A stretch of DNA of 64,000 bases, taken from Cytospora piceicola. Its lineage: Eukaryota; Ascomycota; Sordariomycetes; Diaporthales; Cytosporaceae. The position numbers and the translations under genes were made by a program. The stretch is taken from contig JALQBC010000011.1 of assembly GCA_023375675.1 (NCBI GenBank), positions 1 to 64,000 on the forward strand, in the 5' to 3' direction. Shown piece after piece: positions 1 through 64,000 of the stretch; position 1 is the first letter of the stretch, and each line of letters begins with the position of its first letter. Under the pieces are notes generated by a model. That model saw nothing but the letters and a program-made list of their open reading frames with translations, did not search any database and had not been told where the DNA came from.

Positions 1-100
1 CGTGTATGCGTTCAGAAACACTCGCGCCTAAAGCCAGGAGCTCCAGCACGGCCGATTTGGTGAATCACGAGTATACTTACCCTATCCTGAAGAAAAAGTC

Positions 101-475
101 TAGGGTAAGTATACTTTCCCCCCACCCCCCCCCCCTTTCAAAAAAGCTAGGGTAAGTATACTTTTCACGTCGTACAGAAAAGATAGGGTAAGTATACTTT
201 TTTGGTCAGTAAAAAAGCTAGGGTAAGTATACTTTTCACGTCGTACAGAAAAGATAGGGTAAGTATACTTTTGCAGGCCTAAGGCAAGCATGCTCGTGCC
301 AAACTAACCGTCGGCTCCCCTCTGTACGGGCGGTCTGGCGCAACCATACTGGCGATGCAGGCCTTACTGTCGCCGTCCAGAACCATCCCCAACCAAAAAG
401 GCTAGGGTAAGTATACTTATGCCGAGCCTGAATTTTCACCAAGTCAATCCGCACCTGGAAAGTATACTTACCCTA
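101..475. mobile_element. MITE-like element with 19-bp perfect terminal inverted repeats
   Basis: The left end reads TAGGGTAAGTATACTTTCC (101-119) and the right end (457-475) is its exact reverse complement. Both ends carry an outer TA, so the element can be read as a Tc1/mariner-type insertion duplicating TA. The 375-bp interior has no credible coding sequence and contains further copies of the TIR core TAGGGTAAGTATAC at 148, 184, 219, 255 and 403. An outward-facing inverted copy lies just outside at 71-84. The core AAGTATACTT is itself a palindrome. Several nested or truncated copies therefore seem to have piled up here. The transposase family is inferred from the TA flanks and non-coding interior only; no autonomous partner is visible in the window. 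Confidence 0.6.
140..272 (+). repeat. 71-bp tandem duplication inside the MITE-like element
   Basis: The stretch from 140 (aaaaaagctaggg) to 201 recurs at 211-272 with a period of 71 bp. The inner 41 bases, 161-201 and 232-272, are identical as read. Each unit holds two copies of the TIR core, so the duplication doubles the palindromic motif. The near-perfect identity suggests it is recent, or at least that it escaped the mutation seen just downstream. Confidence 0.8.
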
Positions 476-1140
476 TCTTTTTTCTTATAATTAAAAAAGC
501 TAAAGTAAGTATATTTATATAAGCTTAAAGTAAGTATATTTATATTAAACTAACTATATAAAGCTTATTAAAACTCTTTACTACTTTTTATTAAATATAT
601 TTAAAATTAAATAACTAATATAATTTAAAGTAGTTTTAAATAACTACTTATATATTTAATATTTTTTATAAAAAGATAAAGCGTTTAATATTTATAGCCT
701 TTTAATAATATTCTAATTTTTATTTAATATATATAATTTAGTATAATTGTATTTATAAGGTTTAAGCTTTTTATTACCTGCCGGCCTACTTACTTACCGG
801 TTATACTTAACTACTTAATAGAATACTTACTGCTTAACGGAATACTTAGTTACCTTAAGACTTTTATAAAGACCTTTAAATAATTTACTTTTAAAAAGTA
901 ATACACTTAGATAATATAATAAAACACTATACCTTTACGTATCTTCTATAGTTAGTTAGTATTTAAATAGCTATCTGCTTTAGTTAAATAAAAGAAAAAA
1001 GGAAGTTTTAAACTTATTTTTATATAGTTAAGACAAACTGCTTTCTTTACTTAGTTTATTAATCTATAACCTGTTAAAACATTAAACTACCTTAGATAAA
1101 TTACTCGAAGAACGAAAAGTACGTAGCTAACACCTTCGGC
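476..1140. repeat. AT-rich, RIP-like decayed tract
   Basis: Base composition drops sharply to long runs of A and T, with TpA abundant and CpA/TpG scarce by eye. Two copies of the neighbouring motif appear in mutated form at about 500 and 523 (TAAAGTAAGTATAT in place of TAGGGTAAGTATAC). The changes are G-to-A and C-to-T, the direction expected of repeat-induced point mutation. No gene is visible. The end near 1140 merges into a coding remnant that is less damaged. Confidence 0.65.
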
Positions 1141-1578
1141 TTTAATAATACTATTTATACTAGACTACTTTTAAAAGATAATAATTATAACACTAAGAAG
1201 GCGATTCGATCGAAGTATAAAATAACTTTCACTTTACCTTCTCTACCTTCTATACCTTTTAAAATCGATAAGACTACTAGGGTGTTATTATAATTGTATA
1301 AAGAAGACTCGGACTTCGAAAAGAGTGCTAATAAAGTGCGTATACTTAAGCTAGACGCTCTAGTAACTCCGCTAGATGAAAACACTACCGAGTAGGACTT
1401 CACACTCCTACGTATTCCAGCCCTTAAGAATCTCGCTAACAGAGGCAAAAATAGAAGCTTAGAGTTCTTGTTGCACACCTACCGGTGGGTTCGTGGCGAA
1501 CCCACCCGTGAACGCATCCACGAATTCACTGTATATTCACCGGTAATTCGGGCGGCTAAACGCACGGTGACTGTATAG
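1096..1578 (+). pseudogene. RIP-damaged coding remnant, family unknown
   Basis: One plus-strand frame (codon start at 1096, 1141, 1381 and so on) reads as protein-like sequence for about 160 codons with only two internal stops before the TAG at 1576. The stops are TAA at 1291-1293 and TAG at 1393-1395. Either could come from a single transition (CAA to TAA, or TGG to TAG), as RIP would produce. Further upstream the same frame contains more and more stops. The translated text is hydrophilic and rich in Lys, Arg and Thr near the end (for example FTLLRIPALKNLANRGKNRS). I do not recognise a family; a transposon-derived gene is likely from context. The last part overlaps the inverted-repeat element at 1484-1607. 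Confidence 0.35.
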
Positions 1579-1607
1579 TAAACTCAGGGTAAGTTCACGG
1601 TAGGTTC
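1484..1607. repeat. Short inverted-repeat element at the edge of the decayed island
   Basis: GGTGGGTTCG (1484-1493) and CGAACCCACC (1497-1506) form a perfect 10-bp hairpin with a TGG loop. The second arm extended, CGAACCCACCCGTGAAC (1497-1513), pairs imperfectly with GTTCACGGTAGGTTCG (1592-1607), with one C/T difference and one missing base. The segment therefore looks like a roughly 110-bp foldback or MITE-type element with degenerate ends. It lies directly against the 5' end of the broken ankyrin/AAA+ gene. Confidence 0.45.
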
Positions 1608-1646
1608 GTGGGTCTGTATATAGTTCATAGGAGTACTCGGTTATAT

Positions 1647-1665
1647 AGAGAGAGAGAGAGAGAGA
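1647..1665 (+). repeat. (AG)9 microsatellite
   Basis: Nine AG dinucleotides in a row, lying at the 5' edge of the reading frame of the broken ankyrin/AAA+ gene. In that frame it would encode alternating Arg-Glu, which is unlike the family, so the true coding part probably begins after it. Confidence 0.9.
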
Positions 1666-1671
1666 ATCTAT

Positions 1672-3411
1672 CTTTATTACACACTACCACACCGTACCGT
1701 TGCCATCAGTTCTGTCTAGAGGATCTCGTCAGTGCAATCCAATGGGGCGAAAGCATCGAGGAAGTTCGCAATTATCTCGCGTTCTATAATCTAACGACAA
1801 TCCAGGCTCACATTAACGGCCAAGTTACAGGTTTCTCGGCGATATTCTATCTGTTGGAAACACGAGATCTGGACCTTATCAGGCTCTGGGTGAAACACGG
1901 CGGGGATGTCGATACCAAGGCTACGTGTGGACTGTCCAAGAACGTCCCACTGCTCGCCTTCGTTGTAGCCTTGGGCGGTTCCAACGAGACAGAAACCACC
2001 GAGGTTGTAGCCACACTCCTCAGCCTCGACGCAAGTCCGCTCGCACTGCCAAAGGCCTTCTACTTACCACCTGAACGAGACCTACCACCAGAGGGCCCCG
2101 GGGACGAAGAACTGCCCGAGTTGTCAGAGCAGCCCGAAGTTATGTCCTGGTGCACTCCTTCGTCTCGAGCCTTCTTGTTTTCTAGATTGACGTATCGGCA
2201 ACGCTACTACATGTGCATGGCGTACCTGTTGAAGCCAAATGGTACTCGACCAAGAGTTACACGGTACAGGAATGCCGAGAACCTTCTGGGGGTTCCGTAT
2301 TTCCTCATCGGACAAACGCCAGCCGTCCGGTACCTCGTCAAAACACTTCTCCAACACCTAGCAAAACCACGCAAGAAACCACTTGTACTGGCCTTCGCTG
2401 GTCCCACCGGACACGGCAAGACGGAGCTCGCGAGGAAGTTAGGCGAACTGATTTCTCTCGAGATGGAGATTATGGAGTGCACTAACAAGAGCGATGAGAA
2501 GGAAATGTTCGGTGCGAGAAGTCCCTACTAAGGTTGGGGGAAGGGCTCCCCGTTGAACAACTTCCTGGCTCGCAAGGCTAGAACAAGGTGCATCGTCTTC
2601 CTTGACGAGTTCGAGAAGACCACCGAAGATATTCGTCAGACACTGTTGGTACCATTTCAGAACGGTATGAGAATCCACCACTCAACAGCGGGGGCTTAGT
2701 CTCTTTGAACGATCAACAGGCGAATACGAAGACAGAACGACCAAGGGCGTCGTCAACTGCTCTAAAACGATATGGATTTTGGCCACAAACGCATTCGATG
2801 AAACCATCCACGACTTTTGCAAGTCCAAACATGAAACTCTCTTCCAGTTCACGGACCAGGCCACCATACAGAAACACGTCACAGACCTCCGCGAAAGACT
2901 TCGGAAAGAGGCCATCTCGAAATTTAGTGCACCCTTGGCAGGACGTATTACGGACTTCGTCCCATTCTTGACATTTTCGGCTACTGAACAGGCTGCAATT
3001 GTCCACAAGTGTTTGACCGAACTTAGAAAGGACTTGGCAAAGCCAGTCGTCATCTCGGAAGACGAGACAAGACAGCGTTCCGTTGGTAACATCGACTTAC
3101 AGGTCCCCAAGGACTACTCCATCTGTCGCATCATCGCCGAGAAGGAATATTTGGAATCGCTCGGAGCGAGAAGCCTCATCAATGGGGTAAATCGAATGAT
3201 TGAGAGCGTAATCATCGATCACTACCTGGAGATTCATGACGAAATCAAGGAGGATCAGGACATCACCACGTATCGTCTGGAGGTGAATGTAGATGGTGGC
3301 ATCGAGGTCTGCTATATCCCGCCAAGTACCACGATGAACGATGGGACGGGGCAGAAGCAGGAGAAGGAAATCCTTGAAGAGTCGAGGGCAGATAGTGGTT
3401 CGGAGTTTTGA
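1672..3411 (+). pseudogene. Broken ankyrin-repeat / AAA+ (Clp/torsin-like) ATPase gene
   Basis: Two parts join across a 55-nt intron (2665-2719; GTATGA donor, CAACAG acceptor), giving continuous family-like sequence QNG-EYEDRTT. The N-terminal part has one or two ankyrin-like units (LLETRDLDLIRLWVKHGGDV). The AAA+ core follows: Walker A GPTGHGKTELA (about 2401), Walker B CIVFLDEFEKT, sensor-1 region IWILATNAFDETI. It ends with a Clp-type C-terminal region and TGA at 3409-3411. Two defects stand out. There is no ATG upstream of the ankyrin region; the first in-frame ATG is at about 2142. A TAA at 2529-2531 interrupts the motif GARSPY-stop-GWGKGSP just after Walker A. The family has a residue there, and CAA to TAA fits RIP. 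A 33-nt intron spanning the stop can be imagined but would delete a conserved motif. Most likely a 5'-truncated pseudogene; a sequencing error at one base is the alternative for the stop. Confidence 0.7.
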
Positions 3412-4254
3412 GTTCACGATGAAGTGCTACATATAGAGCCTGGTATTGTGTCGTGATTAGGTCCTGTCTTAGGGGGGTTTGCAGGCAATTATAGTAAGGG
3501 AAGGAGCGGTCACTTTGCTTACGATGTATATAAGAACAGCTTTCCTCTTGGAAACGGACTGGAGATCTTTTCACGAGAACATCATCAATTTACTACCCAA
3601 AATGGGCTGGCCCCGTTCACTCTATTCCTTCCTTCTCTTCACAATCTTCACCATCAGAGCCAGATATCTGAAGGATATGCGTATTCTTTCTACTACAACC
3701 CTATTCAAAGCCCTTGAATTTGGGCTCGAGAATAATCATCGCGAATCGGACGCCTTTTTATCTAGGTTAACAGTATCAAGAAGAGCTGTATGTAGATTCT
3801 CATGTCCCCTTCGAGTCCACCGGGTGCAATGCCGACTGATTACCCCAGACAATCTGGCCGCGGAGAAACGCCCAAACGACATCATTGAAACCCATTGATG
3901 CCAGTCAGAAGAAGGACTCCAGGAATAACCAATGCGAAGATTCACAGAGAACGAGACGCTTCCGATGATACGGGGATACATGTCAATAATTTTGACGATA
4001 AAAATCTACCCTGAAGCGTAAGATACAAAAGAAGTGGAGAAAACATGCCTGGTGAAACTTGAAACAATGCGACGACGAAGTCAACAACAATCTGTTGGGA
4101 GAGGGAGTGGATGTAGAACGACAAAACAAGCAAAAGTCCAGAAGAGACATGGCGACTTGGCCCGGAAGATGTTGTGGAGTATCTCACCAAAGCAAAGCCC
4201 CGAGTGCTGGAGAACAACATACAAAATACATGTACCAATAAAAGAACCTTGGCC
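3412..4254. other. Intergenic, 0.84 kb
   Basis: Lies between two converging reading frames, the broken AAA+ gene and the minus-strand gene that ends at 4255. A 139-codon open frame at 3479-3898 has no recognisable domain and no ATG-centred coding signature. I see no tRNA or convincing repeat. Confidence 0.5.
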
Positions 4255-7152
4255 CTACTGCAACGGCTGGTGAGGAAAGATACACCACATCCTTCGCTGG
4301 ACAGTACCGTCCTTGTGAGTGGTAACGTGTCCACTACAACGACCCCTCCTCTTACACCTTCGTCGCTCCGCAGACTCCTTACTAGGCTCAACCTGGATAT
4401 GCCCTGGATTCATGCATCTCTCATTATGACAGACGGGTATGGCCTTCTGCTGGGTTTTGCCTTGCAATAGTCTGTACATCGACTCCTCTTCGTGCCACAG
4501 TCGGATGGCCAAGCGGATGAACGAGAATGTGTGCTTCTCGCCCTTATCCCACAACTTCATCCTGTAGTCGCTGGATGCCTCGCCTGATATGACCCAGCAG
4601 CCCATGGACTTAAAGCTGGGGTGGCTGATGTCGAAGAACTTCTTGTGCTTCACATGTTTGCTAAACTTGTCCAGCACTTCTTGCTGTGACAGGCGCAGGA
4701 GGAATGCCGTGGCCTCACTGACGATGGGCCTGTCGTCGTCGTCGAAGACGAGCTTTGGGTTATGACCGGATAAGGCATGCTCCAAGACTTCGCGCTTGAA
4801 CTGCTTCTGAGTGATGTTCCGAGCTTCCAGTGCGGCTGGGTCTGCTGATTCCCTGTTTTCGATGATTGACTGGGCTCCGGCCACGGAGCCAACCCCGTCA
4901 TGCCCTGCAGGACTCGGCGAGCCTAGGTCACGACGTCTCTGCCCAGTTGTGTGTTGACGTTTACTCTTCGGCTTGCGGTGCTGAGCTTCAGGTTGCTCTG
5001 GTTCAAGGGGCCGATCACGTTGTCTTTGCCTTACATGCCGGCGGCGGTGCTCCTGTTGATGTTCTGTCTGTGCACTGTCCTGGTTTTGCTGAGCCCCTTC
5101 GACAAAGTCCTCTTGCCCCTCGATAGAATCTTGTCGATCCAGTTCCTTCATCAAGTCATCAATCCGCCGCTGTTGCTCGAGCTCGTCGATGCGTCGTTGC
5201 TGGTCTTCTAGCATCTGGTTTGCTCTGTCCAGCCTACTTCTCGTCAATTCCATCTCTTCCTCGTGGTTTTGCATCCGTTCCATCATACGTTCCCATTCGA
5301 TCCTACGTGCAGTGGGATCCGAGTCCTCCGCTTCGTCACGCGGTCTTTTGCCAAGGGACACCGCTGACCGGGTTGGCGATGAGGCGAAAGGCCTGATATG
5401 AAACGGGGTATGGGGGGTGACGAAGAGCCCCGGAGATGACTGGGGGTGACCTGGAGCCTCTCGACTAGGACAAGAAGGCCCAGGGGTTGCAGGTCTGTAT
5501 GGACGGGGACATGATATGGTTGGAGTGGAAGGACCAATAGAAGTTTCCATTCCAGGATGTTCGACCGACTGCATCATGCGTCCCGGGCGAGCTGGCCCAC
5601 GTCTCTGGTGAGACTTGTGGCGTCTCCCATTCCTGGGCTTGTTCCCAATCTGCCCCGGGGAGGGAAAAACACTCTCGGACCTGCGAGGTGTGTAGGGTTG
5701 GCCTCCAGGAGGCGAGGTAGGTAGGCCACCGCCGGGTTGGACAATCTGAGACACAGGGCCCTTGTTCTGCGCAGACGTGGTCTTATGAGCTTGGTACGAA
5801 GGGCGGTTCGAAGGGCTAGGAAATGCATCTCCAGGTTGTTCTTGTGGAAGTTCAGACGAGGAGGAAACAGTGCTGGGATATCCACAAGGCTCGGGTCTCC
5901 TATGTGGCTGAGAGTTGGAACAATGCAAGTCAGGCCTTGACTGTGGCTGTGGCTGTGACATCAACCTGAATGCATTGTAATCACTTCTAGCAGCTCGTTC
6001 CACATTCTTGGCCATTTGTTGCCTGCCCAGCTCTGGTCGCGTTGACCCAAGAGGACGGACACCTGCAGGAGGAAGTTCATGCAAAGCAAAGCGAGAGAGT
6101 GTGTTCACAGACTCGATGGCATGATGAGGCCTTCTGTGTTGGGCGAGTACAGTGGAGCTTCCGGGGAGGCTGTTTGTTGTCCGCATTGCTCGCGGCTCGG
6201 TTGGAGCATTTGCTGGTGGTTCGCGATTGATAGGCAAGAACCCAAGAACCTTTGGAGACACCTTCGGAGAAGAGTCATGGCTCAAGAGCTCAGATCTAGA
6301 ACGAACTCTTTGCTTCACCTGTCACTCAAAGTCAGTCGCTTGCCAGTCATGCGTGTCATAGAAACGCACCTGGGGACTCAAAGCTTTTTGCGATGAGCTC
6401 TGTGGAATCGATGCTTTGCCTTTTCTTGTCTGAGACTGTCCTCCACGACCGGGAAGGTCAATGTAAAAGTCTAGTGGCACATGTGCGGAGTCTTCCACTT
6501 CCGCCATTGATGGTGCTCGTGATGTTCGTTCTCGGTCCAGTTTGACGGTAGCTTCTCGTGCAGTCTGTTGCCGTGTACGTGGCGATGTTGAACTGATCCT
6601 TGACGGCGATTTTGATGGGGCGTAAACGTCCGAGTCTGCTTCGTCCGAAGAGGATGTTGAGGATTCATCGAACTCAAAGCCTGGACTACTAGAGGCGGAG
6701 TCTGAGGATGATGAAGACAAGTTGTCGGAAGAACCCTCCAGCTGGCCGCCATCGAAACTCACATGTGACTGCACACCATTGTGAAGCTGCCTTGAATGTT
6801 CAACATCAAATGAAGGGATTCGATGGATGCGATGTCTTTCGAGGTTGTTGGCTGAGGTTTCCCGCTTGATGCGCGGGCGACCTCCCTGAGACTGGCCTCG
6901 ACCCAGCGGACGAGACATGCTGTCAGAGTGCTCACGCTTGATATTTGGTGTCTGGGCCCGGATCATTACTGGCTTTATGTCACCCTCGTCGTCTGAGTCA
7001 AGGATCCTGATAGGGCCTATCTCAGGGGGGATGAAAGTGTATTTGGCTCTCCCGTCAACCCAATGTGTGCGGACACTTGGTGCTCGTATATCCGTCTGGT
7101 GTTGCATATACTTGGGGGGTGGGGCGTAGACTGGTGTGCTGTATCGTGCCAT
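4255..7152 (-). CDS. Large disordered protein with C-terminal His-Me finger (I-PpoI-like) zinc loop
   Basis: Two exons, 7152-6370 and 6318-4255, joined across a 51-nt intron (6319-6369; GTGCGT donor, GACTGAC branch, GACAG acceptor). The intron length is a multiple of three and it carries the only in-frame stop (TGA at 6324-6322). The product is 948 residues from the first ATG at 7152. Residues 1-600 are low-complexity, rich in Ser, Pro, Arg and Gln, with an acidic Ser/Asp run and a Glu/Gln-rich coiled-coil stretch. The last 180 residues are folded-looking and end in C-H-N-E-R-C-M-N-P-G-H followed by a second Cys-rich hook. This aligns without gaps to the zinc loop of homing endonuclease I-PpoI. 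The catalytic His corresponds to His901, while the Mg-binding Asn position is Ser910. A nuclear DNA-binding or regulatory protein derived from such a nuclease is plausible. The target is unknown. Confidence 0.75.
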
Positions 7153-10134
7153 GGTGGACCAAACAGGGTCAGCTAGAAGACGATGAATTCTGTGGTTCTG
7201 CTGGAAAATGTCTTCACGAGGTAGTTGTGGGAGGAGATCGATCCCCCTGCAAGGAGGCAAGGTTTTTGATGAAAATTTGTGAACGCGTCACGTCTCGATC
7301 ACGGACCTTGCACAGCGCGAAGCAGACACGAGATGTCGGAACTGGTCTCATCTTGAAGGACGACAAAGTCTTACTGGTTGCGTTTGCAGGGAAAAGTCAA
7401 GGGTAAGGTGGCCGGTGAATGTGCGTTCCCGTCCGCATGGGTAATCCGGTTATGTATTGGGAGGCTCACGGACAGGGAGCATGGTCGACAACGACTTGTT
7501 CCGTTAAAGGTGTCGAGTCCACCGCCGTTGTATTGTGAGTGAATCGGGAAAGGTGGTAAAGCACGCTTGGACGGTCAAAGGGTTGCTCGCCGGCCTCCTT
7601 CATTTCAAACGGACAGGCCTTGTGCAGGAAAGTTGCTTTTGCTGTCGAACAAAAGTATTATACGAAAATAGAAGGCGGCAAAGCTTGAAGATCCGATTGT
7701 CAATACGCCTTCCGGAAATCGGTGGTTGAGGACATTGAATGTGGTGACATCCAACATCTCAAGGCACATATGGGACATACGAAGCAAACGAACAAGGTTG
7801 AGATTAGATCACAGCATTAGTCAAATCCTGCAGATAGGCAAGAGGGCCCCAGGGCTGATCTTGCGGCTCCAACGATCTGATAGCTAAGGTGGCATCAATG
7901 TGCCAGGGTCGCATTGGTGGCTGAAAATATGTCCGAAACTGCACATGTGCTGCACCCGCTCTGGCCTGCCACCGACACACTCAAAGTCGAGCCTTGACAC
8001 GAAGAGGGGATGCCATACATTATTTGACCTTGCGTACGCTTAAACCCGGAGGTTTGCGAAGACCATGGTTGATACAAAAACTGACTTATATAATGAACTA
8101 TGTATATACACAATTAGTTCCGCAGAGTGGATGCAGGCTCGGGGCCTACCTAGGGTTTTGCGGCACCTGTGGACAAGTTTACTTCACATCGGGTTGTCGG
8201 TTTGGGGGCTGCTTGGATCTATGCACTTGAATAAGTAGGTGACACATTCCAAGACTCCATCCAACCAGGCTACTCAACTTTGTGCCCAGCCAGAGGATTT
8301 ACGGGGTTGGACGAGCAACAAGACCTGTACTGTACTTAGTAAGAAGATTCGCATCATTCAGTGGACCTTAGACCGTTTGATATTGGCCTGAGCTGTGGAC
8401 CAAGACATACTCAGGCATAGTGCCAACAAAGAGACAATTCTCAACTTGGGACCACATTGGTAATTAGCCATTGTTACTCATGGTAGGGACGGACGATTGT
8501 ATTGACGGGAGAGACGTCGTAAGTATATTCCCCATGCTTCTACTCATACCTTAAGGTATCTTAGGGTATCATAGGGTGTCTATATAGTGGTAATCAATCA
8601 GAAGATTGCTGCATGCTTGATTCGAGGACATCATAGCTCTTTGAAGCTTGTAACCCACATAGATGTGCAACAGGCGACGGGCCTGGGCTCATGGGTCTTA
8701 TGCAGTAACGCCGGTTCTGTTTGCACGGTGGAAATTGGAACTCATAGCCCATGTGCTAATTGTCAATATTCACACAACAAGATGGCGTCACGGTGATCGT
8801 TCTGTAAGTTCATATGGGCGAGGCTATTGGTTTCCTAGATATGTAGTCTTTCAGCCTGTAATTGCTTCGTCTAGCAATCGTCATCTAGTCTTCTTGTCTT
8901 CTAATTCAGTCACTCAGAACCTCCATTGGAATATACTCAATTGATCAGGAAGACGACGGTAATTATGGGAAGGTTCAAGTTGTAAACAGAATCATGAAAA
9001 TACAGCAGTTCGAGTATTCTGGTAATCAGAGTAGACATGGTAATTTCTCCCAGTTTATATATATGTATTTCTGCCTATGTGTCAAGCTATACAAATTCTA
9101 TCTACTGCTGCGAAAATGTGTTATCTGAAAGACTCTATCGGTTGATATTCATCGCTTTGTATTTAGCTGACTCCGGTGTTCGAGTCTTTAAACTCGTCCA
9201 GCAAGTACCCTAGGGTAGATATTGGGCTTCGAGGTGATAAGAGAACACGATCTCGAGACGCGTCAGGTGCGACTACACAGTATGTTAAGTGCTATATTTG
9301 TCTGAGAACCTTTGAGGACCGACAAAGAGAACCCGGAATAGAGCATCCAATTCCGATGGATGTGATTATCACAAGTCCTCATCGAATTGCCCAGGTAGAC
9401 AGTGATTACAGCGCATGTATTAGGCCAAGTGACCTAGGGCACCTGGAAATGTCTGCATACATACTGATAACATTACTCGACCGTTACTCGATCAAAATTG
9501 ACGAAGCCAACATCATGAACCAACGAACAAAACGTGTCGAGTCCGCCGGAGATGCCGAAAGCGGAAGGGAATCGGCCGGCACCGAATTCCCTGACTTATT
9601 CTCGGTCTGAACTGCGCTCATTGGTCGGTAAGGAGTCCGGGTCGTTTTTTCTCTTACATTTTCTATTTTAGCCGGATCGGGAAACTCAGGGGATCCGTGC
9701 TGGGATTCTCACCCAATTATCTTTGTCTGATAAGGATGAAAGGGCCAACCAAAAGCGGCTACTACAGCAAAGTTCCAATCTATAGTGAACGGGTCTCGCG
9801 CGACCACACCACCGAGGCTCATTATTAGTTGTCACCAAGAGAAGTGTCAATATCCAGGCAGCCCAGGCTGCTAGGTCCATATCCGTGTCCATAGATGGCA
9901 TTGGTTCCCGGTCCCTTCCTCTTATCGCAGCCCCAAACTAAGTACACACTCGTCATTAAGAGGCGAGCAACCGTAAGTAAGTTGTGGATCGACAACACCA
10001 GCGGTATGGATACTGTCAGAGATGGCGCACACCGTTTTTTTCCTCAGTGCTAACGGGACTCGGCCGATCTCCCCTTCCCACTGCGTATCTTTCACACAGA
10101 GTAAAGAACCTCCCCCCCCAAGTCTCCTTCACTT
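7153..10134. other. Long intergenic region, 3 kb
   Basis: No convincing gene. Open frames are short, lack family resemblance and mostly lack ATG starts. The longest, 9176-9610 on the plus strand, has 144 codons and begins with GTG; I do not support it as a gene. The region from about 9,600 onward is probably promoter of allantoinase: single GATA motifs occur at 9729-9734 (GATAAG) and 9921-9926 (CTTATC). Confidence 0.5.
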
Positions 10135-10167
10135 CTTATCGCCTGAGAGATAAGCCTCCTTCTTATC
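10135..10167 (+). promoter_or_regulatory. Cluster of three GATA sites upstream of allantoinase
   Basis: CTTATC at 10135-10140, GATAAG at 10149-10154 and CTTATC at 10162-10167, all within 33 bp and about 205-237 bp before the ATG. A further CTTATC lies at 10306-10311 and a TTATC at 10272-10276. Paired GATA elements are the known binding arrangement of NIT2/AreA-type nitrogen regulators, which activate purine catabolism genes when preferred nitrogen is absent. Function here is inferred from spacing and from the gene it precedes. Confidence 0.6.
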
Positions 10168-10371
10168 TGGTGCCCTTCTGCCCTCCCATACTCTCCCTCC
10201 ATGATATGCCCGCCGTTCCAGTGACTTTCTTTCCTCTCCGCCTGGAATCCACCGTCTCTTGCCCTGTCTCTTTATCTCTCTCTCTATCTTAGACTCGAAC
10301 TCTCTCTTATCTCCAGACCATTTCCCTCGCCCCTGTCTCTTCCCAATCAGTCAGAGAATCATAAAGCCAAG

Positions 10372-12056
10372 ATGACCGTTTCGACCTCCGTTCCCACATC
10401 CGGACCCCTAACCGTTCTGGTATCGACCAGGGCGGTTCTCACCCTACCCGACGACAGCCTCATTCTCTCGCCCGCGACGATAGCGGTGTCCCCCCTAACC
10501 GGAAAGATCATCTCCATTGTCCCGGCCGTCCTGCCACCCACCTCCTTCCCCCAGTCTGCAGTATACATCAACCATGGCTCCAAGCTGCTGCTACCCGGCC
10601 TCGTCGACGCCCACGTCCATCTGAACGAGCCCGGGAGGACAGAATGGGAGGGCTTCGCGACTGGGACCCGTGCCGCGGCGTCGGGAGGCGTGACGACTGT
10701 GATCGACATGCCACTGAACGCGATCCCGCCCACAACGACAGTCTCAGGGTTCGAGGTGAAGTTGGCTGCCAGTAAAGGCCAGTGCTGGGTTGATGTTGGT
10801 TTCTATGGTGGGGTGATACCCGGCAATGCGGACCAGTTGGTGCCATTGGTAGAAAAGGGCGTGCGAGGCTTCAAGGGCTTCTTAATCGAGAGTGGTGTAC
10901 GTATATCGCCCCGGAGATCTAGATCTTCAAGCCCCGGGAACAGTTGGACTTCTGTACGTGTTTGCTGACATTGTGTGTCACCCAGGTCGACGAATTCCCC
11001 GCGATATCCTCCACCGACATCGACCTCGCCATGCGCTCCCTCGCTGGCCACCCAACAACCCTCATGTTCCACGCCGAGATGATCCCGCCCATTAGCGACA
11101 GCGTAGGCGACTCGGTGCAGGCCTCGGAGCCCCCACTCGCCCCCACGGGCGAGCTCACCTCATACAACACCTTCCTCGACTCGCGGCCGCCGGTCTTCGA
11201 GACGTGCGCGGTCGAGGAGATCCTGTCTCTGGCGCACCTCGCGCCACAACTACACCTGCACATTGTCCACCTGTCGGCGACGGAGTGCATACCGATCCTG
11301 AAGCAGGCGAGGAAGAGCGGGGTGAACATCACGGCCGAGACGTGCTTCCACTACCTCGGGCTGGCAGCCGAGGAGGTTGAGGACGGCGACACGCGCCACA
11401 AGTGCTGCCCGCCGATCCGATCCCAGGTCAATCAGGATGGCCTCTGGGAGGAGCTCTGCGCCGACCCGAAGGACAGCGTCATCAAGACCATCGTGTCGGA
11501 CCACAGCCCGTGCACGCCGGAGCTGAAGATGCTACCAGGCCGGCTGCAGCAGAAACGGGTCGAGGAGGTTCTTCAACAGGGTCTGATACACTCAGACTCC
11601 GGTGTCGACGTGACTATGCCTGGCGAGGAGAAGGAGAAGACGCTGCCGGGTGACTTCTTCGCTGCATGGGGTGGGATATCCTCGGTGGGACTGGGCCTGC
11701 CCATATTGCACACCACAATCAAATCACACAAGAGGCCCCTCGAGATTGTCGACATCGTGCGCCTGTGCTCGCAGTCCACAGCCGCACAGGTTGGCCTGTC
11801 GCACCGGAAGGGCGGCTTGAAGGTCGGGCTTGACGCGGATGTCTGCGTGTTTGATGACACCGAGGAGTGGACGCTCGACTGCGGCGGGATGCACTGGAAG
11901 AACCGATGTTCACCGTGGGAGGGCAAGAAGTTTGTGGGACGGGTGAGGGAGACTTGGCTCCGAGGCCAGAAAGTGTTTGAGCATGGTGGTGCGAACGGTG
12001 GGTTCGTGAGTGGCGGGCCTGTTGGTGAGGCTATCACGGAGAAGAGGACGGTTTAG
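10372..12056 (+). CDS. DAL1: Allantoinase
   Basis: Hydrolyses allantoin to allantoate (EC 3.5.2.5) in purine catabolism, releasing nitrogen from urate. Two exons, 10372-10896 and 10986-12056, are joined across an 89-nt intron (GTACGT donor, TGCTGAC branch, CCCAG acceptor) in phase 0, giving 531 residues. Features of the cyclic amidohydrolase fold are all present: metal-binding His81 and His83 in GLVDAHVHLNEPGR, the carbamylated Lys168 in GFKGFLIESG, His in LHIVHLSATE and ETCFHYL, and Asp347 in VSDHSPC. The splice falls inside the conserved ESGVDEFP motif, which confirms it. A pyrimidine-rich leader (about 10180-10330) precedes the ATG at 10372, and the GATA cluster upstream fits nitrogen control. 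No purine-pathway partner gene is adjacent in the window. Confidence 0.95.
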
Positions 12057-12128
12057 AGGGATACACATGGATAAATACACATGCATGTGGAAGAAGCGTT
12101 AACGAAGGGCATTTACATGGGGCGGGAC

Positions 12129-12150
12129 GGGATGGGATGGGATGGGATGG
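12129..12150 (+). repeat. (GGGAT)n tract
   Basis: Four consecutive GGGAT-type pentamers about 75 bp after the allantoinase stop codon, probably in its 3' untranslated or downstream region. Confidence 0.85.
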
Positions 12151-13051
12151 TCGTAGTCATTGTTAGATAAGAAGATAGACATATCATAGCCGACGGACGA
12201 ATCTTGCATTGCGTTTGCATTTCTGGAACGGCAGGCAACTTACGGGCATAATCATGACACTGACGACGACGAGCGAGGATGGGCCCCTATTTATTCTAGA
12301 TCACCTTGATCGTTTGAGTGATGATGGAATTGCGTGACATGACGTGTGTTCTATCGTGTCGAGGTGAGGGGAAAGTCAGTTGTTGGCTTCGTCTCTTCCT
12401 TCGCTCGCTCGCCGAGTCTTACAAAACGTAACAGAAACTCTTCGGCTTCCCAACGTCAAGTCACATACTTATTTGATTGGGATCCTCCAAGGTTTGCATC
12501 TAGTATACAACACATCCATTGCATTCTATCCCGTTTCATCCTCACAACTCATAAGGCTCTTACCAGCGAGGAAACACTTCATGGCCTGTGTGGTCGTGAT
12601 AGCCACGGAACGCGTCGAACGTGAACGTGAACCCTTGTTCGCAGGCAGGGAAATATGTCCTCCCCATGTCCACAGGAGTGTCTAGAGTGCCATGAAAGAG
12701 GACGGAAGGATCTATCTCCGAGATAAATTGCAACTTCTTCCTTCCCCGCGCTGTCTTCCTCCGCAGGACGCCACCCGAGACATGGGTATGATATCTTGTC
12801 ATTAAGTAACGATTGTGTTCCAACAACTAACTGACCACCTGGGCAGTCCTGCGCATAGCTATCGTTGTTCTATCCAGCCTCAACTTACTGGCGAGCTAAA
12901 TTCATGCATGGAAGCCAATGAAGAGGACGTTGGGGATACCGAGGCCGAAATCATCTGCCACTCACCACACCACCACCTACCATCCGCCAAGGTTTCGTGG
13001 GCCTTGGTCGTTGCCCCGAAATGCAATGGGTGACTGGCGGTGCATACCGAC

Positions 13052-13069
13052 GGGGCGGGGCCCCGCCCC
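13052..13069. promoter_or_regulatory. Perfect 18-bp GC palindrome
   Basis: GGGGCGGGGCCCCGCCCC is its own reverse complement and every base is G or C, in a region that is otherwise near balanced. It lies about 530 bp before the ATG of the ABC transporter. It could be a C2H2 zinc-finger site (each half carries GGGGCGGGG) or a cruciform-prone sequence. The role is inferred only. Confidence 0.4.
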
Positions 13070-13596
13070 CAGGCGCCTCAGTGCCGGCCGCTGGAGAATC
13101 TGACACCTTCTCGGAGTCAAGTGGTTGCGAGCACTGGACATAAAATCCCCAGTTGGTTAGCAACATCCGTTCTTTGTCCAGTGGCTTCACGCTATGTACT
13201 GAAATATATTCACTCCACTACTTACAGCACTGCGCTAAAGCGGGTATGGTGGCGTTTGTCGATACTCACTCACAATCGGTTTCGGTGGGCCTCAACCATG
13301 ACCCTGACATCTAGACTACATAGCCTATATCTCCTTTTTCTTGACCTCACCTCAACTGCACCTTAACGCCTTCCCCATGTCACCTTGTCGCTTTACTCAT
13401 TGAGACGGAAAACCGTCCGACATGTGGATGCAGGCAGTGCCTGGATGCATCCATCATCTTTGCCCCTGACTCAGCTTGTACCATCCTCCCCAGGTTCATG
13501 CCTCATTTCATCTTCCAGTGTCAATACACATGACTGTGGCCGGATCTGTACAGCCCAAGTGAGCTAGCAGCTTTCCAAAGCGTCGAGCCAGGCATC

Positions 13597-16500
13597 ATGG
13601 CCTCAAATGGCGTCGATGAGCAAGGAGCTTCTGGCGATATTGCTCTTCGGGCCCAGCCAGAAGCTCCATTGCACACTGCTGCCGACATGGACAAGATCGA
13701 CAGGATCGAGCGCGCCAGCTCAGTCGCGACCAGCATGGACGTTCCCACTGGCGGACGCGACACGCCTAATGTCTCCCTCGGCGTTGGCAACAATCTCAGC
13801 CTCGACGATGTCGCCCCCGTGGAGATACAGATTCGCGACCTTAATGTGACCGTGGATACATCACCTTCCATCTTGGAACCAGAGACGTATCCAGCTCTGC
13901 TGAAATCCAGCCTCGGCGGATCCAAATCTACACCAGATCCAACGTTATACACCAAGAGCCTCCTATCGTCCGTGTCTGCATCGCTGGCTCCAGGAACACT
14001 GACAGCCATCCTGGGCGGTTCCGGCTCCGGAAAGACAACGCTCTTGAACACCATTTCCTCGCGGATCGCGTCCTCCCGCCTCAGCCAATCCGGCAGCATC
14101 CTGTTCAACTCACAGCCTGGCATCGAGCAGATCCGCTCAGCATATGTAATGCAGACGGACATCCTGCTGTCGACCCTGACGGCGCGGGAGACGCTGCAGT
14201 ACTCGGCCGACCTGCGCCTCCCACCACCATCCACGGCAGCCGATCGCAAGCGCGTCGTGGACGAGGTCATTATGGAGCTCGGGCTTAAGGAGGCCGCCGA
14301 CACGCGAGTTGGGAACCACATCAAACGGGGGCTATCGGGCGGTGAGAAACGAAGGGTCAGCCTTGGCGTGCAAATGCTGGCTAACCCAAGCGTGTTGTTT
14401 CTGGATGAACCGACGACAGGGCTGGACGCCAGTAGTGCATATCAGCTCGTCCGGACGCTGAAGAACCTAGCAGCGAAGGGGAGGACGGTGGTGGTGACGA
14501 TCCATCAGCCGAGGAGTGAGATCTGGGGACTGTTTGATAACCTCATCCTGCTATCGAGAGGCTCGCCTGTCTACTCGGGGACCATACCTGGTTGTCTACC
14601 CTGGTTCGAGGAGATGGGGTTCCAGACACCGGCTTTTGTCAATCCGGCTGAGTACCTAATCGACCTGGCAGCACTGGACAATCGCAGCCCGGAACTCGAG
14701 GCGGAGACTTTGGCAAGGGTGGGAAGGCTCAAGGTGGCGTGGGAAGACGAGAGTGCTAATCGATTCGCGGCCATGGAAAAGGCAACAGCAGCAGTAGCGC
14801 CAGCACGTGGCATGACGATACGAAGGAATATGCACGCCACCCCCTTCACCAGACAACTCCACGTCATGACTTCGAGAACATTCAAGACGACGTGCCGCGA
14901 CCCGATGGGGATGCTAGCCGCTATAATGCAGGCTATCATTATGGGCCTGTGCACGGGGTATATCTTCTACCAACTTGGGCGGGACCAGGCCGGCATCCGG
15001 TCACGACAGGGCTTTATGTACACCACCTCCTCTCTAGAAGGCTATCTCTTCCTCGTCTTCGAGGTCTACCGCCTCACACAGGACATGGCCGTGTTCGACC
15101 GCGAGCACAGCGAAGGATGCGCCACGGCGCTTCCCTTCCTCATCTCGCGACGCCTCGCACGCTTCGTCACGGAGGACTTCCCGGTGCCGCTCATCTTCGC
15201 CGTAATCAGCTACTGGATGGCTGGGCTGGACCGTGACGCGGGGAGGTTCTTGACGTACTTTGCTATTGTGCTGCTCAATCAGTATATCGCCGTTACTTGT
15301 GCCATGTGTTGTGTTGTGGCTAGCAGGAACTTTCCTGGTGCGAGTCTTATTGCTAATCTTGTGTATACGCTTCAGTCCATGGCATGTGGGTACTTCATTC
15401 AGAGTGACAGCATTGCGATTTGGCTGAGGTGGTTGAAATATTTGACTTATTCGGTATGCGCATGTTTCGTTCTGTCTCCTTGTATTTTAGCCTTACTTTC
15501 ATATCTCGTCTCTTCCATCCGGCGTGTACTCAACCGTCTACATCTTCATCCTAATCCTCGTTTCTCTGCTGTCATGTCCATGGTTCTGTGGCAATTACAT
15601 GCCCCTCTATCCACTCCTGCTTACCCGCCCATCAGTATTACCTCTTCGGCGCACTCTGCGGAAACGAATTTCACGACTCCTTCTACGACTGCCCATTCGA
15701 GGGCGGCGCGTCAAACCCTTCCTGCAACTCGTACACCGGCGCTTACATTCTTCGCTCACTGGGCTTTTCAACCAACTGGGTAACAGTCCCCATAATCGTG
15801 GCTGTCTGCTTCGTGGTCTTCTTCTACGTATTATCCTGGGTCGGACTCACCTTTGTCAAGAAAGAGATGACGATTGCCCGGGCTCGAGTCTCCGAGAGCG
15901 ATCTATCAGCAGGCAAGGAAAAGATGAGTGCGCGGTCGATAGGTGAAATCCGGACCATCGACGTCGGCCTGGACAGGTTTGCTCTGGGTCTGGACAAGCG
16001 GTCGCCCTGGAGCAAGAAGCTGCCACACAAGACCATCCTGGACCCCGTGACGGCCACATTCGAGGCCGGGAAGCTTAACGTCATTATGGGGCCGTCCGGG
16101 AGCGGGAAGACGTCCCTCCTTAACGCAATGGCCCTGCGCCTCAACAGTACCGTCAGCACCCGCTACCACCCCACGGGCAGAGTCACATTCAACGGTGCCT
16201 CGCCATCCGACTCGGTCATACGGTCCGTATGCTCCTATGTCTGCCAAGATGACGATGCCCTCCTCCCGTCCCTCACAGTTCGCGAGACACTCCGCTTCGC
16301 CGCCGGGCTCCGACTGCCCTCGTTCATGAGCAAGGAGGAGAAGCACCGGCGGGCCGAGGAGGTGCTCCTCAAGATGGGGCTGAAGGACTGCGCGGACAAC
16401 CTGATCGGGAACGAGCTAGTCAAGGGGATATCGGGCGGCGAGAAGAGGCGCGTGACCATCGCAGTACAGATCCTGACGAATCCGCGGGTCCTACTACTCG

Positions 16501-17912
16501 ACGAGCCGACAAGCGGGCTGGACGCGTTCACGGCGAGCTCTATTATGGAGGTCCTTGGAGGTCTTGCTGATGAGGGGCGCACGCTCATCTTGACGATCCA
16601 CCAAGCGCGTTCGGACCTGTTTGGGCATTTTGGGAATGTACTGTTGCTTGCGCGGGGAGGAAAGCCTGCGTACAGCGGTAGAGCGGGGGAGATGTTGGGG
16701 TACTTTGGGCGTTTGGGACGAGAGTGCCCGCGGAACACAAATCCAGCCGATTTCGTGATGGACTTGATCACGGTCGACCTGCAGGGACAGACGAGGGAAG
16801 ACGAGACGCGGAAGAGGGTGAGCTTGTTGGTCGAGGCATGGGACAATCACATCGATGGTGCGAGGACTGCTACCGCTCCAGAAAACAGCACGGCTCTACA
16901 GCCTATTGTCGAAGAGAAGAACACGAACGGCTCCCCTCGAGACTCCAGCGAACCAACACATCAAGAAAGTCAACCTCGCCGCCCCAGGGACAAACACCAC
17001 CTAGCCACCCCAGCAGAGCTCGGGGCCCTCGTCCGTCGCCGCACCACCTTCGTCACGGCGTTCCCCCTGCTCCTCCACCGGGCCTTCATCAACTTTCGCC
17101 GGCAACCACCCTTGCTCCTCGCCCGGCTGATGCAGGTCGTCGGTTTCGCCGTCGTGCTTACGGCCTTCTATGCACCGCTCCGATCTGACTACACCTCGAT
17201 CCAGAACCGGATAGGCTTCGTGCAGCAGGTGGCCTCGTTCTACTTCGTCGGCATGCTACAGAACGTCGCGGTGTACCCTGCCGAGCGGGACGTCTTCTAC
17301 CGGGAGGACGATGACAGCGTATATTCGGTCGAGAGCTTCCTAGTAACGTACACCCTCCTGGAGGTGCCGTTCGAGGTCATCAGCTGCCTGCTGTACGGCG
17401 TCCTGGGGGACCTGGCGGTGGGTTTCCCGCGCACGGTGGAGATGTACTTCGTGAGCGTCTTCTGCTGCTTCAGCGTGGTCAGCTGCGGGGAGAGCTTGGG
17501 GATTATGTTCAACACGCTGTTCAGCGACCACACAGGGTTCGCTGTCACCCTGACTAGTATCCTGCTCTCTGTGTCGAACATCATGGCGGGGATAATGAGC
17601 ATTAACATGCCAGAGCTGTTCAAGGCCTTCAACTACATCAGCCCATGCCGGTACGCAGTGCTGGCGCTGGCGCCGGTAAGCCTGAAGGGGCAGACGTTCA
17701 GCTGTGATGGGGACCAGAAGCTGTCGGATGGGAGCTGTGTGATCGGCACAGGGGAGGAGGTCTTGGAGTTGTACAAGCTGGACGTCGACGTCGCGGTGAA
17801 TGTTGCCGCTCTGGCGGGGACGGTGGTGGCGTATCGCATTGTAGCGTATTTGTTGTTAAGGTTAGTGAGGACGAGATGGGAGAAGAAGGGGAAGATGACA
17901 CTGGGGAATTAA
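13597..17912 (+). CDS. Full-size ABCG (WHITE-like) transporter, NBD-TMD-NBD-TMD
   Basis: Exons 13597-15453 and 15636-17912 join across a 182-nt intron (GTATGC donor, ATCAG acceptor) to give 1377 residues. NBD1 has Walker A GGSGSGKTT at residues 140-148, signature LSGGEKRR, Walker B VLFLDEPTTGLD and H-loop TIHQPRS. NBD2 has Walker A GPSGSGKTS at about 771-779, ISGGEKRR, VLLLDEPTSGLD and TIHQARS. Each is followed by a hydrophobic domain with about six membrane spans and the ABCG-type extracellular Cys-rich loop (residues 620-650). Both ATP sites look intact, unlike many PDR pumps with one degenerate site. It is shorter than PDR transporters (about 1500 residues) and resembles two fused WHITE half-transporters. 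Substrate unknown; export of lipids, pigments or secondary metabolites is possible. Confidence 0.92.
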
Positions 17913-18134
17913 GCGTTGATCACATACCCGCTATAAATTTCATATAGACTACTTTATATATGTAATGATGATAGGATTACCGCTTGCAGCGACAAGTTTC
18001 AAGAAGGCGGACCCGTGAATGCCATGCTGCTTTCCATACAGTACGAGCTATCATGGGTTGGCTCGTGGACCATGCAGTAGTATTGTGTGTAATATAAACT
18101 TCATTTTGGGCAAGAAAAACAAGCAAAACAGCTT

Positions 18135-18232
18135 GGTCCCGTAGCTCAGCTGGTTAGAGCGTCGTACTAATAATTCCTGAATGGGAATCATTAGTGATGC
18201 GAAGGTCGCGAGTTCGATCCTCTCCGGGACCA
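18135..18232 (+). tRNA. tRNA-Ile (anticodon AAU) with intron
   Basis: Acceptor arms GGTCCCG and CGGGACC pair fully, with discriminator A at 18232. The D arm is GCTC/GAGC, and the anticodon stem TCGTA/TGCGA encloses loop C-T-A-A-T-A-A. The anticodon AAT (18169-18171) reads AUU after A34-to-I editing. A 24-nt intron (about 18173-18196) sits one base 3' of the anticodon, the canonical nuclear position. The T arm GCGAG-TTCGATC-CTCTC has one mismatch, C50 against U64; a G at that position would pair. CCA is not encoded. The mismatch may be tolerated or may be a sequence error. Confidence 0.92.
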
Positions 18233-18240
18233 TCCTTTCA

Positions 18241-18245
18241 TTTTT
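18241..18245 (+). terminator. RNA polymerase III terminator
   Basis: Run of five T on the coding strand starting nine bases after the tRNA discriminator base, the usual Pol III stop signal. Confidence 0.7.
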
Positions 18246-18603
18246 GTTCCTGTTTTCCATTTTGCATCTACCGTAGAACCTCTGAATAACCCGGACACAG
18301 ATGCTCCCTATGTTCTGTGTCTTCGGACTTGCTCCGTAGCTCTTGCTTTTAACAGTCATCGTTATCTTCTGCTGCTGAGCAACCGGAAATGAGAAGTAGA
18401 AAGGGACTAAGTACCCATTAATCCCTGATGCTGGACATTACCAGGAAAATGGAAATTGGATCGGGAGCCGAACCTCGGGAGACGAGAAATGGGATACTGT
18501 ATACTACAAGTACGATTGAGGTCCAATGCCATATAGATCATTATAATGTCTAGAGTCTGAAGTCTACCAAATCTATGGTTTACCAAAGGTCCTTGCATTC
18601 TGT
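18246..18603. other. Short intergenic region
   Basis: Between the tRNA gene and the 3' end of the minus-strand Ser/Thr-rich gene. No gene or repeat recognised. Confidence 0.5.
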
Positions 18604-20939
18604 TTACGCATCTGTAAGAGCAAAACACTGTATGCTGCCCCAACCCCCAAGATCTAAAAACGCATCATCAACATTAGTACAACCAGAATATTCATCAGAG
18701 CTAGCACCATTGTTGACTCCCGCACAGTCGGTTCCTTGGTCAATAGTGCAGAAGCCATTGTTGATAATGAACGACTTGGGTTGGCTGAATGTTCCACTAG
18801 AGCATGACTTTGGGCCGTCGAACCCGCTCTCCTCAAAGAAATCGCAGGTATTTCCGTCTAAGCCCATCGGAAGGTTGCTCTGGATTATGAGACAGGTTTC
18901 ATCGGCTGATTGAACTCCGGTTCCTCGTAAAGTATACTACAACATAGAAGTGTCAGCTATAAATAATATCTTCGGCGATAAGTAAATAGAGCCTTACGTA
19001 GGAGAAGTCAGAGGCCATATCTTCGCAGCTTGTGTCATACTGTATAAATTATTAGATTACCTTGGATCTGGGATGTGCTGGATATTGGGGTATGTCTCTT
19101 ACGGCTGTAAGCTCCCAGGTTGCAGTTGCTGATGCTGCCGATGAAGTCGTGGAGGTGGAAGATTGCGAGGTCAGTGTCACGGGTAACAAGCTTGGTGTCA
19201 ATGGTAGCAAGCTTGGTGTCGGAGATGAACTTCCGCTGGAATTGATTGTCCCGAGGGTGGACGTTGTCAAACTGTCGATCGTAGATGGAAAAGATATCAC
19301 TGGTTCTGGTGAGACAGAGGACGATATTGGAAGAGAAGATGACGCCGAAGTTGACGACAAGTTGAATCCGAAGGAGGCGATGGTGAGTCCATCTGTTGCG
19401 GTCCCGGCGTAAAATGCCAGTGGAATTGTTGTCCCCGAGACAACAGTCATGGCGGCGGAGAATGCGCTGGCATAGAAGGAGCTGATACTGGCCGATGCGT
19501 TGGCGGCACAACTTTGACCCTCTACGGTCGTTGACGCTATCGCCGAGGTCGTGGTTTCTGTGGTGCCAGTCACGCTGCAGCCAGTGACCGTAGAGCAAGT
19601 TTCAGTTGTGAATGTTGACACACTGGTACTAAAGTCTGTTGTTGAACTGCTCATGCTACTAGCAAAGATCAGGGTAGAGCTTTTGCAAGAATTATTAGCA
19701 ATGCCGATCGGTCCATACAAAATTTTTGAAGAGCAGACAGGGCATACTATATGGTTTCCGTCACGCAGTCTTTTACTGTAGACGATGCAGTGCAAGTTGC
19801 TGAGCTCGAAGACGAGGTACTTGTAGTAGGCTTGGTGGTAGGGTCGCTTGTGGGCTCTGAGGAATAGGTAGGATCGCCCTGCGAATCCAGTGTGATAGAC
19901 GGCATATTTGTAGAGAATCCCAGTGAAGATTCGACAGCAGCAGATGGTGGTGGAAGAATGCCAGGACCTACTACGCCGGGGATAATACTATATCAGGAGG
20001 AAGAGTCAGTTTTTGCGGAAGCCCCAAAATGATAAGACTGACGCCATAGGCTCCTTGATTTCAAAATCTTGGGAATGGATTGCCCAAAGCAAACATTGGC
20101 TCTCCAATGATTGAACTTTGAAATAAGCAATATGACCAAGGCTCCTTGAATACGTACATGCCTCCATCACTGTTGTCACTCGGGGGACAAAACCAGCAAT
20201 TTAAAACGGGAATGATAGGCCATCCGTTAGAATCATGGGTTGCTGTAGATATTCCGGTTGTTGAATCAAGTGTGACTGTGCTCCAGTTGATGGTGATGAT
20301 TGGAGGCGCCGTAGTGCTTGAGCCTGGGTTAGTCGTGGTTTCGGTGGTTCCACTCTTGGTAATTGTCGTATCGCTCGGACCAGAGGAGGAACTACTTGAG
20401 GAAGCAGTCGTGGAATTGATTAAGGAAGTAGTTGTGGAAACGATTGAGGCAGATGTGGAGTTGATTGAGGGAGCAGTTGTGGAAATGATCGAGGCAGTCG
20501 TAGAGTTGATTGAGAGAGCAGTTGTGGAAATGGTCGAGGCAGTCGTGGAATTAATTGAGGATGAAGTTGTGGAAATGATTGAGGCAGTCGTAGAGTTGAA
20601 TGAGGAGGCAGTCGTAGACCCACTCAAGGCCAACACAGATGACGAGGTCTGAATTGTAGTATTGGCCGCGCCCGATGAAGTCAGGCCGGATGATCCAAGT
20701 GACGAGGCTAGAGTCGTTGAGCCTTGAGCCGAAGTTGTGACTTGAGAGCTCGAAGACCTCGTCGACAACTGAATTGATTTTCCAGAAGTAGACGAATATA
20801 AAGTGGTGTTGGAGACGGCGATGCTGGAATTCCCCGTCGATTGCGGTGTAGATAATACCGCAAAGTTTGAGCCAGCTGTTGCTATATTGATCAAGCAACA
20901 GATGGCTAAGACCCATAAACGAAGCGTGTGGGTAAACAT
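18604..20939 (-). CDS. Secreted Ser/Thr-rich repeat protein with Cys-rich C-terminus
   Basis: Five exons: 20939-20158, 19987-19748, 19658-19103, 19039-18998 and 18936-18604. The introns are 170, 89, 63 and 61 nt. All phases agree, giving 650 residues. Residues 1-22 are a clear signal peptide (hydrophobic core LWVLAICCLINIA). Residues about 30-210 are mucin-like Ser/Thr with a 15-residue repeat rich in N-S-T sequons. A short motif NCWFCPP follows, then a Gly/Pro linker (GPGILPPPS), a second Ser/Thr region with paired Cys (CSTVTGCSVTG), and a Cys-rich tail of about 110 residues that ends without a GPI-type signal. The WFCPP-GPG-Ile-PPP linker recurs in many large secreted fungal proteins. Likely a heavily glycosylated wall or extracellular protein; the exact family is not recognised. 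The intron at 19659-19747 is the least certain of the four. Confidence 0.7.
20400..20600 (-). repeat. 45-bp coding minisatellite, about 4.5 copies
   Basis: Residues 114-180 of the Ser/Thr-rich protein are 15-residue units of the form I-N-S-T-T-A-S-I-I-S-T-T-x-x-S. Each unit contributes one Asn-Ser-Thr N-glycosylation sequon and many O-glycosylation sites. The units are near-identical at DNA level and are likely to vary in copy number. Confidence 0.85.
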
Positions 20940-21748
20940 GACTGGAAGCTTTCGAAATGAATGTATTTGGAAATAGTAGTCTTGTCCAGGTAATTACAGA
21001 GAGGACTAAACCTTCACTGCAAAAGAGCGTACAACGCACGATCTAAATGAAAGCTCAGGTGAGCATTTGGACCAGAATGACCGTTTCGTTCGAGGTGTAA
21101 AGAATGGAATTCGATAGCAGCTTAGATGGCAACGGGGCTATGAAAAGGGAGTCTTTTAGAGAAGTGGCATTTTGGAGCGGGAAAAGGCTTGAAATTAAAG
21201 GACAATATGTTGTGATGAAGCTGAATAATGTGGCTTCAAGGGGTCCAGGAGAACCTCATGGGATTGCAATCCTCCGGCGAGGTTGAAACTGAATCATTGG
21301 GAGCTGTAATGAGATTTCTTATTCCCAGACGCAGCATGTCTTCCGGTACGTACTCTAAAAATATATCAGAAGCTGAACAATGTTCCCGAAAAAGTTACTG
21401 TCAGCATGAGCTGCATGGTTGTGGCTTCTTTACCAGTGAGGCACTATTGCATTTGCAGATTCGAAACGACAAGGGCATTCATCCTCTCAGCCTCCTCATA
21501 TCATCTAGTAGGAGGGTAATTACGCTCAGAAGTGCGAATCCTACAATTCCCCTGAGGACCCCCTTTTTGGCCGCTGGTCCTTGAGGCATTCTTCTTTAAT
21601 TCATACCACACGCTTCATGCATTAATCACCACTTGCCTGTCTGGTGAACACTCTCATTTAAGTCTTCTGTGTTTCTTCTTTTCCACTGTCATTCTGTCCG
21701 ATTTTCGACGCTCTTTTCACTCTTTTTATGATCCTCAGCACCTGAACA
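20940..21748. other. Divergent promoter region, 0.8 kb
   Basis: Lies between two secreted-protein genes reading away from each other. Frames at 21104-21286 and 21228-21584 are open but have no recognisable domain and overlap each other. I do not call them. Confidence 0.5.
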
Positions 21749-22699
21749 ATGCTTTTGGCTATGAAGTTCTGGGTGGCTTTGAATCTGGTTGTCGCCGTCG
21801 CAGCCTTGGAAACTCTGATTGCGTACAGAGTGGTTGGTCCGGTAAGCCAAATATTTCGTACTGGTTTTCAGTTCTCGTGAAAGGGGAGATTCATATGAAA
21901 AGATCGACCTTTGTGACAAAATGCTGCTGCGGTATGGAGGTGCTGCCAGCTCGGGGTGCCGAGTATTGTTGATGTGCATTGTTTAACTAACAACCGACAC
22001 CCGTCCCCTAGGACCTAGCCAAACTATACGAGGAAAGTGGAAATACAGTCATGATGGACCCAAGCTCCAGCTCCTCCGACCAGCTGGGGCCAGGCGTGTA
22101 CACAAGTCCTAAGGCGGGAGACTGGTACCCCACCCAGGGAAAATATGTATGCGCTCTCTACGCCGACACAACCCAATGGAATCTCGCCAATAAGGCTTGG
22201 GTGCCGGATAAGGTCACAGCGAGCTTTGACACCCCTTCAGGGGATGATCAAGGCTGTATCCCAGCATGGTGGATGGGGAAGGGTACGTGTCTTAAAACGA
22301 TGCTTCTGCATATTGCTGTCTCTTTGCCTGCCTCATGCTGACTTAACGTGTTTCGTAGCCCAGGAATTTGGCAGATCGAAGTTTCTGACCCAGATTGGCG
22401 GGGCGGGGTTTACTAAAGACAATACCATATTGTTCAGTCAGATTGATATGGGCGATAATAAGCCAAGGACGAAACTGCAGATGTTAATACCAAAAGCTCT
22501 GGTCGGTGGTGGAAATAAACTTGGAATTAGGACAGAGTGTGTCAGATTCGAGGCAAGCGCAGGTAATAATGGGGCAGATAGCTTTGCAAGGATTAATAAG
22601 GGTGAGATAGACTGGAGCAGCTGGTTGAATGTGAAAGGGACTGTACAGTCGACGGAGCCGGAGACGTTACCTAACAGCACTGAGACGGCTGTTTCATAG
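21749..22699 (+). CDS. Small secreted protein, possible ADP-ribosyltransferase-like fold
   Basis: Exons 21749-21841, 22012-22282 and 22359-22699 join across introns of 170 nt (GTAAGC...CCCTAG) and 76 nt (GTACGT...GCTGACTT...CGTAG), giving 234 residues. A second in-frame ATG at 21761 is an equally good start. The first 19-20 residues form a signal peptide (FWVALNLVVAVAALE). The mature part begins AYRVVGPDLAKLYEESGNTV and continues with LGPGVYTSPKAGDWYP and TKLQMLIPKALVGG. This order (Tyr-Arg near the start, then Gly-x-Tyr-x-Ser) recalls the Arg and Ser-Thr-Ser elements of the R-S-E class of ADP-ribosyltransferases. A matching catalytic Glu is not obvious. Related fungal proteins are uncharacterised as far as I know. 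Function is not established; a secreted effector is one possibility. Confidence applies to gene structure. Confidence 0.75.
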
Positions 22700-23133
22700 T
22701 CAAGGCACCCAAAACACTAAGAATATGACAAGGCCTCCTTGAATTCGACAATGCTTAGTAATATTTATAAATTTACCAAGGAATAAGAGATGATCTACAC
22801 TCGCAATAGATCAGTACCTGTTTTGTTATTGTCTGGGTAGGGTACCAAGGTACTACCGGGCCAAGGAATGCATCCTTCGGAGTTGCATGCTGCCTTCCGG
22901 TTGATGAGTCATCTCCCAGGGCCACGTTTGTATCAGTGCAGTGTGCTTACACCCCCTTTATTTAATATCCAGGCCACGTAGCCAAGAAACCTGAATTTAT
23001 CAAGATTTGCGTTGAACTCTTACGTACTGATTCATCGTGGCGAGCTTTTCAAACTTCCTTGCCATTTGAGAAAAGAAAAAAAAGACAACCCTCTGCCTGT
23101 AGACCTGAAATATTTAGGCACCGACCTCCCGAT
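22700..23133. other. Intergenic, 0.43 kb
   Basis: Promoter-length gap between two plus-strand genes. Nothing specific recognised. Confidence 0.5.
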
Positions 23134-23843
23134 ATGGATGAAGCACTCTGCTCCATTCTCACGGGGGAGAACGAATGGGTGTTTCACAGCGAAGGAAAAT
23201 CAATCAAGTTTAACAAGGATGGGACCGGCGAGGTGTGTACCGTCCTGTTTGCAGAATCTCTCACACCCCCACCCCCTATGCCCCCGATTTGCTATGGTTG
23301 CTGACGAGACGGAAGCTCTGGTGCTGTGAAGACGGCCATTTCTGGATTGCTATGGAGACTGAATGGAAGCGTCTCGAGATGTCTGAGCGCAGCGGGGACG
23401 AGACGGCAACCGAAAATGCCCATCCGAAGGGAGGCCCTCGGCTCTTAGGAAAGCTTGAACTGGCAGTAACCCTTATGAAGCGACTTCCGCAAAAGCTCGA
23501 CAAACAGCCTGGTGCAAGAGGTTATGTTCTCAACCAGCGTGGGCTCACAGACGATGCATTTCAACCAAAGAAATATACCATCACGATTGAGAGAGGCAAC
23601 TTCGTCGAGCCTTGTTACGTCGGAGCCTCGAGCTCGTTTAGTAGAAGGTACGCATTGCGACTTCTGTTTGACAAATCGCCGTACCCTCCACGTTCTGAGT
23701 GGAAGCGACCGGAAGGGGGCCCTAATTCGGGCCATTTCTGGGATATCAAGGAATTTGTCAGCCGAGAATCTCCGGACTTGAAGGAGGGAAGAGCTATGAA
23801 TGATGATGCTAGTGAAGGCTGGAAGTTTTGTCAAACAATGTAG
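23134..23843 (+). CDS. Conserved small fungal protein, function unknown
   Basis: Exons 23134-23232 and 23316-23843 are joined in phase 0 across an 83-nt intron (GTGTGT donor, GCTGACG branch, GGAAG acceptor), giving 208 residues. The start MDEALCSIL is the first ATG in frame. Recognisable conserved stretches are GENEWVFHSEGKSIKFNKDGTGE at the start, FWIAMETEWKRLE after the splice and, near the end, YTITIERGNFVEPCYV and YALRLLFDKSPYPPRSEWKR. I have a general recollection of this pattern in uncharacterised proteins of filamentous ascomycetes. There is no signal peptide or membrane span, and no catalytic motif I can name. Confidence 0.72.
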
Positions 23844-26023
23844 CCTTCCGATAATCTGGCTGGCTGTGAGGAATTACTTTATCGATTTCCTCATACAGAA
23901 CCAAATGGAGTCGAGCAAATTCAAGATTCCTGTTATCAGTAAGGTTATATCTCAGACAGCACGTAATATTAGCCAAGCGCCGTCGTCTTTCATCTTTGAA
24001 CTTACCACGGCCGTAGGCACTCACACATTGTGCGGCATGGCCTCTATCACAGAGAGAGTAAGGCCATTTATAAGCCTGCATATTCTTTGGCTAGTCTTCG
24101 TGATGGGCAGAAACTGAGCAGGCAATCAGATATCACTGTCTACCCCGAGACCGACGGCAACTCTCGGCCAGCCAGTAGTTTCTATCATCTGTGGTGTGAT
24201 CAACCGGTCCCCTCTGTGCATAGCATCCAATACCTGCAACATTTCGGCTACGCCGCAGTCCTTTGAGCTCACCCCTTGCGCTGCTCTGCATGGCAGCTTA
24301 TATTGCCGGCTCTCGAACTCATCAGTAGAGGGGCTTGGCTTAGGCGCCTGTCACCCGCGTTCGGCATCACGGATTTGCGACATAGGGTCAACATTTACTT
24401 TAGTCTGGTCTGGTTGTCAGTCAGATAACATGCCATCTATGTACCGAACTTCCAAACCACACTCGTAGTCAGGAGTGACGAACCTATTATATTGAAGCCA
24501 TTGATATAAATATTCCCAAATTGGAACATGGCAATCCTCTGGTCCTTCCATGTTTTCGACGTGATCAGGCTCACTCAGCCACAGGCCTTATACTTTTCAC
24601 ACCATCATAGCTCTGAACCTTCAAGTGGCGCTACTCTGTCACAGGTGTACCGGATCGTTGGCATCTAGACATCTGGATGGATCGCATCTAGCGGCAACTA
24701 TCTATTCTTTCATCGAGACCGACACTGATGTGATTGCATCAGCTAACGTTCCCCTTGAAGCCTAGCCTATCCTTGCGAGTGCATGAATCTTTGTAATTGA
24801 ATGACTCGGCATGAGGTACCCAGATAGTTCCATGTTTCTCGCCGACACACACATGGGCAAGCAAGACCAATGGACAACCAGTGAAATTGATAATATTTGT
24901 CTTCTCTCCTTTCCATATCATATTCCTTTTTTATAACATGAAGACAAAATTCCATGGGGTTTGTGGGTTTAAAATTATTGCCGCTTCATTTGTTGCGTTA
25001 GGCTTTACGAATGTTCCATTCTCTTTTCAACAACTGCAAGAATCAATGGGAAGTCTAGGGTAAGTCTGCTTACTAACATCCTGCAACTTACCCTAGACTT
25101 CGAGTCAAATTCGTGTTCCAGCTCGAAGACTGGCAAGGGGAGCCAGATGAGAATATCCACAATTACAAGAAAAAGTCGGCTTCAATCGAATTCAAGAACA
25201 TATGCTAGATTATGATTCCAAGGTCTTCTTATCACAATGGAAATCGTCAAGCAGAAATGGATCAAATGCTGAGTTGTCTGGGTTTGCCTCCTCAGTTGTG
25301 TTCCCTTTGGGCCCAGTTCTAAATTTGAGTTGAGCCACCCAGTCAATCGATCTCCACATAATGGCAGAAGAAGCACCACTTGAAACCGGTCTCGTGGAAC
25401 CAAATTGCTTCATATTCGAGGAACACAGTGAGCAAAACGGAAGGAATCAGGCTTGTCGGGGGAGGCTGTGATTATAAGTACATATGTATCTGACCCACCC
25501 GCTCCGGATATTCACCAGCACGGTGCTTCCATGCACGGGAGAAGTGAGAGCAACTAAAAGCACATCGAGTACACACATGCCTTCAAGGCCAAGATTGTTG
25601 ATATTAATTCTGGATCCAGTACCACACAATCAGCCCATCAATGATCGAGAAGGTTTCTCCTGTCGCCCATCATCCATCGTAACGCATCCCCTCCACCACT
25701 ACCTTTCACACGTTGTTAGCGACATGTCCATCGACCAAACAAAACTCCGTATACGCCTCGCAGCCCGCCAAACCAAACACGTAGACCCATCATATAAGCA
25801 GTGTCCATTTGTATCAAAGTAGTGACCGTGCTGTACCATACCAACCACCAAATCCATCAAGTCTGCTCACAGTTTTTGGAAGGAGAGCAAGAGGCCAAAC
25901 GACAAGAACTTGGCAATTCTACAACGAAAACACACAAACAGCAGAACCAGCACACGTCTATCCTGCCTTTTCTCATGATATTCCTCATTTGAGAGCATCC
26001 CAGGATGAAGCCCAACGAAGTCT
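23844..26023. other. Long intergenic region, 2.2 kb
   Basis: No supported gene. Short open frames only. Contains a small inverted-repeat remnant (listed separately) related to the MITE-like element at the start of the window. Confidence 0.5.
25051..25100. mobile_element. 50-bp foldback remnant sharing the MITE end sequence
   Basis: AAGTCTAGGGTAAGT (25051-25065) and ACTTACCCTAGACTT (25086-25100) are perfect reverse complements separated by 20 bp. The same 15-mer occurs at 96-110, at the left end of the element near the window start. The inner TAGGGTAAGT...ACTTACCCTA again carries outer TA. It looks like a deleted derivative that keeps little more than the two ends. Confidence 0.55.
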
Positions 26024-27383
26024 TCATCCAAACCTCGGTCCCCTCTGATCCTCGAAAGTCAGTCTCTTTCCAGAACTGCCCGAGCCGCCATTGTCCAGAC
26101 CTTGCTCGCGTATGGCCCTATCAGAAGCCTCGCGGGCAGTCGGCGGTTGCTGATGATTCCAGTGGTGTCGCGTGCCCTCGCCATGTTGTGTCTCGCGAAG
26201 CGAGCTTGTCTGACCTGGCTGGAACGCGCTGCCAGAGGCGGGTACGGGACCCGAGTTGGTCGTGTCGACGAACGTCTCCTCATCCGCCGTGCCAGAGCCG
26301 CTACCACTTGGCCCACCATCGGATGCCACTCCATCCATCATGCGTGCGTCCCGTCGCTCTGCTGCCGCTGCGGCGTCCTCGCGGTCCAGTCTTTGACGCC
26401 GCTGTGCCATGATGACGCCCTCGTTGAGCCCCGAGCTGTTCCTCTGCAGGCCGTCCATGCCGGGCAGCGGCCGTCGCACATAGATGGGTCCGGATATGGT
26501 GCTGTTGGCACCCTCGCCAAAGCCGACCAGACTCGCAGAGCCGTCATCACTCATGTTGTCCTCCTGCTCGAACTGGCCGACGCTGCGGCTCGTCATGTCC
26601 TCGTCGATATCCATGTCTGTGTGCTCGTTGTGTCCAGTGCCCACGTAGCCGCTAGCGGAGTCGACCTCAGTGTCACGCGCGAAGTTGGTGTCGGTGCTCA
26701 TCATGTCGATATCCTGCTCGTTGGGTAGATTATCAGTACAAAGCACTGCCAAGTATGACCGGCGCGGCCGAGCCCCATTGCATGTCTCAAGAATAGCTTA
26801 CACTCTCTGTTGCCGACGCCGTGCCGACGGTGGACATCTTGGTCACAGCAACGGGCTGGCCATTGGAGTCGAAGTATGCCGGAGCACCCTGGATCAGGGG
26901 CGCAACGGACTGGTGTGTATTTGGTGGAAAGCCGGCGGAGGTGGGAGTGGTCTGTGGGCTGTTATTGCCGTGGTAGGCGGAGCCAGCGTTGGGAGGGGAA
27001 CGCAGCTGGGAGACGTTGGAGAGGCCGGCGAGGCGAGAGATGCGGTCGGCTCGTTCGGCGTCGAGGCTGCCCTGGGAAGCATGCTGATGATGGCCGCGAT
27101 GGGCAGTGGTTGGGAGAGCGTGACCGCGGTGGCCGTCCTTGATGGCGGTAGTGGAGAGGGCGGAGAGGGAGGTGGTTGTCGAGGTAGGAGTGCCACTAGA
27201 GGAACAATGGTTGTTAGATGGGTTTGATAGATATGGAGGTGATGATAGATCGGTCTCTATCCACCATAGAGTGGTGAACAGAACAGGGGAATCTAGGTGC
27301 ACGACTTACGGGACCTCTGAGGGAGTATCCGGATTAGAGGGTGGCTGAGGCAGGTTGATGAGGGTGGGATGCGGTTGCGCCAT
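26024..27383 (-). CDS. Conserved Pezizomycotina protein, mostly disordered, function unknown
   Basis: Exons 27383-27310, 27195-26802 and 26713-26024 are joined across introns of 114 nt (GTAAGT...CTCTAG) and 88 nt (GTAAGC...GAGCAG), giving 385 residues. The first exon encodes MAQPHPTLINLPQPP. The middle has a Ser/Thr/His-rich region with a predicted helix (DAERADRISRLAGLSNVSQL). It continues with AYFDSNGQPVAVTKMSTVGTAS, a strongly acidic Asp/Glu/Met stretch, the conserved motif SLVGFGEGANSTISGPIY, and a basic-acidic coiled segment with a run of Ala. The SLVGFGEGA motif is the part I would expect to be most conserved. No enzymatic motif or membrane span is visible; a nuclear or regulatory role is only a guess from composition. 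Confidence 0.72.
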
Positions 27384-28099
27384 GTTGAGATGGCTGTTGA
27401 TGTCGGCGGGAGTGAAGCGAAGGGAGCTCGATACGGTCAACTGGTATGGGACGTTGAGAGTAGGCAAAGGCGATGATAACGGCGGGTTTACTAGATGCAG
27501 CGGAGCTATGTAGTGACGCGCGGTTGCAGATGTCGAACGAGAATCTGGCGATGGTTTTGGCTGGTGATATGATATAACCGTGTCGTATTGAATCGTGATG
27601 TATCGTGTCGTATCGTGTCGATTGTGAAAGGTGTGAAGTTTCAAAGGCGCCAGAGTAGATGGTACCAACGTCGAATGAAATTGGTCGAGTGGGTGTAGTG
27701 TAGTATCAAGGTCAGCTTACTTTGGTGTGTAGTGGGCAGGTGTATGCCCAGCCAGGTGTGTGCCTGAGAGTACGGATATGTACCTAAGTATGGAGTATGA
27801 TGTACCTAGGTAGATACCAATGAATGGGAGGGACAATCACTACCACACAAGGGAGAGTGTGTGTGGGGTCCTCCCCAGGCTGCATCATGCATATGACGTA
27901 ATATAACAAACCCTTGTCCATGGAGAGGCACTCGGACCAACGCGGGGTAAATAATTCCAGGGTCCAAAAAGGCGATTGATTCACTGCAGACTTTCATGTA
28001 ATTAAATAATACGGGGAAGTTCTGTCCTATCCTTGAGTTAATGTGTTATTCTTGAGACAAGATGATGCCCAGTGATTTATCTGCCGATAGTTCTCAGGC
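27384..28099. other. Intergenic, 0.7 kb
   Basis: 5' region of the minus-strand gene ending at 26024 and 3' flank of the Dabb gene. Contains near-repeats of TATCGTGTCG around 27600-27625. No gene seen. Confidence 0.5.
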
Positions 28100-28615
28100 T
28101 TAGAACACGCCAGGAGTAAAGTCGACGACCTGCACCTTGGAAACAACACCGGCGAGGCTCTTCACAAAGCTCAGATGAGCTGGATCCTCGTTCACATAAT
28201 ACTCTCGGTCCTGCTCATTCTCGAACTCGCTCACGAAGACATGCGTGATTCCATTCTAGACAGGATCCCAAATTTAGTTCAATGTGTCTATCTCCTCATG
28301 CTTCGGGAACTACTTTCTGGGGCTCTGCTCTGCTCACCTGTTGTCCCTCTGGGCTGTTGTCCTTTCCTCCTGTTCCCGTCTTGACATACGGTTTCTTTGA
28401 CTCAGGATGAATGCAGTTGTCCTTCAACGCCAGCATCCGATCGCATGCCTGGTAGTCTTTATTAGCATACATCCTGCTCTACTTTTCGTGTTCATCGGAA
28501 GAACAGGGTTCACTGGTCCTGAAATCCCTGCCAAGTGATGGGTACTCACGTCCTGGATCTCATCAGGCGGGATCAACGGCTTGAACGAGAACATGACAAC
28601 GTGAATGATCGCCAT
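28100..28615 (-). CDS. Stress-responsive A/B barrel (Dabb) domain protein
   Basis: Three exons, 28615-28550, 28448-28338 and 28255-28100, with introns of 101 nt (GTGAGT...ACCAG) and 82 nt (GTGAGC...TCTAG), all phase 0, give 110 residues. This is the usual length of a stand-alone dimeric ferredoxin-like Dabb protein. It begins MAIIHVVMFSFKP, the first beta strand typical of the family. It has a central helix (ACDRMLALKDNC), and the second half reads NGITHVFVSEFENEQDREYYVNEDPAH, matching the H-x-F-x-S-x-F...Y...P-x-H pattern of Dabb domains. The C-terminus is VVDFTPGVF. Probably cytosolic. The family includes stress-induced proteins of unknown activity and some polyketide cyclases. No biosynthetic cluster surrounds it, so a general role is more likely. 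Confidence 0.88.
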
Positions 28616-30075
28616 GTTACTAGTTTCGTAGACAGTAGTATCAAGGGAGCAGGGTTTGAGAACTGTGGTCTCTCGTTCTCGATAATTGGAAAGGGGAGAA
28701 ACATGGCGTCGTGCTCGGAAGCACCAGGGATCCAGTTAAAGGAGCTCAACAACCATATGTCAGCATCCCCGCTTCGCACAACCGAAACAACATCACACTC
28801 CTCACAAGTAGGCCTACGAAGTATTGCTAACTATTTACCTAGGGAAGAAATGATCTTCTATGTTCAACGATACACAACAGGCTGCCTACTCAAGTAGGCA
28901 GTCGTACGACTAAGCCCCTCTACTATCGGTACATAGTAAGATCCACATCTTGAATGCTTGCCCATTACATATGTACCTAAAGTCCTGCAAATTACCTACT
29001 GACTGGAGCCTACCTCAGTAATAGTATACTCACTGGTCCAAAGTCAAATAGAGTAAAATTACAAGCTTTGGTCATGGATGGAAATCATACTTGTTGCTGA
29101 TATTTACTTTGGATATATTGGGGGGCCCACTCTTGCACCCGACATGCCCACCCCCCCCGCAGGCATTTGATGCGCGTGTCACCATTAATTATTACAAAAC
29201 ACTAGGCTTCATGTATGACTAAGTTATTATCCGGCCGATGTCACTACGTAAAAGCTAAGAACAGTGCCAATGGGTAGATTTGTATAATGAAAACAGTAGA
29301 GATAACCTCGAAAACTTAGACTGACTGTTGAAGAAAGCTTGAGAGGGCCCCCAAGGGTTCTATACATGAATTTGTGCTATTGCCAGCTTAATTACTAGCT
29401 ACCGTCAAGCTGTCGAGGAACCGAGTCGTACTATTTGGTTCCATACTTTATGCCACTCTGCTTTCGAATAGGAGGCTGATGGAGCCGTTACAAGTCATCT
29501 ACGACGCACAGTTGTCAATGATTCTATGTACACTTACACGCGGTGAAAATGGCTTGTAGTTCCGGATACATCGTAATTGTCCCGTGTGAGAACTGTACTA
29601 GTGGCAGAGCTTGTTGTGACACATAGTAGTCATTGCCGCGGTTTGAGACGGTATTGGATATGTTGGAGTAATTAGGTCCTACCAGCTAATCAGACCTGTC
29701 AACCGGTTTGAGACAAAAGCAATAGACTGACACACCATTCCAAGTACAATCCAACCTCACCTGAACAAACAATGCTGTGTCTCTCGCTTACGCTATGGTA
29801 ATCCGGAGACCACATGCGTGTGTCTCATGCTCGCTGGCAGAAGGTGTCTGAGCTGAGGTCGGGGAATAATTGTGATGAAGGAAAGCGTACCCGTAGACGT
29901 GAGAGTGTACATACGTAGGCTATAAAGGGTTGGGATCTACTATAAATGTTGATCACTCTTGTATGGTACCGTATGGATTATGGCTCGCCCATACTCATCG
30001 AAAGGTATCTGAAAAACGCCAGACAGCACTTGTCGTCGGTTCTATTCTGGGACCAGAAAATACCCAACCACAAAG
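28616..30075. other. Long divergent intergenic region, 1.46 kb
   Basis: Promoter space between the Dabb gene and the GH45 gene, which read away from each other. Only short open frames. Contains a likely core promoter element for the GH45 gene, listed next. Confidence 0.5.
29921..29926 (+). promoter_or_regulatory. TATA box of the GH45 endoglucanase gene
   Basis: TATAAA within GGCTATAAAGGG, 150 bp before the ATG at 30076. The overlapping GGCTATAA also resembles the GGC(A/T)4 site reported for Xyr1/XlnR-type cellulase activators. The second reading is speculative. Confidence 0.5.
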
Positions 30076-31422
30076 ATGTTTTCTTACTTGTTGTTGGGAC
30101 TTACCGCTGCCTTGAGCCTTCCAGTCTCAACCATCGCGGCGTCCGGGTCCGGCACCACCTCCAGGTTCTGGGACTGCTGTAAGCCGTCCTGCGCCTGGCT
30201 AGACAAAGCCGGGGTCAACCAGCCCGTACGTGCATGTGACAAATTCAACATCGTCATTGACGACGAGACTATCGATAACGGATGCGATACGCGGAGCCCG
30301 GATGCAGCCTTCACCTGCACCGACAACGCCCCATGGAATGTCAATAGGGACCTGTCGTTTGGCTTTGCCGCTACGGCCATAGCTGGGGGCAACGAGTCGG
30401 ATTGGTGTTGTGCATGTTACCAGCAAGTCTCCCTCTTTATATCCCAGACAGGTCATGTTCTCGCACCTTCCCCTTCGAACCATTCCTCTAAAATTCCAAA
30501 CACCAGGCTCGTATTCACCTCTGGCGCGTTGGTAGGCAAGACGATGATCGTGCAATCCACCAACACGGGCGTGGACCAGGGCACGAACCAGTTCGATCTC
30601 CTCATCCCCGGAGGAGGCATCGGCGAGTTTCAAAACGGCTGCCTGAGACAGTTCGGGCAGGTTTTTCCCGGGGAGCCAGAAGGCGGAGTAGATGGTCGGC
30701 CGGAATGCGGCGTGTTGCCAACGCAGAGACTCCGGGACGGGTGTTACTGGCGGTTTGACTGGTTCAGCGGCGCAAACAACCCTCCTGTGAACTTTACTCA
30801 AGTCCAGTGCCCCAACGAACTTACTTCCAGGTCAGGGTGCAAACGCAGTGACGATTCTGAATACCCGCTCTATACGCTTACTCCCAGACCTACGACCACA
30901 AACACTATCACCAACATGGCCAAAACTACGAGTACCCAAATTACAAGTACCAAGACCACCAGTACCCGAACTACAAAGGCCACGAAAATCTCGACGGCCA
31001 CTACCAAGCACAAGACCACGACCGCATCTTCAGCCGCTGCTGCCACATTCTCGGCCCAAGCAAATGATAGTGTGATACTTGTCCCTATCTGGGGGAAATG
31101 TGGCGGCGATTTCGGGGATGGGTCAACAGTCTGCGACAAGGGAACAACATGCCAGGAGCAGAATCCATACTACTCACAATGCCGTCCAATAGGGGATTCC
31201 ACCCCATATGAAGCCTCGCCTACGACTTTGCAGCCGACTGTGGTTCCGTCTGTGTTGGCTCAGATGTACGATCGGTGCGGAGGACTGGGGTGGACTGGTC
31301 CTACGTCGTGCGCTCCTGGATCGACCTGCAAGGTCCAGGATGTTCACTACTCGTTGTGTCTTCCGCCTGATGATGATGATACTGCTTATGATGATAATGG
31401 TTATCAAAGAGGGAATCGTTAA
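30076..31422 (+). CDS. GH45 endo-beta-1,4-glucanase with two C-terminal CBM1 modules
   Basis: Secreted cellulase (EC 3.2.1.4) cutting internal bonds of cellulose. The signal peptide spans residues 1-20. The catalytic domain starts at [17 protein letters not shown]; Asp33 and Asp146 ([13 protein letters not shown]) match the two catalytic Asp of the GH45 family. The family text CCACY-x-L-x-FTSG is interrupted by 28 extra codons unless an 84-nt intron (30423-30506) with a GC donor (GCAAGT) and ACCAG acceptor is removed. Removal gives [17 protein letters not shown] and 420 residues. The intron is a multiple of three and lacks stops, so an unspliced mRNA would still be open (448 residues). After a Thr/Lys-rich linker come two carbohydrate-binding modules: [21 protein letters not shown] and [21 protein letters not shown]. 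The known family usually has one CBM1 or none. Confidence 0.94.
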
Positions 31423-32286
31423 ACATATAATTAGGGGATCGATATTACTGTCTGCCTTGTTATTTCAGCCTTTCATCTATAGAAGTGGTCATTGACGACA
31501 GACCGGCGTGAGCCAGGAGTTGAGCGCAGATATCATGATGAAGATAACACGTGCTATCAACAGCAGTATCTTACGAGCAGCACCACATGCAAATTACCCA
31601 AACAGATCTCACACTGAAGGTCACGGCTATTGAAAGTCAAGAACGCATCTCGAGTCTGTGGACAACCCCTCCAGGATCACATCTACCCACACTCGTATCC
31701 TCCTTGGGATTGACTCCTCCTGATTTTTGAAAGCATATAGCAGAATTTCCTGAGTGTTTCCATTACTGGCATACATGCTTTGTTCCCGATGGAATAGCCG
31801 TATTCATATGCCCCGTTCTAGAGTATACCTCGAGCTGTGCTGGCGCCATCTTTATACGACGGGTGGCATTCCCGCTTAGCCTCCCAGACGTCCACTTGGG
31901 TCAATATCGAACACTACATGTTGAGAATAAGGAAAGCAGTGAGCGGCATAGAAGATGTGAGGAAATAGTGGTCATTGTACAGGACAGCCATTTATAATGG
32001 GGGTTAGGGTATTTTGCACGGACCACCGCAAGTTACCTATTCCGAGGCCGTTCTAGATAACAGCATGGGTCGATCGCAGATATAACCAAACACACTCCGA
32101 CCTTCTGGTCATGCCTGGACTCCAGACACCAGGTTGTTTCTGGTTGTTTTTGGAAGCCGGAACACAGTGACAAGATACCTGTCAAGCTTACACTCGACAT
32201 CTAAATCCACGGGTCCTGAATTCATAACTGCCAGGACAACCCACTGTAACGGAGCAGGAGGATAAACCAACTTCCAGCGGCAGAAA
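31423..32286. other. Intergenic, 0.86 kb
   Basis: Separates the GH45 gene from the DUF218 gene on the same strand. No gene or repeat recognised. Confidence 0.5.
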
Positions 32287-32982
32287 ATGGAGGGCAACCA
32301 AGAGGTGATCTCTCAAGACGCCGAGCGGGTCTACAACTACCATCGCATGCACATGCTCGTCCCGATCAAGGCAGACGCCATCTTCACCCTATGCAGCCTA
32401 GACGTCCGCGTTGCCCACCGCGCTGCACAGCTCTATCTTGACGGACACGGTAGATATCTCATCTTCTCAGGCGGCAGCGGTAAACTCACAGCGGACCGCT
32501 TTACCAAGCCTGAGGCAGAAGTCTTTGCCGATATCGCTAGGGCTAAAGGTGTCCCGGAGGAGGCTATTATCACCGAGCCGCAGTCGACGAACACTGGGGA
32601 GAATGTGCGCTTTACTTATAACATCATTAGGAGCCGGGGGCTGATTGGGGGCGAGAATGGCATTCGGACGTTCATATTGGTACAAAAGCCCTACATGGAG
32701 AGAAGGACCTACGCAACCTTCATGAAGCAGTGGCCTGGCATTGACACGACTGACGGGGAGAAGAAGGTCGAGTTTAGTGTTACGTCTCCACAGCTAGAGT
32801 GGTCACAATATCCGGATGAGGGCAATCCCCGAGATTTGGTTGTCAATATCATGGTTGGAGATCTTGTCAGAATTCGTGAGTATCCTGCCAAAGGATATCA
32901 AATATCTCAGAATATTCCCGCAGAAGTATGGGAAGCAGGGCAGAGACTGGTTGCTGCTGGCTTCGATGACCATCTGCCTTAA
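32287..32982 (+). CDS. DUF218 (YdcF/SanA-like) domain protein
   Basis: Single exon, 231 residues, ATG at 32287. The DUF218 pattern is clear: KADAIFTLCSLDVRVAHRAAQLYLDG, then LIFSGGSGKLTADRFTKPEAE, then VPEEAIITEPQSTNTGENVRFT and TFILVQKPYMERRTYATFM. The Thr-Asn-Thr-x-Glu-Asn segment and the basic QKPYMxRR motif are the most conserved in bacterial YdcF, which has been reported to bind S-adenosylmethionine. Membrane-anchored relatives act on envelope polymers. This copy lacks any signal or membrane span and so is predicted to be cytosolic. The absence of introns and the strong bacterial character make old horizontal transfer possible, but the family is found scattered in fungi. The activity is unknown. 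Confidence 0.85.
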   Translation: MEGNQEVISQDAERVYNYHRMHMLVPIKADAIFTLCSLDVRVAHRAAQLYLDGHGRYLIFSGGSGKLTADRFTKPEAEVFADIARAKGVPEEAIITEPQSTNTGENVRFTYNIIRSRGLIGGENGIRTFILVQKPYMERRTYATFMKQWPGIDTTDGEKKVEFSVTSPQLEWSQYPDEGNPRDLVVNIMVGDLVRIREYPAKGYQISQNIPAEVWEAGQRLVAAGFDDHLP

Positions 32983-33340
32983 ATCTGCAGTCTTGTTGCG
33001 GCCTGGCAATCACAGGGGATAAATCGGATGTGGGACCTGGGAAGGGACCAGCATCTTCACCAAGGGTAGCCCCCTCGCACGGTAGTCCGTGAAGATTATT
33101 AGCTCATCTCGGGGGAACACAAGAGCTGCATGTGGTTTGCATTCCCGGTTGGTGGGTTGTTGAACCAAATAGGATTTGCATACTTGAGTAACGGACATAT
33201 CTCTCTTGCGAATGTATGTCCAGGTGTATTTAATCAGTGACTACAACAAGAACCGTACATGGAACCATCCACCCATCGATTGGACATTGAAGCCTTTGTG
33301 CTGACCAGACTCATGGTTATATCGGCAAGACAGATTACTC
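32983..33340. other. Intergenic, 0.36 kb
   Basis: Short gap between converging genes. Nothing specific recognised. Confidence 0.5.
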
Positions 33341-34044
33341 CTACTGCTCAGGTGCCAGATTAACAATGTCCGGACGGCTGAGCTCAAAACCATCACCAGC
33401 CTTCTCAGTCAGGTATGAGACGAAACTCTTGATCCAAGATTGGCAATTTACTTGTTGAATCGTTTTACTAGGCTGTTAAATGGAATATGCGTTAGTATCG
33501 TTATGTGACTGCTGGCCTGAAACCACGCATGGTTGGAAAAACTTACAGCAGGTCCTTGAGCAGAGTTCAGGCTAGGTGCTGGTGCAGAGACTTGTAAGGC
33601 CAGCCGCTCCAGGTTGTTGAAAGGATTAGTGTCCATGGTAACCTCATCAAGCGAATAAATAGCCTCAGGGTTGATCCAAGCATCTTTGATGTTGCCAAGG
33701 TGGAACCGTGCTGGCCCAGCTGCCGACGACCAGGGCGGTCGGTTCAGGCGCTCGAATTCGTGCTTGAAGCCTTCTTTGGCGTTCCCTTGGACGTTGATAA
33801 CCGTCCCGCAGCCATCATGTGCCTTGCTGGGAACATATATGAGCCAGTGGCCAGCAAACAAATAGCTTCTGTAGCAACAGAGCCAGATCTTGCTGTAGCC
33901 CGCGGCGGGCTCCTTGATCACCTTTCCCTGAAGTTCGGTGGATAGATCTGCGCTCGCGGGCTTCGGGGCCATGGGAAAAGCAGTTGGAAGAGGTGGAGGG
34001 GGAGGGGAAGGGGGATCATTTATTTTTAGGGGTGTGGAAGGCAT
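33341..34044 (-). CDS. Conserved small fungal protein, function unknown
   Basis: Exons 34044-33547 and 33472-33341 are joined in phase 0 across a 74-nt intron (GTAAGT donor, ATACTAACG branch, TTAACAG acceptor), giving 209 residues. The N-terminus is Pro-rich and low complexity (five to six Pro in a row). The core reads WLCCYRSYLFAGHWLIYVPSK, then GTVINVQGNAKEGFKHEFER, EVTMDTNPFNNLERLAL and, after the splice, QQVNCQSWIKSFVSYLTEKA. This Gly-x-x-Ile-x-Val-x-Gly...Gly-Phe arrangement followed by NCQ-x-W occurs in many small uncharacterised proteins of filamentous ascomycetes. No signal peptide. Without the intron the last 40 residues of the family pattern are lost, which supports the splice. Confidence 0.72.
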
Positions 34045-35701
34045 GCTTCATATTATGGAAGGAGAGTAAATCAAGAGCTTGGTAGAAGAGAAAATAGCTG
34101 AAGAGTATTATACCTCTGAAAGGAAGATATTTCGTCGATAGGTGCCCAGATAACCTTATACCTACCCTGGGGCAGTCTTCTGTAGATGGTTAAGAAGAAA
34201 AGAGGTTTGATTAATCTCGTCACAGCCCTTGCTGCGCCATTCTACAAGGGGATGCTTCCAGGCAGCCACTCGTACCCACGACCCGCATATGCAATGTTTA
34301 ATGAACGACTTAGTGAATATACTATACACTATTGGGCACCTACCATTTCCTGCTGATGGACTGATGGGGAAACCCATTATTGTCCATTGCGCCTCATATA
34401 CCTCCGTTTATTTTGGCTGGATGGATCAACGTACGTATGTTGCCCCTCCGGTACATTACCCCCAACAACACTCCTTCCCTTCTCGAATTTCCGGTTCTCT
34501 TCTTTGCTTATTGCGCATACCAGACCACATTGCATCTGCAGTCAATATATCTATCAAACCAGGTGGAGCCAGACCTCCGAACAAAATAAACTGGCCGCCG
34601 GCCACTAGATTCCTAGCATATCAACCCCGAGATTCGTCACAGCAAACACAGTACCATCTGAGGACCTAACCCTTCAGAGCTGAGTGTTCTTTACATGAAG
34701 CCCAGTCCCTTGAACTAGTCAGTGAGACTTTTCAATAAACATTTCTGCCCCTCAAATCTACGGCTGGCAGAATGTCGGGTTTGAATGGTTTTCTATGTCA
34801 AGATTATCGACGGCGAACGACTAATTGATATCTGGTCTTCGCTGTCCGAGGTCGACAAACGTAAGATCCTGCAGTGATCTCAAATCTTGCCTCGCCTGGA
34901 ACCGTTACGCCAGCCCCCCGGTCAAAATCCATCAATGAACAATCCATCAATGAACAGTTTATTATTGCAAGCGTTGTGAACGTTCCAGTTCTCACTGAAC
35001 CGAAAAGTTGGGCAGTGTTACGAGAACGTTTGTTCCGAACATGCGGTTACGGGATGTAGAGTTTGGTGGCCCCTTTCGACGTTTTAGTGATTTTCGATGA
35101 ATGGTTTACCGGACTGGAGACGGGAACGGAGAGAAATATCGCCCAAAACTACCTGATTGCTGCATTCGATTCGCGTATAGAAATCCCCATCGGACGATTA
35201 TATGGAGCAAGAAGATATCCAGCAGGTCCACCAAGAATCGCAGGCATTGTATAATAATTGGGAAAATATGCGTAATGGAGATGGTATACTGCGTACTGGG
35301 ATTACTTGCAGGCCAGAGGATTGTTGGCACCTGGGGTCATGGTGATAGAAAAAAGTTCGGGAAACATAGACTCAAGGTTGGGTACCCAGTATAGGAAGTT
35401 GGTTCCTGGCAACCTTTCACCCACCGGCTTAACATTTGATAGGAAGAGGGATTGCCTACCTAGATATCTCAGGCTCGCGGTTTCAACAGATAATCGATAG
35501 AACTTGACGTTAGATATACATGCAGATGTATAAACAATGAAGTCCTTGCCACATTGCAGCGCACGAGTTGGACTCAGAGGTAAGCGTACGGACTCTCGAC
35601 CATGTAACTAACTGGTGTTTCCTACTAAGCAACATCTGAACAGAGCGGATCATGGTAGCCCTATGGCAATACACCCTACAGACTCGCAACAAGCTCAGTG
35701 T
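34045..35701. other. Long intergenic region, 1.66 kb
   Basis: Between the 5' end of one minus-strand gene and the 3' end of the next. Several open frames of 60-146 codons with no family resemblance. A small direct repeat (AATCCATCAATGAAC-type, about 34926-34952) is present. No gene supported. Confidence 0.5.
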
Positions 35702-37064
35702 TCAGGTAAGCCCTGGGGCCGCGGACAACTTCTGCCATGATTCGTCAGTGTAATCGGAGATTCTTCTTTCGTCTTCGTCATCCCAGAGCGCTGCCAGAAC
35801 TGTCCGCTTCCCCGTCCATGGCAACCTAGAATGCAGAACCGCGTAGTTCTAAACGAGTCTTAGCGGTAAACTCACTCCGTTGAAAGCTGAATGGTCACTT
35901 ACATCAAGCAAGACTACGTCGCCTTGTTCCCACTTGACTAAAACTTGTGACGACTCCGCGATCGTAAGGGCTAGGTCAAGGTAGTGGCTTTCAATGACAG
36001 TCCCATCCCCGTACAGAGGAGGAGGGTGATATGAGCCATCGTCGCCTCTATATGGAGGTTGCGTAGCTCCATGATGCTTGCTCCGACCCCAGGCGCTTGT
36101 GAGATTACCGAACCATGTGGTAACAGCGAAGTCCTCGTGCTTCCTAATGACTGAAATTCAAGTCAGCCTTTGAACGCCGGATTTTGTGTCTCGTTGAAGC
36201 CTTACTAGGAACCACGTGAGTGACACTCAACGACCCATCTTCGTGCCATTCGAACTCGTGGCTATGCCTTCTGACTTCTTGCTCTACCTTAATCCGTATT
36301 GTGCCCTCGTCATCTCCAGGCTTCACATATTGCCCATAGGCATCGATGATGCTCGCTCCAGTAGAGGACACCACCTTCGCGACTCCATACCGATAAACGT
36401 ATTTGACGCCTTTCTTCCGCAGATTCTCTACAAACTCGGGGGCTTGTTCTCGTAAAGTTCTGGCTAGACCCAGTCCGGATATTATTGGAGTCTCACCACC
36501 TGTGTATTTAGATCAGCCTGAAGAACCTCGAATACGGGCTGGTGCTGTAATACCGCTTTCAGGAATCGCCAGCGCGGAGAAGCTTATCCACGACGGGTTG
36601 ATCTTTGACCACCCATATTCATTATGAGGCCAAATAGGTAGTTCTGGTGGTCTTCGGAACATCAGTTACACTGTAGTTTCTGTGATCATTGATTAGTATG
36701 GGAAGTCTTACCCCTCGTTCGCTGTCTTGACGTTCTTCGCCAACACTGTTCTGATGGGCGGTCGGCCAACTTCCTCGTGGGCAACGAATCCGAAGGCATG
36801 TGCAATGTCACTGTAGTCCTCAGGGGTCTTGATAGGCAGGCCACGGATGAGCAATGCACCTCCATGTTCCTGACTGAGCCTCTTCAGCTCGCCTGACGTT
36901 GCAAGCTGTCTGACGGCGTCCACCGACTCTTGCAACGTTGGCTCCCAGTCACCTGCCGGTTTTAAGGCCAGGGGGAAGGAAAAAGCGTTTGGCAACGGAG
37001 TAAAAGGCTGAATATTTTTCTGTCCCTCGAAGTAGAAGGGCTCGAATCTTGGCCTGACGGCCAT
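35702..37064 (-). CDS. TauD/TfdA-family Fe(II)/2-oxoglutarate dioxygenase
   Basis: Five exons: 37064-36712, 36651-36554, 36499-36206, 36150-35903 and 35848-35702. The introns are 60, 54, 55 and 54 nt. Phases are consistent and the product has 379 residues. Iron ligands are His127 and Glu129 in PIWPHNEYGWS (an H-x-E variant in place of the usual H-x-D, as seen in many fungal members) and His337 in NYAVLHSR. Arg346 is well placed to bind the 2-oxoglutarate carboxylate. GGETPI after the second splice is a conserved family motif. Relatives hydroxylate taurine, sulfonates, carnitine precursors or secondary metabolites, and the substrate cannot be told from sequence. It is divergently transcribed from an UNC93-like transporter gene only 484 bp away. 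Confidence 0.88.
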
Positions 37065-37548
37065 TTTGAAAGACGTGAGCCCCGTGTAATGATGTGATGG
37101 TGTTAAATTACGAACTCCCCAGTTTGGTGGATTCTTTCTCTAGGTTCGTTCTCATCCTCCCAGTTTTCCTGAACCAGAATGGACGAGGGTCTGATATAGA
37201 ATTACTCATAGCTGTGATGCGGACTGTATCGGTACATACATATGTCGCAATGTCGTGATTTTCTCCGCTGTTGCCGGCCAGCAGCAGCTTCATTGGATGG
37301 GATTTGGTTACGCCATCTTTCCACAGAATTACTACACTTGCCGAGCATTCCACCTTGATCCCCTTCGTCAACAGCTTGTTCCTGCAGACGTTGGTGACCC
37401 ACACGGCTAAGCCATGTTGAATTACACATTTTATGCACGCGAGAGTAGACAAACAAACCAGCGGACGTCTCATTTGTGACTCCTCTTCCAGCTGGACGCA
37501 ATTTTTGCTGCCAGTATCACACAATCACGGGTATCCAAGACCAACAGC
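37065..37548. promoter_or_regulatory. Shared bidirectional promoter region
   Basis: The 484 bp separate the start codons of the dioxygenase (minus) and the UNC93-like transporter (plus). A 138-codon minus-strand open frame covers most of it but has no recognisable domain. Co-regulation of the two flanking genes is inferred from the arrangement. Confidence 0.45.
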
Positions 37549-39586
37549 ATGTTAGAAGCCGAGAAGCAAGAAGTCATGGACCAAGATCCGGTGCCGTCGG
37601 ACAATGGCGTACCCCAAACCATCGACAGTCCTTATAGCTGGCGCCGAGGCGTCTTCTTCAATGCCACCGTCGTCGGACTCGCCGCCTTTGCAGCTCCAGG
37701 GCTATGGAACGCAATGCAATCAGTCGGTGCTGGTGGAGAGCAAACGCCATACCTGGTCATGTAATTAGGAATCCATCTCGACTTTCAGTGGACATCCGCT
37801 TCTTCAAGCTGACCTCGTCAAACCACAGGGCCGGCAACGCCATCTTATTCGCAACAATGACGGTGGCTTGCCTATCCGGAAGCATCGTGGCAAACAGATT
37901 TGGCCTGAAGGCAGCACTGATTTTCGGAACCACTGGGTACGTTCTTTACTCGGCAGCCCTGTACACCAACAACCGGTACGGAACCGTGTGGTTCATCTAC
38001 CTAGGCTCTGCTGCGTGCGGGCTCAGTGCGGGCATTTTCTGGGCGGCAGAAGGATCCATCATGCTGAGCTACCCCGAACCTGGGAAGCGAGGTCGGTATC
38101 TCTCATACTGGCTTGCATACCGAAATAGCGGTTCCATCCTGGGTGGGGCTGTCAATCTGGCCTTCAACTACACCGGACAGACGAGAGGAAAGTTGGACTG
38201 GAGGACGTATATCGTATTCGTGGTTTTGCGTAAGTGATCTGACATAAACTTGAATTGATTTGTGGGGACACTGGGCTTAACACCAAAGCAGAATGTCTGG
38301 GCCCGGTGGCAGCGTCCCTGTTATCATCACCACCCAAAGTGCGGCGTAGGAATGGGACGCGAGTCCAGGTTTCTGAGCAGGTTTCTGATGCCGAGGAGCT
38401 CAAGGCACTCTTCAGAGTTCTTTGTCGCAAGGATGTCCTGTTGATGTGAGTCTGTCTGAACCGCAACATTCAAGATTGGTAGTCTGAGTGAGAGTGAAGG
38501 AGCTGATATCCCTCCACAGCTTGCCTTATTTCTTATACGTGGCCTTTGAACTCCCTTACAACAGCTCCTACCTGTCGCTGTACTTCTCTGTTCGCTCAAG
38601 AGCACTGGCCTCTCTAGTTTCTGCCCTTGCACAGGTATTTACCACACTTCTCTTCGGTGCATTTCTAGACTGGACGACTCTCAGTTTGAATAGACGCGCG
38701 AGGTACGGCTACATATTCATGATGGCATTGGCTGGAGGCTGCTGGATCTGGGGTACTATTATACAAATCGAATACACTGAGGCTGGCCCCTCACTGGATT
38801 GGAGTGATACTGGATTCGGAAGAGGATGGTATGGCATTTCCTTGGTCTCTCCTCCCTTTTGGCCCTGTTCCAGTGTCTCTTGGGGCAACTCATTTGGCTT
38901 TAACCACACGGTAGGCCCTTGCAACCGGTAAAAGTTGACTGAGGAGCACTCATTCCTGTACAAGGGCTATATAATGAGACTCAAAGCCCCCGGGTTACCT
39001 ACATCGGGCTTATGAGATACCGGACCCGGGGAAGTGTCCTCTTCATCGTGTTTCTACCAATACTTGTTTTACTGACTAGAAGAAATAGGGCTCTGTACAT
39101 CATGTGGTCCATCAACTTCAGCCTTGCATATAACTATGGCTTTTGGCTCATAGGCCTGATGGCAAGGGACGCAAAAGAAATCGTCCGGTATAGTTAGTAA
39201 CCTCCGGACTTCTCTAATTTCTTGTTATAGAAGACGTGGTGTTCGAACCCGGATTAGGTGGTTCTGAGCTGAACTTGGTCTTTTTTTATTATCCATCGTT
39301 CCCTTCCCTGGTACGAATTGAATACTAACCTTGGATATCGCAGTGTCGATTGCGAGGGCAGTTGAGGCAGCCGGCCAGTGTATCGCAAGCGGAATCAGCT
39401 CCACATCTGCACCGGTGAGTAGAGAACTCCTACATGCACATCGTGAGACTAATACGTCTATAGCTGACCGTGCCACTGGGTCTGAACTTTGGCCTGTGGG
39501 GGGTCGTTGTTGTCCCGGCGTATCTTGTGGCTCAGCGAGCTGGAGTAGTTCATTGCGGCCCTGAAAAGGCTGTGGCCTCAGACTAG
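37549..39586 (+). CDS. UNC93-like MFS transporter
   Basis: Seven exons: 37549-37760, 37829-38229, 38292-38445, 38520-38828, 39089-39192, 39344-39414 and 39464-39586. The introns are 68, 62, 74, 260, 151 and 49 nt. All phases agree and the product has 457 residues, the normal size for the family. Diagnostic stretches cross the splices: GGEQTPYLV-MAGNAILFATM, AAEGSIMLSYPEPGKRGRYL, LAYRNSGSILGGA, FVVL-QCLGPVAAS, GRGW-ALYIMWSINFSLAYNYGFWL and AVEAAGQCIASGISS. About 11-12 hydrophobic segments suggest a plasma-membrane or vesicle protein. Fungal members often sit in or near metabolite gene clusters; substrates are unknown. The fourth intron (260 nt) is unusually long for this window but is needed to restore the GRGWALY motif. 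Confidence 0.9.
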
Positions 39587-39861
39587 ATGGTGACTGATCT
39601 TGACCGGACCAAGTCATATAGTAGTTATCACAAGTTTATAGACGCACTTAGGGGTAGAAAACACTCTTCCCCACCTTCAAGTTCATCTGAAGTCGTTCAC
39701 TGGCGTCGATCATGAGCCCCACTGGCAGAACCCGAGACATTGTGTTCGCTGCTCTGTTCAGTCTGTTTGATCAACCGCAAACTGACATTGGCTAATTCAT
39801 CTCCATGACTGCCTCCTTATTAGTGCCCAGGATTCAACTACCAGTCCCAGATACTCCTCTC

Positions 39862-40884
39862 TCATCTCAGAAAGTCGCCTTTCGTCCTGGCCAGAATGTC
39901 ATCGTAATAAGGCTGAAACGCCAACCACCCCTTCTCCGGCCCGCCAACACTCCTTGCCGAGTGCTCACACTCATCCTCGTTGATCAGTTTCTTCTCATAC
40001 CCAGAACCCGCAGCCGCCGCATCCACTAGCAGCTGAGCTTGACAAGTCCGATCCATGCTCATAAACCAGAAGGCGGCCTCATCGACACTACCTCCCACAG
40101 TCAAGAGGCCATGATTCTGCAGGATCACGGCCTTGCCCCCACCCAGAGCTCCCGCTATCCTCGCCCCCTCGTCCGCGTCGACGACAACACCCCCAAAATT
40201 GCGATAGACGCCGTGACTTTTATAGAACCTAAGAGAGTCCTGGGTGATCATTTCCAACTGCCTCCCGAACACACTGAATGCCTTGCCATGGACAGAGTGC
40301 GCGTGACACGCAGCATGGACGTCGGGCCTGGCCCTATGGATTGCGCTGTGGATAGTAAACGCCGCAGTGTTGACGGGCTCATTCCCCTCGACAATCCTGC
40401 CCTCCTCATCAACGAGGATCAGATCCGACACCCTGATCTGGGCAAAGTGCATGCTCAGTGGATTTAGCCAGAAGTGATCCGTCAGTATGGGGTCCCTGAC
40501 ACTGATGTGACCAGCTACGCCCTCATCGTAGCCCCTCTCGGCAAAAACGCGGAAGGCAGCTGCCAGGTGGTTCTTGCGGTACTGGCGCTCTTCTTCTAGG
40601 GTGTCGAACTGGGGATATGACCTGATTCGGAGGTCAAGGCCGGCTTTTGTCTTGCCGAGGGACTGGACTGGTGTCGGTGCCGCCCGTTTGGGAGTAGACG
40701 GTGTTGCCGAGGCCTGGGCTGAGGCCTGGGCATGGGACCGCAGGTGGCTGGAGATGGTGAGATGTCGTCGAGCTGGCAGCGATGTCCATGTCCTTGGAGA
40801 TGCTGCCGCCGCCAGTGAAGAAGCCCTCAGGGAACTGGCTGGACGGCGAGAGACCAGGATGACCTGGCTCAGGAGGCGAGTCAT
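39862..40884 (-). CDS. Class II aldolase/adducin-like protein with N-terminal presequence
   Basis: Single exon, 340 residues. Residues 1-65 are rich in Arg, Ser and Ala with no acidic residue, typical of a mitochondrial targeting presequence. The aldolase II domain follows: EERQYRKNHLAAAFRVFAERG, GVAGHISVRDP, the Zn-binding HAACHAHSVHG and the second metal site QNHGLLTVGG. The usual catalytic Glu region reads EPVNTAAFTIHSAIH, so the metal site may be modified as in other fungal members of this subfamily. Relatives act on sugar phosphates or hydroxy-keto acids, but many fungal copies are uncharacterised. It converges on the UNC93-like gene with a 275-bp gap. Its proximity to the dioxygenase and transporter raises the possibility of a shared pathway. 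Confidence 0.9.
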   Translation of the reverse strand: MTRLLSQVILVSRRPASSLRASSLAAAASPRTWTSLPARRHLTISSHLRSHAQASAQASATPSTPKRAAPTPVQSLGKTKAGLDLRIRSYPQFDTLEEERQYRKNHLAAAFRVFAERGYDEGVAGHISVRDPILTDHFWLNPLSMHFAQIRVSDLILVDEEGRIVEGNEPVNTAAFTIHSAIHRARPDVHAACHAHSVHGKAFSVFGRQLEMITQDSLRFYKSHGVYRNFGGVVVDADEGARIAGALGGGKAVILQNHGLLTVGGSVDEAAFWFMSMDRTCQAQLLVDAAAAGSGYEKKLINEDECEHSARSVGGPEKGWLAFQPYYDDILARTKGDFLR

Positions 40885-41968
40885 GACGATAGTGTTTTTG
40901 GTGTTTCAAAATCGAGAAAGGGGGAACGACGAGATACTCTGGAGTGGATTCCCACTTACATAACAGTTGAGTAAATCTGGGCAAGATGAACCACCTAGTA
41001 TGCATATATACAGTCTGTCAGCGTGATGATCTGGCACCGTGGTTCTGGACATTGATCTCAGATGACCCAAGTACTGCACGCAATCAACCCCGCAACTGAT
41101 CCCAGATCGCGTTGCCGGCACCGAAACCTGGGGTTAATTTTGCTTATTAGGTAATTAAGGTCGCCGGGACCGTAATCCGGATGGTTGTCCCCGGACGGTT
41201 CCAGGCCCGTCCCGGTGTGTGCCATTGCAGGCTGTCCCCAAGATCGCAAATCATGTTCCAAGGTCAGATTCCAGGGCCTAATCGGGGATCAGGTATTGGT
41301 TTGCTTATACTAAGATAGACTCTGCTATATCTCAAAGGGATATTGAGATCGCCTATGCCAGAGTAGGACAAATGATGTATCATACAGTTAGATATTGAGT
41401 ATATATCGGTATGGACTGTTGTCTTCAATCTGTCAATTAAGCTTTTAAGCTTTTTGGTATCATCACGTGACGTAATTTGTCTTAACAAAAAGTGAAACGG
41501 TCCAGATCACACGCTACGTACGGTACCTTCAATGTTCCTCACCGCAGTTCCAGCGGCCGCCGGCCGCCGGCTCCCGGGGCTGAACCGTGAAAAAGACAGA
41601 ACAGGCCCCACTATGATTTTGGGCAGTGACGAACTGCAGCGCGTGGTTGTGCTGTTCTGTGCTGCGCTGTGTGTGCTGTTGTGTGCTTGGCCGGGCTGTG
41701 CTCCAATTGACCTGTCCAACCTCAACCTCACCTCAACTCACCTCCAATTTAGCCCAACAACTTTCTCTCAGTGCCACCATCAACATTCATCGTGGTACGA
41801 TTTCAACTCCCTGAAGAGTTCCCGAATAGACGACCCTTTTACGATGTAATGATTGCAAGAGTTTATTATATTTTGGTCTGATCATATCACTGGAGGTTTT
41901 CAAACTTCGGCATTTTCTATCGTCATCGTCATCGTCATCCTCAATTCTCACTCAACAAGTCTCTCACC
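40885..41968. other. Divergent promoter region, 1.1 kb
   Basis: Lies between the aldolase-like gene and the amino-acid exporter gene. Includes a GC-rich patch GCGGCCGCCGGCCGCCGG (about 41552-41569) and repeated TCATCG units just before the exporter ATG. No other gene supported. Confidence 0.5.
41464..41475 (+). promoter_or_regulatory. Overlapping CACGTG and TGACGTAA sites
   Basis: CACGTGACGTAA combines an E-box (bHLH factors such as Pho4/Cbf1 type) with a CRE-like bZIP site. It is about 500 bp before the ATG of the AVT3/4-type exporter. The binding roles are known for these motifs in general; function here is inferred. Confidence 0.35.
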
Positions 41969-43837
41969 ATGTCTTCACATCGTGACATCCCAGACCCTTT
42001 CGACCGCCTCCATACTGAGTCCCCCGTCCAGAGAGATGAGGGCGAGCAGGAGCGTATGGCCGCCGTCGTAGCAGAGCACCTGCCCGACGGATACACGGCA
42101 GCCTTTGACGGATCTGGATCAGCCGCTTCAGCCTCCCAGCAGGAGGCGGCAGCCCCCAGCTCAACCTCTCTCCATGGCCGGGCCGACGACGATGGCTTCC
42201 CGGCCGAGTCCTCCCTCCATCTCCAGGGTGGTGACATCCATCGCGACCTGTTCAAAATCCCCGCCCAGAAACAGCATTCGGGCATCCAGCGCTCCATGAC
42301 CTTCTCCCACCCAGATCGGACAGAGCTCCCGGACGACCATTTGACCATCTCCGAGATCAATCAGATCCAGGGCTTCCGTCGTCACCACGTCTTGCAGCAC
42401 CACAGGCGGCCGCGCACCGGCTTCTCTGGTGGCGCCAGCATCCCCGTTACCCGGAACTTTGTCGAATTTCTGGATCTCTACGGTGCCTTTGCTGGTGAAG
42501 ACCTTGCCGACTCTGACGACGAGGACGCCATCACTACAGACGACGAGGCCACCCCGTACGACCAGGCCGAGGATGACCAGCAGCCGACTGAGAACAGCCC
42601 GCTCGTCCGTCGGCGTCCCAAGAACATGCGCAGGAGGTCCTCCCGCGTGTTGAGGCAGCAGGGCAATGCGGGCACTACCCAGACCTTCTTCACCCTGCTG
42701 AAGGCCTTCATAGGAACGGGTATCATGTTCCTTCCCAAGGCCTTCAGCAACGGCGGTATCCTCTTCTCCTCGCTGTGTCTCGTGTTCATCGCCGCTATCT
42801 CCATGTGGGCCTTCCACCTTTTGCTCAAGTGTAGGACAGCAGTGGGCGGAGGTTATGGTGAGATCGGGCAGGCCATCTCTGGCGATAAGATGCGCAGTGT
42901 GATCCTGGCGAGCATCACGCTCTCACAGCTGGGATTCGTGTGCACGGGACTGGTCTTCGTGGCGGACAACTGGTTTAGCTTCCTGGCTGCCGTCACCAAC
43001 GGCGCCAACCCCCTCGGCACCAAGTCCCTCATCGCACTCCAGGCGCTGCTGCTCATCCCGCTGAGCTTCATCCGCAACATCTCCAAGCTGGGCTTCGCCG
43101 CCACCCTCGCAGATGTATTCATCCTGATCGGGCTCTGCTACATCTGGCAGTTCGACTTCGGGTACCTCGCCAACCACGGAATCCAGCCATCCGTCCGGCT
43201 CTTCAACCCCAGCGCGTACACCCTCACCATCGGCGCGTCCATCTTCACCTTCGAGGGTATAGGCCTCATCATCCCCATCCACGCGTCGATGCGCTCCCCC
43301 GAGAAGTTCGAGAAGCTGCTGGGCGTCGTCATGCTCATCATCACTTGCATCTTCACCTCGGTCGGCGCGCTCTGCTACGCCACTTTCGGCTCGGACACGC
43401 AGATCGAGGTCATCAACAACTTCCCGCAGGACTCGAAGCTCGTCAACGCCGTGCAGTTCATGTACGCCCTCGCCGTGCTCATCGGCAACCCCGTCCAGCT
43501 CTTCCCCGCCATGCGCATCCTCGAGGGCAAGTTCTTCGGCCACCGCAGCGGCAAGAAGGACGTCCTCACCAAGTGGAAGAAGAACGCCTTCCGGACCGGC
43601 CTCGTGTGCCTCTGCTGCGCCATCTCCATCGCCGGGAGCGCGAACCTGGACCGCTTCGTCGCCCTCATCGGCAGCGTGGCCTGCGTCCCGCTCGTGTACG
43701 TGTACCCGCCTTACCTGCACTACAAGGGGGTCGCGGAGACCAGGGTCGAGAAGGTGGCCGATCTGATGCTGATGGTGTTGGGGGTTGTGGGCATGGTGTA
43801 CACGACTGCTATTACACTTATAGACAGCTTCATGTGA
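41969..43837 (+). CDS. AVT3: Vacuolar amino-acid exporter, AVT3/AVT4 type
   Basis: Single exon, 622 residues. The first 220 residues form a hydrophilic cytosolic tail with an acidic Asp/Glu run and a basic patch (RRRPKNMRRRSSRVLR), as in fungal AVT3/AVT4 proteins. The transporter core starts TQTFFTLLKAFIGTGIMFLPKAF, the conserved first transmembrane helix of the AAAP family with the unwound Gly-Thr-Gly. It continues with about 11 membrane segments, including IFTFEGIGLIIPIHASMRSPEKF in TM6 and ALAVLIGNPVQLFPAMRIL. The family exports neutral amino acids from vacuole to cytosol. AVT3 versus AVT4 cannot be decided from the sequence alone. It also appears related to plant and animal PAT/SLC36 carriers. 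Confidence 0.92.
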   Translation: MSSHRDIPDPFDRLHTESPVQRDEGEQERMAAVVAEHLPDGYTAAFDGSGSAASASQQEAAAPSSTSLHGRADDDGFPAESSLHLQGGDIHRDLFKIPAQKQHSGIQRSMTFSHPDRTELPDDHLTISEINQIQGFRRHHVLQHHRRPRTGFSGGASIPVTRNFVEFLDLYGAFAGEDLADSDDEDAITTDDEATPYDQAEDDQQPTENSPLVRRRPKNMRRRSSRVLRQQGNAGTTQTFFTLLKAFIGTGIMFLPKAFSNGGILFSSLCLVFIAAISMWAFHLLLKCRTAVGGGYGEIGQAISGDKMRSVILASITLSQLGFVCTGLVFVADNWFSFLAAVTNGANPLGTKSLIALQALLLIPLSFIRNISKLGFAATLADVFILIGLCYIWQFDFGYLANHGIQPSVRLFNPSAYTLTIGASIFTFEGIGLIIPIHASMRSPEKFEKLLGVVMLIITCIFTSVGALCYATFGSDTQIEVINNFPQDSKLVNAVQFMYALAVLIGNPVQLFPAMRILEGKFFGHRSGKKDVLTKWKKNAFRTGLVCLCCAISIAGSANLDRFVALIGSVACVPLVYVYPPYLHYKGVAETRVEKVADLMLMVLGVVGMVYTTAITLIDSFM

Positions 43838-44477
43838 TGGCATCGTTGATGCGCATCCAAAGCCGGAGAGATGTGAACACGATCGAGACGAAAATGGAAA
43901 CGAGTGAGAGACGGAAAGAGGGCGAGGGAAGACAGAAGGAGGGAATATCTGCATGCATGGCTGTTTTAAATTGGATTATGTATTAACTTTGGAAAACGCA
44001 TTTGAGCGGCGCTTTTTTGGCACGAGTAACTTCAAGAGACACAGTAAAAATGGAGGATGATACGAGAATGGTACGGATCAGGATATAGACCGGGATGGGA
44101 AAAGATTTTGGTTGGGGTGTGTGTGCTAGAGGCGCAGTCATCATTATCGACCATCGTCGACAACACTTAGTGGCCAATTTATTCTTTACCAGCCGGGTCC
44201 GACCACGAATCTCAAAAATGCCATCTATTTACTCTGGGTTGCTAGTCGAGAAACAAACAGCCAAGAATAATAAACAGGGCGGTTTAACACAACTCAGGGG
44301 GCCCGTCACCCTTGCCATAATCGCACGAGGGACTGTGTATCTGCACTGGAGCGTCGTAAGCTGTTACAAGTTTGAGACAAGCTTGGGAAACCTCAACACT
44401 TGACAGTCTGCAAACGCGCACAAGCAACTCAGACATCCAATGCGCTCCTTCATGTGCCGTACGGGATCCAGCGCTGT
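43838..44477. other. Intergenic, 0.64 kb
   Basis: 3' flank of the exporter and promoter of the mannosyltransferase. No gene or repeat of note. Confidence 0.5.
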
Positions 44478-46423
44478 ATGTCGCTGAAATCGCTAATCTC
44501 AGGGAGAGGGCCGGCCTTCTTCGCGTCCAAAGCAGGCGCACGATGGCTCATCACCCTCATCGTGGCCATCTCCCTTTGCTCCGTGATATACGTCTACCAC
44601 AGTGACGCCAACACTGCATTATTAAAACTTTTACTGCCCAACGCCAAACCAGACCAGCCAGGAAAACCCATTCCGGAGTTTTCGTCAAGCACACCAGGCG
44701 TATTACCTCCAACACCGCCACACGGCACACACCACCACACCCGCCCAGCATGGATCGACACGCCCGCCGTATACGACACCTCGCAGCTCACAAGAGGGGA
44801 CTACACGCCCACCAGCGCCCTGCCTGACCGGCCTCTGGCGCTGCACCCGCTCCTCTCGTCAGCCGTGGCCCGCTTCCTCGCCCGCCCGGTCCTGACGCAC
44901 TCCCAGGCCAGGCCGCAGAACGAGGCCGCGTGCCCGCGCAGCCAGCTCGACAGGCAGGTCAACGCGGACCAGCTGCGGGACGAGCAGGCCGGCTGGCTCG
45001 CCGTGGACGCGACGCGGGTCGTGGAGATGCGGGCGGGGGCGCTGGAGTACCTGGAGGGGCGGTCGGGAGCGGAGGGCGAGGATGCTCTGGTGGGGCCCGG
45101 GAAGACGTCGGTGACCGGCGGTCCGGACGTCGGACAGCAGGATGTGGCTGTGGAGAAAGGCTCGCGGGGGGTTGTGCTGGCGGCTGGGAACCACAGGACT
45201 GTGCAGAAGGCTGTGATGTGCATCAAGGAGCTGCAGAGGCTGGGTTGGACGGGTGGGGGGATCGAGGTGTTTCACTTTGAGGGTGAGATGACGGATGGGA
45301 ATCAGAGGAGGGAGTTGGAGGAGTTGGGGGTGACTATTCGTATGGTACGTGGACGACTATCTGCTGGGTTTTATTTACCACGGTCATGCATACGCAGCAT
45401 CCCTTCACAGAACACACTACTCACATACAGCAACACGACAGGTCTCAACTAAGAAAGCTCCCAACCAGTGGAAGAACTTCGAGCTCAAAGCCGAGTCGAT
45501 CTTGCGCAGCTCTTTTGATGAGGTTCTGTACCTCGACTCAGACAATGTCCCCCTCTCTAACATATCATCCCTGTTCGAGTCGCCGCTCTTCCGGGATCCC
45601 GCCGGTGGCAACGCCGTCTTCTGGCCGGACCTTAATCGCGACCACCCAGATAATGCTATCCATCGACTACTGGGGATACCGTGTCACGACGCCTGGGAGC
45701 TGGACAGCGGGCAGATCCTCATCGCGAAGTCTGGGAATGAGGGATTGAACCTTGCAGCGCTGTATCTGGCGCAGTACATGGCGGAGGAGGGGAGTTTCTG
45801 GTTCAGTGGTGGTGATAAGGATACATTGTAAGTGAATCCTTCTCTACCAACCCGAGCACAGAACACACGCAGACACCACACCACCTCCCTTCCTGGACAC
45901 CTTGAATACATGCTAACCCGGACACAGCCGCTACGCCTTCCTAGCCCTAGGCATCCCCTACACCCCGGCCCCGCGCTGGCTCTCCCTCCTCGGCAGCAAC
46001 CTAACCCCCCAGAGCAGCGTCTTCTGCGGGACGGCGATGCTCCAATACGGACTGACCCCGCCGCCGACCCCGGACCACGCCGACCCGGCCGACCCGTCCC
46101 ACCCGGCGCCCCTGTTCGTGCACGCCAACCTGCTCAAGCACCAGAGCGGCGCGGGCCGGCGCGACGTCTTCGCCCTGCTGCGGCGGCTCTCCCCGCTGCA
46201 GGACGACGTGCGCGCCGACTACGCGCCCGCGACGGCGCTGCACGGCGTCACGGGGGGCGGGAAGTCGGTCGGCGGCCGGGGGCTGTGTAGTGATATCGTG
46301 GCGTTTCGTGACGGGGCGGATGTCGAGACTGTGGATGCTGCGGGCGCGTTTGGGGGCGTTCTGGGCGGGTTCGAGGAGGTCTATTTTGGGTACCCTGGTG
46401 TGCGGCCTGGAGTTTGGAGGTGA
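44478..46423 (+). CDS. Golgi mannosyltransferase, MNN1/MNN2 family
   Basis: Exons 44478-45344, 45442-45827 and 45928-46423 are joined across introns of 97 and 100 nt, giving 582 residues. The start is the first in-frame ATG; the frame is open 26 codons further upstream but without ATG. It is a type II membrane protein with a short N-terminal tail, a signal anchor WLITLIVAISLCSVIYVY, a Pro/Thr-rich stem, then the catalytic domain. RGVVLAAGNHRTVQKAVMCIKELQRLG is the nucleotide-sugar fold entry and LYLDSDNVPL holds the D-x-D metal site (Asp321-Asp323). Also present are GNAVFWPDLNRD, WELDSGQILIAKSG and GIPYTPAPRW. The family adds alpha-linked mannose to N-glycan outer chains using GDP-mannose. 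The codon composition of exon 3 is strikingly GC-rich compared with exon 1. Confidence 0.9.
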
Positions 46424-47146
46424 AATATTTACTTATTGCATGTAATTGACGTGCTACTTAACTGCAAGGTGTGATTTGAATGTGACCTGAGGTTTGAAAA
46501 GGGGTGACTTGTTCTTATAACTAAGATAATGGGGGCCTCGACTGTTCGAACCCTACAAATACTGCAGAAGAATATGGAATGCCCTGGAACTAGCTGCCAT
46601 GGATTGGTTATAGGCCAAATCATAAGACCAACCCGAATACTGGTTTGGATGCTCAAGTGTACTCAGATGCAACGCCCATGTTGATATTCCTTGTAACCTA
46701 GCCAGCATAGGACCGATGGCTAACTAGACTTGTTCCAATAAAAGTGTCATCATGTGGAAACGGAGGGTTGAAGGACGTAGGTCAGGAAGACGTGGGCATC
46801 GAGGGGATTGCAACTTCTGTAATATCGTAGCTGGAAGTAAAGCTGGGAAGTGAGATCTCCCAGTGATTATGTTATTCATTCCTGAGAATCCCTGAAGGCA
46901 AGTACAGTCAGGCATGTTCAACTCATCAACGCACGTCTATGGAACTCTCGAATGTTAGTTGCAAATGGATGGCATTTCTGTGTATCCCAAATATGCCTCA
47001 ACTCAAAATGCAAGCACACAATCCGTAATCCTGCGTCTATCCGCCCAACAGCCAAAAGCCCCCCGGAGGGCTCTCGGAGGGGGCAACCCAAAATGAAAAC
47101 CCGCTAACTCCACGCAATGCCTCTTGTGTATCGGTATCTTCTGCTT
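46424..47146. other. Intergenic, 0.72 kb
   Basis: Gap between converging genes. No gene seen; a small GC-rich inverted repeat CCCCCGGAGGGCTCTCGGAGGG lies near 47058-47080, possibly part of a 3' end signal. Confidence 0.45.
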
Positions 47147-48748
47147 CTAACAAGCCTCATTCTCGGGTACTGTGTCATCCGTAACATTCCCACTGCTATA
47201 CTCCCTCCCACTACTGTACTCCCTCCCAATCCCATCATCCCTAACATCCCCCAACCACGTCGCCATGGCCCTGACAGCCTCGCCATACTCCACGCCCAGA
47301 CTCTCCGGCGCGCTGAACGGCGGCGGCTTGTCCCAGGCATGCTTCGCCTCGCTGACAATCCTCACGCCCACCTCCTTGTCCCTCTTCCTCAGCCTGTCCG
47401 CGAAGCGCTTGCCCTCGGCGAGGAGCATGTCGTACTCGCACAGGCACAGCTGGACGGGGGGCAGCTTGTCGATGAGGTGGTCGGGCATGAGGCCAGGGGA
47501 GAGGAGCGGGTTCTCGAGATCGGACTTGAGGGTCGGGGGGTATATGTAACTCGCGTCGAAGATGTCGGTCAGGGACCGGGGGAGCGTGAGCTCGGGCTTG
47601 ACGCAGGTGAGGCGCTTCCTCGGGCGGGACATGGTCCAGTCGAGGAGCGGGTAGAAGAGCATCAGGCCTACGGGCTGCGGGATAGAGGCGCTCGCGGCCT
47701 TGGGTATGTTGCCGCCTTGTTCGCCTGTTGACAGGGATAGCTTCTCCATAGACTGGATGAGGGCTGGTTCCAGGTCGTATCCGCGGTTCTTGTGGTCCTG
47801 TAGCAACACCCAGCTCGCCAGGGCTAATGTTCCGCCTGCCGAGAAGCCGCTGATGATGATCCTGTCAGGGTCTATCCAGAACTCGTCGGCCCGCCGCCAT
47901 ATCTGTAAAATCGCATCGGCGCAGTCCTCGACGGGGGTGGGGAAGGGGTAGCTAGGCGCCAGGCGGTACTCGACAGAGAAGACGACGGCGCCGAGGGCCT
48001 GCATGACTGCCATGACCCAGCGTCCATCATCGGTCCCCTGGCCAAGGCAGAACCCTCCGCCGTGAAAGTTGATGACAGCTGGTCTTCGGGATCGAGGATC
48101 TGGTTGTGGGTTCAGTGTGGTCGGGATCTTGTCCATTGGGTTGTCGATCGGGTCGGAGGGTGTGGTCGGCAAGGATATGGAACTCCTGGACTTGGATGAT
48201 CGGAAAGACATGCGGGAGGAGATTCGTGACAAGGATGGCTTGCGAGACTTGCCCGCGTCTCCATCGAGCATGGAACCTCTGGAAGAGAAGCGTGACAGGG
48301 ACGGCTTTAATCCCTCGTTATTGCTCGGTACCTTGAGCATCCCCTCGTTGCTGTCTCCGTTGCTATTCTCGTCGTGGCCGTGCTTCTTCAGCTTGTTCTT
48401 CACCGACCTTATGCTCTCTCTGGAGCTCTTCCTCGATATTGTCCTCGGCCGATCGGGCGACCAGACTTCTGTTTTTATCTTCTCCTTGCCGCTATATTCC
48501 TTGGAGAGTGTGGAATCGAAGTAGACGGTCTTGTGTGGTGATGGTACGGAGGGCGAGGTCATGTTGCCCATACCAAAGGCGATGGAAGCACCGGCGCGGT
48601 ATGCATATGCACGTGTCGCAAGGGTCCATCGTGAGGACTGCTCAAGGGGGTTGTTGTAGACATCGAGGGAGGGTTCCTTGATGGCATCTATTGCTTCCTG
48701 ATGCAGGTCTGGCTGCTCAGCCAAGGGGGCGATGGCAGCGTCGGACAT
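47147..48748 (-). CDS. HSL-family alpha/beta-hydrolase (candidate ergosteryl-aspartate hydrolase)
   Basis: Single exon, 533 residues. The oxyanion-hole motif is HGGGF (229-233). The nucleophile elbow is GFSAG with Ser303, followed by Asp440 (CEYDMLLAEG) and His470 (AKHAWDKP). This is a complete Ser-Asp-His triad of the hormone-sensitive-lipase class. Residues 80-220 form a Ser/Arg/Lys-rich, probably disordered insertion with repeated SRISSRMS-type units. The C-terminus carries the short duplication GREYSSGREYSSG. There is no signal peptide, so it is likely cytosolic or membrane-associated. It is transcribed divergently from the ErdS gene. As I recall, fungi that make ergosteryl-aspartate also encode an alpha/beta-hydrolase, ErdH, that removes the aspartate. 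Position and fold make this gene a candidate, but identity is inferred; a general carboxylesterase or lipase is the alternative. Confidence 0.85.
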   Translation of the reverse strand: MSDAAIAPLAEQPDLHQEAIDAIKEPSLDVYNNPLEQSSRWTLATRAYAYRAGASIAFGMGNMTSPSVPSPHKTVYFDSTLSKEYSGKEKIKTEVWSPDRPRTISRKSSRESIRSVKNKLKKHGHDENSNGDSNEGMLKVPSNNEGLKPSLSRFSSRGSMLDGDAGKSRKPSLSRISSRMSFRSSKSRSSISLPTTPSDPIDNPMDKIPTTLNPQPDPRSRRPAVINFHGGGFCLGQGTDDGRWVMAVMQALGAVVFSVEYRLAPSYPFPTPVEDCADAILQIWRRADEFWIDPDRIIISGFSAGGTLALASWVLLQDHKNRGYDLEPALIQSMEKLSLSTGEQGGNIPKAASASIPQPVGLMLFYPLLDWTMSRPRKRLTCVKPELTLPRSLTDIFDASYIYPPTLKSDLENPLLSPGLMPDHLIDKLPPVQLCLCEYDMLLAEGKRFADRLRKRDKEVGVRIVSEAKHAWDKPPPFSAPESLGVEYGEAVRAMATWLGDVRDDGIGREYSSGREYSSGNVTDDTVPENEAC

Positions 48749-51549
48749 GTCGTAGTCGTCGTGGTCGTCGTGGTCGTCGCGGTCTTCGTTGTCGGTAGAA
48801 CTGTGGTGACTATGGTGACTGTGGATCTTGGTAATGACAGACTTGTCTTGAATGGAGGGATCTGAATAGCGAAACGTTTAAGACGGTTAGGAATGAAAAC
48901 GAGAAAACAAACAGACACATGCAATGTTTAAAAATGGAACAGATTGATAGGATCAGCGGGGTTCAAGGTGTGAGGAAGAACCGGGGATACGTCACGTTAC
49001 TGTGTTGTTGGGGAGATGAGGAGGGAATATCAGCATCTGGCGTGTCTGGCGTGACGGTGGTCGGTGTCGGTCCATGTTGGTGGTGATTCAGGGACATGAG
49101 TGACATGGGAGGACAGCCTGCATGCAAGCCGGATTTGGTGTGGTTTGGTTGGCTGTTCTGGCTCTCGCTTGTGCGTGATGGTGACACTGATGTTCTGTGT
49201 GGATCATCTCCTTCCTAAACCTCGTATGATCGACCCAAATGACTATATTATACAGTATAAAAATACGGAGATGTATGAGGTATGATATTGGATACTCCGT
49301 ATATATGATCCAGATAAAATGCAGGTGGGCAGGTCATTCAAACAGACGCTGTGCAAGAGCAAAGAGCAAGATCAAGATCAAGATCAAAGATTATCAGGCG
49401 GCACTGCCACACTCTGCGACACCTGGCAGCTGGGCACTTCTCAAAGGTTATACCACATGCAAGCCCAATTAGGCTTCCTTGCCTTCCAATCCTTCCAGGC
49501 TTTCCCGGCTTTCAGGGGACTTCAGGGCGGTAGTCAGTCAAGTTACCTAAGTGGTTTTCCAAGGTTATCGGTCGTGGGCAAAACGGTATGACGTCAAGAG
49601 TCCAGACCGTCGGGAGTGGGACGCCAGGGACATTTGATGCAATCGATGAATGGGGTAGCGTGTGCGTATGCGTATGTAATCCACACCCATGCAATATTAC
49701 GTCGTTTGGGGAATTCGAAGTGGGGGAGCATTTGGTCCGCGCACCGGGAGATCGACGATGACATAAGCGGGGTAGTCGGACTTGCTAGAAATTGCCTAGG
49801 TACTGTGGTTTACCTTAGACTACATTTGCTAAGCCAAACTCTCTTTCTTATCAACTTCTTTTATCGCTCTCGCCTCCGCCTCCCGAGGTCCCCAAATCTG
49901 CCAGCCAGCCAGCCATCCCCCAAACAAAGCATCCTCAAAGAAGCAGCTATTGCTCGCATTTAGGCGCGTTGGACTGCATTTCGGGTCATCTGGCAACTGA
50001 TGCCGTCATAGATGTTGGCTATGCTATCGATGTACTTGCAAAACCATGGTGGTGACCGGCAAGGCCGGGAGGACTGACGATGGCCTCTTCCTTGTCTTGA
50101 ACTGATAAACTTCGACATGCATAATATGGTTTCAACACCACGTGTGTCACATGCGCATCTTGAATCGTGAGACCGAGTAACAAACTTCGAAATGAGTAAT
50201 ATTGGCCGAGGTGCTGTGTTACCGGGCTTTCCGTTGCCTCCCCTTGGTTTATCCTTCTCAGGCTTCTGTTCCTTTCCGTTGATTTCCGTTACATTCCCGG
50301 ACACTCCGGGGCCGGTCCTTTCTCTTCCAAGGTCGATACCGCTGCACATCGCTGACTAAGTATGTATACCTTTGGTATCATTTACACTGTCTTTTGACGA
50401 ATATTTGTTGTTGTTGTCTGGGAACAAACGACTGTTCAGTGGTTCGCCCATTAAACTACCTAGTTCAACAGAGAGACTCATTTAAACACAGACCAAACTG
50501 CCAGACTGTTCCAGGGGCATTTGCTCCGGGCCTTGTAACATCATCATCTCCCCAATTCCTACCTATTTAGGTACCCAATTTCTCGTCTATCTCGATGCGT
50601 CCCGCCATTTACTAATCTTCCGCGGGAATCGATAGCCTGGGCAGTCCCCCCGGCCCAGCCCCAGCCCAAGTCAGTTTGGCGGCTGGCCGGGCAGCCAGGC
50701 GGGCAAAAAAAAAAAGAGAGGAAAAAAGAAACATTGAAGTACACAGTACCTGGCACTTACACCACAACAACGTCATTGGGCCCACTTTACCGTCAAGGAC
50801 TTGTTGACATGCATTCCTGGTTCTGTCATTTCGTACTCGGTTGTCCGCTGGGACGTTGAATTTCCCACACGATCAGGAGGCGAACTACCTAGCCCTAATC
50901 TTGTAAACTACCTAGGTAACTAACTACCTGACTACCAGGACTACCTAGGTACCTACTGTTGCTTTCTCGACGACGAATCGCTCATACACTAACGCGGGAA
51001 TCGCGTGGAACTGCCGGTGCCGGAAAATCAAGCTTAGTCTTAGCACGGAACTAGAAGACTGTTACAGTCAGTAGGAGGTACGTACGTACCAGGGTACTTG
51101 CAACAACAGTATGTCATCCTTTCAACGCCTTCTTTTTATTATAACCCACACTACACGTCTTCCTTGGCCGTGTCTTACTCTTCTGCCTCTTTTCCCATCT
51201 TCTCATCCAACAGAGTATTCCTTTTGACATACTGTGATACCCCCCAATTCTCTCATCTTCACTTGATACCCATAATCCCATTGTCTTGCCTTCACTGGCC
51301 ATACCGTGACACTCATCAAAGCGTTTTGTTCCATATCCAGTGTGTCATCGAGACGTCATCTCTTGCTTCCGTAATAAACAAGGAAAATCACCGTCAACAG
51401 CACCGTCACCAGCACCGTCGCTGTTACCGGCAACACAGTCAAAGTCAGGGCCACAGCAACAGAAACTACAAGCGAGCAAGCTCGCCGACAACACTGCCGT
51501 CACCAACAATAATAGCGAAAAAAGCCAACGCGGTTGGCTGTCTCCCAAG
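48749..51549. other. Long divergent intergenic region, 2.8 kb, between hydrolase and ErdS genes
   Basis: No convincing gene. It holds a GTCGTCGTG microsatellite (about 48748-48790), (GATCAA)n-like units (about 49365-49390), a 10-bp poly-A (about 50706-50715) and several CCTAGGTA repeats (50890-50960). The frame of ErdS stays open for 70 codons before its first ATG, but without an upstream ATG, so this part is more likely 5' leader. Confidence 0.5.
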
Positions 51550-54253
51550 ATGACGGCACTCCACGATTTCCTGAAGACCATCTCCCCTCGCTCAAGCGTC
51601 GACGGTGCCCCCAACAAGGCCAATGGCCATGGACAAGCCAGTTCCACTGACAGCAGGTCGAGTCTGGGCCACTCCAGTAGACGCACCGAGGACAGGCGCG
51701 CGAGGAAGCAGGAGAAAGCATTGAGGCTTCAGCAGGAGAAGGAGAGAATCGAAGAGAGACGCAAGATGGAGGACCAGCTCGCAATGCAGGAAGAGGACGA
51801 GGAGACACGCGCCCGCTACGGCTTGGCCGTGGATGCCAAAGAGCTCATGACCATCGAGGAGGTTACTCATATCGCCGAGGGGCAGGAGGTCACCTTCCGC
51901 GCTCGTATACACCACCAGCGCAACATCTCCAAGCACCTCGACTTCATCCTTTTCCGCGACCAGACTCATTCCATCCAGGGCGTCCTCCAACATGACACTA
52001 CCCACTTCGTGAAATGGGTGCAGCGTCTCGACCCAGAGTCCCTTGTTCAGGTCACTGGTACCTTGCAGAAGCCCCCTGAGCCAGTGCGCTCCGCGACCGA
52101 CCACAACATGGAACTCAAGATCTACTCGATCCATCTGGTCAATGCTGCCCACGACCTGCCCTTTGACAACTACGAGCCTCCTGAGACCACACAAATGCGT
52201 CTGTCGAACCGCATTCTCGACTTGCGCCACCCCAGCAACCAGGCCCTTTTCCGCATCAGGCATATGGTGACGAGGAAGTTCCGCGAGGTGCTCGAGAAGG
52301 ACGGCTTCATGGAAATACAGACACCAAAGCTACAGCCCTCTGCCACCGAAAGTGGCGCCGAGGTCTTCAAGGTTAACTACTTTGGACGTCAGGCATTCTT
52401 GGCGCAGAGTCCGCAGTTAGCAAAGCAGATGACAATATCTGCAGATTTCGGCAAGGTGTACGAGGTAAGTTGCGGTCATTTGCGTAATTTCAGTTAGTTT
52501 CTCAACATGGCCATTGGTAATTAACGATTATCCTATACAGATCGGGCCCGTCTTCCGAGCCGAAAACTCCAACACCAAGCGCCATCTCGCCGAGTACACT
52601 GGTCTCGACATCGAAATGGCCCTCCAACACGACTACCACGAAATTATCCAGAAGATCGACGCATTCTTGAAAGAGGTCTTCCGTACTCTCCAAACCATGC
52701 CCGAGCTACAAATTGTCCGTGAGCGTTGGCCATCCAAGGACCTCGTCTGGCTCGATCAGACCCTCATTCTCCCCTTCAGTGAGGGTCTGCAAATGCTCCG
52801 TGACGATGGAATTGATGTGGCAGATGAGGATCTTTCTACGCGCAACGAGATTCACCTGGGTGAGCTCATCAAGGCGAAGTATAACACCGACTACTACATT
52901 CTCGACAAATTCCCTGCCAACGCCCGACCCTTCTATACCCACAAGGATCCCAACGACCCCAAGTGGACCAACTCCTTCGACATCTTCATTCGCGGCCAGG
53001 AAATTTGCTCCGGCGGCCAGCGTATCCACGATGCCGCCAAGCTCCGCGAGAACATGCGCGAGGCAGGCATCGGAGAGGACGGCATGGAAACTTACCTCAC
53101 GGCCTTCGATTTTGGTGCACCACCCCACGGCGGTGCTGGCTTGGGTTTGGAGCGTATCCTGGCATGGTCTCTCGAGCTCGGCGACGTGCGCTACGCCACA
53201 CTCTATCACCGCGACCCCAAGTCCCTCCCCGAACGGTCGGCTCGTCTGCCACACCCCGAGTGCGACACACGGCACCCCCTGCCGGAAGGCATCAACGAGT
53301 ATCCGCTCGAAAAGCTGATTGCCAACTACGGCGACGCCTCCAACACGTCTTGGCTGGACGAGCGGTTCGAAATCTGGCACCACAGCACCACCGGCGCTGC
53401 GGTAGGGTACGTTCGTCAGGACAAAAAATTCGCTATGGTGGCCGGCGATCCGCTCTGCGACCCATCTCAAAGCGACCAGATTGTCAAGGACTTTGTGAAG
53501 TTCGTTGAGAAGGACTTGAAGCTCACACCCGTCTGGTTGCTTGTCTCCGAATCAGTGCAAGAAGTCCTCGGTCGGAACCTGGGATGGCGCACGCTCACCT
53601 GTGTTGAAGAGCAGCGCGTCGACGCCGACAAGCACGCCGCTGGTCCCCACGGCCGCGAGGCGAGGAAGGTCGAGAGAGAGGGCATCAAGATCCATGAGTT
53701 GAAGCCCGATGACGACTTCATGAAGAGAGCGGACGCCTCTATTGAGAGGTGGAAGCAGCACAGGACAGGCAAGAAGCAAGTCCACCTGACCGAGATCCGA
53801 CCGTGGGTCGACATGGAGCATCGCCGGTACTTTGCCGCCGAGAAAGAGGTCGAAGAGGACGGCAAGAAGACGAATAAGGTCATGTCAATGGTCGTTTTTG
53901 CCCAGCTCGCGCCCCGCCACGGCTGGCAGGTGAAGTGGGCCCTCGACTTCCCGGGCACCCCCTCGGGCATCATCGAGGCGACGGTCATGACCGCTCTCGC
54001 CGCCGTCAGCGGCCCCGTGACGTTCGGCGCCGGCGTGAGCGACAAGCTGGTCCCCGGCGCGCACCTGGGCGGCGTGAGGGCCAAGTTCCTCGCCAAGACG
54101 TACGACACGGTCGTCAAGAGCCTGAGGCTGAACAAGAAGAGCGAGTTCCGCGAGAAGTTCGGCGCCTACGGCGAGCCGGTCTACGTGTGCTACCCCCGGT
54201 TGGGCCTGGGCGTCAGGGACTTCAAGTCCATCATCCAGTTCTTCGAGGACTAA
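51550..54253 (+). CDS. erdS: Ergosteryl-aspartate synthase (AspRS-DUF2156 fusion)
   Basis: Exons 51550-52464 and 52541-54253 are joined in phase 0 across a 76-nt intron (GTAAGT...CTATACAG), giving 875 residues. Residues 45-76 are a charged coiled coil. From about 90 comes the OB-fold anticodon domain and then a class IIb AspRS core: motif 1 RHMVTRKFREVLEKDGFMEI, motif 2 FRAENSNTKRHLAEYTG and motif 3 GLGLERI (505-511, Arg510). From about 552 a DUF2156 domain follows (GAAVGYVRQDKKFAMVAGDP, then HGWQVKWALDFPGTPSGIIEA). Known ErdS proteins charge tRNA-Asp and transfer aspartate from it to the 3-OH of ergosterol, making ergosteryl-aspartate at membranes. The fusion of these two domains is diagnostic. 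The dedicated cytosolic AspRS is expected elsewhere in the genome. All catalytic motifs I can check are intact. Confidence 0.95.
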
Positions 54254-54837
54254 ACTGCATCATAGCGGCGTCGGCGGCTCTAGCGATATGGAGGAAGTAA
54301 TAGGGAGGGGGGTTCTGACGATAACCATAAGATGGTTGCTGTCTGGAACGGGCCCAGCGGAGGAACGTAGGGTTATACCTGAGCGGTGTCTGGTGTTTTT
54401 GGTTTTATGTTCCCCCCTTTCTCCAATGTTGGTCCCTCCAGCGGTAAACGAGTACCCCCCTCCTGAGAGCATCATTCGATTATACCATACATGCGTTGGG
54501 AAAAGAAAAACTGTAATGAGGAGTAAGAGATAGATGAGCAGAGATACCACAACACAAGCATTTTTCTTTTGTTCAAAGTTACACAGATTCCCTTTTAATA
54601 TCATGGATCTACACATTATCAGATACACCTTGCTGTGCGAAAGTACAACCAATATTGGGTGAACAATTGCGAATTCATTATGGTAACAAAGAATGAACTT
54701 CTCGCCTAACTCCTCACTTGTTGAAATTTCCTGTTACCAATACCTAGGAAGCAAAAGTAGAGTTTGGAAAAATAGAGACATTGGTACCCGAGAGGGAGGG
54801 CGCATGTCTTCAGGCGCTCCTCTTCTGACCTCGGGAC
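54254..54837. other. Intergenic, 0.58 kb
   Basis: Gap between the converging ErdS and NLR genes. No gene or repeat recognised. Confidence 0.5.
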
Positions 54838-57800
54838 CTACTGTTCCTTCGATATTTCATAGCCTCCCGAACATATTCGCACCAGCTCCTCGGGGATGAG
54901 CCTGGCCTGACGATTCGTTCTCGCCTTGCTGTTCTCTGGGACAACCTTGCCTCTCCAATCTTTCCTGATAGCCATAAGGCGACCCCAATATTGCTTCGCG
55001 GACTCATCCGCCTGTCGCTGCGACGATCCACTGACAACCAACTCTGCCGTCACAGGTCCACTCCACGGCTGTGTTTCGACCTCATCTGGTGATGACCCAG
55101 GAACTGCTGAATCCGAGATCTTCTTTTGGTCCGTGAAACGCCCGACCAAGAGCCAATCCACAATCGCCTTGTTGCGCCTGGCAATGTCGACGGCCGAGCG
55201 TGTTCCGTTGGGTCCGTGATACGTTATGCTGGCACCGCGGCGAACCAGTAGTTTGACTGTTTCGAGACGTCCAGCTGAGCACGCTGCCATGAGGGCTGAC
55301 CCCGAGGGACACCCTTCGAATTTCAGACGAGCTCCAAGGTCGAGGAGGTTCATGACGGCGATTATATTTCCCATTGATGCATAGATGCACAATGGGGCCC
55401 ATGTATTGGATGGCTCCAGATGGGCCAACCTGCGCATTCTTTCCAGCCCGAGCTTTCGCAGAAACAAAACGTAGTGGCTGGTAAGCCAGGCCATAGGCAC
55501 CATACCATAAGAACCGTTCCATGAAAATGGCTCACACTGGTCTATTCGCAGGTCGGTATTCAAAAGGAGGGAAGCAAAGGAGCCTCTTCGCATACCTAAG
55601 TGGAGCGGTGACCAGGAGGAGTCTGTGTTTGGTTGATGAGGATCAAGGCCATATTGGACCAAAGTCGCGAACATTTCTTCTTGGGCGGCTTTGGCTGGCT
55701 CATCCATACCATCAGCAGCAGCATGCAGAGGCGTGTCATGTGCAAAATTGGAGGTTTTGAGATCTGCTCCGGCATTGATCAATAATCTAGCCAGTTCAAT
55801 ATTGCCGTGTAGTGAGGCAATTGTAAGTGGAGTATCTCCATACTCATCTCGACATTCCGTTGCAGCGCCCTTCCGAAGAAGAAGCTCTGCCACGAGGATA
55901 TGCCTTGATGCCCTTGACCAGGCCACCTCATGCAAAGCTGTGTTACTGTTGATGTTTATTGCGTCAATGTTAGCGCCATTTTCGAGGAGTAACGTGGCTG
56001 CCTGGACATTTCCTTCGATAGCGGCCAGATGCAAGGCTGTGTCACCTGTAGCCGTTCTCTGGTTCGCTGCGAAGTAGGTTGGCTGACGAAAAGTGCCTGT
56101 GTCATCACTTAAATAGTCAGGACATTTCTTAAGCCGCAGGTATTCATGCTACTCACATGTGAGGGGCTTCAAACTTTCGAACGTGATCGAGGAGTAATTG
56201 CAACCCTGTGTTGTTGTTTCCGTTGACAGCCGCGCAAATCATGCTCTCCTTCTCACGCAGGACCGAGCCTCCGTCACGCTGATACTTGTCCAGCATCAAA
56301 GAAAGAATCTCGTTCAACTCAGGGCACTCGACCATGTGGTGCAATGGTGAGACGTATATATGTCCTGTGCCGACACATCTAGTGGTATCAACATTATGGG
56401 CGAGGAGCCATTCAATAGCCACTTTTTGGTGATTTTCGATGGCCCAAACCAAAGGCGTTCGGCCGTTTAATCCTGGCAACTCGCTATCCAGACAAAAGCC
56501 CTGACGAAGGAGCTCTTCGCAAGTCTCCGTGTCTGCACGCAAGAAGGCGTTCTCGAATGCCCCAGCGACCTCTTTGGTGTCCTTTTGCGACACACGCGTG
56601 AAGATCTTAGAGCAGTTTCTAAGGAAATCGATGATTGTCTGATTTCCCACTCCTCTAGCGTATGCCATGGGATTCATGCCAGAATTGTCGGTATCCATGT
56701 TACTACCGTGCTCGACAAGGTATTCGACGGCGTTGAATTGTGCATTTTGCACCGCAAGATGCAATGGCAACCTACCATCGGCTGCCTTGGCGTTGATGTC
56801 GGCCCCTCTGCCGCAGAGAAACGTGAGCAAGTCAATGCTCCCAAAGATGGCTGCCATGTGCATGGGGGTAAAGAGCCCAGTAGACGGTGCGTTCACGTCT
56901 GTAAAAAGGCCATTATCGATGTAGAACGACAGACATTCGGTCTTGCCTACCAGAGCAGCAATGTGCAGTGCATTCACTCCGCGGAATATTTGCATCTGGC
57001 CACGGATCATTGCATGACAGTCGCCAGTCTTTTGCCAAGCGATCTTCCAAGCCGTCGATGCCATCATTTCGGAGAGAAATGCCGTTTGACCAGACGCAGT
57101 AGCCCACAAGGCAGCGTTGAATCCACTTGAACAAGTTTGGTTTGGATTGGCCCCGTTCTCCAGCAATAATTGAGCAGTATCAACACTCTGTTGCTGAAGA
57201 TGGTATGCAAGAGCTGGCATTGAAAGATCATCGATTGTACGAAGGTTCGGGTCCATGCCCCGCTTCAAGAGCTCACTAATCTGCCATTCTTTGGACTGGC
57301 CCACCAAGTAATGGACCAATCCTTTCTGTTGGCCGACATTCGGGTTGCTCTCATTTAGCCGTGAGGTATCAGCATGTTCCAGGAGTTGTGCAAAGATGGT
57401 CTGGCTATCGTCTTCCGTGGCCGGGCTGGAACAAGCCAGCTCTAGTGCCGACGAGTGGTCGGTCCGCTGATGCACACTGACACCTTCGGTGAGAAGCAAA
57501 GTGACAAGCTTGACATTCTGAGCAGTAATTGCTGCCTTTAAAAGCCTCACCACCATGTCCGATTCTCGTAAGGAATTCCAAAATGTTTTGCTGGTATTAG
57601 TGAGGAACTTTTGCAACGTAGCCACTGAGATGGGCCACAAGTCGTCAAGTACCCGGAGAGTGCTTCCAAGGGGCTCCAACAGAGGTAAGACCGCCGAAAT
57701 CCTTGTGACCTCCTCGTAGGACTGCATAAAACTGAAGAGATCGGGCTGAGAAGCTGCAAGGTCCAAGGCGATTTCTCGATCTCGTTTGACTCTTACAGAC

Positions 57801-60800
57801 TCATCAATGAAAAGCCAAAGGGACGCTGGAGGTACAGGTAATTCCCTTCGAGCGTCCTGGATGGTCGACATGAAGTTCTCCCATACTAGTTTCTTGTCTT
57901 CCACAGCAAGTTCCTGAGATGCTTCTGTAACCAAGATCCCCAATACTTCGATGTCTAACCTGGACTCTGGAGAGCACAGGCAACTATTGAGATAGATATC
58001 TAGAGGAATTCTGCCATCAGTGCGAAGTGTGCAAGCTTTGGGGTGTAGAAACATCAGCCGAGCCAGGAAGTTTGCAGATGTTCTAGAGGTGATGTGATGT
58101 AGAAGGGTTGCATCATTTGTGCCAATAGCCTGAGACTGGATATCTGCTCCCACCAGGATGTCGAACGTCCGCTGAGAATTCATTTCCACACAAAGGTGTA
58201 AAATAGGGATTGGACCCCGCAAAATGTTGGGGCAGCATTTAGCCCTCTGCAAAAGAAGCAGAGCGCTTTCTTCTCCATCTTCAGCAAGTGCAAATGAGAT
58301 TGGTGTGTAGCCCTCCTTATCTTGCGTCTCCAAGGCTGCTGTGACATTCGCTTCCGTCTCGAGATCCAGGTTTGCCTTGATGAAGACAGGTGCTGAGCGT
58401 CCAAGATGCAGGACATTTTGTCCTTGTTCAGTAACCACAGTGCAGCCTGTTCCTCTGAGGATGAACTCCCTGATAATTTCGCATAATCTGTTGTACTTCT
58501 CGTCGTTGTCGTCAACTTCCCAGGGGTCCCTCTGTCTAGCCAGCATGTGGACCGGCAACAGGCCATCTGGACCTGGTTGTGAAACATTGCATCCTGCATC
58601 GAGCAGTATCTTGAAGGCAATTAAACAGTTATCGTAACCTAATTTAGCTGCTTCCTGGAAGGGGGAAAGGCCATTGACAGGGTTGATGGCAGCTGTCAGG
58701 TTTGATCTTGGATCTCCCACTACACTGGCAAGTTTCTGGAAGTCGGCGTTTCTGATAGAAGTGAACAACGTCGTTATGAGAGCATCCTCCGCGAGAGAAA
58801 TCCTTGTGTCAACGATGGAAGTGTCCGAGGTGAAGTCACAGCCTTTTTCGATTGCGAGCGACCATGCCGCTTTGCAGAGGCTGAAGTGTGTGGTCGACCT
58901 TCCTGTTATCGGGGCCAGACATCTGACAAATAAGTCCAGCCCATTTTTGGCGCGAATCTTATAGTCCCGTCCGGAAGTACCTAGGGTAGCTTTATCAAAT
59001 ACACACTGAGCCTCTTCATCCGGATCGATGCCGACCTCGAGAAGAGTGCTTATCGCGGTAAAGTCACAGGTCATATCCGCTGCTCTCATCGCTATTGCGA
59101 TTAGTGACTGGCCTGAAAACGGGCTGGAGCATGGAATATTGTGATCTGCGCCCGCGTCGAGTAGAATCTTGATCGTATTCGTCATGTGACACTTCTCGTC
59201 AGTGCCAATACAATAGGGATTAAAGCCAAGAGATAAAAGCAGGTCATCTGGGTTTTCAATACCAAGAAGAAGACCCTGAGCAGCACATTGAAGTGGCGTG
59301 CCAAAGCCGCTCTTCTGATTGATATCCGTACCATTTTCAAGCAAGGCGGAACAAATGACGGGAAGGGATAATGTTGCCGCCAAATGCAAAGGCGTAAAGC
59401 TCCTGTGCGCCAATTGAGGCGCTAATCTCATAATCCGGGCCCTCGTGCCCTCCCTGTCTAGGTTTCGATTTTCGAGCAAAATATCATCCAACAGCTGAAG
59501 AGCCCATGATATCAAGTTGCCGGTTTTCATGGGGTTGAAAAAGCGGATTGCCGAACCGATCAGGCTCTGATCCGTCCACTCGTCCCTGGCATATATCGGC
59601 CAGAACCTCGCGGCGTACTTGTAGAAAGGATGCTCCTCGTTTCGCCTTATTATGTAATTAGGTTCATCTGCATGATTCGTGGGCCAATGATCAAAGTCTT
59701 TGAACTGGAGATAGTTGAGGCACTGGATTGCCAACAGTCGATTGCAGATAGACTTGGATATCCGGAACGGCTTAAGCTCAGGCATAGAGTTCATTTGGCC
59801 CTCGAGGAACTCTTGCACAGTAAAATGCGCGAATTCGTAGTGGCCACCATCATTAGATCTTCGAACGAGGCTTTTGCATAGCTTCGGGATGGAATCTTCG
59901 CGGATGATGCTGTGTGGATCCAAAACTTGACCTGCAGTGACGGTATCCGGCACCGAGAGCGCTTCTCTAAGTTCAGGTATCTCGAGCTTCGGCTCGGCGT
60001 AAGCGATGAAATTCAGCATTTTCTGTACCAGAAGCTCTTTTCCACGAGGAACTTGTTGCAAGATACGAGCATAAGACTCGTCGAGGCCAGGCGGTAGTCG
60101 ATCAAGAGCTCCTCGGCAATCTTGGTCTGAGAGGCAATTTTCCAAAGAGTCCAGCTGGAGTGCGACCCAGCGAAACCTGATATCCAAGTCAGCGCCAAAC
60201 CAAGAAGCAGTTAGTCAAGTGGACGAAGACTCACATTCCATTAGCACCGTCGACAAGCCGGTCAAGTATTTCGCCCTTGAGGCTCAAGTCATTCAAGCGC
60301 AGCCTTTTGTCCCCCATGCGCTTTTCGACCTCTGACGTGACGTATTCCGTAATATCTTCGGTATGAGCTGCGATCTCCATGTTTTCAAACCTGTCTTCCA
60401 GCCGACTTCTGATATGGTCCTCGTCTCTGCTGAGAAAGGCAGCTGAAATGTTGTCGGAAGCGTCGATGATTTGTAACAAGGCGTCAACAACTTTGCCAGT
60501 GGACGCTCCACATTCATCAAGCCCATCTACGATCAGATAGACATGATCGAAAGACTTCACCATATCCTTCAGCAGCTTCTGCAGGTCAATGACGCTAGGA
60601 CTTTGCTGCAAACCGCGCTCTGGGTGCAATTTCATATGATATCGTTCCAGGAGACCGTACGCTTCTTCATGCTGGATGGCAAGCTGTGCGGCGAGAGCAC
60701 AAAGAATGTTCTCTGGCGACTGTGTTATGGTGTCCTTATAGTCACAGAAGAAGAAAGTTGTTGCAACAGTTTCGGAATCTCTCTTCAAAGTCTCTTCGAT

Positions 60801-61532
60801 GATAGTGCCCGCGAGAACTGTTTTGCCCGCTCCAGGTATACCACTCAACCAGAGATATGAGTCCGGGGTCGACAGCCATGTCTGGAACACTGGTAGGAGT
60901 GTGAGCCAAATACCAGTCCTGGGATGCCGAAGTTGCAGACTGGTTTCGTAGTTTTGCTGTGGATTGTATTCAAGGAAGTACTTAAGAGTCTTGCGGCGTT
61001 CTTCATCCTGGCGGATACGGGTAACGATTTGCCCTGTTCTCTTCACTTCTTCAAGAATCTCCCGAGTATTCACATGCAACTTCTCGGTTTTCGAAAGGAT
61101 CCGTAGGAGCGTGTCCATAGAAGTCGCCGTGAGTGCCAAGTTGATGGTCTCTTTATGACGAGACACCTCGCGAAGCGACTCCTGTGTTCGCTCCGAGGTG
61201 AATGGCCAGGCGACTTTCCGTTTCAGTGCACTCTCCTCAAGTTTCTTCAAGCCTCTTATGATCTTCTCGAGCGTGACATGGCAAGCCTGGATATGGTGCA
61301 TTCTTAGGTCATCGATAGCTTTGTCTCGGAGGCCAGCTGTGTCGAGCTCTCCCGCCAGCTTCGACAGGCTGGAAAGTGCACCGCTGAGGACGAGGACTTC
61401 CTTGGAAAGCTTCATCACATCTTCATCTGCGTTCTTTACCGCCTTGATGTATTTCATAGTCCGCGTGAACACGACGTCGGCTAGACTGATGACGCCAGCG
61501 ATACTGGCGGCTATGGACAGAGGATCGGCCAT
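54838..61532 (-). CDS. NLR-like STAND protein: HeLo-like, NACHT, ankyrin repeats
   Basis: Three exons, 61532-60235, 60176-56157 and 56107-54838. The introns are 58 nt (GTGAGT...GATATCAG) and 49 nt (GTGAGT...CCTGACTATTTAAG). Frames agree, giving 2195 residues. The N-terminus MADPLSIAASIAGVISLADVV begins a HeLo-like/STAND N-terminal domain (about 1-190), a class linked to pore-forming cell-death execution in fungi. The NACHT core has Walker A GIPGAGKT (231-238) and Walker B VYLIVDGLDECG (331-342). The phrase DGANGMFRWVALQLDSLENC spans the first splice. A winged-helix-like part follows, then many ankyrin repeats over about 1400 residues (for example SFTPLHLAATLSLPVICSALLENGTDIN and GDTALHLAAIEGNVQAATLLLENGANID). 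The last 150 residues are basic and non-repetitive. Likely a cytosolic sensor for non-self or heterokaryon incompatibility. The second intron has alternatives; this one has a good branch point. Confidence 0.88.
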
Positions 61533-62785
61533 CGTATGTGAGACGTTGTGCCGTTTGGAGGGGTGAGTGTTCCTTGAGGAAGTCGAGGGCGAGCCGTAAT
61601 GATGTGACTGGCAAGATGATGGAGCCTCCCGAGGTCTCAAAGGAGAATCGTTATGCGGTCTCAGTATCTCGCGATGGGAGTCTGGTTGCAGATGATGCTG
61701 TGTTTTGATTTCAGAGAGCCCGCGCAGTCAGCAGAGAGGAAAAGAGGGGAAGACAGGTTGGGAATCGGGAGCCTTGTAAACTCTGACAACGAGGTATCTC
61801 ACAACACGTGATATGACTTATTGTGGCTTATTGAAGCAGGCAGTGCGCAGTAATGTGAGGGGAGAGAGAATAAAGGAGGGGGCTCAGCTACATATATATA
61901 TCCATAAACCTACTGTAGGTCCAAGTAGGTTGGTGTAATGCCACCTAGGTAACCTGGCAGTCTGCCCATCCTGTCTGCCCATCCTGTCTGCCCATCCTGT
62001 CTGCCCATATGTACACCTTGCCACAGCAAAGCCTTCCCACCATCTCTGACGCATGGGCAGGAAGTCGATATAACGGATTGTTGAAGGCCAGTACGGACGT
62101 GTTCTCAGTCGCCGTTGGTGTACAGCTTGTTCCACTTTCTCGATTTCGTATTCAAAGCCTGTAGGGGGTTGCAACAAGCTTCAATCGATGGATTATGAAT
62201 GTTGATCTCGGCGGATTGCCATCTCTCCGCAGTCGAGCAGTTCGGGTGCTGGTCAAGTAGGGGTTACACAGCAGGTTCAAGGCGCAAGTGGAAGGACTTG
62301 ATAGGGTGCAATAAACCCCCAAACGCTCCTGTCGGAAGCAATGACACGGCCACATTTGCAACAGAGAGATTAGGGAAGCTGTCGTGTGCAATGGTCGTCG
62401 ACACTACGACGTCAAGTGTAAGTCCGCACGAGTTCCACTTCCAGATTATTGGACATCTTCGATGCAAGGGGCACCAATATTAGGAAGTCGAATCGCTGCG
62501 ACGTTATCATAGTGTATGTAGTGCCCTAGGAAATGTACCAGACACTGCTCTGCATGCAGACAGGGGCTGTCATCCCTCCATCTCCAATCCGGTACAATTC
62601 TTATCAGTCGTAGAGCTCGAATCTGGCAGAGACAAACCGATCCGAACCGTACTAGCCTTGGGTAGGTAAAGTGCTCCAATCTGAGGGGTCAAGTAGATCC
62701 ATGTATGACCTGAGCTGTGCTCGTAATGATGCACCTAGTATATACCTACCCTCATGAGAAGACGTTTGTTCTGGATCTCATCAAA
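61533..62785. other. Divergent intergenic region, 1.25 kb
   Basis: Promoter side of both the NLR gene and the sugar transporter gene. Holds the 13-bp tandem repeat listed next. No gene supported. Confidence 0.5.
61960..62008 (+). repeat. 13-bp tandem repeat, nearly four copies
   Basis: GTCTGCCCATCCT occurs at 61960, 61973 and 61986, followed by ten bases of a fourth unit at 61999. It lies about 430 bp before the NLR start codon, in its probable promoter, and is likely to vary in copy number. Confidence 0.9.
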
Positions 62786-64000
62786 ATGCTTCAGACATCC
62801 CCAACAGGGACGTGGATGCCCGCCTGGGTACCCGAGTCTACGCTCACTCTCTCCGTGTTGCTCATCCTCTGCTCGGTCGTCCAATCCGCCGTGAGCACCC
62901 CCGCTCTTACACTCTCACTGTTACACTCTTACCTTCAAGAAAGCTCTAACGCATATCACAGACTGGTGGCTATGATGGTTCCAGTAAGAAGCCTCCGGTC
63001 TTCTTTGAAATTCATGTTACAGTAGAAGTTGCTCATTCCAGACCAAGTGGCTCTGGGGCGGCCCAGGATAGCATGACCTACCTAATCATATAATGCCAAT
63101 GTACTCACGCCAAATTTTGTAGTGCTCAACGGCCTCAACATCCTGCCCTCATACACCGACTATTTCCAGCTCAACGCCGCGACCACCGGCCTCAACACAG
63201 CCTCCGTCTTCATCGGCGGCTTCCTCGGCCCCCTAGTATCCGGCATCACCTCGGACCGCCTCGGCCGGCGGCCCACCATCCTCTGGGGCTCGCTGGCCAC
63301 CATCGCCGGCGTGGTCCTGCAGACGGCCGCGCAGGACATAGCCATGTTCGTCGTCGCCCGCATCATCCTGGGCTTCGGGTCTGCCGTCTCCGGGATCGCC
63401 GCCGGCGTGTACCTGTCCGAGACGTTCCCCAGCCGGTGGAGGGCCTGGGGTGTGGGGCTCCTCAACGACTTCTACTACGTCGGGGCCCTGCTTGCGGCGG
63501 GTATCACCCTCGGCACGGGCCAGTGGCAGTCCACCTGGGCGTGGCGTGCGCCGTCTCTGTTCCAGGGAATCTTCTCGGTGCTGTGCATCGTCATCCTGCC
63601 TTTCATCCCTGAGTCGCCTCGGTGGCTTGCCTATCAGGGGCTGTATGATGCTTCTCGCACGGTCGTCGCGCAGACGAATGCCAATGGTGACCCGAACGAT
63701 GCAGTGGTCTTGGCTGTGTACAAGGAGATCATCGACACTCTGTCGTGGGAGAAGAAGGAAGGGCGGACGTTGAGCCCGATCGAGATCGTGAAGACGCCTG
63801 TAGCTCGGAAACGGTTGCTGATAGGGATGAGTCCTGGGCCTTTCTCTTGCATTGCTGGGAATATCATTGCGTCCTATTATCTCGGTTCGGAGCTCGATAC
63901 GGCTGGTGTGACGGATAGTAATGATCAGCTCAAGGCTGTGAGTCCCACTCGCTCTGTTCCACATCTTCACTCGCGAGTACGACGACTAACATGACACCAG
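62786..64000 (+). CDS. MFS sugar-porter transporter, 3' part outside the window
   Basis: Visible exons 62786-62890, 62962-62983 (22 nt) and 63123-63937, with introns of 71 and 139 nt. A third intron begins at 63938 (GTGAGT) and ends CTAACATGACACCAG exactly at the last base of the window. The joined text QSA-TGGYDGS-MLNGLNILPSYTDYF is the standard first-helix region of fungal hexose/disaccharide transporters. Further sugar-porter signatures are SDRLGRRPTILWGS in loop 2-3, ARIILGFGSAVSGIAAGVYLSE, and PESPRWLAYQG after TM6. About 306 residues with seven membrane segments are present; a complete protein would have about 520. Substrate cannot be assigned. ATGs lie upstream at 62726 and 62729 in the same frame, but the one at 62786 best fits relatives. 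Confidence 0.88.

What the first reader, a model, noticed from the sequence alone, without database searches (positions are those of the whole stretch)
47147..54253. Divergent ErdS / alpha-beta-hydrolase pair: a candidate ergosteryl-aspartate make-and-break locus
The AspRS-DUF2156 fusion is the known architecture of ergosteryl-aspartate synthase. Its nearest neighbour, divergently transcribed, is a triad-complete HSL-type hydrolase. Fungal ergosteryl-aspartate is known, as I recall, to be removed by a dedicated alpha/beta-hydrolase (ErdH). If this neighbour is ErdH, the window holds both arms of a tRNA-dependent sterol modification cycle. The hydrolase has an unusual 140-residue Ser/Arg-rich insertion before the oxyanion-hole motif that could be a regulatory or membrane-contact region.
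Basis: partly seen in the sequence, partly recalled or inferred. Interest (0 to 1): 0.75.

Follow-up and report, generated by a model that had tools for sequence, protein, structure and literature searches.

The report
Fungal sterol-aspartate make-and-break gene pair
Two neighbouring genes in a canker-fungus relative very probably make and remove an aspartate tag on ergosterol, the main fungal membrane sterol; the system is already known from other fungi, and the only unusual part here is a long flexible loop in the removing enzyme.

Summary
A divergent pair lies 2.8 kb apart (start to start): an 875-aa AspRS-DUF2156 fusion (51550-54253, +, one intron) and a 533-aa HSL-type hydrolase (48748-47147, -) with intact Ser303/Asp440/His470. 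Three results make the hydrolase an ErdH orthologue rather than any esterase. (1) A relative that its source names "putative ergosteryl-3beta-O-L-aspartate hydrolase" finds the window gene far above the next gene of the genome (199 against 52 bits). (3) GFSAG and R..KR occur in the window and all 120 listed homologues and in none of 15 own paralogues. Exon 2 of the fusion matches solved chains 9w9e-g end to end, and the genome has a separate AspRS. The Ser/Arg-rich insertion is very probably coding, but 116 residues long, not 140; 53 of the 54 closest homologues share it and its middle is predicted disordered. Its role is unknown. Both enzyme activities are inferred from orthology, not shown. 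ErdS is in print since 2020 and, as recalled, ErdH too: a new member of a known kind.

The parts
47147..48748 (-). ErdH-type HSL-family alpha/beta hydrolase, 533 aa, read as one open frame
   Evidence: PF07859 145 bits; triad Ser303/Asp440/His470 invariant in 44 rows; AlphaFold2 model (mean pLDDT 68.8, pTM 0.71) matches HSL-family esterases by Foldseek
48104..48451 (-). 116-residue basic Ser/Arg-rich insertion (residues 100-215) before the oxyanion motif
   Evidence: 36 of its 116 residues at least 90% conserved over 54 sequences, window included; residues 125-198 pLDDT under 50
47840..47842 (-). codon of nucleophile Ser303 (GFSAGG)
   Evidence: invariant in 44 rows
47429..47431 (-). codon of acid Asp440 (CEYDMLLAEG)
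   Evidence: invariant in 44 rows
47339..47341 (-). codon of His470 (KHAWDKP)
   Evidence: invariant in 44 rows
48749..51549 (.). 2.8-kb region between the two start codons (shared upstream region)
51550..52464 (+). ErdS exon 1: N-terminal extension, OB-fold anticodon domain, start of class II AspRS core
52465..52540 (+). 76-bp intron, GTAAGT...TACAG
   Evidence: the joined product aligns over 100% of its length with several relatives
52541..54253 (+). ErdS exon 2: rest of AspRS core and C-terminal DUF2156/LPG_synthase_C transferase domain (53369-54193)
   Evidence: PF00152 144 bits, PF09924 31.9 bits; its 570 residues match 9w9e/9w9f/9w9g end to end

Best explanation
The locus encodes both arms of the known fungal ergosteryl-aspartate cycle in a Cytospora-like fungus. 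The fusion (ErdS) charges tRNA-Asp with aspartate in its AspRS half, and its DUF2156 half passes the aspartate to the 3-beta-OH of ergosterol. The divergent hydrolase (ErdH) cuts the ester with its Ser-Asp-His triad and releases ergosterol and aspartate. Shown: gene structures, domains, intact catalytic residues, no second good copy found in the genome, linkage in many relatives. Inferred from orthology: both activities and the substrate. The insertion is inferred to be a disordered basic surface loop of unknown role.
For: Fusion architecture; exon 2 matches solved chains 9w9e/9w9f over all its 570 residues at 611.8 and 611.5 bits (the depositors call them aspartate--tRNA ligase). The only PF09924 match in the genome; a separate AspRS without it on contig C41 at about 260,975-262,540. 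P0084, named 'putative ergosteryl-3beta-O-L-aspartate hydrolase' by its source, finds the window gene (199, 150 and 66 bits for three pieces) far above the next gene, 52 bits. Linkage: 17 of 21 named organisms that occur in the printed lists of both sides share the longest-contig length, e.g. Claviceps citrina 27,065 bp with tags E4U41_003766/003767, Claviceps sp. LM454 E4U14_000754/000755, Claviceps lovelessii E4U54_006204/006203, Cordyceps javanica V2A60_003001/003003, Tolypocladium paradoxum 71,632 bp; six further unnamed pairs share a contig length (10,171 to 1,118,030 bp) (recount). Motifs over the window and its 120 listed homologues: GFSAG 121 of 121, R..KR 121 of 121, H(A/G)WD 120 of 121, CE(Y/F)DML 110 of 121; of 15 own paralogues searched, none has the first three, and one (L012) has CELDML.
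Against: No activity can be tested here. The name on P0084 is an automatic annotation; the seven other jgi-sourced relatives that bear a name carry 'acetyl esterase/lipase'. In 4 of 21 named organisms the longest contigs differ (Coniella lustricola, Phaeoacremonium minimum, Ustilaginoidea virens, Fusarium falciforme); in U. virens the tags point to two assemblies. Contig lengths are per 90% cluster, so equality is a proxy for linkage. The tree of family against ten paralogues is weak (long branches; L012 falls at the base of the family; paralogues apart with 73/86 support).
Confidence: 0.9

Rival explanations
1. The hydrolase is a general HSL-type esterase (arylacetamide deacetylase or lipase-like) that happens to lie beside ErdS.
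For: Generic fold and Pfam family; many sources name relatives lipase, arylacetamide deacetylase or acetyl esterase; nearest solved structures are carboxylesterases and other HSL-family esterases.
Confidence: 0.06
2. The hydrolase removes a different aminoacyl group (for example ergosteryl-glycine) or acts on several steryl-amino acids.
For: Fungi also make ergosteryl-glycine by the separate enzyme ErgS (passage of PMC10449517); the substrate cannot be read from sequence.
Against: No second PF09924 gene was found in this genome even at E up to 10, so a maker of the glycine conjugate is not evident; the partner here has an AspRS half.
Confidence: 0.1
3. The Ser/Arg-rich insertion is an unspliced intron, not protein.
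For: Gene models of Cryphonectria parasitica (P0055, 13 residues at this site) and Coniella lustricola (P0057, 21 residues) leave most of it out; only one donor pattern was scanned, so weak splice sites are not excluded.
Against: Present in frame in 53 relatives' proteins, 36 of 116 residues at least 90% conserved, no match to the donor pattern GT(A/G)NG(T/C) inside it, third-position GC 0.73 against 0.79 for the domain.
Confidence: 0.05

Closest known systems
ErdS, ergosteryl-3beta-O-L-aspartate synthase (Yakobov et al. 2020, PNAS; paper not held; function seen in a passage of PMC9437257)
   Same: AspRS fused to a C-terminal DUF2156 domain; a separate AspRS in the genome
   Different: No structural difference looked for beyond domains and length; activity not tested
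ErdH, ergosteryl-aspartate hydrolase (name and nature recalled from the same paper; a passage of PMC8172173 states that deconjugating enzymes were found)
   Same: alpha/beta-hydrolase with triad, no second good match in the genome, linked to the fusion gene in many named fungi
   Different: 116-residue Ser/Arg-rich insertion before the oxyanion motif, and a second short one near 328-353; 54 of 121 aligned rows have both
LysX (LysRS-MprF fusion; passage of PMC9437257) and bacterial aminoacyl-phosphatidylglycerol hydrolases (titles in the reference list of PMC10580965)
   Same: Works alike: aminoacyl-tRNA-dependent lipid tagging and its removal by a hydrolase
   Different: Other amino acids and glycerolipids instead of aspartate and ergosterol
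HSL-family esterases such as Est2 (1qz3) and TmelEST2 (5mif)
   Same: Fold and triad region
   Different: 18-28% identity in the 50 chains listed; insertion and family motifs not compared with them in detail

Membership tests
ErdS | AspRS core fused to C-terminal DUF2156 domain in one protein | tested here: met
ErdS | Stands beside a separate AspRS without DUF2156 | tested here: met
   (the C41 gene was identified from its first open frame, 176.7 bits to TIGR00458, a partial match under that model's full-length cut-off)
ErdS | Makes ergosteryl-aspartate from Asp-tRNA and ergosterol | not testable with these tools
   needs an enzyme assay
ErdH | alpha/beta-hydrolase with complete Ser-Asp-His triad and HGGG | tested here: met
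ErdH | Best match in its genome to a protein named ErdH | tested here: met
   with the automatically named P0084
ErdH | Groups with the experimentally characterised ErdH | not tested
ErdH | Hydrolyses ergosteryl-aspartate | not testable with these tools
   needs an enzyme assay
ErgS (stand-alone DUF2156, glycine) | DUF2156 without an aminoacyl-tRNA synthetase domain of its own | tested here: not met
   no second PF09924 match in the genome

The most novel reading that the evidence does not exclude
In the Cytospora-Diaporthe lineage the hydrolase arm of the cycle gained a basic, Ser-rich disordered loop just before the oxyanion motif, with a possible short basic helix (107-122, low model confidence), that docks the enzyme on sterol-bearing membranes and is switched by phosphorylation, so that this lineage sets its ergosteryl-aspartate level after translation.
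Probability: 0.2. Interest if true: 0.5.

Novelty: new member of a known kind. Interest (0 to 1): 0.25.

Why it matters
If the linkage is as general as the lists suggest, the hydrolase can be recognised by position in many fungi whose genes are now named lipase, arylacetamide deacetylase or aspartate--tRNA ligase, and the Cytospora-Diaporthe lineage becomes a place where regulation of the removal step can be tested.

Tried and rejected
Sterol-regulator (SrbA-like, pattern recalled) site in the shared upstream region: one match in the window, at 10807, none in the region, 0.94 expected by chance; dropped. Kinase-site enrichment in residues 98-217: six R..(S/T) against composition shuffles, 4.7% reach it; nine (R/K)..(S/T), 7.7% reach it; hardly more than composition gives. 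A family-against-paralogue tree was too long-branched to carry weight. Of 18 paralogue loci tried (out of 37 PF07859 matches in the genome, several of them pieces of one gene), three gave no usable open frame (L007, L009, L010) and five short ones were left out of the tree (L006, L008, L016, L022, L031). The second structure job was not used, since the fusion already has solved relatives. Literature: the primary papers are not in the library. A search for papers holding both ErdH and ergosterol found none; earlier listings were capped or small. Whether the gene pairing is already in print was not established.

Full report
What is there. The window lies in a 43.6-Mb genome of 99 contigs. Its hydrolase is 89% identical to a Cytospora schulzeri protein and 73% to one of Diaporthe amygdali, so the source is Cytospora-like (order Diaporthales, recalled). 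The hydrolase (47147-48748, -) carries PF07859 at 145 bits. The fusion gene has one intron (52465-52540) and gives an 875-aa protein with OB fold, class II core and PF09924. It was started at the first in-frame ATG of exon 1; a longer start cannot be excluded, as Diaporthe relatives run to 924-966 aa.

The fusion is ErdS-like. PF09924 has one match in the whole genome, this one, also at E up to 10. A separate AspRS, the fusion's best relative among the synthetase loci fetched (36% over 411 and 44% over 78 residues), lies on contig C41; its first open frame scores best with the AspRS model TIGR00458 (176.7 bits, a partial match). The 570 residues of exon 2 match three solved chains of 862-947 residues end to end (9w9e, 9w9f, 9w9g). 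The depositors' name is aspartate--tRNA ligase, but the match covers the DUF2156 half too. Exon 1 was not searched against solved structures. What ErdS does is taken from passages of PMC9437257.

The hydrolase is ErdH-like. One relative, P0084, is named 'putative ergosteryl-3beta-O-L-aspartate hydrolase' by its source. Used against the genome it finds the window gene in three pieces of 199, 150 and 66 bits; the next gene reaches 52. Motifs near the triad and in the cap set the family apart: GFSAG and R..KR are in the window and all 120 listed homologues, H(A/G)WD in 120 of 121 rows and CE(Y/F)DML in 110 of 121; none of 15 own paralogues has the first three, and one (L012) has the near form CELDML. 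R375, K378 and R379 of the cap are invariant in 44 rows and could hold the free carboxylate of aspartate; this is a guess. That deconjugating enzymes are known is stated in a passage of PMC8172173; the name ErdH and its description are recalled.

Linkage. Comparing the printed best 120 fusion relatives with the printed best 120 of each of two hydrolase searches, 21 named organisms occur on both sides. In 17 the longest contig has the same length for both genes; in 4 it differs (recount). Three Claviceps have consecutive locus tags; Cordyceps javanica has tags two apart. Six unnamed pairs with equal contig length include 10,171 and 13,077 bp. The figure is per 90% cluster, so it is a proxy, and strand could not be read. 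The lists hold close relatives only, so nothing is said about more distant fungi.

The insertion. In the alignment of the window with its 120 listed homologues, 57 of 121 rows have 60 or more residues at this site, 2 have 20-59 and 62 fewer than 20. The 57 are the window, 53 of P0001-P0054, a Thyridium and two Pyricularia proteins; the last three lack the second short insertion. The named holders among P0001-P0054 are Cytospora, Diaporthe and Discula; the models of Cryphonectria and Coniella, of the same order as recalled, lack most of it. Identity to the window in the insertion is lower than in the domain (77 against 93% for Cytospora schulzeri, 52 against 77% for Discula), yet 36 of its 116 residues are at least 90% conserved in 54 sequences. 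The model puts it between two core strands just before the oxyanion loop, with residues 125-198 at pLDDT under 50. This fits a flexible surface loop; nothing here shows regulation or membrane contact.

Verdict. ErdS was reported in 2020 (cited in PMC9437257); what is added is a member, a linkage pattern in the named relatives and a lineage-specific loop.

Noticed in passing
G000 whole genome: No stand-alone DUF2156 gene (ErgS, glycine conjugate) was found; the fusion is the only PF09924 match even at E up to 10.
   Followed up: partly
P0123, P0128, P0133: Diaporthe sp. PMI_573 lists three fusion-type proteins on contigs of different length, one without a PF09924 call: possible ErdS duplication.
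   Followed up: no
48749-48880: An in-frame acidic and His-rich stretch precedes the hydrolase start; the Cytospora schulzeri model has a 44-aa acidic extension there, so the true start may lie upstream.
   Followed up: partly
54838-56034 and 56153-60187, strand -: Two long ankyrin-repeat frames converge on the 3' end of the fusion gene.
   Followed up: no
45349-45831, strand +: A frame with a match to a putative mannosyltransferase family (PF11051); the overlapping frame 44400-45452 has no Pfam match.
   Followed up: no
Public names hide the system: fusion-type proteins and solved chains 9w9e-g are called aspartate--tRNA ligase or aspartyl-tRNA synthetase, and the hydrolases lipase, arylesterase or arylacetamide deacetylase.
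   Followed up: no
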